NCBI GenBank assembly: GCA_015657475.1
Contig: JADLKF010000009.1
Location: 402,502-443,256, forward strand
DNA: 40,755 nucleotides
Direction: 5' to 3'
Source of the DNA: Lentimicrobiaceae bacterium
Lineage (GTDB): Bacteria; Bacteroidota; Bacteroidia; Bacteroidales; UBA4417
The translations under genes and the position numbers were made by a program. Below are positions 1 to 40,755 of the stretch, piece by piece; the first letter of the stretch is position 1; each line of letters starts with the position of its first letter. The notes under the pieces were generated by a model. It was not told the origin of the DNA, ran no database searches, and was given only the letters and a program-made list of their open reading frames with translations.

Positions 1-505
1 TGACGAAGGCATAGAAAAGCTGCGGAGTTTGCTGCTTGAACATGACCCCGTATATTACAGGTCAGTTGATTTGATGAACCCGGTGAGGCTTCAGCGGGCG
101 CTTGAGGTGGTACTTTCAACCGGAAAACCTTTTTCTGAGTTGCGCGCCGGCCAACCGAAGACACGCGATTTTAATATAGTTAAAATTGGACTTAACCTTC
201 CACGCGAGGTGCTTTTTGAGAGAATAGCCAAACGGGTTGATAAAATGATGCAAGACGGATTACTGGATGAGGCCAAAGCATTGCTTCCATTCCGTCATTT
301 AACTGCCCTAAACACGGTCGGATATAAGGAAATATTCGAATATCTTGATGGGAATGTCACCTTGCAGCAGGCAGTTGAAAACATCAAAACCAACACGCGC
401 CGTTATGCCAAAAGACAACTCACATGGTTCAAACGGGACCAGGAGGTGAAGTGGTTTGAACCTGGTCAATTATCGGAAGTACTCAAACATATTTCCGGGT
501 TGTAA
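1..505 (+). CDS. miaA: tRNA dimethylallyltransferase, C-terminal part (cut by window start)
   Basis: MiaA transfers a dimethylallyl group to N6 of A37 in tRNAs that read codons starting with U; it is cytoplasmic. The frame is open from base 2, so the gene begins left of the window. About 167 C-terminal residues are visible. Family hallmarks seen are RLQRALEV, the block NTVGYKE, and the C-terminal tRNA-contact segment RRYAKRQLTWFKRD. The N-terminal P-loop half lies outside. The gene ends at TAA 503-505 and faces the minus-strand peptidase gene across a shared hairpin. The family call is secure from these motifs. Confidence 0.95.
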   Translation, partial: DEGIEKLRSLLLEHDPVYYRSVDLMNPVRLQRALEVVLSTGKPFSELRAGQPKTRDFNIVKIGLNLPREVLFERIAKRVDKMMQDGLLDEAKALLPFRHLTALNTVGYKEIFEYLDGNVTLQQAVENIKTNTRRYAKRQLTWFKRDQEVKWFEPGQLSEVLKHISGL

Positions 506-566
506 TGTATATGTTTTTTTTAACCACGAATTGCACCAATTAAGCGAATGATCGCGAACACAAAAA

Positions 567-591
567 AACAGGCCCTCACAAAGGACCTGTT
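567..591. terminator. bidirectional intrinsic terminator between converging genes
   Basis: Stem 567-576 pairs with 582-591 (10 bp with one mismatch) around a 5-nt loop. An A7 tract (562-568) lies on the left and TTTTT follows at 597-601, so it can serve miaA on the plus strand and the peptidase gene on the minus strand. Confidence 0.75.
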
Positions 592-647
592 AACAATTTT
601 TCCATTAACTACTTACTCATTAACCGAAAATTGATGGTGAATAATCG

Positions 648-2798
648 TTACTCGCTTATTCCCTCCAAGGCAAACATAAACGCGTACTCCAATGCAATAT
701 CCTTAAGGTATTTAAACCTTCCGGAGGCTCCACCGTGCCCGGCTTCCATGCTGGTTTTAAGAAGAAGCACATTTTTGTCCGTCTTCATTTCCCTGAGTTT
801 AGCCACCCACTTGGCCGGTTCGAAATATTGAACCTGTGAATCGTGAAGGCCGGTCATTACCAGCATGTTCGGATAAGCTTTCTTCTCTACGTTATCATAG
901 GGTGAATACGATTTCATGTAGTCATAGTCTTCCTTATTGGCGGGGTTGCCCCATTCGTCGTATTCGTTGGTGGTGAGGGGGATGGTTGGATCACTCATGG
1001 TGGTCAACACATCAACAAAAGGCACCTGCGCAATAACTCCTCTCCAAAGGTCGGGCCGGAGATTTACTATAGCACCCATCAGCAAGCCACCGGCGCTACC
1101 ACCCATGGCGTAAAGATGCCCGGTACTGGTATATTTCTGATTGACAAGATACTCAGCACAGGCAATAAAATCAGTGAAAGTGTTCATCTTCTTGTGCATC
1201 TTGCCGTCTTCATACCATTGGCGTCCTTTTTCCTGTCCGCCACGCACATGAGCAATTGCATAAACGAACCCGCGGTCGAGGAGGCTGAGGCGGTTCGAAC
1301 TGAACGACGCATCCATGCTATATCCATAGGAACCATATCCGTATAGCAATAAAGGAGCTTTGCCATCTTTTTTAAATCCTTTACGGTATACCAGCGAGAT
1401 TGGAACTTCGGAGCCATCAGCCGCTTTGGCCATCACTCTTTCAGTTATGTAGTTTTCAGGTTTAAAATCGCCGATTACCTCCTGCTGCTTCATCAGCTTG
1501 CGGGTTTTATCCGACATGTCATAATCATAAACCGAGCGTGGTGTGGTTAGTGAAGTGTATGAGAACCTGAAAACCTTCGCATTGTATTCGGCGTTGGCAT
1601 CAGTAGCTGCTAAATAAGCCGGCTCGTCAAATTTTATGTAATGCTCTTCTTTGGTTGCGAGGTTCATTACCCGGAAATTGATGAGACCATCCTTACGTTC
1701 GGAAACAACCATAAAGTCCTTAAATGGCTCAAAAGATTCAATGAGTACATCAGGGCGATGGGCAATAAGCTCGGTCCAGCTCTCACGGCCGGTTTTTCCG
1801 ACAGGAGTTTGCATGAGCCTGAAATTCAGAGCATCGAGATTGGTGAGAATGATGAAATTGTCGTTTAGATGTTCAACACTATACCGTACATCTTTTATAC
1901 GGGGCTGAAAAACAGCAAATTGTGCTGACGGATTATCAGCCGGAATGAACCTTAGCTCACTGCTCAGCGTTGCCTCGGAAGTGATGAAGATATACTTATC
2001 GGATTTGCTTTTCCATACAGCGATATAATTCGAAGGATCTTTTTCGGTGTAAACCGCAATATCGTCTTTGTCAGGTGTTCCAACCATATGTTTCATCACT
2101 TTTTCAGAAAGCAGCGTTTCGGCATTGTTCTTAACATAGAACAATGTCTTGTTGTCGCCGGCCCAAACAGGGTCACCTTCTGTATTTTTGGTGACTTCGA
2201 GCGTTGTTTTGCCGGTAGTGAGGTCTTTTACATAGATTGCGTACTGACGACGCGAAACCTTGTCCACACCATAGGCCAGAAGGTTATTGTCGGGGCTGAT
2301 GGCGAAGCCGGTTGCTGCGTAATATTCAGATCCTTCGGCTAACTGGTTGACATCGAGCAATATCTCTTCAGGAGCTTCAAGTGTAGCCTTTTTACGGCAG
2401 TAGAGAAAGTATTCCTTCCCTTCTACCATCCTCGTGTAGTAATAGTATCCGTTTTTGAAAACAGGCACGCTTTCGTCCTTTTCCTTTATACGGGCTTTCA
2501 TTTCGTCGTAAAGCTTCTGCTGAAACTCTTTAGTGCCTGCCATCATAGTGTCTAGATAGGCATTTTCGGCTTTCAGGTAGTCAACAACTTTGGTGCTGTC
2601 GGGCCCTTTACGGAAGTAGTCGTTCAGCCAGTAATAATTGTCGGTTCGCGAGTCGCCGAAAGCTACAAGGTCTTTGGCTTTTTTCTCGCATACAGGAGCT
2701 GGCACATCGGGCCATTGGTAAGCTTTCTTCATGGTAGATTCTGATTGACAGCCGCCCAGGAAAATGACGCCTGTTAACAACAATGAAAAGGTTTTCAT
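648..2798 (-). CDS. oligopeptidase B-like S9 family serine peptidase, lipoprotein
   Basis: A 716-residue prolyl-oligopeptidase-family peptidase that probably cleaves short peptides. Residues about 20-440 form the N-terminal and beta-propeller part; the alpha/beta-hydrolase domain follows. The catalytic triad is visible: Ser568 in GGSAGG, Asp653 in LHDSQV and His688 in EAGHGG. The stretch VDVLTTMSDPTIPLTTNEYD, followed by EWGNP, matches the oligopeptidase B subfamily, which prefers cleavage after basic residues (family knowledge). The N-terminus has a lipobox, FLGGC, with Cys17, so the protein is probably membrane-anchored and faces the periplasm or outside, unlike the cytoplasmic E. coli PtrB. 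It is first in a minus-strand run; the next gene starts 30 bp beyond its ATG. Exact substrate is unknown. Confidence 0.92.
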   Translation of the reverse strand: MKTFSLLLTGVIFLGGCQSESTMKKAYQWPDVPAPVCEKKAKDLVAFGDSRTDNYYWLNDYFRKGPDSTKVVDYLKAENAYLDTMMAGTKEFQQKLYDEMKARIKEKDESVPVFKNGYYYYTRMVEGKEYFLYCRKKATLEAPEEILLDVNQLAEGSEYYAATGFAISPDNNLLAYGVDKVSRRQYAIYVKDLTTGKTTLEVTKNTEGDPVWAGDNKTLFYVKNNAETLLSEKVMKHMVGTPDKDDIAVYTEKDPSNYIAVWKSKSDKYIFITSEATLSSELRFIPADNPSAQFAVFQPRIKDVRYSVEHLNDNFIILTNLDALNFRLMQTPVGKTGRESWTELIAHRPDVLIESFEPFKDFMVVSERKDGLINFRVMNLATKEEHYIKFDEPAYLAATDANAEYNAKVFRFSYTSLTTPRSVYDYDMSDKTRKLMKQQEVIGDFKPENYITERVMAKAADGSEVPISLVYRKGFKKDGKAPLLLYGYGSYGYSMDASFSSNRLSLLDRGFVYAIAHVRGGQEKGRQWYEDGKMHKKMNTFTDFIACAEYLVNQKYTSTGHLYAMGGSAGGLLMGAIVNLRPDLWRGVIAQVPFVDVLTTMSDPTIPLTTNEYDEWGNPANKEDYDYMKSYSPYDNVEKKAYPNMLVMTGLHDSQVQYFEPAKWVAKLREMKTDKNVLLLKTSMEAGHGGASGRFKYLKDIALEYAFMFALEGISE

Positions 2799-2828
2799 CG
2801 GGAAGTGGTTTGTTTAAATGATTTATGA

Positions 2829-3473
2829 TCAGTCCATTTTGATTTGTTTCAAAGCGCTTTGCAGGGTTGGCATATCAGTGAGCACGATTTTTACTTTCCT
2901 TCCGGTCAATGCTTTCAGACTTTTTTCCTGTTTTGCCAAGGTCATCTTCTTCACCTTATCCAGGGCAGGTTTCAGCTGTTGCCGGAGTGCGATTTCACCA
3001 AGCCTGCGGATAATCTCTTCTTTGTCAATTTCCAGTGTGGGATCGTACGAGGCTTCCTTGATCTGTTCAATGGTGCTGTTATCGACGCTAACGTAAGTGA
3101 CCTGCAAAGGTGCATGTATTTCGATCAGGTCTTTTTCAATTCTGAATTTCGTATTCACGCTATCACCCAAGTCAATATGAAACCCGATGCGTCCTTTGGC
3201 CGTGGTTGAAACCTTTTCGGTGAATTTGAGGAAGTCGGAGTCGAAATATTTCTTCTCCATTTTAGTGATGTTCACGATCTTGAAATCCTGCTCCCAAATG
3301 ACAAGTTTGGCTGTAGACTGGAGTTTTTCGAGGATAATGTTGTTTTCAATCCGCGTGTTGCGTTCGCTGATTTTCAGGTTTATAAACCGGAAAAGGAAGA
3401 TGCCGGCGACAACAATAATGACTATGATTCCGATGCGGCTGCATTGCTTGTCGGAGAGGCTTGATGATGGCAT
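2829..3473 (-). CDS. DUF4230-like membrane-anchored protein
   Basis: A 214-residue protein with one N-terminal membrane segment (about residues 13-32, GIIVIIVVAGIFLFRF) and a soluble remainder that is probably outside the cytoplasmic membrane. The soluble part mixes beta-strands (GRIGFHIDLGDSVNTKFRIE) with a charged helical C-terminus. Overall pattern and length fit the DUF4230 family, which is common in Bacteroidota and has no established function; this assignment is from memory of the family. Its stop lies 30 bp before the peptidase start, and its own start is 8 bp after the stop of the next gene upstream, so it is probably in one transcript with the SRPBCC gene. Confidence 0.6.
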   Translation of the reverse strand: MPSSSLSDKQCSRIGIIVIIVVAGIFLFRFINLKISERNTRIENNIILEKLQSTAKLVIWEQDFKIVNITKMEKKYFDSDFLKFTEKVSTTAKGRIGFHIDLGDSVNTKFRIEKDLIEIHAPLQVTYVSVDNSTIEQIKEASYDPTLEIDKEEIIRRLGEIALRQQLKPALDKVKKMTLAKQEKSLKALTGRKVKIVLTDMPTLQSALKQIKMD

Positions 3474-3481
3474 TGTGCAGT

Positions 3482-4057
3482 CTATTGAACGACAGGAGTA
3501 GCTGGGATTGAATCAGGCTGAGATTCGAGGATTACTTTGAGGTTGTTTAGGCCTTGTTGAAAATCGTTGCCAACGGCTTTGTCCATGTTCAAGAAAAGCA
3601 ACATGAGGTTCATCGGGTAATTCATATGTCCGGTGAAACCCCACCTTACGATAGTCTGATCCCCGGATGAGGATTCTGTGATCATGTATGCAAGATTGGT
3701 GGCTTTCATGGGTTCAAAGAAACGAAGTTCGTAGTCAATGCGTTCACCATCAATAATTTTTGTAATCTCCTGCTCGCCTTTTCCCACATGCTTGTCCTGA
3801 CTTTCCCATGCGGAAACAAATCCGGGGGTAGCATCAGTGCCGGTGAATGTACTCTTCATGTTTGGATCGGCTTTAGCCCAAACATTAAATTTGTTTTGGT
3901 TTTCGAGGTATTTTACATAGTTAAAAACAACATCTTTGGATTTGTTGATGGTCACCTCACGCTCTACTGCATAATCGCGTTTTACAAAGAGGCCGATAAT
4001 CAGCACTATTACAATCAGAGCGATGATTGTATACAGGATGTTCTTCAGGATTTTCAT
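3482..4057 (-). CDS. SRPBCC (START-like) family protein with N-terminal membrane anchor
   Basis: A 191-residue protein. Residues about 7-24 are a strong membrane helix (LYTIIALIVIVLIIGLF). The rest resembles the polyketide cyclase/START-like fold: the opening strand YAVEREVTINKSKDVVFNYV, a middle region with a WESQ pattern, and the long C-terminal helix (GNDFQQGLNNLKVILES). Such domains enclose a hydrophobic ligand pocket; the ligand cannot be predicted here. It is the upstream partner of the DUF4230-like gene (8-bp gap). The 58 bp upstream separate it from the DUF1801 gene. Confidence 0.75.
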   Translation of the reverse strand: MKILKNILYTIIALIVIVLIIGLFVKRDYAVEREVTINKSKDVVFNYVKYLENQNKFNVWAKADPNMKSTFTGTDATPGFVSAWESQDKHVGKGEQEITKIIDGERIDYELRFFEPMKATNLAYMITESSSGDQTIVRWGFTGHMNYPMNLMLLFLNMDKAVGNDFQQGLNNLKVILESQPDSIPATPVVQ

Positions 4058-4115
4058 AAGATTGGTTTTTGGTTAGAATTGGTACCGGTTAATATTATAT
4101 AATTAACGTATTGAT

Positions 4116-4574
4116 TTACTTTTTCTTATGGTTCTTCTCATATAAATTGATCCAATCGGCAACTGTGATCTTTTCCATGAGTTTTCCAATGAGATCGTAG
4201 GGAATTTTCGACGGATTTTTAAAATGAATGCAACCTTTGCCCATATCGGGCTTTTTACCTGTATGCTTAAAATATTCATCTGTAAACCAGCTGAGTATAT
4301 TAGGGTTGGAATAAATTCCCATATGGTAAAGACTGAAAAAGTTTTTCTGCGAAGCAAGATTCACAAAAGGCAGAGGCAGCTTCGGCGCAGCGTGATAACC
4401 AGCGGGATATACCGAATGCGGAACCACGAAACCGATCATCCCATAGCTCATCTCTTCATGGAAGCCTTGTGGTATGTGTGTTGATATTGTTTCGCGCAGT
4501 TTTGCGAAAGCTTCACGGCGATCATCAGGAACATTAAGAATGTATTCTTCGATGCTTTTAGCTTCAATACGCAT
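4116..4574 (-). CDS. DUF1801 (YdhG-like) family protein
   Basis: A 152-residue soluble protein without signal peptide. The N-terminal half carries the DUF1801 pattern: a helix with R-x-x-F-x-x-L-R-E-T-I followed by EEMSYGMIGF, then the aromatic strand NFFSLYHMGIY. The C-terminal half has GKGCIHFKNPSKIPYDLIGK, usual for the YdhG-like subgroup. The biochemical role is not established; the fold is related to small frataxin-like domains. It has no obvious functional link to its neighbours. Confidence 0.8.
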   Translation of the reverse strand: MRIEAKSIEEYILNVPDDRREAFAKLRETISTHIPQGFHEEMSYGMIGFVVPHSVYPAGYHAAPKLPLPFVNLASQKNFFSLYHMGIYSNPNILSWFTDEYFKHTGKKPDMGKGCIHFKNPSKIPYDLIGKLMEKITVADWINLYEKNHKKK

Positions 4575-4726
4575 ATATATTTTGGCGGTTAGGTTATCGT
4601 AAAATAATGAACAGAGAAAAAGAGCAATGCAAGTTAAACGAAAATCAGGCCTTATGGTTCAGATTGACAGAAATTTATATATAGATGTTTATAAATATTT
4701 TGAATTGGATCAAATAATCTGACAGG

Positions 4727-5167
4727 CTATCCAAAGATGCAGATTAGTACTATTGCAGCAACTCCTGATATGATCATGCCAATTCCTGTTCGTTTTGCCA
4801 CAGTAACACTTTTCCGGATTCCCCAAAATTTGATGGTTTCAGGCGTTACAAACGGATAACGGATAATTACCAGTCCAACCAGTATCAGCGGTATAGCGGT
4901 GGCAAGCGCTGTAAATACAGTATGGTATGGAGTAAGAAATACAAGCAGCAGGAATGGAAGGAATGACAATGCCGCGCCAAGTATTAGCAACAGAAATTGG
5001 TTTGATGCATCATTGACTTTTTGAATATAATTGACGATCTCGTGCTGGCATCCATCACTGCAATAATAGAATTTATGACTAAATCCTGCAATTTTACCTG
5101 CTTCCTGCCTGAGGAGCGACTTTTCGGCGCTTGTATTGCAGTAGAGACAGCGTAATTGCTTTGCCAT
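4727..5167 (-). CDS. membrane protein with N-terminal Cys4 zinc-ribbon-like motif
   Basis: A 146-residue protein not assigned to a named family. The N-terminus contains Cys7-x2-Cys10 and Cys36-x3-Cys40, a plausible metal-binding ribbon. Three membrane segments follow: about 57-78 (LLLILGAALSFLPFLLLVFL), 84-104 (a VFTALATAIPLILVGLVIIR stretch) and 125-145 (GIGMIISGVAAIVLICIFG). The layout suggests a cytoplasmic metal- or nucleic-acid-binding head on a small membrane bundle; this is inference only. It lies 30 bp from the next minus-strand gene, with which it may be cotranscribed. Confidence 0.65.
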   Translation of the reverse strand: MAKQLRCLYCNTSAEKSLLRQEAGKIAGFSHKFYYCSDGCQHEIVNYIQKVNDASNQFLLLILGAALSFLPFLLLVFLTPYHTVFTALATAIPLILVGLVIIRYPFVTPETIKFWGIRKSVTVAKRTGIGMIISGVAAIVLICIFG

Positions 5168-5197
5168 TTTCTGATAATTAGTAATAACACCAGCGCG

Positions 5198-5980
5198 CTA
5201 TCTCCTGGATCCGAACAACAAGTCGAGCGAAGGCCAGAGCTGCCAGTGATTTCCGAAAGGATACATTCCGTATGAAAGATTGTAACCTGCTTTCAGAAGC
5301 ATTTTTTTACTCATTTTCCAATAGAGATAGCCGGTATTTTCGGCAAAGAAGTTGTTATCCTGCCTCGTGATAATGAAGAGTTGCAAGCCTTCCTCCACAC
5401 CAAGTTTCTTTATAACCGGTGTTTTGATATTAGCTGATAGCCTTACAGAAGAGCCTTTGTAATAATGTGCCATTCGCGGAAAGATGACGGGGAGGTCGAT
5501 GGTGGACTGAGGGTCAATATCGCTGCCGCGGATTGCAAACATGAAATCGGCTTTAAATGTCATCAAGGCCGAGTCGCAAACAGGCCTTGAAGCTATCACC
5601 GAGTTGTTGATGGAGAGTATAAACGGGAACGAGTATTCGGGTGAAATGAAACCGCCGATCCCTTTGCGGCTCAGGATGTTAAGAACCGGAGAAGGCACAC
5701 TCAGCGAATGCGTTGTGGCAACTCTGAAACTTCCCAACTCTCCCCAGGCCAATTTGACACCGGCATTGGGAGTAAATGGCAGGGCAAGCACGGTGGAGTA
5801 TATCTCCGCTTTTTGCGATAACCCGATCCGTAGTGGCTGCCTGATGCCGCTTTCCCATTTCTTTTCGGGCAAAAGATATGCAGTGTTGTAACTCATGTAT
5901 TTTGTAACGAATGGCGACTGAGCCGATGTTACCGAAGTGATTGCCGCCAGCAACAAAAAAAGCAATGATGTCTTTTTCAT
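5198..5980 (-). CDS. exported protein, probable outer-membrane beta-barrel
   Basis: A 260-residue protein with a clear signal peptide (MKKTSLLFLLLAAITSVTSA, cleavage before Gln). The mature part is rich in alternating hydrophobic strands, ends with a strand-like LDLLFGSRR, and has motifs such as KMLLKAGYNLSYGMYPFG typical of small outer-membrane barrels in this phylum. No enzyme motif was found. It lies between the Cys-ribbon membrane protein and the EEP lipoprotein, all on the minus strand with gaps of about 30-40 bp, suggesting one transcript. The barrel call is inference from composition. Confidence 0.6.
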   Translation of the reverse strand: MKKTSLLFLLLAAITSVTSAQSPFVTKYMSYNTAYLLPEKKWESGIRQPLRIGLSQKAEIYSTVLALPFTPNAGVKLAWGELGSFRVATTHSLSVPSPVLNILSRKGIGGFISPEYSFPFILSINNSVIASRPVCDSALMTFKADFMFAIRGSDIDPQSTIDLPVIFPRMAHYYKGSSVRLSANIKTPVIKKLGVEEGLQLFIITRQDNNFFAENTGYLYWKMSKKMLLKAGYNLSYGMYPFGNHWQLWPSLDLLFGSRR

Positions 5981-6019
5981 GATTCTTTGTCTTGTTTAAA
6001 TAATGATAACTGACAGTAA

Positions 6020-7147
6020 TTAATTCTCCTTTTTCAGGACTAACCTGGCGGTTACCGGAGCATGGTCAGAGTACCTGAGCAAGTACTGGTGTGTGACATC
6101 TGAATCTTTTACCCAACGATGGTTGGTGAAAAGATAATCGAGGGTGCGGTCCCAGAAATGCCCGGGGCGGGTGGTATGGGTGAAATAGGCCTCCTGGTTT
6201 TGCTGGTAGCGGTCGAGGGGTACTGCGCACTTATATGCGTCGTACAAAGGCTGCAGCCAGGTGATCTCGGGCGTGTAATTGCTTCCGTCCTTGTGTTGCG
6301 GGTCATCACCGGGCTGGTGAAACGATTCACCCGGGCACATATCCTCAAAGCAAAAATCGGTCGAATCGCTGCCGGGAGGCAACTCGTTGAGGTCGCCACC
6401 GGCGAGGAAATAACCGCCTTCGGCATTTATTCTGTCAAGCATCGATTTAAATTCCTCGTAATGCTTCTTTTTGGTATCATCGGTGGCGAAAGCGGAAGCA
6501 TGAATGTTGAGCACCGAGAATTCCTCAAATCCCGGAATTTTGATTTTTCCGGAGATAATACACGAATGCAGGTAGAAATAGTTCACCAGCCCGCTCTGGT
6601 CGCCTCTCACAGCCAGGTTAATTCGCTTGGAGTCTGTTATCGGCCAGCGCGACAGGATCACCTGGCCCATGTCCATACGGCCAAGGCCGTCGCTTGCTAT
6701 GAACTGCGCTTTCCATTCAGGAACATAAGCAGCATAGTTAAAATAAGTGTTGTCGAGAATGTACTGAAGGTCATTGATGTAGGCAGTTCGCTGAGATGCA
6801 ATATCACACTCCTGTAACATCAGTATATCAGGTCTTATCATATTGATAGCATCCACAATCGAATCGAGATGTGGCATCACTTCTTCTTTGGTGAACACCG
6901 TATTATCGCCGCAGGCATCGCCAAACCAGGGAGAACGGCCGATCGCGAACCTGATGTTCCAGGTCATCACCTTAATGGCCGAATCGGGTTGAGGTGCCTG
7001 CCTCAGGGTGGAAGCCTGGTATATGGTGGCATCTTCAGTGTCATCAAACCCGGTGGCCAGGGGTTCGCATGAACTCATGATAACCAGTATTGATATGCCT
7101 GCAAGTAACCGTGGAATATTTCTAAGCGAAACGAATCTCATCATCAT
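6020..7147 (-). CDS. endonuclease/exonuclease/phosphatase family lipoprotein
   Basis: A 375-residue exported phosphodiesterase/nuclease-fold protein. Ordered EEP motifs are visible: VMTWNIRF (metal-binding Asn), DILMLQECD (catalytic Glu), the NIHASAF strand, LAGGDLNE (Asp/Asn pair), LDYLFTN and the final YSDHAPV (catalytic Asp-His). The N-terminus has a hydrophobic stretch ending VIMSSC, a lipobox, so the enzyme is probably a membrane lipoprotein acting outside the cytoplasm. Substrate could be DNA, a phospholipid or an inositol phosphate; the sequence does not decide. A well-formed Bacteroidota promoter lies just upstream (7163-7192). The start has three consecutive ATG codons; the first is annotated. 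Confidence 0.9.
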   Translation of the reverse strand: MMMRFVSLRNIPRLLAGISILVIMSSCEPLATGFDDTEDATIYQASTLRQAPQPDSAIKVMTWNIRFAIGRSPWFGDACGDNTVFTKEEVMPHLDSIVDAINMIRPDILMLQECDIASQRTAYINDLQYILDNTYFNYAAYVPEWKAQFIASDGLGRMDMGQVILSRWPITDSKRINLAVRGDQSGLVNYFYLHSCIISGKIKIPGFEEFSVLNIHASAFATDDTKKKHYEEFKSMLDRINAEGGYFLAGGDLNELPPGSDSTDFCFEDMCPGESFHQPGDDPQHKDGSNYTPEITWLQPLYDAYKCAVPLDRYQQNQEAYFTHTTRPGHFWDRTLDYLFTNHRWVKDSDVTHQYLLRYSDHAPVTARLVLKKEN

Positions 7148-7162
7148 CTTTTATTTTTGTTT

Positions 7163-7192
7163 CAAAGGTAAGTGATAATGAGGCAAAGCAAA
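7163..7192 (-). promoter_or_regulatory. Bacteroidota-type promoter for the EEP lipoprotein gene
   Basis: On the minus strand, TTTG (7189-7192) is followed after 18 nt by TACCTTTG (7163-7170), matching TTTG-N about 19-TAnnTTTG. The ATG at 7147 follows at a sensible distance. Confidence 0.65.
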
Positions 7193-7262
7193 AATCCGGA
7201 AGCAATGAATTGCGCCGGAAAGTAGGATGTAACGTAAATGTTAAGAGAAAAATCGTTGGATA

Positions 7263-8090
7263 TCAACGCTGCCAGAACCTGACAACCGGTAAACCGAAAG
7301 TTCTTAAACTACCGGCCGGTAAGTGCGACAGCTTTTGTTTTAGCCTTCGGGTGACAATCTTGTATTGAAGTACAATCCATTCCCAGATTGTCGGATAAGC
7401 GTATAATGTGCCATAAAGGTCAGGAACAGACGGATTGAAATTGTCATCTCTGAACTTTTCAATAGCTTGTGCCATCATATCGGTTGTGGAGGCGAATACC
7501 CTTTTGCGCAAAGTGAGCAGCGAATCTGATTTTTTTATCATGGTTTGCCTTTCTGCAACCAACATGCCCGTATGTTCCCATTCATTAAGTTTAAGGATGG
7601 TGGTCACAACCGAGGATTCGCCGTAAAACAATTCCCAGAATGCCGGCGGTTGCCCGCGGTATTCACGCATGTCGCCATGATGATAACCAAGCACTCCAAG
7701 CGGTGTGGCCTCAAGCAGAGGCTTTTTGATCACACTGTCGAAGCCTGAAAGATGAACAAGGATATCGATCTTCTGGCCTTTGATCACTTCCGTCAACTCT
7801 GGTGAATAAGGGTCATTGGTTTCAAAAAAGCACAGATCGCGGCTCTGGCAGTATGATTTGATGTCGATTTTTTTAAATTTTTTGTTTAGCAGTTTGTATG
7901 CCGACATTATCAGAACATAGAAACCATGCCTCTCCCTGGCATTTTCCATAAACCTCTCAAAGTCAGTTTTTCCCGGCCTGGTATCTATAAAACAACATAC
8001 TCCCTGGGCTTTATGTTTTATCACGATGTGCGAGAGTGCTTCGAAGTTGAATTTATTCAGTGAAGCTGAGCAAAGTATTCCGATTTTCAT
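7263..8090 (-). CDS. formyltransferase-fold protein with atypical active site
   Basis: A 275-residue protein with the Rossmann-like formyltransferase domain. It starts MKIGILCSAS, has the strand KIDILVHLSGFDSV at about 108-120, and then LGVLGYHHGDMREYRGQPPA, which aligns with the substrate loop N-x-H-x-S-L-L-P-x-x-R-G of methionyl-tRNA and GAR formyltransferases. The expected catalytic Asn is Gly135; His137 is kept; the expected Asp (D-x-G) is His173 in EWEHTGML. Classical folate-dependent chemistry is therefore doubtful. Such divergent proteins may modify sugars or amino groups, or have lost catalysis. The gene is divergent from the E2-type acyltransferase at 8258. Confidence 0.7.
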   Translation of the reverse strand: MKIGILCSASLNKFNFEALSHIVIKHKAQGVCCFIDTRPGKTDFERFMENARERHGFYVLIMSAYKLLNKKFKKIDIKSYCQSRDLCFFETNDPYSPELTEVIKGQKIDILVHLSGFDSVIKKPLLEATPLGVLGYHHGDMREYRGQPPAFWELFYGESSVVTTILKLNEWEHTGMLVAERQTMIKKSDSLLTLRKRVFASTTDMMAQAIEKFRDDNFNPSVPDLYGTLYAYPTIWEWIVLQYKIVTRRLKQKLSHLPAGSLRTFGLPVVRFWQR

Positions 8091-8257
8091 GATCTTCGTG
8101 GTTCGATTACAAGGGTATTTCCCTACTGATAATTAATAGCCGATTCAGGTAAAAGTGACTTCGTTTTAACTCGTTTCCTGCCTTTTACTACATTGAAAAT
8201 TTAAATTGATGCCTGCAGGTATTGATTTGGGGTACCTGTTTTATTTATATTTACCCG

Positions 8258-9064
8258 ATGCAAACTCAACCTGACTTAAACAATACCTGGCGAAAGGTCG
8301 CTTCTTCAATCTACAGGAAGCCTGTCGATTCAAAGATTCTTGGTTTTGTGGAACTCGACATCACCGGGCTGGAGGAGTATATCAGGCGCAAACGCAGTGA
8401 AGGGTTGAAGATCACCCTAACGCATATTTTCACGCTGGGTATTGCCCGTGCGCTGGCCACCGAGATACCGGAACTGAATAGTTATGTGAGAAGAGGTAAC
8501 ATTGCCAGGAGAGCACATGTTGATGCTATGGTGAGTGTCCTGCTGAAAGAACAGCAGATGGGAACCATTCATGTTCCCGATGCCGATAAACTGACATTGA
8601 AAGAAGTTTCGTTGTATATGCACGACGAAATAAAGAAATCGAGAAAAGGGGATGAGAACAAGACAATGAGGCTCAAAGGCCTCGTAGCTTCCATTCCCTG
8701 GCCATTCAGGAACTGGCTTTATAAATTGCTTAAAATGATCACTGTCGACTGGGGAGTTTCCTTGCCCTCCATCGGATTGGGGGTGAACAGTTTTGGTTCA
8801 TTCATGGTTACTAATATTGGCAGCATAGGCCTCGATATGGGATTCCCGGCATTATTTCCTGTTTCAAATGTGGCAATGGTATTTGTGATGGGGGGTGTAT
8901 GCGACAAACCCTGGGTGGTGGATGGCCAGATTTGTATACGAAAGATAATATCGCTTGGAGCTGCGCTCGACCATCGTGCTGCTGATGCCAGTCACGGCGG
9001 CCGGTTGTTTAATTACCTTAAAAACATTGCCGTACATCCTGAAATTCTTGAAGTTAAGCCCTGA
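8258..9064 (+). CDS. stand-alone 2-oxoacid dehydrogenase E2-type acyltransferase domain
   Basis: A 268-residue protein comprising only the catalytic domain of dihydrolipoyl acyltransferases (the chloramphenicol acetyltransferase fold). The signature DHRAAD holds His239 and Asp243. Other family features are the helix THIFTLGIARAL and the strand GSFMVTNIGSIGL. There is no lipoyl domain or peripheral-subunit-binding domain, and no E1 or E3 gene nearby, so it probably is not part of a 2-oxoacid dehydrogenase complex and may transfer another acyl group from CoA. The start is set at ATG 8258 (MQTQPDLN); the upstream extension to 8222 is hydrophobic and not family-like. The metallophosphoesterase gene follows 46 bp downstream. 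Confidence 0.8.
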   Translation: MQTQPDLNNTWRKVASSIYRKPVDSKILGFVELDITGLEEYIRRKRSEGLKITLTHIFTLGIARALATEIPELNSYVRRGNIARRAHVDAMVSVLLKEQQMGTIHVPDADKLTLKEVSLYMHDEIKKSRKGDENKTMRLKGLVASIPWPFRNWLYKLLKMITVDWGVSLPSIGLGVNSFGSFMVTNIGSIGLDMGFPALFPVSNVAMVFVMGGVCDKPWVVDGQICIRKIISLGAALDHRAADASHGGRLFNYLKNIAVHPEILEVKP

Positions 9065-9110
9065 GATTATACATCTAATATTGCCCGGCTTATGCCGTGA
9101 CTGTTAAAAT

Positions 9111-10457
9111 ATGGCCCGTAACCAAACCTTATTTAAAACTATACTGAAGCTTACTATACTTATAGTTATACTGGCAGTTGTTGTTGTGATTGCCGGCATA
9201 GAATTTCCTAATTATGCCGTGAGAATGGCTTTCTTCTCTGTGTTACTCTTGACTGATATCCTTTACTGGCAGGCATTCCATAAATTATTTTCAGAAGATA
9301 CTGTCCTTAGCAGACTGATTACAGGAATTCTTTATTGGGCTCCTTTTACGATGCTCGTAACATTCGTAATTACGGCAGCGCTTGTGCCAATAAATTCATG
9401 GCTTCCTTTCTTCAGAATATATCTTCCCGGTTCACTTATCGTTCTGTATATCGGGAAAACGCTGTTGATTGTTTTTATGCTTATCAGTGACCTGATAATG
9501 CTGCCGGTAAACCTTACGGAGTATTTGCGTTGCCGCAGGCTTGGTACGACATTTATCTGGTCGCGGTCGAAAATGATGGTAAAAGTTTTTCTGGTGTTCT
9601 CAACATTGGTAATGTCATTGTTCATCACTGGCATGTTCCATTGGGTTTACGATTTCAGGGTGAAACATGTAATCATATCCATGGATGACCTGCCGCCTTC
9701 ATTCAGCGGGATGACAATCGTGCAGATATCTGATCTTCACCTGGGAAGCTGGCGCTCGCCTCAAACGCTTGAAAAAGCAGTAAAACTGATCAATGATCAG
9801 AACGCTGACCTTATTGTGTTCACAGGTGATATGGTGAATTTCTCTTCTGCTGAAACATACCCGTTTGCTCAGGTACTGCGAAAACTTCATGCTCCTCTGG
9901 GTGTTTTTGCCGTGAAAGGCAACCATGATTACGGAGACTACATCTCGTGGAAGACTCCCGCTGATAAAGAGAAAAATATCCGCAATCTTAATGCATTTTA
10001 TAAAAGTATTGGATGGAAACTGCTGGATAATGACCACCAGGTACTTGCGAGAGGTTATGACTCAATAGCGCTGGCAGGAGTTGAAAACTGGAGCATTTCG
10101 AAACTCTATGGTAAGAGGGGCAACCTGAAAAAAGCACTCAAAGGGGTTGAACGCATCGGATTTAAAATTCTGCTTTCGCATGATCCTACCCATTGGGACG
10201 CTGAAGTCAGGTGGACCTACCCCGAAATCGAATTGACTCTCTCAGGGCATACTCACGCCATGCAGATGGGCTGCGAAAGTGACAACATACGATGGAGCCC
10301 TGCACAGTGGAAATTCACCGAATGGGCCGGTCTATATGAACAAAACGGTTCACATGAGAAATACCTGTATGTAAACAGGGGACTGGGACACATAGGGTAT
10401 CCCGGACGTATTGGCATCAGGCCTGAGATTACCGTTATTCAGCTTGTCAGAGGCTGA
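9111..10457 (+). CDS. membrane-anchored metallophosphoesterase
   Basis: A 448-residue calcineurin-like phosphoesterase. The N-terminal 175 residues hold about five membrane helices (about 9-30, 38-58, 72-94, 105-130, 157-177). The catalytic domain follows with all metal-binding blocks: ISDLH (Asp208, His210), TGD (Asp240), KGNHD (Asn271, His272), SHDPTHWD and SGHTH. It resembles the YkoQ/YaeI group, whose YaeI-type members act on lipid phosphates; the substrate here is not known. The start ATG 9111 follows the acyltransferase stop by 46 bp and the two genes may be cotranscribed. It converges with the DUF4914 gene; no clear terminator was seen between them. Confidence 0.9.
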   Translation: MARNQTLFKTILKLTILIVILAVVVVIAGIEFPNYAVRMAFFSVLLLTDILYWQAFHKLFSEDTVLSRLITGILYWAPFTMLVTFVITAALVPINSWLPFFRIYLPGSLIVLYIGKTLLIVFMLISDLIMLPVNLTEYLRCRRLGTTFIWSRSKMMVKVFLVFSTLVMSLFITGMFHWVYDFRVKHVIISMDDLPPSFSGMTIVQISDLHLGSWRSPQTLEKAVKLINDQNADLIVFTGDMVNFSSAETYPFAQVLRKLHAPLGVFAVKGNHDYGDYISWKTPADKEKNIRNLNAFYKSIGWKLLDNDHQVLARGYDSIALAGVENWSISKLYGKRGNLKKALKGVERIGFKILLSHDPTHWDAEVRWTYPEIELTLSGHTHAMQMGCESDNIRWSPAQWKFTEWAGLYEQNGSHEKYLYVNRGLGHIGYPGRIGIRPEITVIQLVRG

Positions 10458-10494
10458 TTATCTTTTTCCGGGATCGTTTGGTTATGAAGCTGGA

Positions 10495-12432
10495 TTACAG
10501 ATTACCTTCTGTTTGCCCGTTATCGTTTTTGTCAAACGAGTATTGATAATCCATCGGAATGATGTTTACATAGTCATCGGCAGTTCCACCCGACAGACAA
10601 ATGTCTATGATCTCACGGCCCATTTTTGACAGAGATGGTTTATAAAACTTCTCCAGTTCCTTTTTGAAGAAATCAAACAATAAAGCAGCGCCGGCATCAT
10701 AGCCATCTTCACCCACTTCGGGTTGTTTGTAAACTTTAAGAAACCGTGAGGGAATTTTTGCACCTTCAATTGTGATATAGTTAAGTTCGTAACCAAGCAG
10801 GGGAGTACGCGCCGGCTGATACTGGTCGGTACGAAGTTTTGCGTTTCCCCGGCGAGTCAGGTATTCACGCATGAAAAGCTGCGGTTTGAATCCTACTTTC
10901 CACACACCGATATGTTGGTTTGGCGTGAGTGTATATCGTGTCCTGGGTGATGCCAGTATCTGGTCGAGAAGCATGTTTGCATGGGGGATCATTTCACCGG
11001 TGGCAAAAGGCCAGTATGAGCCCACGCCTTCACTTTCCATGTTTCCGCTGCTCACGATGCTTGGATTGGCATAACCCCGCGGTGCTACAAGCCGCCACAG
11101 CCAGGCAAGGGCAGGAGGCAGGATATGGAACAGCCCTATTATACCGTAAGATGGGTTTTCTCTTGACGAGGGTGGAGTGCGCACTCCGAAACTTCTCACA
11201 TCAATCCTCACAGCATCATCAACAACGCCAGGTACTATTTCGCGTGGAACGATGATTCGGGGATTGGGGCAACGCCTGCCCGGTGCATCCTCTATATGGT
11301 TCCATATGAGTGCGGTACACTCAGGCTTTGTTTCGATGTTGAGGAAGAGGAGGGGCTTTTTAGCTTCAATCGAGAGTTTCTCAAGCATGGGGTCGTCACC
11401 GTATTCTTTCACGCTATCAACGCGTATAAACCACCCGTTCTCACCATCGAGTATTGATAGTTTACCGTTGGATGTATTCAGTGAGGGGTGGCATAAAGCC
11501 ATATCGTCGGCTACTGGCTTGAAAGAACAGAACATAGGAATTGAAACCAGCCGTCTTTCACCGGTGACCATGTTTTCACCTATAAGTACCTGCCCGTCCT
11601 GTTCACGCAATATGTGGCCAAGCAGTTCGCTCTTGCCACCTCCGCTGGCGCCTTCGTGCATAAAAGTCGTGATGTTATCGTATGGACTTGTCACTTGCAC
11701 AGCTGAGCAATGTGTGGTTACCCACCCTTCTTTTTCTCCTTTGTCGAGCAGCACTCCGTACAATCCTTTCTTGGCACTCGGCCCGGGATAAAGGTTGTAT
11801 GAATAGACCTCATGTACAGTTTCAGTGCGGTTATGCACGACAATCTGTTTGCCGTTGAAATGGGTATGCCGGAACGTAGGTGCAACAAAAACAATACTTT
11901 CAACATTGAAGTTGTCCGGCAATTCATCTGTCGAAATAATTTTTTGCAGCATTGCCAGACCGAGAGCAAAGAAAGCAGCATTTTTGGGTACAATAGCCAT
12001 ACCGCCACAGCCAATGTCTTTACGACCGGCAAAGAAGAAGAAAACGGCCAGGTCCTGGCCTGCAAGCCATTGGAAAGTTTCGTCCTGCAACCTGCTGAAC
12101 TCGTACCCGAACTTGTCAGCAAACCTTACTTTATCAGTAGGTTTATTGTCGGCAATCGCCATTGTGTCGGGATCGCGGCGGCGCATGTAAGGATCGGTGA
12201 AATTAGCCGATATACCGTTTTTTACCCTGTGGATAATGGCTTCAGTAACGGTACCCCTGCCGGGGATGTCGTATTTTACCTCATAGTAATTGCCATTTCC
12301 GCCCATTGATGCTTCGAGTAAAGCATCAGTATCATCATAAACAGTAAAACTTTGGCAATTGCTGAGAAGATTGGTGATATGGCGGGGGAGAGCGATATTT
12401 TTTTCGGAGAGTTTTGCGAAAAGGTCGTTCAT
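10495..12432 (-). CDS. DUF4914 family P-loop protein
   Basis: A 645-residue cytoplasmic protein without signal peptide or membrane segment. It matches my recollection of the DUF4914 family. A Walker A-like loop, GASGGGKS at residues 261-268, follows a beta-strand ending TFMHE, the arrangement seen in PEP carboxykinase/HPr kinase-type P-loops. Further conserved-looking blocks are GCGGMAIVPKNAAFFALGLA (about 141-160), FHILPPALAWLW, and a late VGSYWPFATGEMIPHA. Nucleotide binding is therefore likely, but the reaction is not known. It stands alone between a converging gene and the terminator of the metal-efflux operon. Confidence 0.8.
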   Translation of the reverse strand: MNDLFAKLSEKNIALPRHITNLLSNCQSFTVYDDTDALLEASMGGNGNYYEVKYDIPGRGTVTEAIIHRVKNGISANFTDPYMRRRDPDTMAIADNKPTDKVRFADKFGYEFSRLQDETFQWLAGQDLAVFFFFAGRKDIGCGGMAIVPKNAAFFALGLAMLQKIISTDELPDNFNVESIVFVAPTFRHTHFNGKQIVVHNRTETVHEVYSYNLYPGPSAKKGLYGVLLDKGEKEGWVTTHCSAVQVTSPYDNITTFMHEGASGGGKSELLGHILREQDGQVLIGENMVTGERRLVSIPMFCSFKPVADDMALCHPSLNTSNGKLSILDGENGWFIRVDSVKEYGDDPMLEKLSIEAKKPLLFLNIETKPECTALIWNHIEDAPGRRCPNPRIIVPREIVPGVVDDAVRIDVRSFGVRTPPSSRENPSYGIIGLFHILPPALAWLWRLVAPRGYANPSIVSSGNMESEGVGSYWPFATGEMIPHANMLLDQILASPRTRYTLTPNQHIGVWKVGFKPQLFMREYLTRRGNAKLRTDQYQPARTPLLGYELNYITIEGAKIPSRFLKVYKQPEVGEDGYDAGAALLFDFFKKELEKFYKPSLSKMGREIIDICLSGGTADDYVNIIPMDYQYSFDKNDNGQTEGNL

Positions 12433-12649
12433 TATTAATTGTTTAGATAATCATAGTATTTGGCCGAATTCAGATGCTTCGGAATACATGTTTCGTGTTA
12501 CTGACTTTCGCTGATCCGGAGGTGAAAGATGTAACCAGGAGGTTAACAAACAGCAAACAGAAATGTTATAATTCTTCATTCCGTATTTTATCCGGTTCCG
12601 GATTTGCGGGCGCAAAATTACTCACTATTGAGCCTTCATTTACAAAAGA

Positions 12650-12689
12650 TGAACCCTTGCAGGTTGATCAATGATCCTGCAAGGGTTCA
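12650..12689 (-). terminator. strong intrinsic terminator of the metal-efflux operon
   Basis: A perfect 13-bp stem (12651-12663 with 12676-12688) around a 12-nt loop, extended by one A-T pair. On the minus strand it is followed by ATCTTTTG. It begins about 22 bp after the stop of the adaptor gene. Confidence 0.85.
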
Positions 12690-12710
12690 ATTGTATTAAC
12701 CACCAGGCGA

Positions 12711-13898
12711 TTAACAGGCCATTTCGCCGGCATTTTTCTTTGCTGAAAGCAGGTTGTAAGCTCCCTTGATAACAACTTTAACAGTCATGAGATCGATACC
12801 GGGTGGCAGAATAACTTCGGTGAAGCCGTTGTCAGCAACTCCTTTATGTATTTCTACCATCCTGTACTCTGCAAAAGGCTTGCCATCCTCTTCTTTATTC
12901 TTTTGAAACATGAAGATATAGTCCTTGTCGTCGAAACTCACAATAGCATCAGAAGGCAGCGAGGCAACTTCACCACCTACTGTTTCAATGTCAGCATTCA
13001 CGTACATTCCGGGGATCACATTCCTGCAGGTCCCCTGTACCGAAGCATACACCTTCATGATCTTGTCGGTGCCAATTGATTTCCCAACCTGGTAAATGAC
13101 GGCGTCATGTTGTTCGGTTTCGTTATTGATGTAAAACCTGATCTTTTGCCCTGCCGATACTTTATCCGCGTCTTTTTCAAAAAGGGTGAGCTCGAGTAGC
13201 AGTTTATCGTTGTTGATGATCTCGAAAAGCACATCCGAAGGGGAGACGTATTTGCCGATGTTTACATTCACTGATCGCAGGTAACCTGAAATAGGCGCTG
13301 TAACCGGCACTGTGCGGCTAATATTGTCTTCCGTGAGTATCGCCGGATTTAACCCTAGCAACGATAATTTTTGCTCCAGGGCTTTCAATTGGGCTTTCAG
13401 GTTTTTGTATTCTGTAGTAACCTGTTGAAGGTTTTTCTGCGAGTATACATCATCCTTATATAACTCCGAATGGCGCTTGTAATCTGCTTCAGCAAACTCC
13501 AGTTTGTTCCTGGTTTCAAGGTAGTTTTGCTGCAAGTCAATAAAGTCCTGGTTTTCTAGCACAGCCAGAGTCTGGCCTTTAACTACCGGGTTACCCGGTA
13601 CCAGCGAGGTGCTCCTGATGAAACCTCCCATTGGCATACAAACAGTAGCCGTGTTTTGAGGTGCAGCGGTTACAACGCCGTTAACTTTCAACAATCCTTT
13701 CATCGGTCGCATCTCAATAGATCCCAATTCAATACATGCAGCTTTTTGCTGATCATCGCGGAGTTCAACGATGTCTTCAGGAAGCACCTCTTCGGTTTCA
13801 GCTTCAGTTGCCGGGGCCTTTTTGCCTGAACAGGAAACGAAAGTTGTTCCCATGCTGATTATGATGGACAGTGCGATTATTATAGTGTGTTTTTTCAT
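12711..13898 (-). CDS. RND efflux periplasmic adaptor (CusB/CzcB type), lipoprotein
   Basis: A 395-residue membrane-fusion protein that would bridge the inner-membrane RND pump and the outer-membrane factor of the adjacent gene. It starts with a signal sequence ending TTFVSC (lipobox) followed by a Lys/Glu-rich linker. Family features are the barrel-hybrid strand GFIRSTSLVPGNPVVKGQTL, the coiled-coil hairpin (about 115-175, rich in Leu, Glu and Lys), the second lipoyl half VTAPISGYLRSVNVNIGKYV and the beta-barrel domain near 220-300. No His-rich metal-binding C-terminal extension is present. It starts 11 bp after the pump gene stop, as the last gene of the operon, and is followed by a strong terminator. 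Confidence 0.9.
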   Translation of the reverse strand: MKKHTIIIALSIIISMGTTFVSCSGKKAPATEAETEEVLPEDIVELRDDQQKAACIELGSIEMRPMKGLLKVNGVVTAAPQNTATVCMPMGGFIRSTSLVPGNPVVKGQTLAVLENQDFIDLQQNYLETRNKLEFAEADYKRHSELYKDDVYSQKNLQQVTTEYKNLKAQLKALEQKLSLLGLNPAILTEDNISRTVPVTAPISGYLRSVNVNIGKYVSPSDVLFEIINNDKLLLELTLFEKDADKVSAGQKIRFYINNETEQHDAVIYQVGKSIGTDKIMKVYASVQGTCRNVIPGMYVNADIETVGGEVASLPSDAIVSFDDKDYIFMFQKNKEEDGKPFAEYRMVEIHKGVADNGFTEVILPPGIDLMTVKVVIKGAYNLLSAKKNAGEMAC

Positions 13899-13909
13899 TG
13901 TAGCTTGAT

Positions 13910-16900
13910 TTAGAAAATTTTACCCTTGATGTATTCAAGTGAAATGACAGCCTGGTTATACTCATCAATAGCATCGAGATACCCCTGCCTGATCTCGAGG
14001 GCGCGCCCAAGACTCAGGATGTAATCGAGGTAGTCGAGATTGCCTGCTTTATAGCTCAGCGTGGATTGAGAAATGATGAGATTTGCTTCAGGCAATGCCT
14101 GTTCTTCATAGTAGCGTAAAGTATTGCTGCATTTTGTCAATTCATCTGTCAACTCTCTGTAACTGCTTTCGAGCGATTGCTTCATAAAACCGACATCCGT
14201 CCGGGCCAACTGCTCCCTGATACCTGCCGCTTTTGTCCTGGCAGTGTAAGGAGCTATCCAAAGCGGAACATTTATCCCTGCCTGCACTCCCGTAAAACGG
14301 TCGTTTGGGCCAAAAGCGTGCGGAATGTTGTCTACATCCTGCACACCCTGCATGGTTTGACTGAAATAGCCGAATTTAATGTCGGGCAGCATGCGGCTGC
14401 TTTCAACACGCTTTTCGGCAGCAGCCACTTCAACTTTCTGCTGATAGTATCGCAGTGATGGATTTGATGAAATCGTGGTTGAATCCTGCGGAACGACAGC
14501 TATCGGAATACGTTTTAATGTATCCTGTGGCTTGATTAGCTGCATGGTATTGAGCAGAGTTGCCAGTTTACGCATATTCACCATGATGTCAGCTTCGGCC
14601 TGCCGGAGATGATTTTTCACTTCGAGGCTTTGCGAACGGGCTGTGATCATTTCGAGGCGGGTCGATTCACCGGTACCGGCACGAAGTTCGGCAGCCCGGG
14701 CAAAACCGGAATAAAGGCTGTCCTGGAAAATCAACAGCTTTTGCCTGGCGAGAAGGTAAGCGAGTTGCCAGTATAACTGCTTGACTTTGGTAGCAGTCTC
14801 GAGTTCGGCTATCTTCAATTGCCATTCAACACTGCGGGTTTCGGTTTCAGCCAGCCGGCCCTGGTTGATGTATAATGTAGGGAAGGAGAACTCCTGCGAC
14901 ACAGTGAAGCTATTGTCGCGGGTATAGGAGTTGATGCGCCCGTACTCGCCTTCAATTGTGGTTTTAGGAACATCCCAGGCTGACTTCCTGAGCGCTTTTT
15001 GCATTTCGACCGTACCTGCTGCCGAACGAAGTGCAAGGTTGCTGTCGAGCGCCTGCTGTATGGCTTTTTGCAATGTTAAAGTTTTCACTTCCTGCGCTCC
15101 CGACAGAAATGGTATCGATATCAACCCGATGATGAGCAGCCCTGCGACTTTGTTTTTGGGCAAAACCGGCCTGAACATTTTCCTGAATGAATGTGTGGAG
15201 AAAATCATGTAGAAAACGGGTAAAATTATCAGGGTGAGCAGTGTGGCTGTGATCAGGCCGCCAATAACTACCGTGGCAAGCGGTTTCTGTACTTCTGCTC
15301 CTGCTGAGGTAGATAATGCCATAGGCAGGAAGCCGAATGAAGCCACGGATGCAGTCATGATGACGGGGCGCAGCCTTGTATGCAAACCTTTGCGAATGCG
15401 TTCTGCAATATCGGTAATGCCGTCCTTTTCGAGCCGGTTGAATTCGGCGATCAGCACAATACCGTTGAGTACCGCCACACCGAAGAGTGCAATAAAGCCT
15501 ACTCCTGCCGAGATGGAGAAGTTCATTCCGCGCATCCAGAGGGCAAACACGCCGCCAATGGCAGCCATAGGAACAGCCGTGAAGATGAGCAGGGATTGTT
15601 TGAGGGAATTAAACGTGAAGTAGAGTATAACAAAGATGAGCAGCAGTGCAACCGGCACCGCTATAGACAGCCGTTGTTTAGCTGCTTCAAGATTCTGGAA
15701 CTGTCCGCCGTAATTGATATAGTATCCGGTTGGCAGTTTGATTTCCGAGTCAATTTTCTTCTGTACTTCTGCCAGAACAGTCTGAACATCCCTGTTACGC
15801 ACATTGAACCCGATGGTTATGCGGCGCCGTGTATCCTCGCGTGAAACCTGTGCAGGCCCTGATTTAATTTGGATATCAGCCAGTTGATCAAAGCTTATCT
15901 GGCCACCCGAAGGCAATGCGACGGATATGTTTTTCACATCGTCGAGGCTCTGGCGGTAATCCTTGTCGAGCCTCACCACCATGCCGAAACGTTTTTCTTC
16001 GTCGAACACAACCCCTGCCTGGCTGCCTGCAAAAGCAGCCCGCAGTATTTTGTTGACATCGTCGACCGATAAGCCGTATTGTGCCAGGCGGTCGCGGTTG
16101 AATTCCACCTGAACCTGCGCCAGGCCGGTCACCTTTTCCACATTGATATCTTCAACACCTTCAACACCGCTGATCACTTTTTCTATTTCGGCAGACGATG
16201 AAGCAAGTTTATTCAAATCGTCGCCGAAAAGCTTGATGGCCACATCCTGCTTTGAGCCGGTCATCAACTCATTGAAGCGCATTTGAATGGGTTGCTGAAA
16301 CTCGAATTTTACTCCCGCCAGCGTTACCAGTTTGTCTTCCATTTTGGCAACCAGTTCTTCGCGCGTTTTGGCTGATGTCCATTCACTTTTGGGTTTGAGT
16401 GTGATGATGTAATCGCCGGTTTCCATGGGCGTTGGATCGGTGGGGATTTCGCCGGCACCGATTTTACAAACTGTATGTTTTATCTCGGGGAAGTTTTCGA
16501 GCAGTATTTTGTTTGCTTTTTCAACCGTTTCGACAGTATGCGACAACGACCCTCCCTGGAGTGTCATCACCCCGGCAGCCAGGTCGCCTTCTTCGAGTTG
16601 CGGAATAAATTCACCTCCCAGCCTGTTGAAAATGAACAGACTAACAATAAATAGAAGGACAGCCGTAACCGAAACCAGCATTTTCCGCCGTAAGGCAAAA
16701 TTGATCAGAGGCGTGAATCCTTTATGAAACCAGTCCATAATCCAGTCGGAGATGTTTCGCTTCTGCTCAGTTTTCCTGCTCAGGAAGAGTGACGAGGCTA
16801 CCGGGACATAGGTAAGTGAGAGGATGGCTGCTCCGGCCAGTGCAAATGCCACTACCTGGGCCATGGGGCGGAACATTTTACCCTCGATGCCAACCAGTGC

Positions 16901-18301
16901 CATGATCGGCAGGTAAACGATAAGAATGATCACCTGACCAAAGGTGGCCGAGCTCATCATACGCTTGGCCGATTCAAAGACATTTTCGTCCATCTGCTGC
17001 TGTGTCAGTCTTTTGATTCCCTGGTGGTGATGTTTGCTTTGGAACAGCCGGTGAACCGTGCTTTCGACAATGATCACCGCCCCGTCGACAATCAACCCGA
17101 AATCGATAGCTCCCAGGCTCATCAGGTTACCCGAAACGCCAAAGAGGTTCATCATTGAGATGGCAAAAAGCATAGAGAGCGGGATGACCGATGCTACGAT
17201 GAGTCCGGCACGCAGGTTGCCCAGCAGCAGGACGAGGATAAATATCACGATAAGCGCTCCTTCGATGAGGTTTCTCGAAACTGTCCCGATGGCTCTGCCA
17301 ACAAGGTCGGAGCGGTTGAGGTACGGTTCGATGGTGACACCTTCGGGCAGCGATTTCTGAATGGATTTGATGCGCGTTTCAACGTCATCAATCACACGAT
17401 GGGCATTCGCGCCTTTCAGCATCATCACCACGCCGCCAACCGCTTCGTTGGTGTCTACCACAAAAGCACCATAACGGGTTGCGCTGCCGTATTGTACGGT
17501 TGCCACATCGCGGATAAGGACCGGAATGCCGGATTGGTTGGTGCGAACGACGATCTTTTCGATGTCGCCGAGGCTTTTAACCAGTCCTATGCTCCGGATG
17601 AAATAGGCGGTGGGCTTTTTATCAATGTAGGCGCTGCCGGTATTCTCGTTGTTACGTTGCAACGCATCGAAAATATCGGTGAGCGTGAGGTTCATCGCCC
17701 GCAGCCTTTCGGGGTTTACTGCTATTTCGTATTGTTTTACAAATCCGCCGTAGCTGTTGATGTCAGCAACACCGGGAGTTCCCAGCATTTCGCGGCGCAC
17801 TATCCAGTCCTGAATGGTGCGCAGTTCCATGGGCGTGTACTTGTTTTCGAGGCCTTTCTTCACGGCGAGCCGGTATTGATAAATTTCACCGAGGCCGGTG
17901 GAGATAGGTGCAAGTTCTATTTTTGCCAGCCCGGCTGGTATTGATTCTTCGGCTTCCTTAATGCGCTCGCTGAGTTGTTGTCGCGCCCAGTAAACATCCA
18001 CCCCGTCTTTGAAGACGACGGTTACTACCGATAATCCGAGACGCGAGATGGAGCGAAGTTCGATAATGTCAGGAATGTTGGCGACAGCCACTTCGATGGG
18101 AGCGGTGATGAAACTCTCCACTTCCTGCACGGCAAGCGACGGTGCAAGAGAGATTATCTGCACCTGGTTATTGGTAATATCGGGGATTGCATCAACAGGA
18201 AGCCGCGTAAGCGAATAAACTCCCCAGCCGATGAGTGCGGCGATGAAAAGCCCCACGACAAATTTGTTCTTTATCGAGAACTGAATAATGCGTTCAATCA
18301 T
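13910..18301 (-). CDS. heavy-metal efflux RND pump (CusA/CzcA) fused to TolC-type outer-membrane factor
   Basis: A 1463-residue fusion. Residues 1 to about 1045 are a complete HME-type RND transporter: start MIERIIQFSIKNKFVVGLFI, the TM4 proton-relay signature AIDFGLIVDGAVIIVE, two large periplasmic loops and 12 expected membrane helices, ending near SFRKMFRPVLPKN. Residues about 1048-1070 (VAGLLIIGLISIPFLSGAQ) look like an internal signal peptide. Residues 1071-1463 are a TolC-like outer-membrane efflux protein with two repeated coiled-coil halves (LQKAIQQALDSNLALR near the start). It would export divalent or monovalent metal ions by proton antiport; the TM4 D/E pattern points to Co/Zn/Cd or Cu/Ag-class substrates. 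Fusions of this type are known in Bacteroidota. The adaptor gene follows by 11 bp. Confidence 0.93.
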   Translation of the reverse strand: MIERIIQFSIKNKFVVGLFIAALIGWGVYSLTRLPVDAIPDITNNQVQIISLAPSLAVQEVESFITAPIEVAVANIPDIIELRSISRLGLSVVTVVFKDGVDVYWARQQLSERIKEAEESIPAGLAKIELAPISTGLGEIYQYRLAVKKGLENKYTPMELRTIQDWIVRREMLGTPGVADINSYGGFVKQYEIAVNPERLRAMNLTLTDIFDALQRNNENTGSAYIDKKPTAYFIRSIGLVKSLGDIEKIVVRTNQSGIPVLIRDVATVQYGSATRYGAFVVDTNEAVGGVVMMLKGANAHRVIDDVETRIKSIQKSLPEGVTIEPYLNRSDLVGRAIGTVSRNLIEGALIVIFILVLLLGNLRAGLIVASVIPLSMLFAISMMNLFGVSGNLMSLGAIDFGLIVDGAVIIVESTVHRLFQSKHHHQGIKRLTQQQMDENVFESAKRMMSSATFGQVIILIVYLPIMALVGIEGKMFRPMAQVVAFALAGAAILSLTYVPVASSLFLSRKTEQKRNISDWIMDWFHKGFTPLINFALRRKMLVSVTAVLLFIVSLFIFNRLGGEFIPQLEEGDLAAGVMTLQGGSLSHTVETVEKANKILLENFPEIKHTVCKIGAGEIPTDPTPMETGDYIITLKPKSEWTSAKTREELVAKMEDKLVTLAGVKFEFQQPIQMRFNELMTGSKQDVAIKLFGDDLNKLASSSAEIEKVISGVEGVEDINVEKVTGLAQVQVEFNRDRLAQYGLSVDDVNKILRAAFAGSQAGVVFDEEKRFGMVVRLDKDYRQSLDDVKNISVALPSGGQISFDQLADIQIKSGPAQVSREDTRRRITIGFNVRNRDVQTVLAEVQKKIDSEIKLPTGYYINYGGQFQNLEAAKQRLSIAVPVALLLIFVILYFTFNSLKQSLLIFTAVPMAAIGGVFALWMRGMNFSISAGVGFIALFGVAVLNGIVLIAEFNRLEKDGITDIAERIRKGLHTRLRPVIMTASVASFGFLPMALSTSAGAEVQKPLATVVIGGLITATLLTLIILPVFYMIFSTHSFRKMFRPVLPKNKVAGLLIIGLISIPFLSGAQEVKTLTLQKAIQQALDSNLALRSAAGTVEMQKALRKSAWDVPKTTIEGEYGRINSYTRDNSFTVSQEFSFPTLYINQGRLAETETRSVEWQLKIAELETATKVKQLYWQLAYLLARQKLLIFQDSLYSGFARAAELRAGTGESTRLEMITARSQSLEVKNHLRQAEADIMVNMRKLATLLNTMQLIKPQDTLKRIPIAVVPQDSTTISSNPSLRYYQQKVEVAAAEKRVESSRMLPDIKFGYFSQTMQGVQDVDNIPHAFGPNDRFTGVQAGINVPLWIAPYTARTKAAGIREQLARTDVGFMKQSLESSYRELTDELTKCSNTLRYYEEQALPEANLIISQSTLSYKAGNLDYLDYILSLGRALEIRQGYLDAIDEYNQAVISLEYIKGKIF

Positions 18302-18374
18302 ATTGGAGTTGAATTAAATTAATACACGAAAAATTTCCCGTAGAGATGCAGGAAACTTAAAAACAGCAGGTGTA

Positions 18375-18686
18375 TTAACTCAATTTTGGCGGTTGCCAGA
18401 TGGAGAGAACGGGAACGGAAGGATTAATTGTTTCGAACGGTTTGTAATCCCTGCGTGAAAAGGAAAAGCAGGCTGGAATTATTGCCGGAGCCTGTTCAAT
18501 AACGGGAGTGCCGCAACAGTTGCATACACAAAAGGGTGAACACTGATCAGCGCTATTGTGATCATTGGTTCCCACTGCTTGCGACGTTTCATGACAGATG
18601 AAATGATCTTCGGCAATGTCGTCGACACATGGAATCGTTGTAAGAAAAACGATATACAGGGATAATATGAAGGAAAACAACTTCAT
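18375..18686 (-). CDS. small exported Cys-cluster protein (DUF6660-like), first gene of efflux operon
   Basis: A 103-residue protein. The start is set at ATG 18686 (MKLFSFILSLYIVFLTTIPC), which gives a clean signal peptide; an upstream in-frame ATG at 18758 would add 24 residues that look non-coding. The mature part has Cys49, Cys53, Cys55, Cys57 and Cys58 (QCSPFCVCNCC) and two isolated Cys residues, plus His32 and His43. This resembles DUF6660, a small family often upstream of Cus/Czc genes in Bacteroidota (from memory). A periplasmic metal-binding or metal-sensing role fits the context: it precedes the pump gene by 73 bp on the same strand. Confidence 0.7.
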   Translation of the reverse strand: MKLFSFILSLYIVFLTTIPCVDDIAEDHFICHETSQAVGTNDHNSADQCSPFCVCNCCGTPVIEQAPAIIPACFSFSRRDYKPFETINPSVPVLSIWQPPKLS

Positions 18687-18695
18687 AGGCTGCTG

Positions 18696-18703
18696 CAAAA
18701 GTA
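18696..18703 (-). promoter_or_regulatory. possible -7 box of the metal-efflux operon
   Basis: The minus strand reads TACTTTTG, a match to TAnnTTTG. It is only 9 bp from the annotated ATG, which would leave almost no leader, and no -33 TTTG is seen at the usual spacing. Low confidence. Confidence 0.25.
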
Positions 18704-19185
18704 CAAAATACTCTGTATATGATATTCCGAATGTTAGAGGTAGATGCTTAGGCTGCATAAACAGGAGGAAAACCGTGTAAATGAGTTATCTCCTTTAAAC
18801 AAGTGCTTGTTACGTGATTGCAGTAAGACAACAATATTAGCCGGAAATGCAAACAGGGTTTAAAATGACTTTTCCGGCTTTGCGGGAAGGTTTCACGGTT
18901 TGCGGTAGCTATTATAAGTGTAATAGATGCAATGAATATTGTATATAATACAATTTAAAAGTTAAATACAACAATTAAAAAAGTAATTAAAACAATATGA
19001 ATATTATATAATACAATAATAAAGGTAAAGAATAATATCAAAATAAAATATAGTAACACAAAAATGTGAAATAATAACAGATAAATATTAAAAAATGATA
19101 TAAAAAATGAATATAATCAATATAATAATATAATTAAAGCTATAAACAATTTATGTAATAACATGATACAAGTATGAAATAAGAT

Positions 19186-19218
19186 ATACAATGTATAAAA
19201 TACATTAAAGTATTGTAT
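19186..19218. promoter_or_regulatory. nested palindromes at the regulator promoter, candidate operator
   Basis: ATACAAT (19186-19192) and ATTGTAT (19212-19218) form a perfect 7-bp inverted repeat that encloses ATGTAT-AAA-ATACAT (19191-19205). The outer right arm overlaps the -7 box at 19216. The arrangement fits autoregulation by the downstream HTH-like protein, which is inference. Confidence 0.5.
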
Positions 19219-19223
19219 ATTTG
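19216..19223 (+). promoter_or_regulatory. -7 box (TATATTTG) of the HTH-like regulator gene
   Basis: An exact match to TAnnTTTG, 28 bp before the chosen ATG at 19252. No TTTG box is present at the -33 spacing; the nested palindrome occupies that place. Confidence 0.55.
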
Positions 19224-19251
19224 CGATGAATCCCTTAACACGAAGAAAATT

Positions 19252-19668
19252 ATGGCAGCAGAAGTGTTGAACCCGGTAGAGCTGGTGGTAAACGAGATGA
19301 AAAGGCAAAATATGAAAGTTGGCAAACTGGCCGATAAGATACGACGCGACCCAAGCAGTGTGCATATTATGCTGAAAAAGAAAAATATGTCGGTTGAAAG
19401 GCTTATCGCCTGTTCGCGGGCGCTGAACCACAATTTTTTGCTTGAACTGGGCTATAAACTGCCATACAAGAGGCCTGACGATACCAAACCGAACCCGCTT
19501 AATCTGACAGTAAAAAGTTTAGAAGCCGGGCTGAAGGATAAAGAGACTAAGATAACAGCATTGCAAAAAGAAATAGATGAATTAAAGATGCAGAAACAGT
19601 TACTTGAAACGGAACTGAATACACTAAAGCAGGTGATGAAGGATATTTTTGCGGCGAGGCAGGTGTGA
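19252..19668 (+). CDS. small HTH-like regulator with C-terminal coiled coil
   Basis: A 138-residue protein. Residues about 5-65 look like an XRE/lambda-repressor-type helix-turn-helix: LVVNEMKRQNMKVGKLADKI, then RRDPSSVHIMLKKKNMSVER and a final helix LIACSRALNHNFLLELG, a closing pattern frequent in Bacteroidota XRE-like proteins. After a Pro-rich linker, residues about 85-135 are a heptad-rich coiled coil (KETKITALQKEIDELKMQKQ), probably for dimerisation. The ATG at 19252 is preferred to a GTG at 19213 because the -7 box would otherwise lie inside the coding region. It is followed by the endonuclease genes on the same strand and may control them, though a separate promoter lies between. Confidence 0.65.
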   Translation: MAAEVLNPVELVVNEMKRQNMKVGKLADKIRRDPSSVHIMLKKKNMSVERLIACSRALNHNFLLELGYKLPYKRPDDTKPNPLNLTVKSLEAGLKDKETKITALQKEIDELKMQKQLLETELNTLKQVMKDIFAARQV

Positions 19669-19779
19669 GATATTAATAACTTAATGTATATATTATATAT
19701 GGCTTGCAATTTAGACAGACAAGAATCTATAGTTTTTACTCTATGCTTTTATTTTATTGATCTTAAATAATTCGACTTT

Positions 19780-19832
19780 ATATTGAATCCATGTAGATCT
19801 TGAGTAAAACCTTCAATATTTGGATTCAATAT
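19780..19832. repeat. 11-bp perfect inverted repeat with T-tract
   Basis: Arms 19780-19790 and 19822-19832 are exact complements around a 31-nt loop, and TTTTT follows on the plus strand. TTCAATATTT is also directly repeated (19812-19821 and 19825-19834). It may end the regulator transcript, or be a remnant of a mobile sequence. Confidence 0.45.
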
Positions 19833-19909
19833 TTTTCCGATTCATGTGCCTAATATAAAGTTGAATAATATTGATTTATTGACCGATTTGATTTATTCAT
19901 TTAGGATTG

Positions 19910-19931
19910 ACAATAGAGAATATACTATTGT
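19910..19931. promoter_or_regulatory. perfect 7-bp dyad upstream of the endonuclease promoter
   Basis: ACAATAG (19910-19916) and CTATTGT (19925-19931) are separated by 8 nt, about 22 bp before the -33-like TTTG. The arm ACAAT is shared with the ATACAAT words at the regulator promoter, so one protein could bind both. Inference. Confidence 0.35.
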
Positions 19932-19953
19932 TAAACGAATTTGTTGTACCAAT

Positions 19954-19981
19954 TTTGCCAGTATGAGAATTATTATCTTTG
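19954..19981 (+). promoter_or_regulatory. candidate promoter of the endonuclease genes
   Basis: TTTG (19954-19957) is followed after 16 nt by TATCTTTG (19974-19981), a match to TAnnTTTG; the spacing is a little short. It would give a leader of roughly 90 nt before ATG 20080. Confidence 0.45.
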
Positions 19982-20079
19982 TGTCTTGTGGAATAAGAGC
20001 AATTAAGTATTTTCGGGCTGTTATCAGTTAAAATGTTTCTATTTCAATTCAAAATGAACAACTGAATAAACTTATAACT

Positions 20080-20232
20080 ATGAATAAGGATTTAATTATT
20101 AAGGCAATAATTTCGGCAATCAGGTTGATTAAAGATGAATTGAATTCTATTGAGAATACTGAGTTAAAAGAAGAGTTTGAAATCACTCTGGAAGAATTAA
20201 AAGTAGCTTTAATTGAAATTAAGAAATTATAA
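20080..20232 (+). CDS. 50-residue acidic helical ORF coupled to the HNH gene
   Basis: A 50-codon ORF, MNKDLIIKAIISAIRLIKDE followed by a Glu/Lys-rich second helix ending LIEIKKL. Its TAA (20230-20232) overlaps the ATG of the HNH endonuclease (20232) as TAATG, so the two are probably translationally coupled. It has two amphipathic helices, no Cys and no signal peptide. I do not recognise the family. Its place is that of an antitoxin, inhibitor or accessory subunit of the nuclease, or of a leader peptide; the sequence does not choose among these. Confidence 0.55.
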   Translation: MNKDLIIKAIISAIRLIKDELNSIENTELKEEFEITLEELKVALIEIKKL

Positions 20233-21020
20233 TGGATAAGACGAAATGGTCAAGAGATGAGTTCATGTTAGTGATGAACTTATACACCAAACTGCGTTAT
20301 GGCCAGTTTAATTATCATAATTCAGAAGTTATTAAAATTGCAAGCCTTATCGGTAAAACACCCGGAGCTGTAGCATTTAAATTGGTTCACTTATCGAGAC
20401 AAGACCCTAAACATAAAGATAGAGTAAAAGGATTAGCTAATCCTGGAAAAAATGCAATTGAAATTTACAACGAATTTGCAAATAATTGGGATGAAATGCT
20501 TTATGAAAGTGAGGTCATTCTAGCTAGATATCAAAACAAAAGAGTTGAAGATATCGCACTTGATGGACAAGATATCGAATATATCGAAAGAGATATTTTA
20601 AATGGCAAAGATGGCATTGATATTGAAAGACTTGTAAAAACAAGAGTTAATCAATCAATATTTAGAAAAGTTGTTTTAAATAACTACTCAAATTCTTGTG
20701 CTATCTGTAATTTAAATATTGATACTCTTTTAGTAGCAAGCCATATATTAAAATGGTCAGCAAATCAGACAAACAGACTAAATCCTGAGAATGGATTATG
20801 CCTATGCAGTATTCATGACAAAGCATTTGAACGTGGATATATTGGAATTCGTAGTGATTATAAGGTATTAATTTCCTCTCGTTTAAATTATATTAAAGAG
20901 AAAGAAACATTTAATGCATTTTTTAAAAGACATGAAAATCATTCAATCAAGCTTCCTGACAAGTTTTATCCTAATCGAGAGTTCTTAGAACAGCACTATG
21001 CAAGTACTTTCATTTCATAA
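20232..21020 (+). CDS. HNH endonuclease with N-terminal DNA-binding-like domain
   Basis: A 262-residue cytoplasmic nuclease. The N-terminal half (about 1-95) has the pattern W-S-R-D-E-F, then IASLIGKTPGAVAFKLVHLS and FANNWDEMLYESE, found at the front of several HNH restriction-type nucleases (from memory). The C-terminal domain is an HNH of the HNH_2 kind: RVNQSIFRKVVLNNY, the Cys156-x2-Cys159 ribbon (CAIC), VASHILKWS with His171 as the general base, NPENGLCLCSIHDKAF with Asn187 and His195, and a final IGIRSDYKV strand. Such enzymes cut foreign or modified DNA and usually sit beside a methyltransferase. None is here; the neighbours are the 50-residue ORF upstream and a second nuclease downstream. 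Confidence 0.85.
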   Translation: MDKTKWSRDEFMLVMNLYTKLRYGQFNYHNSEVIKIASLIGKTPGAVAFKLVHLSRQDPKHKDRVKGLANPGKNAIEIYNEFANNWDEMLYESEVILARYQNKRVEDIALDGQDIEYIERDILNGKDGIDIERLVKTRVNQSIFRKVVLNNYSNSCAICNLNIDTLLVASHILKWSANQTNRLNPENGLCLCSIHDKAFERGYIGIRSDYKVLISSRLNYIKEKETFNAFFKRHENHSIKLPDKFYPNREFLEQHYASTFIS

Positions 21021-21129
21021 CACTTTACCAAACAGGCATAAGTTTGAAGTACTGCTCAATAATACAATTGGAACTTGATTTTGCATCAATGGATGATAAA
21101 ATAGATTTCTTACGCTTCTAGGGAATAAA

Positions 21130-22053
21130 TTGGAAGATGTCGTTGCTGAAGTGATGACAGAGAAAGCTATAGGAACACCTTTTGAAGACTCAATTGAATT
21201 GATATCTGGGCAGAAATTTCCAGATATTATAGCTAAAAGATTATTCGGTGTTGAGGTGAAAACAACAAAGCAAAATCATTGGATTACCACCGGCAATTCA
21301 GTGCTTGAAAGCACTAGAATTGAGGGTATAGAGAGGATATATATGCTTTTTGGTAAAATGATCGATCCGATAGAGTTTAAATGTAGACCTTATGAAGACT
21401 GCCTATCGGATGTTGTTGTAACACATTCTCCTCGTTATTTAATCAATATGAATCTTTCTGAAGGTGAAACCATTTTTGATAGGCTAAAGCTACCATATGA
21501 TGCATTGAGAAATCTTCAGAACCCAATCAAACCAATTACGGATTATTACCGCCAGTTTTTAAAATCAGGTGAAGAGGTTTGGTGGTTGGACCAAGAAGAA
21601 TCAAAAGGGACAGGATTAATAATTAGGCTTTGGAATAATTTATCAATGGGTGAGAAGAAGCAATACATGTTGAAATCAATGATATTGTTTCCAGAGATTT
21701 TTAGTAATCGACCTGATAAATTTAATAGGCTTGCTGTGTGGTTGGTAAATTCTGAAGGAATAGTATGTCCAAACATAAGGGATGTCTTTACTGCTGGAGG
21801 ACGAGGTACTATTGAATGGAGGGGAAAGTATTATGCTCGGGTCCCTCAGATATTCATTCGTTTATCAAATTCTATAAATGAAATTCAGACATTATTAAAT
21901 TGCACCGAGTTAGGAGTTTTAGAGAAATATTGGAAGAAACCCATTGAGAATAAAGAGGAAAATTGGTTGGGTATGATTAAGGAGAATTTGAAATCAACAA
22001 TTTCAATAGACTTGATAGAATATCTTAAAGATAGATTCAATTGCTCAAAATAG
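21130..22053 (+). CDS. PD-(D/E)xK restriction endonuclease-like protein, N-terminus probably frameshifted
   Basis: A 307-residue ORF with a restriction-endonuclease core: GQKFPDIIAKRLFGVEVKTT gives Asp32, Glu42 and Lys44, the PD-(D/E)xK catalytic triad. The remainder (WWLDQEESKGTGLIIRL and beyond) is unassigned, without membrane segments. The ORF opens only with TTG 21130 (or GTG 21151). A short frame from ATG 21089 reads MDDKIDFLRF and meets a stop at 21119-21121; joining it to the downstream frame by one base gives MDDKIDFLRFLGNKLEDVVA, a natural-looking N-terminus. So the gene either uses the weak TTG start or has suffered a one-base deletion near 21118. The nuclease family is clear; specificity is unknown. 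There is no cognate methyltransferase nearby. Confidence 0.7.
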   Translation: MEDVVAEVMTEKAIGTPFEDSIELISGQKFPDIIAKRLFGVEVKTTKQNHWITTGNSVLESTRIEGIERIYMLFGKMIDPIEFKCRPYEDCLSDVVVTHSPRYLINMNLSEGETIFDRLKLPYDALRNLQNPIKPITDYYRQFLKSGEEVWWLDQEESKGTGLIIRLWNNLSMGEKKQYMLKSMILFPEIFSNRPDKFNRLAVWLVNSEGIVCPNIRDVFTAGGRGTIEWRGKYYARVPQIFIRLSNSINEIQTLLNCTELGVLEKYWKKPIENKEENWLGMIKENLKSTISIDLIEYLKDRFNCSK

Positions 22054-22254
22054 AAATACCCAAATTGCTATCCGACTTCTATGTTTTATGACAAATATGG
22101 CGGTGCTAAAGGAATTACTCTGGTTAGCTGGAGTATACTTATAGTAAAGGCTGGGTTACCTTGACATAAAAATATCATAGTCTGGATTTGTCTTATTTCC
22201 AGCTGATTATAATATGCGGGCCAGTCAGGCGTTTAAAGTTTATATGCCGACAAA

Positions 22255-22905
22255 ATGAATGCAAGAATTCTGTTAGTGTTATGTTTAATTATTACCCAGG
22301 TCTCATTTGCCCAGCAGAATAGATTTATCGGAGGCGCATTCCTCAATGTCAATGGGATAGAATTCCAGGGTGATGAGGCAGAATTCTGGGATGAGCCAAC
22401 AACTAAAAATATCGGAGGTACGCTGGGTATGTCGACAGGGCTGTTTGTGAAACGCGAACTGCCCGGCAACCTGAGCGCTTCACTTGAATTGAGGTATATC
22501 AAAAAGGGAAGTATCTATAGTTTTGTGAGCGAGTATGGAACTCATGCATTTGAAACCATGTACCTGAGTTATGTGGAAGTACCGGTGTTGTTAGGATATG
22601 AATTTAATGCCGGAAAAAGGACTTTTTTTCTCGAAAGCGGACCGGCTTTTGCCACTCGTTATTCATACAGCTTTGAATACAACCACCTCTTGAATATCAC
22701 CGGTGCAGAAGGATATAATGATTTCCGAAAGTTCGACGTTTCATGGATCGCAGATATGAAATTTCCTGTCTTCAGTAAATGGAGCAAACATTTTATGCTT
22801 GGTTTAAGGATTTCACATTCAATTATTTCCATCCATAATTATTACCGGATCTACAACTTTGATTACGGAGCCGAGATTGAATATGTTTTTAACGAGATAA
22901 GGTAG
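22255..22905 (+). CDS. PorT-like outer-membrane beta-barrel protein
   Basis: A 216-residue exported protein with signal peptide MNARILLVLCLIITQVSFA (cleavage before Gln-Gln). The mature part shows barrel strands separated by turns: FIGGAFLNVNGIEF, LSASLELRYIKKGS, SYVEVPVLLGYEF, RTFFLESGPAFATRYSYSFE, and a last strand YGAEIEYVFNEIR. LSYVEVPVLL with a following GP-x-F-A is the common pattern of the porin/PorT-type family in Bacteroidota. Its role is unknown. A 200-bp gene-free gap with no recognised element separates it from the nuclease gene. Confidence 0.75.
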   Translation: MNARILLVLCLIITQVSFAQQNRFIGGAFLNVNGIEFQGDEAEFWDEPTTKNIGGTLGMSTGLFVKRELPGNLSASLELRYIKKGSIYSFVSEYGTHAFETMYLSYVEVPVLLGYEFNAGKRTFFLESGPAFATRYSYSFEYNHLLNITGAEGYNDFRKFDVSWIADMKFPVFSKWSKHFMLGLRISHSIISIHNYYRIYNFDYGAEIEYVFNEIR

Positions 22906-22998
22906 GTAACCGGTTCTGATTGTTCATGTATAAGTCAGGAGGTACAATATGCCTTATAGAAATATTTGCAGGAGTTTATGATGTGAATGAAATTTTAC

Positions 22999-23006
22999 TA
23001 TGTTTG
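22999..23006 (+). promoter_or_regulatory. -7 box (TATGTTTG) before the 23061 gene
   Basis: A TAnnTTTG match followed by T, 54 bp before ATG 23061. No -33 TTTG is seen at the normal spacing. Confidence 0.4.
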
Positions 23007-23060
23007 TTATGGGATTGGAATAATCTCAAACTTTTTTAATTATCAGTAGCTTGAGCTTAA

Positions 23061-23804
23061 ATGAGAATGGATTATTGGATATTGATTTCCAGGTTGCTAC
23101 CCGTTTTTATACTGGCGTTTTATCAGAATACTACATTTTCACAAAAAGCTCAATATAGTTTTGAAACCGATTTTTGTTCTTGTTCCGGAACATTTGATTC
23201 AACAAAATATTCAAGGATTCAACTTCGAAATACTTTCACGTATTTATGGAATTCAACATATATGCAAAATGACGCCATAGCCTGGAGTCCGGATGATATA
23301 AAAAACGTTAGTTACAGGAAGATTGATGATGAATGCAAATCGCGACTTGAAGATCTTAATTCTCTTGAATTCGTGGATAATGATTTCTGGAGCAAGATTA
23401 AAGAGGAGAGAATAAAGGCAACAGAAAGCACTTGCGAACTCATGAAAATAACAGCACGCGCGTGGATTGCTCCTGATACGCTCTATGCTTTCAAAACAGA
23501 TGATAGTTTGTGTAATTTTTACAGGGAGGCTCTTGTTGACGGAGATAGTAAACTGATCGAAGCCTGGATCTATCTGAATGAAGCAATGAAAAACAACAAC
23601 GGTGATCCTCAACGTCTCCAGCGTATATTTGATCAGCGATCACGTTCACCCCGGCGGCTTGAATACGCGAGGCAGCAGGTGATGACGTTCGGTTGGTGGA
23701 ACAGCGCAAACCATGTTATTTTTCATGAGGGTAATTCTTATGCATACCAGGATGAGTTTGAAAGACTCTTCATCAAAATTAATTGTGACTGTGAAGAAGA
23801 TTAG
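23061..23804 (+). CDS. exported protein of unknown function
   Basis: A 247-residue protein with a signal peptide (residues about 5-28, ILISRLLPVFILAFYQNTTF then SQ). The mature part has Cys residues in CSCSG near the start, isolated Cys in the middle (ECKSR, STCELM, DSLCNF) and NCDCEED at the very end, so disulfides in the periplasm or outside are likely. A central Trp-rich stretch and YLNEAMKNNNGDPQRLQRIF suggest helices. No known domain recognised. It is on the plus strand with the RDD and TPR genes. Confidence 0.65.
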   Translation: MRMDYWILISRLLPVFILAFYQNTTFSQKAQYSFETDFCSCSGTFDSTKYSRIQLRNTFTYLWNSTYMQNDAIAWSPDDIKNVSYRKIDDECKSRLEDLNSLEFVDNDFWSKIKEERIKATESTCELMKITARAWIAPDTLYAFKTDDSLCNFYREALVDGDSKLIEAWIYLNEAMKNNNGDPQRLQRIFDQRSRSPRRLEYARQQVMTFGWWNSANHVIFHEGNSYAYQDEFERLFIKINCDCEED

Positions 23805-23882
23805 ACATTGAATGCTTGGTGAACCTGTTGTGCTTCATCATTCAGGACGGGAAGATAAAACTGTACACTGATAAAGATATTA

Positions 23883-24275
23883 ATGCAGATCGCGGATAAA
23901 AATCTGAGATTGATCAATTTTATTATCGACATTGTTGTGATAATGGCTATAAACATGGTTTTTAATATAATTATCTCGCTGTTATGTGACAAGGATATTG
24001 TAATAATTGCACTATTGTTCATTTTTATTGGCTATTATTATCTGATGGAAGTTCTTACCGGGAAAACGATAGGGAAGATTGTGACCGGAACCCATGTACA
24101 CATACTTAAAGGGAAAAACAGATGGTTTTGGTTGCTCATGAGGACTTTGCTAAGGTTCAATCCATTAGATACAGCCTCCTATTTGTGCGGTACCGGATCG
24201 GGTACACACGATGTAATGGCTAATACTGTTGTTTGTGTTGATGATAAACGTAACGGGAAGTGTTGGAGTAAATGA
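23883..24275 (+). CDS. RDD family membrane protein
   Basis: A 130-residue integral membrane protein. It has RLINFIIDIVVIMAINMVFN (the R-x-x-N-F-I-I-D opening of RDD domains), a second helix IVIIALLFIFIGYYYLMEVL, then TGKTIGKIVTGTHVHI and a third segment FWLLMRTLLRFNPLD, closing with THDVMANTVVCV. These correspond in order to the conserved Arg, Asp and T-I-G-K features of the RDD family. Members have been linked to cation transport, but function here is open. The gene begins 78 bp after the preceding stop. Confidence 0.85.
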   Translation: MQIADKNLRLINFIIDIVVIMAINMVFNIIISLLCDKDIVIIALLFIFIGYYYLMEVLTGKTIGKIVTGTHVHILKGKNRWFWLLMRTLLRFNPLDTASYLCGTGSGTHDVMANTVVCVDDKRNGKCWSK

Positions 24276-24361
24276 TTAACCAATATAAGGGATCGAAATC
24301 TGCAGGAGACAGAAACGTAAGAATGCTTTTTGACCATTAAATCAATAAAATACAATGAACT

Positions 24362-25369
24362 ATGAAAAAGATTGTCTCATCATTCCTGCTACTATCCATT
24401 GTTCTGCCGGCATTAGCTCAAAAAATTCATACTCCGGCCGAGATCATCAACATAATGGAGAAATCGAAAGTGAGCTATGAAATCGAGATGCTTGATCTGA
24501 AACTTGAATGTGCTGATTATACTGAGAAACTTAACTATCATGATAAATACAGGATTGAAACTGACTCGGGATTATTTACATACAGTTATAGTCCAAACTC
24601 TCTGGCAAAACCATATTTTGACAAGGCTGAACAATATTACAACGAAGGAAAGAACGACTTTGCATTCACTAACTACCAGCTTGCACTAAAAGCTGATTCG
24701 GGTTTATACCTAGTTATGACATATATTGGTCAGCTTTATGAGCACAATAACGATTATGAGAATGCTATTGAATGGTACAAAAAAGCGATAAGTAAAAACT
24801 ATATTGATTACATGGCACATTGGTTTCTCGCCGATGCACTTGTCAAACGTAATGACTTGCAGGGAGCCGTCGATCACATAGTAATTGCCCATATTCTAAA
24901 CCGCAATAATCCCAGAATAAAAGATGCATTATTCCGAATCCTCCATGCTGCTGACTACACGACCGATGACTGGTGCTTCAACCCGCAGATTGAATTGTCA
25001 AAGATATCGGATAACAAGGTAAGTGTTAAGTTTGACTCCAAATGGACCGGCTATGCTGTGGCTAAAGCAGTCTGGGCTTTTGAACCCGGTTATAGCAGAT
25101 CAATGGGTGTAGAACCTGGACATTATTCAACCATAGAAGATAAAGAATGCCTGATATCGCTCCTCATGGGACTGGAAAGTTCGAAAGCTAAGATTAAAAA
25201 GGATGCTCAACTCGTGGTGCTAAAGAAGGCAGCAGAAGATGGTTATATAAACGAATATATAATGTATGAAATCATGCTTCCTCCAAATCCGGATGTGGTG
25301 AATCAGTTGTCAAAGGAAACTATTATGAGAATCAGTGATTATCTTCTGAAATACAGGTTTGCTAAGTAA
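24362..25369 (+). CDS. exported TPR-repeat protein
   Basis: A 335-residue protein with signal peptide MKKIVSSFLLLSIVLPALA (cleavage before Gln). Residues about 82-200 contain three to four TPR units: AKPYFDKAEQYYNEGKNDFA, the next repeat around YIGQLYEHNNDYENAIEWYK, and AHWFLADALVKRNDLQGAVD. The C-terminal 130 residues have no recognised domain. It is probably a periplasmic or surface protein-interaction scaffold. Part of a plus-strand run of exported proteins; the subtilase gene follows 150 bp later. Confidence 0.8.
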   Translation: MKKIVSSFLLLSIVLPALAQKIHTPAEIINIMEKSKVSYEIEMLDLKLECADYTEKLNYHDKYRIETDSGLFTYSYSPNSLAKPYFDKAEQYYNEGKNDFAFTNYQLALKADSGLYLVMTYIGQLYEHNNDYENAIEWYKKAISKNYIDYMAHWFLADALVKRNDLQGAVDHIVIAHILNRNNPRIKDALFRILHAADYTTDDWCFNPQIELSKISDNKVSVKFDSKWTGYAVAKAVWAFEPGYSRSMGVEPGHYSTIEDKECLISLLMGLESSKAKIKKDAQLVVLKKAAEDGYINEYIMYEIMLPPNPDVVNQLSKETIMRISDYLLKYRFAK

Positions 25370-25519
25370 TAAAGGACCCGACGCTAGTAAGATCACATAG
25401 CTGAAGATTCCGGTCAGCATAATCACTGAATCATTTTATTTGGTGTTACACTATGATTTAAAGGCATCATCCGGAACATTTGAATTATAATCAAACGAAC
25501 TCAATAAATCAAACCGAAA

Positions 25520-27076
25520 ATGAAAAAGCTATTCGTATTTATAAGCAGTTTATTCTGCTTTCTGATTCCGGGGTTTTCGCAGGAGACCTCTCCTAAGGCA
25601 TTCAACCAGAAATATATGAACTGGTATAATCTTGATTTAAAGGATGATAATGTAGCCGGGGCCAGTGTGGATAAGGCATATAAAGAGTTATTGAATGATA
25701 AAAAACCAAAGAAAACGGTAATTGTTGCTGTGCTTGATGGCGGTGTGGACATTAATTGTGAAGACCTGAAAGGGAAAATCTGGATAAATGAAGATGAAAT
25801 TCCGATGAATAATATTGACGATGACCACAACGGATATGTCGATGATGTGTATGGCTGGAATTTCCTCGGTAAGGGAGATAAAAACCTGTATTACGAAAAC
25901 ACTGAATATACCAGGATTCTCAAGTCGGGGCCGGGTAACCAGGAGTATCAGGCAGCCAAGGCTGCTTATGACAAAGAATTGGCAAAAAAAGAAAATGAAA
26001 AGACCAATATTGGTCGTTTTGAAGAAAAGTATAACAGTTGCAGGAAATTGATAAAGGACGAAACTGGTGTTGATGTGCATAGCCTGGCTGACCTTGATAG
26101 AGTATCATCCACCAATCAGAAAGTACTGGAAGCGTACAGCTTCTTAAAATCGAGGTATGATGCAGGATTCAACGAAAACATCCTGAGTCAGATAAAAAAA
26201 AGGAATAGTACCAGTCTGGAGAAGTATTTGAATACTGATTTTAATCCCAGGCTAATCATAGGTGATAATCCTGAAGATATCGACGATAACCATTATGGTA
26301 ACCCCGATGTTATAGGACCTTTTGCAAGCCATGGAACATGTTGTGCCGGAATTATTGCCGGTTGCAGGAATAATGGAATCGGAATCAATGGTATTGCCGG
26401 TGATGTGAAGATCATGGTACTCAGAATTGTGCCTGACGGAGATGAACGTGACAAAGACATAGCATTGGCAATTAGGTATGCCGTGGATAACGGAGCCGAT
26501 ATACTGAACATGAGTTTTGGAAAGAACTTTTCGCCTCAGAGGAAATTTGTTGATGAAGCTATTAAATATGCTGAACAGAAAAATGTGCTGCTTGTCCATG
26601 CAGCGGGCAACCAGGCTGAGAATTCAGATAATGTTGCACATTACCCGAGCGATATCTATATGAATAATACTGAAGCTTCCAATTTTATAAACGTTGGAGC
26701 ATCACGGCAGACTCTCAATGATTCACTTGCATGCATATTTTCGAACTATGGTCGAAAACATGTCGATCTTTTTGCTCCGGGTGAAAGTATAATATCGCTA
26801 GATACAACCAACCTTTACAGCCTGCACAGCGGAACCAGCCAGGCTGCGCCAGTAGTTACCGGTGTCGCCGCGGTTTTATTATCCTATTACCCGGAATTAA
26901 AACCTGCTGATCTTATTGCACTTTTAATGGAGACATCAACAGTTTTAAAGAAGAATAAGGTTCTGATACCTGACCTTGAAGATGAAAAAAGGAATACGGT
27001 GAAATTTGGAAAGCTATCAAAAAGCGGCGGCATAGTGAATCTGTATAATGCACTGGATAAGCTGATGACAGAATAA
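25520..27076 (+). CDS. secreted subtilisin-like (S8) serine peptidase with large insert
   Basis: A 518-residue peptidase with signal peptide MKKLFVFISSLFCFLIPGFS. The triad is complete: Asp73 in AVLDGGVD, His271 in SHGTCCAG and Ser440 in SGTSQAAP; the oxyanion Asn364 is in AAGNQ. Asp and His are separated by about 198 residues instead of the usual 30-40. The insert includes the acidic segment NIDDDHNGYVDDVYGWNFLG, which may bind calcium, and a Lys/Glu-rich helical region. There is no separate propeptide of usual length and no T9SS-type C-terminal domain. It would act outside the cytoplasm on unknown proteins. Such inserted subtilases occur in other Bacteroidota (from memory). Confidence 0.93.
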   Translation: MKKLFVFISSLFCFLIPGFSQETSPKAFNQKYMNWYNLDLKDDNVAGASVDKAYKELLNDKKPKKTVIVAVLDGGVDINCEDLKGKIWINEDEIPMNNIDDDHNGYVDDVYGWNFLGKGDKNLYYENTEYTRILKSGPGNQEYQAAKAAYDKELAKKENEKTNIGRFEEKYNSCRKLIKDETGVDVHSLADLDRVSSTNQKVLEAYSFLKSRYDAGFNENILSQIKKRNSTSLEKYLNTDFNPRLIIGDNPEDIDDNHYGNPDVIGPFASHGTCCAGIIAGCRNNGIGINGIAGDVKIMVLRIVPDGDERDKDIALAIRYAVDNGADILNMSFGKNFSPQRKFVDEAIKYAEQKNVLLVHAAGNQAENSDNVAHYPSDIYMNNTEASNFINVGASRQTLNDSLACIFSNYGRKHVDLFAPGESIISLDTTNLYSLHSGTSQAAPVVTGVAAVLLSYYPELKPADLIALLMETSTVLKKNKVLIPDLEDEKRNTVKFGKLSKSGGIVNLYNALDKLMTE

Positions 27077-27147
27077 GGTTGCGATACTTGCTTATGTGTA
27101 CTTCAACATACCTCAGCTGTCATTAGTATGTCGAAATAGCAAATGCT

Positions 27148-27171
27148 ATCCTGAGTTTTCTAACTCAGGAT
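27148..27171. repeat. perfect 10-bp hairpin, first copy of a repeated palindrome
   Basis: ATCCTGAGTT and AACTCAGGAT flank a 4-nt loop. The core TCCTGAGT/ACTCAGGA recurs at 27252-27272. Confidence 0.7.
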
Positions 27172-27184
27172 AAGAATAAAAGCA

Positions 27185-27209
27185 AAAGCCTGGCATTCTT
27201 CCGGGCTTT
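27185..27209 (+). terminator. GC-rich hairpin after the subtilase gene
   Basis: Arms 27185-27193 and 27201-27209 pair over 9 bp with one G-T wobble, around a 7-nt loop. A TTTTT run follows only after 11 nt, so termination is possible but not certain. Confidence 0.5.
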
Positions 27210-27251
27210 GGTGAAAGGATTTTTGGATATCCATCCAATCTGAATAGTGTG

Positions 27252-27290
27252 TCCTGAGTCGCAGACTCAGGAAAGCTTTTTATTATTTTT
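27252..27290 (+). terminator. 9-bp hairpin with T-rich tail, second copy of the repeated palindrome
   Basis: TCCTGAGTC and GACTCAGGA flank the loop GCA (27252-27272); CTTTTTATTATTTTT follows on the plus strand. It shares its core with 27148-27171, so it may be an interspersed repetitive palindrome that also terminates. Confidence 0.6.
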
Positions 27291-27358
27291 GAACAGTTGT
27301 ACTAAGGACATCAGGGATATAAGGTAGTTATTGATGAACCGTAATTGACAAAGTTCAA

Positions 27359-28021
27359 ATGACTCAAGTACTGAAGTATATATTAATTACACTAACGGGA
27401 TTAACATTATCCGGTTTTGTCATTTTTTTAGGATCAAATGATAAGTCCAGGCCGATTAAAATTGAATGGATAAATGAATTAAAGGGTGATTTTGATTTTA
27501 AGACAGATTGGAGTTATCCGGAGGGCGTTTACCTGAATAGTTACGGTCAATTAGATTGTGATGGATTCTGCCCGGAAGGCATTGAGTCATTGAAAGATAA
27601 TGAAGGCAGAATATTTCCTGATTCATTGACAAAGTTTTACCAGTTGCTAGATACAACTCACCAACTCCATTCCATTCAATCAGAAGCCTCGTGCTATGAG
27701 TGGGGTGGGACTGACTTCATAAAAGCGAAACAAACAGATGATGATCATGTAATTTGTTCCACACAAATGAATGCGGCAACTCACTGCGGCCTGATTTTTG
27801 AAATCAAAGATAATTTGTGTGTTCCGAGAATTGAATTGAACAGTGTTTCTGCTCACGGAATAAAGACTTATTATTGCAACGGCGGATTTATTAAAATTGA
27901 CAAGGAAAGATGGGAGAGTGGTATATTGAAGGCTGAGTTTGATTTCGTTTTTAACAATACGGATGAACCTGACCAGAAAATGTTTTGGGAAGGCAAAATA
28001 TATGCTGCTATTGAAAAATAG
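27359..28021 (+). CDS. membrane-anchored or exported protein of unknown function
   Basis: A 220-residue protein with one N-terminal hydrophobic segment (about residues 6-25, KYILITLTGLTLSGFVIFLG), either an uncleaved anchor or a signal peptide without a clear cleavage site. The rest is soluble, with six Cys residues (CDGFC, ASCYEW, VICST, THCG, NLCV, YYCNG) and Gly/Asn-rich turns. I recognise no domain. The clean codon pattern and position within the exported-protein run support a real gene. Confidence 0.6.
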   Translation: MTQVLKYILITLTGLTLSGFVIFLGSNDKSRPIKIEWINELKGDFDFKTDWSYPEGVYLNSYGQLDCDGFCPEGIESLKDNEGRIFPDSLTKFYQLLDTTHQLHSIQSEASCYEWGGTDFIKAKQTDDDHVICSTQMNAATHCGLIFEIKDNLCVPRIELNSVSAHGIKTYYCNGGFIKIDKERWESGILKAEFDFVFNNTDEPDQKMFWEGKIYAAIEK

Positions 28022-28093
28022 CGAAACGGGTATTTTTAATTTAGGTTGACCCGCTTATAGTACATAATGGCGGGAGAATAAATCGTTTTCTAT

Positions 28094-30001
28094 ATGAAAA
28101 AATCAGCAACAAAGGCTATCACGCTTATTTGCCAATTGACAGTATTACTGGCGGTTACTATTGCTATTTACAGTTGCAGGCAGCCGACCAGGCAAACTTG
28201 TGTGCTCCCTTCAGGAGTTAATGCACCCCAGGAAATTGCTTTACCGGATACACTAATCAGGCAAAATGCAGTGAAAATGTGTTTTTCGCCTTTCAGCAAC
28301 AACAAGATATGGATCAACACAGCCAATTATTCTATATGGGAACTGGATTTGAAGAATATTTCATTCAGAAAGATTGATAACAGGCTTAATGGATTTTTTT
28401 CTGATGGCAGCAATTCACCATTTTTATTTTACGATAAGTACGATTCGGTTTTCTGGCTTAAAAGCCCATGGTTCATGAAGTATGATGATAAAAGCGGGAA
28501 ACTGGACGTAATCAGAGAAGTTTATGCTTTTACTTCGTCGCCTTTATTGATTACTCCGCAGAATATTTTCTTTGAGAGAAATGATACGGTTTTTAGTTTT
28601 AATAAAAGCAACAACCTGGCTGTACCGGTAAAACAACTGATTGATAAACGAATAAAGGCCATAAGCATTCCTGACGATTCAACACTTTTGCTTGATGACA
28701 AGCTATTATACAATGTTTACACCGGAACAATATTCAAACCGACAAATATTCCTGTTAAGCATGAAATAACAAAGGACTCGGTTGAGTGGCGGGTTAATAA
28801 CAAACATGCGATCGAACGTAATACCAAAACCGGCAAAGAGGTTTCGCATTTCTTCCGTTTCCCATTCTCTGATTCCGGCTATTCTAGATTCATTGTGAAG
28901 AATAGTTATTTATGGTTCAATCCGCAACCTTACGTTTTGAGGCTGGCTGATGATTCTGTTTTCACATACAGAGAACTTAGCAAAGACAGTGTTATAAATA
29001 TACTTGTGGATGAGTGCTTTTTATACCGGCTAACAGGAAAGAGCTTAGTAATATATACGTTGAAAGATGTACAGGCGAAAATGAAACCCTTTGATACCAG
29101 GAGATTTGATATTGAGACCACCGGGTATTTACAGACTTTGGACCAATTATCACACAGGCGTGATACCAGCATACTGATGGTACAGAATACCATAGCAGAG
29201 GCTAAGTCTTTGTTTAAAGGATGTTCCAATGTTGAAGCCCTGGCAGCATTACAAGGGTTTGAAAATCAACGTTATTATTGTTTGCACCCTGATTTTCCCA
29301 ATGGTTTGGTTAATTATGCAAAGAATACCACAATACCATACGAATACCGGCTGAGTTGTTTCAATGGTCTTCTTAGAAATGCTGCCCGTAAAGGCCAGTT
29401 TAAAAAGGTTGTTGAATATTATAATGATCTTTCGCCAATGTTCAAACCACCTGACGGTAACATTGATTATACACTCCTTGAAATTAACAAGTTGAAGACT
29501 TATATTTTCCGCATTGACAGTCTTAATAATGCCGGTATGACTGAAGATTCCTGCGAATATTACAAAGCTGTTGTTCTGCACGATATTTGTATGACATACT
29601 GGTTTGAAGGAGAATGTATAAATGATTTTTCATTGTATAAATCAGCTTTGCAAAGATTCATTAAGAAGTTTCCGTCAAGCCGGTTTGTTGATAATGCGGA
29701 GTTTAAATACGAGCAAATTTACTGGGTGGGTTGGTTTGAAGAAGGGTGTCCTGATGAAGAGCATGCCTGGGGGATCATAAACTCATACAGAAGCTTATTA
29801 AAAAAATACCCTGATAGTGAAATTATCCCAGAGATTGAGTATGAGATACTTTATATAGAATTCTGGTGTACAAAAATTTCTGATAAGAAAATGGATAAGC
29901 TTCTGGATGATTATTTACAGAAATTTTCACAATCGCAATTTGCATCGAATGTTCGATCAATGAAAGAGAATTTTTATAACAGGTTAGAAAGCCTAAGATA
30001 A
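28094..30001 (+). CDS. large lipoprotein with repeat-like N-terminus and helical C-terminus
   Basis: A 635-residue protein. Its N-terminal hydrophobic segment ends AIYSC, a lipobox, so it is probably a membrane lipoprotein. Residues about 55-340 have repeated strand patterns (KIWINTANYSIWELDLKN, FWLKSPWFMKYDDKSGKLDV, LYNVYTGTIFKP) that suggest a beta-propeller or similar repeat fold. Residues about 390-630 are helical; RFIKKFPSSRFVDNAEFKYE and LLKKYPDSEIIPEIEYEILY resemble the TPR-like repeats of BamD/YbgF proteins. The function is unknown. Its stop codon overlaps the stem of the hairpin at 29991-30028. Confidence 0.65.
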   Translation: MKKSATKAITLICQLTVLLAVTIAIYSCRQPTRQTCVLPSGVNAPQEIALPDTLIRQNAVKMCFSPFSNNKIWINTANYSIWELDLKNISFRKIDNRLNGFFSDGSNSPFLFYDKYDSVFWLKSPWFMKYDDKSGKLDVIREVYAFTSSPLLITPQNIFFERNDTVFSFNKSNNLAVPVKQLIDKRIKAISIPDDSTLLLDDKLLYNVYTGTIFKPTNIPVKHEITKDSVEWRVNNKHAIERNTKTGKEVSHFFRFPFSDSGYSRFIVKNSYLWFNPQPYVLRLADDSVFTYRELSKDSVINILVDECFLYRLTGKSLVIYTLKDVQAKMKPFDTRRFDIETTGYLQTLDQLSHRRDTSILMVQNTIAEAKSLFKGCSNVEALAALQGFENQRYYCLHPDFPNGLVNYAKNTTIPYEYRLSCFNGLLRNAARKGQFKKVVEYYNDLSPMFKPPDGNIDYTLLEINKLKTYIFRIDSLNNAGMTEDSCEYYKAVVLHDICMTYWFEGECINDFSLYKSALQRFIKKFPSSRFVDNAEFKYEQIYWVGWFEEGCPDEEHAWGIINSYRSLLKKYPDSEIIPEIEYEILYIEFWCTKISDKKMDKLLDDYLQKFSQSQFASNVRSMKENFYNRLESLR

Positions 30002-30028
30002 AGTTTTGTTTCAACCTTTATCTTAGGC
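29991..30028. terminator. perfect 12-bp hairpin overlapping a stop codon
   Basis: Arms 29991-30002 and 30017-30028 are exact complements with a 14-nt loop; the TAA at 29999-30001 lies inside the left arm. There is no T-tract on either side. It lies between converging genes. Confidence 0.6.
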
Positions 30029-30106
30029 ATATGAAGCATTAAGGTTTTATGATGGCAGCATCCTGTTATGGTTGCTGTTGATTTTATTCTGGTTTCAAAT
30101 TCCGCT

Positions 30107-32428
30107 CTATTCTGCCGGAGGAAGGCTTTCTTTTGCAGTTCCCCATTTCTTATTCGGCTTGTTCGTCATGTTGAATACAATTTCGCCGCCATTCCTGATT
30201 TCTTCAAAGGGAATATAGGATTTGTTCCATTCACTGCCGTTGATCGTCATTGAACGAATGTAAATGTTATCCTTCGTAAGGTTATTGGAAATGATGGTGA
30301 GTTTTCTGCCATTTGACAGGTTTACTACAGCTTTTGGCAGACATGGACTTCCAATGGCATAGTAGCTGCCTGAAGGACAAACCGGATAGAAACCCAGCGC
30401 ATTAAAAATATACCATGCCGACATTTGGCCACAGTCATCATTGCCGCAAAGCGAATTGGGCTTACTGCCATATTGTGTGCTGACAACCTTGTGAACCAGG
30501 CTTTGCGTTTTCCAGGGCTTGCCGATATAATCGTAAAGGAAAATAATGTGATGGCTGGGTTCATTGCCATGCCAGTATTCACCGATGCGGCCGGTGGCGT
30601 CTTCGGCAGTCTGGTTGTTCCCGGGAATATTAAGCGCAAAAAGCGTATCAAGCCTGGCCTCAAACAAATCCCTGCCCATAAGAGCAACCAATCCCTGCAC
30701 ATCCTGGGGTACATACCATGTGTACTGCCGGCTCGTTCCCTCCGTGAAGTCGCGTTGTCTGAGGTCTTCGCTGCATTCATCGAGGCTGAAAGGAGTTCTC
30801 CAGTTTCCTTTCGAATCTTTACCGCGCATATAACCGGTTTGTTTATCAAAAAGGTTTCTATAGGCTTTCGACCTGTTTATGAAATAGTTGTAATCATCGG
30901 TTTTGCCCAGGTATTTTGCCATTTGGGCAACGCAATAATCGTCGTATCCATATTCGAGCGTTTTTGAAACCGATTCGTTTTCAATATCAAATGGCAGATA
31001 ACCAAGTTTTGCATAGAGCATCACATTATCATATTCCCTGTTCATGGCTGTGGCTTTGACGGCATCGTAACATTTGCCGGCATCAATCCCTTTCAGGCCT
31101 TTCACTACGGCATCGGCTATCACAGGCACAGCATGGTAACCAATCATACACCAGGTTTCGTTGCCATAAAACGACCATACCGGTAACAGGTGATTAACAC
31201 TTTGTTCGTAATGCTTTAGCATGGAGTTGATCATATCTGCATTCCTCCCGTTCTGTATCAGCATGAATAGAGGATGAACAGCCCTGTAGGTGTCCCACAG
31301 CGAAAACACAGTATAATTTGTAAACCACTGTGCCTGATGAACACTTTTATCCATGCCGAGGTAACTTCCGTCAACATCCTGATAAATGAAAGGCGTGAGG
31401 CACAGGTGGTACATTGAGGAGTAAAATGTTGTTTTTTCGTCATCAGTACCTTCCACATCGATCTTCATCAGTTCATTGTTCCATTTATCCCTGGTTTCGT
31501 TCACAACGTGGCTGAAGTTCCAGTGTGGTATTTCTGTATTCATGTTTAGCAATGCATTTTCGGTACTCACACCCGACACTGCCACCTTCACCGTGATGGC
31601 TTCGCCGGCGGTGGTTCTGTAAGCGGCAAAGAATTGCAGGCTGGTATCGGCGGCTTCGTAACGGCTCACAAAACGGTACGTCTTAAACGGATCATATTCT
31701 ACAATTCGCCCGTTACGATAAATACCTGACCGTTCGAATTTTTTTGAGAATCTGGCTGCAAAATATACCTTTCTGTCCCGGGCCCAGCCTTTTACATAAT
31801 GATAACCTGTGATGGTGGAATCATCCATGATGCGCACCTGCGACCAGATAACCTTCCACTGCAGCACGTGCTTCAGGTCTATCATGATATTGGCGCTGTC
31901 AGTTTGCGGAAAGGTAAAACGTAGTAGACCGGCCCTGTCAGCGGCAGTCATTTCAGCGGTGATATCATATTCAGGCAGACGTACCGAGTAATAACCGGGT
32001 GAGGCTGATTCCTGCCTATGGTCAAACCGAGTCCGGTATGAACTGCTGTTGTAAGTGTCACGCTTTCCGCCAAAGGTTTTTACTTTACCGGTAGAAGGCA
32101 CAAAGAGAAAATCGCCAAAATCAGGAATGCCTGTACCACTGAAGTGCGTGAGGCTGAAGCCATACAGCAACGTATCGGAATATTCGTAACCTGAAGCAGT
32201 TTCCCATCGCTCGATATCCGTGTCGGGGCCAATCTGTATCATGCCGAAAGGAGCCACAGCTGCCGGGTAGGTATTTCCTTCGCCCTGGGTCCCGATAAAC
32301 GGATTTACATAGTCGCAATACGATTTTGACTGTGCTGATTGTGCTAAAGTAACATATGATGAGGTAATGGTTCCCAATAAAACGATGCAGGACCAAAGTG
32401 AGATTCCGTACTTAGTTGTGATTTTCAT
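30107..32428 (-). CDS. GH92 family alpha-1,2-mannosidase, exported
   Basis: A 773-residue glycoside hydrolase that would release mannose from alpha-mannosidic linkages of N-glycans or other mannans outside the cytoplasm; GH92 enzymes use calcium (family knowledge). Landmarks seen: CDYVNPFIGTQGEGNTYPAA at the start, VAPFGMIQIGPD, SLWDTYRAVHPLF, GNEPSHHIIFLYDYIGKPWK, and GNDDCGQMSAWYIFNALGFY, whose Asp residues belong to the catalytic centre in studied members. The start is set at 32428 (MKITTKYGISLW), which gives a signal peptide ending near TLAQS; the extension to 32497 reads into non-coding sequence. No SusC/SusD pair lies nearby, so it is not part of a visible polysaccharide utilisation locus. 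Confidence 0.95.
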   Translation of the reverse strand: MKITTKYGISLWSCIVLLGTITSSYVTLAQSAQSKSYCDYVNPFIGTQGEGNTYPAAVAPFGMIQIGPDTDIERWETASGYEYSDTLLYGFSLTHFSGTGIPDFGDFLFVPSTGKVKTFGGKRDTYNSSSYRTRFDHRQESASPGYYSVRLPEYDITAEMTAADRAGLLRFTFPQTDSANIMIDLKHVLQWKVIWSQVRIMDDSTITGYHYVKGWARDRKVYFAARFSKKFERSGIYRNGRIVEYDPFKTYRFVSRYEAADTSLQFFAAYRTTAGEAITVKVAVSGVSTENALLNMNTEIPHWNFSHVVNETRDKWNNELMKIDVEGTDDEKTTFYSSMYHLCLTPFIYQDVDGSYLGMDKSVHQAQWFTNYTVFSLWDTYRAVHPLFMLIQNGRNADMINSMLKHYEQSVNHLLPVWSFYGNETWCMIGYHAVPVIADAVVKGLKGIDAGKCYDAVKATAMNREYDNVMLYAKLGYLPFDIENESVSKTLEYGYDDYCVAQMAKYLGKTDDYNYFINRSKAYRNLFDKQTGYMRGKDSKGNWRTPFSLDECSEDLRQRDFTEGTSRQYTWYVPQDVQGLVALMGRDLFEARLDTLFALNIPGNNQTAEDATGRIGEYWHGNEPSHHIIFLYDYIGKPWKTQSLVHKVVSTQYGSKPNSLCGNDDCGQMSAWYIFNALGFYPVCPSGSYYAIGSPCLPKAVVNLSNGRKLTIISNNLTKDNIYIRSMTINGSEWNKSYIPFEEIRNGGEIVFNMTNKPNKKWGTAKESLPPAE

Positions 32429-32606
32429 TTTAGTTATTAGTTGACGAGGATTAGTTGACGATGGCTGTAAAGGTAAGGCCAATAAGAAAAGCAGCAAACG
32501 GAAACCATGATTTTGCTTTGTAAAATCAGTATCTTTCCAATTAAGGTTTAAATATTCGGCTCACTCTCAGTGTAATCTGAGATATCTAAAGGATTGAAAT
32601 ATTTAT

Positions 32607-32614
32607 TAGGTTTG
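32607..32614 (+). promoter_or_regulatory. -7 box (TAGGTTTG) before the DUF2007 gene
   Basis: TAnnTTTG match followed by T, 92 bp before ATG 32707; no clear -33 box. Confidence 0.4.
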
Positions 32615-32706
32615 TAACAGGCAATCGTAATTGGGTATTACGCGTAAAGAAGCAAGGGAGATCGTTCCTGAGTTTAGACAATTAACAACTTTTAAATCAG
32701 AAGTAT

Positions 32707-32961
32707 ATGAAGAACAAGGATGAAGCCGAAGTTGCAGAAATATATGCCGGAACTATCTGGCAGGCAGAGATGGTCAAAAGTTTATTGAATGACGAGGGAA
32801 TTGAAGCCTATCTTAAGGACGAAGTGAACGGAACGATGTTTCCATGGATTGTTGCAGCTGGAGGAAGCGGATCAGTGACGGTGGTAGTTGCTGGTGAAGA
32901 TGCTGATAAAGCCCTCATTATCGTTGAAAGATACGAGAGCAATCAGAAGGCGGATTCATAG
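32707..32961 (+). CDS. DUF2007 family small protein
   Basis: An 84-residue cytoplasmic protein of the DUF2007 (putative signal-transducing) family. The pattern is EIYAGTIWQAEMVKSLLNDE, GIEAYLKDE, then VTVVVAGEDADKALIIVERY, the ferredoxin-like strand-helix-strand arrangement of the family. Function is not established. It is transcribed alone, divergently from the mannosidase gene. Confidence 0.85.
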   Translation: MKNKDEAEVAEIYAGTIWQAEMVKSLLNDEGIEAYLKDEVNGTMFPWIVAAGGSGSVTVVVAGEDADKALIIVERYESNQKADS

Positions 32962-32991
32962 CAAATAGTGCCACGGTTAAATGATTATAAA

Positions 32992-33021
32992 TTGCCGCTG
33001 AAAGATAATTCCCTAAGTTTG
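32992..33021 (+). promoter_or_regulatory. Bacteroidota-type promoter for the pentapeptide-repeat gene
   Basis: TTG (32992-32994), 19 nt, then TAAGTTTG (33014-33021) followed by T; a close match in both boxes and spacing. Confidence 0.6.
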
Positions 33022-33101
33022 TAAAAACATAACAGGCCCTGGTTCCGGCAGTTTCTGATACGGAATTGCGATTGTCCGGGCATGAGAACAACTACCAGAT
33101 T

Positions 33102-33683
33102 ATGAGCCGGAATTATATACAGGACAAGACTTTCAGCAGGATTGACTTCGTGCTTTCACCCTTTGAAGTTGCTGAATATGAGAACTGTATTTTCGATAAC
33201 TGTAACTTTTCCGGATGTGATCTGTCGGAAATGAGGTTTGTGGAGTGTGAATTTAAAGCTTGCAACCTGAGCCTGGCAAAACTCAATAAAACGGCATTAA
33301 GGGATGTCAAATTCAAAGATTGCAAGTTGCTGGGCCTGAGGTTTGAGTCTTGCCATGAATTCGGCCTTTCGTTCTCATTTGACCGGTGCATACTTAATCA
33401 CGCTTCGTTTTATAAGAATAAAATCAAAGGGACAATTTTCAAAAATTCCCAGCTCCTGGAAACCGATCTGGCTGAATGTGATCTGTCGAATGCCGTTTTC
33501 GACAATTGCGACCTTGCGGGTGCCATTTTTGACCATACCAATCTTGAGAAAGCTGATTTCAGGTCCTCGTTCAATTATACAATCGACCCGGATACCAACA
33601 GGATCAGGAAGGCAAAATTTTCGCTGCCAGGTGTTACAGGCCTTTTGCATAAATACGACATCGAAATTGATAACGGTTTTTAA
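33102..33683 (+). CDS. pentapeptide-repeat protein
   Basis: A 193-residue protein built of A(D/N)LxX-like repeats that would form a right-handed quadrilateral beta-helix. Examples in order: CIFDNCNFSGCDLSEMRF, ECEFKACNLSLAKLN, then DLAECDLSNAVFDNCDLAGA and NLEKADFRSSF. The centre (around SFSFDRCILN) breaks the regular spacing, giving two coils. The layout resembles Qnr/McbG-type proteins that protect DNA gyrase, but that function cannot be inferred from repeats alone. The start MSRNYIQDKTF at ATG 33102 is chosen; a TTG at 33066 would add 12 residues. The C-terminal 20 residues are non-repeat. Confidence 0.85.
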   Translation: MSRNYIQDKTFSRIDFVLSPFEVAEYENCIFDNCNFSGCDLSEMRFVECEFKACNLSLAKLNKTALRDVKFKDCKLLGLRFESCHEFGLSFSFDRCILNHASFYKNKIKGTIFKNSQLLETDLAECDLSNAVFDNCDLAGAIFDHTNLEKADFRSSFNYTIDPDTNRIRKAKFSLPGVTGLLHKYDIEIDNGF

Positions 33684-33721
33684 CCCGATATCAGTACCGG
33701 GTAATATCTGTTAAAGAGCAA

Positions 33722-34537
33722 CTATTTCAGTTTACTTTTCAGAATTTCGGTTTTTTGTTTTCCGCTCAGGTTCGGTTTATAGTCATATAACGGTTTCTCC
33801 CAGGCCCCGTATATAGGATTTGGCAATACGATGAACCGTTTGCCGAACAACTCTTTGTTTTCTTCAACTGCTGCTTTGCCATTGTCGGTTTTACGGTCTT
33901 CAAACAATTCTGAGAAATCGTTGAGGTTGTCTCCAAGCAGTAAGACGATTTCATGGGTGGATGAAACCTTAGCTCTGCGGCCGGCTTTTGAACTGGTGTT
34001 ACCGCTTGAATATGCAGTATCGTTGCGTGTAAGCAAATGACTTTCATCTGCAAAAGGAAATCCTTCTGCTTGAAGGTTCTTCAGCGTCGAAGCCCTTTCA
34101 TTATCATCGCGGTTGGTTATGTAAAACACCTCGGCATGTTGTTGCTGAACATACCGGGCAAAATCCACAGCGCCAGGCAATGCTTTGGCTTCAGCTTTAT
34201 CAGTCCAGCCGATCCATCCATTGCGGTCTTCACCTTCAGTGATAACATGGGTTTCATAAGGGCTGTTATCGAGCATGGTTTCGTCAATATCGACAACCAC
34301 GGCCAGCGGTTTATTTTGTGTGTTGTTCTTCACAGCTTCATCGAACCTTAGTGTGGCAACGTTAAAAGCCTGGTAGCATAATGCCTGCATTTCGCCGGAA
34401 TTCTGGTACCATGCTACAGACATCAACAGGTAATCGTGATTGTCAGGAAGCTGAGCCTGTGGTTTGGTAACCACGCAGCCCGATAAGCCAAGGGTTATCG
34501 CTATCAGGGCAATGAATATTAATCGGTGTGTTTTCAT
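33722..34537 (-). CDS. 5'-nucleotidase/acid phosphatase, lipoprotein e(P4) family
   Basis: A 271-residue class C acid phosphatase of the HAD superfamily. The lipobox is LGLSGC with Cys21, so it is probably anchored on the outer face of a membrane. HAD motifs are VVVDIDETMLD (Asp83 nucleophile, Asp85 acid/base), YITNRDD (motif II region) and LLLGDNLNDF (motif III/IV acidic pair). In Haemophilus, e(P4) releases nucleosides and nicotinamide riboside from phosphorylated precursors; a similar scavenging role is likely. The start is set at ATG 34537; the frame remains open upstream only because it reads through the heptanucleotide repeat. It converges with the pentapeptide-repeat gene. Confidence 0.92.
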   Translation of the reverse strand: MKTHRLIFIALIAITLGLSGCVVTKPQAQLPDNHDYLLMSVAWYQNSGEMQALCYQAFNVATLRFDEAVKNNTQNKPLAVVVDIDETMLDNSPYETHVITEGEDRNGWIGWTDKAEAKALPGAVDFARYVQQQHAEVFYITNRDDNERASTLKNLQAEGFPFADESHLLTRNDTAYSSGNTSSKAGRRAKVSSTHEIVLLLGDNLNDFSELFEDRKTDNGKAAVEENKELFGKRFIVLPNPIYGAWEKPLYDYKPNLSGKQKTEILKSKLK

Positions 34538-34538
34538 A

Positions 34539-34636
34539 ATGGACAATGGAGAATTGACAATGGATAATGGACAATGGACAATGGGTAATTGACAATTGAC
34601 AATTGACAATTGACAATTGACAATGGACAATGGATT
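34539..34636. repeat. heptanucleotide tandem repeat, 14 copies
   Basis: Fourteen consecutive 7-bp units with consensus ATTGACA/ATGGACA; five consecutive ATTGACA units (34588-34622) are identical. The array ends one base before the start codon of the e(P4) gene, so it is its leader region. Copy number is likely to vary by slippage. Confidence 0.95.
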
Positions 34637-34661
34637 GTAGAATGTTTGTTTCTAACAATGT

Positions 34662-34669
34662 CAAAAGTA
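34662..34669 (-). promoter_or_regulatory. possible -7 box of the e(P4) gene, upstream of the heptad array
   Basis: The minus strand reads TACTTTTG, a TAnnTTTG match. Transcription from here would place the whole repeat array in the 5' leader. No -33 box identified. Confidence 0.35.
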
Positions 34670-34806
34670 AACAATAGGCGATTTTGTTTAGGAAAATGAT
34701 AAGGATTTAACGATTGCTTAATGCTTAGCAGGACATCCTGAATGGAACAAAAACAGTTCGGAGCTATGATAATACGGATTTACTTTTTAGCATAAGATGA
34801 GTTTAG

Positions 34807-34814
34807 TAAGTTTG
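34807..34814 (+). promoter_or_regulatory. -7 box (TAAGTTTG) before the creatininase-family gene
   Basis: TAnnTTTG followed by T, 63 bp before ATG 34878. It lies inside a longer frame that could start at 34797, which argues for the later start. Confidence 0.4.
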
Positions 34815-34877
34815 TACAGTCAAAACATGATACCGGCAGATCAGATACCTGATAGCAGCTTTAATTATTCCGAAACA

Positions 34878-35645
34878 ATGAGACCTTATATCCTGGCAGA
34901 AACAAACTGGAAGACAGTTAAAAATGAAAAGTTTGAACTGGCAGTTTTGCCCTGGGGGGCTACCGAAGCACACAATTACCACCTGCCATATGGAAGCGAT
35001 ATTATTGAAGCGGAGTATCTTGCAGCCGAATCAGCCAGGGTCGCCTGGGAAATGGGAGGGAAGGTCGTTGTTCTGCCTACAATTCCTTTTGGTGTAAACA
35101 CCGGGCAGTCGGATATTTATCTGGATATGAATCTCAATCCCGGCACTCAGGCCATGATCCTGCATGATATAGTTGAAGTGCTTAACAGGCAGGGAATCCA
35201 CAAGCTGATGATATTCAACAGCCACGGAGGCAATGATTTCAAACCTTTTGTCCGGGAACTCGGACTGAAATTTCCTGATATGTTTATTTGCATTTCGAAC
35301 TGGTACCAGGCGCCTGAACGAGAAGTTTATTTCGAGAATCCCGGTGACCATGCTGATGAGATTGAAACCAGCCTGATGCTCTACCTGAAGCCGGAACTGG
35401 TTCTGGCTAAAGATTCATGGGGTGAAGGCAATGAGAAGAAATTCAGAATAAAGGCTTTAAGAGAAAACTGGCTTTGGGCCGAACGTAAGTGGTCAAAGAT
35501 TTCGGAAGATACAGGCGTGGGAAATCCCAGACTTGCTGACAGAGAAAAAGGTGAAAGGTATTTTAAGGCACTGAATGCCAAAATCGGCGAAGTAATGTTT
35601 GAATTGTGCAAGGCCGATATCAATGACCTATACGAACGGCAATGA
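34878..35645 (+). CDS. creatininase family amidohydrolase
   Basis: A 255-residue metal-dependent amide hydrolase of the creatininase/FAPy-deformylase fold. The metal-binding block LPWGATEAHNYHLPYGSD holds Glu30, His32 and Asp41; a second block is FNSHGGND and a third is GDHADEIETS, with the conserved Glu. The substrate is not creatinine for certain; relatives act on diverse cyclic amides or formamides. The start MRPYILAETNW (ATG 34878) is preferred because a promoter box lies at 34807 and the extension from ATG 34797 (27 residues) is not family-like; ATG 34827 is also possible. It stands alone, converging with the gene at 35695. Confidence 0.85.
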   Translation: MRPYILAETNWKTVKNEKFELAVLPWGATEAHNYHLPYGSDIIEAEYLAAESARVAWEMGGKVVVLPTIPFGVNTGQSDIYLDMNLNPGTQAMILHDIVEVLNRQGIHKLMIFNSHGGNDFKPFVRELGLKFPDMFICISNWYQAPEREVYFENPGDHADEIETSLMLYLKPELVLAKDSWGEGNEKKFRIKALRENWLWAERKWSKISEDTGVGNPRLADREKGERYFKALNAKIGEVMFELCKADINDLYERQ

Positions 35646-35694
35646 AAACGGGCTTTTACGGAATACTTATTAGCGCTACTTTGTTGACCGGCGT

Positions 35695-36366
35695 TTAATC
35701 AGCTTCCAGGTAGCTTATCAACCGGGCTATATCTTCCTGGTTATCAAAGATTACATTGTTATGCTTAAGGTAGGCTTTTAACTTTTCGTCCTTGTTGCGG
35801 TAAAGGTTGGCTAATTGTTTTATATTGATAAACCTGCTCAGCTTGCCATCTTTCATGAGCCAGTACCATGTATACGGCTTTAACTTGTACATATCAGGGG
35901 AAGACAAATAGTAACGGTTCCCACCGGAATAGAATCCCGATGCCGTTGTAATGGCTGAAGTTTGCGATGTATCACCATAAGCTCCCGGCTTACCCTCACT
36001 GCTGAGTTTGCATTTGTAGGCGGCGTACAATACGGTTGAGGAGCTATACACTACTTCCACGAACTTGTGATTCAGGGTTACGAAATTTCTGCCGGCAACG
36101 AAAACTGTATCTACCAGTTCAACTTCTTCATCAGCAATGGCAAGCACGTCACCCTTGTTTACGAAAACCATTTCTTCAGTAAGTGCATCATAATTGAGGA
36201 GGGCATTATAGCTAACGCCTGATTTCATGAGGACTTTTCCCTGCTTAAATTCGGGTAAGATATATGCTGAGAACTTTTTCCCTTCTGTTTGCGCGAAGGA
36301 GAGAATGCCATACATGCACAGAACCATTATTGGTACAAAACGTTTCATGCTCATTGGCTCAATCAT
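35695..36366 (-). CDS. small exported protein of unknown function
   Basis: A 223-residue protein with a signal peptide (MKRFVPIMVLCMYGILSFA, then Gln). The mature part has beta-rich segments (VLMKSGVSYNALLNYDALTE, MVFVNKGDVLAIADEEVELV) and a C-terminal helical tail (NIKQLANLYRNKDEKLKAYL). The middle is Tyr/Ser/Gly-rich. I recognise no named domain. The ATG at 36366 overlaps the stop region of the aminotransferase gene by 8 bases, suggesting coupling; ATG 36348 gives the most typical signal peptide and is the main alternative start. Confidence 0.65.
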   Translation of the reverse strand: MIEPMSMKRFVPIMVLCMYGILSFAQTEGKKFSAYILPEFKQGKVLMKSGVSYNALLNYDALTEEMVFVNKGDVLAIADEEVELVDTVFVAGRNFVTLNHKFVEVVYSSSTVLYAAYKCKLSSEGKPGAYGDTSQTSAITTASGFYSGGNRYYLSSPDMYKLKPYTWYWLMKDGKLSRFINIKQLANLYRNKDEKLKAYLKHNNVIFDNQEDIARLISYLEAD

Positions 36367-37828
36367 TAAACCATTTACTGATCAGCTCGTTTTTACGGTT
36401 GTTGTCGCTGGTATGCCTGAACTCGTTGGCATGTTTGTCGTAGCTGTAATCAATGCTCCATTCTTTGTAATTAATGGAGATTTGCCGGATGGCATCCATA
36501 CAGTGACCGAGTTCCTCATCAGTCATGGTTGGATGCAATGATAACCTTATCCAGCCGGGCTTCGAAGATAGATCGCCCATGCTGATGTATTGGGTGATCA
36601 TCTGTGACTTTTCATAGGTAACGTCGAGAAGGTAGTGTCCGTATGTGCCGGCACAGGCGCAACCACCGCGGACCTGTATGCCAAAACGGTCGCTAAGCAG
36701 CTTGACGACGAGATTGTAGTGGATATTTTCAATATAAAACGACATGATGCCGATACGATCTTCAATATTGTCGGCAAGGATATGGAGCCCGCTGATTTTT
36801 CTCAGTCCATCGAAGGCTATTTTTACCAGTTCTTTCTCTCGAAGTCTGATATTCTGCACTCCCATCTGGTTTTTAAGGTCAATTGCAAGGGCTGTTTTAA
36901 TTGCCTGGAGGAATCCGGGTGTGCCGCCATCTTCGCGGATTTCGATATCGTCGACATACTTATACCCGCCCCATGGATTGGTCCAGTCAACGGTGCCTCC
37001 GCCCGGTTGGTCGGGTGACTGCCGGTGGTAGAGTTCTTTATTGAAAATGAGAACACCTGAAGCACCGGGTCCACCCAGAAATTTATGTGGCGAAAAGAAA
37101 ATGGCATCCAGTCTTTCCATATCATCCACCGGATGCATATTGATATCGGCATAGGGTGCAGATGCGGCAAAATCAACAAAACAAACGCCTCCTGCTTCAT
37201 GCATGATCCTGGCAAGTTCGTGGTAAGGTGTTTCAATACCTGTAACGTTTGAACAAGCGCTAAACGAACCGATGAGTGTTTTGCGGTCGCGGTATTTTTC
37301 TATTTTGCTGCGCAGGTTATCAGGGTCAACGAGTAAACCTTTGCCGGGAGGAATTACAACCACGTCGGCGATCGTTTCGTACCATGACGTCTGATTGCTG
37401 TGGTGCTCCATATGGGTGATAAATACCACCGGTTTGTCCGATTTCTGGAGGCAGTCGGAATTCTGCAACATGCCGCAGGTCTTGAGCCCGAGTATGCGCT
37501 GGAATTTTACCAATACACCGGTCATTCCGAATCCATGGGTGATAATGACATCCTGTGGTCCGGCATTTACATGTTGTTTGATCAGCCTGTGTGCATGATG
37601 GTAAGCCTGTGTCATCAAGCTGCCTGCTTCGCTGGTTTCGGTGTGTGTATTTGCAACCCACGGGCCGATTTCATTCATGAGCTTTTCTTCGATGGGTCGA
37701 TAGAGGCGGCCGCTTGCGATCCAGTCGGCATAAAGTAGTTTCTTGTTCCCGTAAGGAGTGTTATACAGCAAATCGTTGCCGATAATGCCATTGCGGAAGT
37801 GCGAAAAATGATCGGAGAGTTGAACCAT
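36359..37828 (-). CDS. class V aminotransferase-fold PLP enzyme (cysteine desulfurase-like)
   Basis: A 489-residue cytoplasmic PLP enzyme. The lysine that binds PLP is Lys249 in FFSPHKFLGG; Asp219 in CFVDFAASAPY contacts the pyridine nitrogen, and EHHSNQTSW is the usual stacking-His region. Cys390 and Cys392 in RGGCACAGTYG occupy the place of the catalytic Cys of cysteine desulfurases. The family layout matches the NifS/SufS superfamily, but the chain is about 80 residues longer than SufS, with a C-terminal extension. It may be a cysteine desulfurase or a related C-S or C-N lyase; no Suf or Isc partner is near. It lies between the repeat protein (77 bp) and the exported protein (8-bp overlap). 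Confidence 0.88.
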   Translation of the reverse strand: MVQLSDHFSHFRNGIIGNDLLYNTPYGNKKLLYADWIASGRLYRPIEEKLMNEIGPWVANTHTETSEAGSLMTQAYHHAHRLIKQHVNAGPQDVIITHGFGMTGVLVKFQRILGLKTCGMLQNSDCLQKSDKPVVFITHMEHHSNQTSWYETIADVVVIPPGKGLLVDPDNLRSKIEKYRDRKTLIGSFSACSNVTGIETPYHELARIMHEAGGVCFVDFAASAPYADINMHPVDDMERLDAIFFSPHKFLGGPGASGVLIFNKELYHRQSPDQPGGGTVDWTNPWGGYKYVDDIEIREDGGTPGFLQAIKTALAIDLKNQMGVQNIRLREKELVKIAFDGLRKISGLHILADNIEDRIGIMSFYIENIHYNLVVKLLSDRFGIQVRGGCACAGTYGHYLLDVTYEKSQMITQYISMGDLSSKPGWIRLSLHPTMTDEELGHCMDAIRQISINYKEWSIDYSYDKHANEFRHTSDNNRKNELISKWFND

Positions 37829-37905
37829 AAATCAGGCAGAATGAAAATCCGCCTGCTAAGATCGGAAAAAAAGTTTAACCCGGAAACCAGACAGAAGTAT
37901 GTTGT

Positions 37906-40755
37906 CTATTCCTCTCCCGAGGAAATCTGTATCCTGCTAACTTCCACATCTGAACCTTCGGTGTAGATGCTGATCCAATTGTTGTCTTCGCGGTACCAGC
38001 GATCCTGGCCTGCCAGGCGGATGAGGTAATCAGCACCTTCGCCGGGAGCGATGGTTCGTAAAACAATGCCTCCGTTTTTCTGTGCATCTTTTCCATAATT
38101 AAGAAATACTCGCGGTACCGTTCCCGAAGTTGCCCTGGCATGGATAAGAACGTAATTGTTTTTGCGGAGGCGCGGTTCAATAACTGAGAATGAGAATTTT
38201 TTCTCATCACCTGAAGCGATCAGAATAGGACTGTTATTCACCTCCTTGATCGCATGGTCGCTGATATATTGCTTGATCTTGCGGATCATTTCACCTGGAT
38301 AAGTTTCATCAGGCTTGATGGATGAAGCTTTTTCATAAGCGTCAATAGCCTGGTCCAGAACTTTCTGCTGGTAAAGGTTATCAGCAGTGACGATGGCTTT
38401 ATCGTACTCGTCTTTGAGTGCTTTGGCGCGTTCGGCTAGTATGTTGCTAATTTCGGTGAGCTTGTCTTTCGGGTATTTTTCAGCTGGTTTGAGCCCTGAG
38501 GCCTTATTGAAGGCACTGCGGGCATCAATGTAGTTTTGACCACCAAAAAGCCTGTCGCCGTCGGCTATGAAGCCTGCATACATGCTTTCGAGCTGTTCCT
38601 TTTCCATTGCCAGCGCATTGTTGATTTCAGCAATCTTATCTTTAGGATACTGTTCCCTGGGTTTTACCTCCGATGCCTGTTGAAAAGCATTCAATGCCTG
38701 GGAGTATTCCTTTGCTGTAAAACGGCTGTCGCCTTCAGCCAGCAATTTGTTGTACTGGTTATCGATTTCCTTCAGTTTGGCTTCTATGGTCGCAATTTTC
38801 CCTGCTGGATACATTTCACCCGGTTTAATTTTGAGTGCTGATTGATATGAAGCAAGCGCAGGTTCGTAGTTACTGGTTGCCAGCGAGGCATCACCTTCGG
38901 CAAGCGCTTTATTGTATGCATCGTCACGAGCCTGTATTTCAGTCAGTATCGTGTTGATTGAGTTGATTTTATCCTTGGGATACTGCTCAAAAGGCTTCAT
39001 TTCTGATGCACTGCGGTAGGCAGAAAGAGCTGGCTGATAATTTTTATCACTGAGAGCTTTATCAGCCTCGGCAATGAGTTTAGCGTAATCATCATCCAGC
39101 TTCTTCTGTTCAGCCAGTATCTGGTTAATTTTATCTATCTGCTGTTTCGGATATAACTCGGCAGGTTTTATAGTTGAGGCTCTTTCATACGGTTCGAGCG
39201 CCTCACGATACTTTTTCTGATTGAAGAAAGCGTCAGCATTTGTAATTGCTTCATTGTACCTGTCGGTTGTGGATTTTATGTCGGCCAGAATTGCGTTGAT
39301 CTCAGTTATTTTCTGCTCAGGATATTTCTCCTGCGGGAACAACGACCTGGCATTATTGTAAGCTCCGAGCGCTTCGGTAAATGCATTGGCTTTGAATTGT
39401 TTGTCACCTTCGGCAATTGCTTGCTGGTATGCTTCCTGCTTTGCTTTCAGGTCAGCGATCATTTTACTGGCTTCAGCTATCCTGTCGGAAGGATATTTTT
39501 CTCCCGGCTTGATTTCCAATGCTTTGTTATATGCAGTTACAGATTCTTCATATTTTGTTGCATCAAAGAGTTGGTCAGCATCCTGAACAGCTTTATCGAA
39601 TGCGTCGTTGGTGGCTTTGATAGCAGCCAGCATGCTGTTTATTTCAGCGATTTTATCCGTGGGATACTTTTCACCAGGTTTTATGCCGAGTGCCGACTTG
39701 TAACCTGATAATGCCTCATTGTAATCCTTTGCAGCAAGGCTGGCATCGGCAAGTGTGATTGCTTTGTTATAGGAATCGTCTTTTACCTGGATGTCGGCCA
39801 ATATCTTATTGATAGCGTTGATTTTATCCTTTGGGTATTGCTCAGTGGGTTTAAGTCCCGATGCACTCTGAAATGCAGTTATTGCCGGCTGATAACTTTT
39901 TTCGGTGTAGGCTTTGTCACCTTCGGCAATGAACTTCGAATAATCATCATCCAGTTTTTTCTGTTCAGCCATTAACTGGTTTATCTTCTCAATCTGCTGC
40001 CTGGGATATGTTTCGGTCGGCTTAATTGCTGATGCCTGCTCGTAAGGTTTAAGCGCCTCCGGGTATTTTTTCTGGTTGAAGAAATCATCAGCTGCAGCAA
40101 TGGATTCACTGTATTTATCATCAGTAGCTTTGATGCCGGCCAGAATGGTATTGATTTCAGCAATCTTTTCCACAGGGTATTTTTCAGCCGGGAATAAAGT
40201 GCTGGCATTGGTATACGACGCTAATGCATCGTTATATGCTTTTGCAGTTAATTGCCGGTCACCTTCAGCGATTGCTTTCTGGTATTCTTCCTGCTTTGCT
40301 TTCAGTCCGGCAATCATTTTAGTGGCTTCGGCAATCCTGTCGGAAGGATATTTTTCACCCGGCTTGATTTCCAAAGCTTTGTTGTATCCACTGACAGACT
40401 CTTCATATTTTGCTGCATCATAAAGAATGTCTGCATCTTTCACTGCCTTATCATACGCTTCGTTGGTGGCTTTTATGCCAGCAAGTGTGGTATTGATTTC
40501 AGCGATTTTATCAGTGGGATATTTTTCACCAGGTTTTATACCCAGAGCTGACTTATATTCTGCGAGTGCCTCTGAATAAGCCTTTTCGCTCAGCCTGGCA
40601 TCAGCGCTGGCAATGGCTTTGGAGTAGGCATCATCGGTAGCTTTTATACCATTCAGAATTGTATTGATTTCTGCAATTTTTGAAGCAGGGTACTTTTCTT
40701 CAGGCTTTATTTCAAGCGCTTTGCGATAGGAGGCGATCGCATCGTCATATTTTTT
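37906..40755 (-). CDS. giant TPR-like repeat protein, C-terminal part (cut by window end)
   Basis: The frame runs from stop at 37906 to the window end without interruption, at least 949 residues. Residues before the C-terminal domain are 57-residue repeats: a helix pair of the type AIAEGDRQLTAKAYNDALAS followed by ASxxKPxEKYPxxKIAEIN and a linker helix. About 14 units are visible. Helix spacing resembles TPR (34 residues) with an added third helix. The last 120 residues or so (from about 38265 to 37909) form a separate beta-rich domain, including NNYVLIHARATSGTVPRVFL and the close ISIYTEGSDVEVSRIQISSG. No membrane segment is visible; the N-terminus is outside the window. Probably a large scaffold; function unknown. 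It is the upstream gene of the aminotransferase unit. Confidence 0.85.
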   Translation of the reverse strand, partial: KKYDDAIASYRKALEIKPEEKYPASKIAEINTILNGIKATDDAYSKAIASADARLSEKAYSEALAEYKSALGIKPGEKYPTDKIAEINTTLAGIKATNEAYDKAVKDADILYDAAKYEESVSGYNKALEIKPGEKYPSDRIAEATKMIAGLKAKQEEYQKAIAEGDRQLTAKAYNDALASYTNASTLFPAEKYPVEKIAEINTILAGIKATDDKYSESIAAADDFFNQKKYPEALKPYEQASAIKPTETYPRQQIEKINQLMAEQKKLDDDYSKFIAEGDKAYTEKSYQPAITAFQSASGLKPTEQYPKDKINAINKILADIQVKDDSYNKAITLADASLAAKDYNEALSGYKSALGIKPGEKYPTDKIAEINSMLAAIKATNDAFDKAVQDADQLFDATKYEESVTAYNKALEIKPGEKYPSDRIAEASKMIADLKAKQEAYQQAIAEGDKQFKANAFTEALGAYNNARSLFPQEKYPEQKITEINAILADIKSTTDRYNEAITNADAFFNQKKYREALEPYERASTIKPAELYPKQQIDKINQILAEQKKLDDDYAKLIAEADKALSDKNYQPALSAYRSASEMKPFEQYPKDKINSINTILTEIQARDDAYNKALAEGDASLATSNYEPALASYQSALKIKPGEMYPAGKIATIEAKLKEIDNQYNKLLAEGDSRFTAKEYSQALNAFQQASEVKPREQYPKDKIAEINNALAMEKEQLESMYAGFIADGDRLFGGQNYIDARSAFNKASGLKPAEKYPKDKLTEISNILAERAKALKDEYDKAIVTADNLYQQKVLDQAIDAYEKASSIKPDETYPGEMIRKIKQYISDHAIKEVNNSPILIASGDEKKFSFSVIEPRLRKNNYVLIHARATSGTVPRVFLNYGKDAQKNGGIVLRTIAPGEGADYLIRLAGQDRWYREDNNWISIYTEGSDVEVSRIQISSGEE
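38818..40527. repeat. 855-bp higher-order tandem duplication within the repeat gene
   Basis: Five 57-residue units (A-B-C-D-E) occupy 39673-40527 and recur in the same order in 38818-39672. Each unit is more like its partner 855 bp away than like its neighbours, for example the block EKYPSDRIAEA occurs in both copies at an offset of exactly 855. Confidence 0.9.

What the first reader, a model, noticed from the sequence alone, without database searches (positions are those of the whole stretch)
34537..34669. 14-copy heptanucleotide repeat directly abutting the e(P4) phosphatase start codon
The array occupies the whole immediate leader, and its units allow slippage by 7 bp, which would change the distance from promoter to start and the accessibility of the start codon. 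Every third unit restores the frame, and the array stays open through to 34630 in the gene's frame, so an alternative N-terminal extension of repeating SIVNCQL is also possible. This could be a phase-variable expression switch; similar arrays of unknown role are frequent in Bacteroidota (from memory).
Basis: partly seen in the sequence, partly recalled or inferred. Interest (0 to 1): 0.55.

Follow-up and report, generated by a model that had tools for sequence, protein, structure and literature searches.

The report
Dispersed heptamer repeat in phosphatase leader
A run of 7-base repeats fills the stretch just before the start codon of a phosphatase gene, but dozens of similar runs are scattered through this Bacteroidota genome, so it looks like a lineage-specific repeat that settled in a gene leader rather than a purpose-built on/off switch.

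Summary
The array is real: window 34538-34634, 13.9 heptamer units, ending at the ATG of an e(P4)-family phosphatase (TIGR01533), far beyond chance (7-periodicity score 42; best of 200 shuffles 12). It is not specific to this gene. The same heptamer, GA[C/A/T]AAT[T/G], forms at least 34 other blocks in the genome, 24 of all 35 with a stop codon and 11 with a start codon at their 5' side. None of nine distinct orthologous leaders has it. Five of those nine have a TAnnTTTG promoter box 36-50 nt before the ATG, four do not; the window's lies 124 nt away with the array between. So the array probably lengthens the 5' leader. Its leader strand has no ATG or stop, is open in all frames and folds no better than chance: no classical frame switch. 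Graded tuning by copy number is possible but untested. Wider result: arrays point away from genes (30 of 35 blocks), and in another genus of the order pairs are strictly convergent (233 register hits against 0), some in frame inside carB, metH and trpF.

The parts
34538..34634 (+). heptamer array, consensus GA[C/A/T]AAT[T/G] on the + strand (AATTGTC/CATTGTC on the gene's strand), 13.9 units
   Evidence: TRF; unit parse; shuffles
33722..34537 (-). e(P4)-family acid phosphatase / 5'-nucleotidase lipoprotein gene; ATG at 34537; signal peptide MKTHRLIFIALIAITLGLSGC follows the ATG
   Evidence: PF03767; TIGR01533; translation (lipobox read by eye)
34662..34669 (-). TACTTTTG, match to the Bacteroidota -7 promoter box TAnnTTTG, 124 nt before the ATG
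   Evidence: consensus as quoted in PMC7366714 (passages)
34635..34661 (-). unique sequence between the likely promoter box and the array
   Evidence: sequence
34878..35645 (+). divergent gene of the creatininase family; the GACAATT strand points towards it, 245 nt away
   Evidence: PF02633 (hit on the longer ORF 34797-35645); start from my own gene finder; distance

Best explanation
The array is one copy of a dispersed, lineage-specific heptamer repeat (here GA[C/A/T]AAT[T/G]) that arose or landed in the 5' leader of the phosphatase gene, between its likely promoter and the start codon, and grew there, most likely by slipped-strand replication. Shown: presence, many sister copies in the genome, absence from nine orthologous leaders. 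Supported by motif only: position downstream of a promoter box. Inferred: growth by slippage, and that this orientation survives next to a start codon because on the leader strand the repeat carries no ATG and no stop, whereas the other strand is full of both. Its main effect would be a leader longer by roughly 75-90 nt, with perhaps incidental, graded sensitivity of expression to unit number. It is not a dedicated switch.
For: Own genome: 90 matches to four units at up to 3 mismatches, 0 in the reversed control; 143 matches to three units at up to 1 mismatch, 0 in control. Of 35 blocks at the loci I fetched, 24 have a stop codon and 11 a start codon as the gene edge on their 5' side. Orthologues: 7 of 15 congeners have a homologue; with two named contigs (L009, L011) these give nine distinct leaders, no pair of genes over 95% identical, none with an array in 400 nt (341 for L021) by a permissive scan. 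G014, G010, G011 and G002 carry 26, 72, 4 and 2 three-unit hits elsewhere. TAnnTTTG lies at 36-50 nt in 5 of 9 orthologues, against 4.8% of shuffles of seven of these leaders; the window's lies at 124 nt. Codon content of the G000 arrays in 2807 nt: 247 stops and 174 ATG on the GACAATT strand, 34 and 2 on the other.
Against: Slippage at this locus is not shown: no reads, strains or second genome of the species. The promoter box is a motif match; no TTTG lies near -33 in the window (the only other TTTG listed is at 210 nt), and four of nine orthologues lack the box. Plain slippage does not explain why arrays in distant genera share one consensus, nor why in another genus pairs are always convergent. 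Nine G000 blocks run at their 3' end into other shared sequences, which suggests that some copies travel as composite elements rather than arising in place.
Confidence: 0.6

Rival explanations
1. Phase-variable or graded (rheostat) control: slippage changes unit number, hence leader length and start-codon accessibility, tuning the phosphatase as 7-bp repeats tune the HMW adhesins of Haemophilus influenzae.
For: Array lies between the likely promoter box and the ATG; four adjacent exact GACAATT units would suit slippage; precedent that more 7-bp repeats upstream of hmw1A/hmw2A generally go with less expression (PMC10127715, passages).
Against: Absent from nine orthologous leaders; same repeat at many unrelated places, 24 of 35 blocks with a stop codon at their 5' side; 86% unit match, so interrupted; no frame effect possible; leader fold not unusual, z = 0.22.
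Confidence: 0.15
2. Composite or mobile palindromic element: heptamer arrays are arms of small dispersed elements (array plus 3' palindrome; in another genus array, core, inverted array), and the window array is a one-armed copy.
For: P46 palindrome: 19 hits in the genome, all within loci fetched for their arrays, flanked by heptamers where read; nine blocks end in GATCCCGATAGC-like or GGCGGTAGC-like sequence; 233 convergent against 0 divergent register hits in 31 genomes; the same core twice inside one gene, L114, in differing protein contexts as read by eye.
Against: Window array has no such sequence at its 3' end and no inverted partner in the window; cores mostly unrelated between loci; in G461 the three copies that share a core also share 370-420 bp of sequence around it, so they look like duplicated loci rather than transposition; Y1 transposase (PF01797) in 3 of 11 array-rich and 4 of 20 other genomes of that genus, Fisher p 0.68.
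Confidence: 0.16
3. Outward promoter: the + strand array reads TTGACA-17-GACAAT repeatedly and could drive the divergent creatininase-family gene.
For: 7 sigma-70-like hits in 34400-35000 against 2.0 expected.
Against: Follows trivially from the heptamer sequence; the housekeeping promoter of Bacteroides is TAnnTTTG / TTTG (PMC7366714, passages).
Confidence: 0.03

Closest known systems
TAACTGA direct repeats of marine Beggiatoaceae, cyanobacteria and five Bacteroidetes (MacGregor 2015, PMC4679880; abstract, passages, sections 9 and 12 seen)
   Same: Heptamer direct repeats, mostly intergenic and dispersed, in some genomes right next to start codons; in two Bacteroidetes the close relatives' intergenic regions lack them; strand choice linked to stop codons. 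TAACTGA in another register is GATAACT, which differs from GACAATT at two positions and fits a wider consensus GANAAYK.
   Different: C at position 6 is rare here (4 of 401 units); here the stop-free strand reads towards the start codon, whereas TAACTGA reads forward to it; long mixed-unit arrays with palindromes in between.
7-bp repeats upstream of hmw1A/hmw2A in Haemophilus influenzae (PMC10127715, passages)
   Same: 7-bp tandem repeat in the region upstream of a gene.
   Different: Those repeats vary in number and control surface adhesins, with expression generally falling as copies rise; variation and effect are unknown here, and this repeat is genome-wide.
Short tandemly repeated repetitive sequences (STRR) of cyanobacteria (recalled; seen only as terms in a search listing)
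   Same: Heptamer arrays dispersed in intergenic DNA (recalled).
   Different: Other phylum and other unit sequences (recalled).
Rickettsia palindromic elements (recalled) and coding palindromes of nematomorph mitochondria (PMC6649704, start of abstract in the listing)
   Same: Inverted repeats kept inside protein genes; comparable to the convergent pairs in carB, metH and trpF of the other genus.
   Different: Those pairs are made of heptamer arrays with variable cores; the window array is single-armed and outside the gene.

Membership tests
Phase-variable simple-sequence contingency locus | Copy number varies between isolates or reads | not testable with these tools
   One genome per species is held; no reads
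Phase-variable simple-sequence contingency locus | Unit change alters reading frame | tested here: not met
   No stop or ATG on the leader strand of the array; all frames open through it
Phase-variable simple-sequence contingency locus | Unit change alters promoter spacing | tested here: inconclusive
   Array lies downstream of the likely -7 box, but the promoter is a motif match only
Phase-variable simple-sequence contingency locus | Repeat kept at the same gene in relatives | tested here: not met
   0 of 9 distinct orthologous leaders
Phase-variable simple-sequence contingency locus | Unit number changes expression | not testable with these tools
   Needs reporters
TAACTGA heptamer repeats | Unit is TAACTGA | tested here: not met
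   Units are GACAATT/G, GAAAATT/G and others; 401 units tabulated
TAACTGA heptamer repeats | Direct repeats, mainly intergenic, dispersed in the genome | tested here: met
   35 blocks placed against predicted genes; 90 hits against 0 in control
TAACTGA heptamer repeats | Forward orientation within a few nt upstream of a start codon | tested here: not met
   Array ends at the ATG but in the opposite sense; in 24 of 35 blocks the 5' edge is a stop codon
REP/RAYT-type palindromes | Linked to a Y1 (REP-associated) transposase | tested here: not met
   Tested in the other genus only, not in G000: PF01797 in 3 of 11 array-rich and 4 of 20 other genomes
REP/RAYT-type palindromes | Compact palindrome of 20-40 bp | tested here: not met
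   Window array is a direct repeat whose leader folds no better than shuffles
e(P4) phosphatase (host gene) | Scores above the TIGR01533 cut-off | tested here: met
   277 bits against 216

The most novel reading that the evidence does not exclude
The arrays are the trace of a polar DNA process in Bacteroidota that lays GACAATT-type heptamers 5'-to-3' outward from gene edges, by templated addition at broken or processed ends or as arms of a small palindromic element. It leaves single outward arrays (as at the phosphatase) or strictly convergent hairpin pairs, and is tolerated even in frame inside core metabolic genes such as carB and trpF.
Probability: 0.12. Interest if true: 0.85.

Novelty: new variant of a known kind. 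Interest (0 to 1): 0.45.

Why it matters
Such arrays next to start codons invite a gene-by-gene reading as phase variation; here the genome-wide view shows a dispersed repeat with strong polarity. If the polarity reflects how the repeats are made and not only selection against stops and ATGs, it points to a repeat-generating process in Bacteroidota that I did not find described (nine searches, named under Tried and rejected). The in-frame hairpin in carB, present in six of 28 loci compared while 21 have a plain shorter loop, makes that process testable by comparing species.

Tried and rejected
Frame-based translational switch: rejected, since a heptamer reads alike in all frames and this strand has no stop or ATG. 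Alternative N-terminal extension of SIVNCQL repeats: open but unlikely, since a signal peptide with a lipobox starts at the ATG, and seven of nine orthologues begin with a similar peptide ending in Cys (L018 and L020 have a signal-like start without it, read by eye). RNA structure in the leader: none beyond chance, z = 0.22; the carB hairpin of the other genus does fold, z = -6.9. sigma-70 promoter reading: follows trivially from the unit. REP/RAYT dispersal: no association with PF01797 in the other genus. Codon selection as the whole cause of polarity: not rejected; it explains intergenic cases well, and less well the convergent pairs inside genes (four gene loci: L068, L069, L070, L114). Literature: nine searches. 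No listed title or abstract start was about GACAATT-type arrays; four heptamer spellings searched as whole words gave six papers, by title on animals or plants; one search gave none. Most subscription papers are not in that library. A telomerase-like or reverse-transcriptase origin was considered but not tested.

Limits of the counts. The 35 blocks come from places listed; the list was cut at 100, and at least two further places (C6:256026, C15:297847) were not fetched. Gene edges come from my own simple gene finder, not from annotation. In the count of 16 against 0, an overlap of up to 39 nt counts as touching; one block (L045 2496, overlap 64) was therefore left out. The 233 convergent hits count overlapping registers of the same sites; the divergent pattern had 26 fixed positions against 28. 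In an earlier script L018 was read on the wrong strand; one search corrects this. 'Array-rich' means 18 or more three-unit hits (11 genomes; the others have 7 or fewer).

Full report
What is there. The window holds a heptamer array at 34538-34634, 13.9 units, 86% matches, no indels. Ten of the 13 full units after the start codon are exact GACAATT or GACAATG. No shuffle of the window approaches it: 7-periodicity score 42 against a maximum of 12 in 200. On the other strand it runs straight into the ATG (34537) of an e(P4)-family phosphatase. The gene begins with a lipoprotein-type signal peptide at that ATG, so the ATG is very likely the true start.

Where it sits in the transcription unit. In five of nine orthologues a TAnnTTTG box lies 36-50 nt before the ATG; in shuffles of seven of these leaders this happened in 4.8%. 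L018, L020, L022 and L033 lack it. For the first seven the binomial p is about 5e-6; for five of nine, by hand from the same rate, about 3e-5. The window has TACTTTTG at 34662-34669, 124 nt before the ATG, with the array between. TAnnTTTG is the -7 consensus deduced in Bacteroides fragilis and confirmed in Flavobacterium johnsoniae; the median 5' leader in B. thetaiotaomicron is 32 nt, and 13.5% exceed 100 nt (PMC7366714, passages). I therefore place the array in the 5' leader and estimate that the leader grew by about 75-90 nt. Slippage would then change leader length, not promoter spacing. This is motif evidence, not a mapped start.

It is one of many. Four-unit matches number 90 in the genome, against 0 for the reversed pattern. 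Among 401 parsed units the consensus is G-A-[C/A/T]-A-A-T-[T/G]. Eight of 16 genomes of the genus, the window's own included, hold three-unit arrays, as do 22 of 31 of another genus in the order, and 14 of 395 across the phylum hold four-unit arrays. TAACTGA, the published heptamer of Beggiatoaceae, cyanobacteria and a few Bacteroidetes (PMC4679880), is GATAACT in another register and fits a wider consensus GANAAYK. Whether this is shared descent is not tested.

It is not conserved at this gene. Seven of 15 congeners have a homologue. With L009 and L011 I had nine distinct leaders, no two genes over 95% identical; a permissive scan of 400 nt (341 for L021) found no array in any, in agreement with the stricter scan of the whole loci. 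Four of these genomes (G014, G010, G011, G002) carry the heptamer elsewhere. This argues against a maintained function at this gene.

Polarity. At the loci I fetched, 35 blocks could be placed against predicted gene edges. Reading GACAATT 5' to 3', the 5' end is nearer a gene edge in 30 of 35. It lies within 10 nt of, or overlaps, an edge in 16, against 0 for the 3' end (binomial p 3e-5; Wilcoxon p 1e-5). The 5' edge is a stop codon in 24 and a start codon in 11. Part of this is expected: the GACAATT strand has 247 stops and 174 ATGs in 2807 nt, the other strand 34 and 2. So a sense array overlapping a gene end makes its own stop, and the antisense strand is the less harmful one before a start. 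MacGregor made the argument about stops for TAACTGA. The window fits this: its leader strand has no stop and no ATG.

The other genus. In the genus of G387, two-unit arrays facing each other 12-42 nt apart give 233 forward register hits in 15 of 31 genomes; the divergent arrangement gives 0 in 31. Among the pairs read in G387, eleven lie between predicted genes (L065, L066, L067, L108, L109, L110, L112, L113, L115, L116, L126), two overlap a predicted gene in part (L111, L117), and four loci have them inside long open frames: metH (L068), carB (L069), trpF (L070) and a PD-(D/E)XK nuclease gene (L114, two copies with one core); murC (L071) has a single arm. Aligned with solved relatives, the carB and trpF inserts fall in alignment gaps or poorly matched stretches. 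In carB, six of the 28 loci compared (L078-L083) carry the hairpin at one place, L097 has an unrelated insert there, and 21 have a plain shorter loop. In L082 both arms show a changed unit (GACAGT / ACTGTC), which looks like co-variation, but this is one case. The carB hairpin folds far better than shuffles (z = -6.9); the window leader does not (z = 0.22).

Judgement. The switch reading has no positive support, and lack of conservation, position and reading frame weaken it, though tuning by leader length remains possible on the model of the H. influenzae hmw repeats (PMC10127715). The best reading is a lineage-specific dispersed heptamer repeat tolerated in a leader because of its orientation. 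The wider polarity is the more interesting matter; codon selection explains much of it, and whether a polar generating process is also needed is open.

Noticed in passing
L053 3061-3477, L045, L046, L047, L048, L052, L064 (G000): A palindromic element of about 46 bp (GGTGAAGGCTTGTGTGTTAGGGGCAGGTG core) alternates with heptamer arrays; 19 genome hits at up to 3 mismatches, all within loci fetched for their arrays.
   Followed up: partly
3' ends of blocks in L043, L046, L053, L058, L062 and in L051, L052, L054, L060 (G000): Arrays run into a shared GATCCCGATAGC...TTCGGGA-like palindrome (five blocks) or a GGCGGTAGCGGCGGG-like sequence (four blocks).
   Followed up: no
   Followed up: partly
L114 705-3632 (G387): Two heptamer hairpins with the same core (peptide NEESDDKLSIVN) at two places in one PD-(D/E)XK nuclease gene.
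   Followed up: no
L036 310-1566 (G089): Heptamer array translated near the N-terminus, in what looks like a signal peptide (AIVNCQLSIAQ), of a 418-residue predicted protein.
   Followed up: no
L051 3140-3440 (G000 C6): Longest array parsed: 43 units of GACAATG/GAAAATG, grading into GGAGAAC-type heptamers.
   Followed up: no
window 33066-33683: Pentapeptide-repeat protein next to the phosphatase.
   Followed up: no
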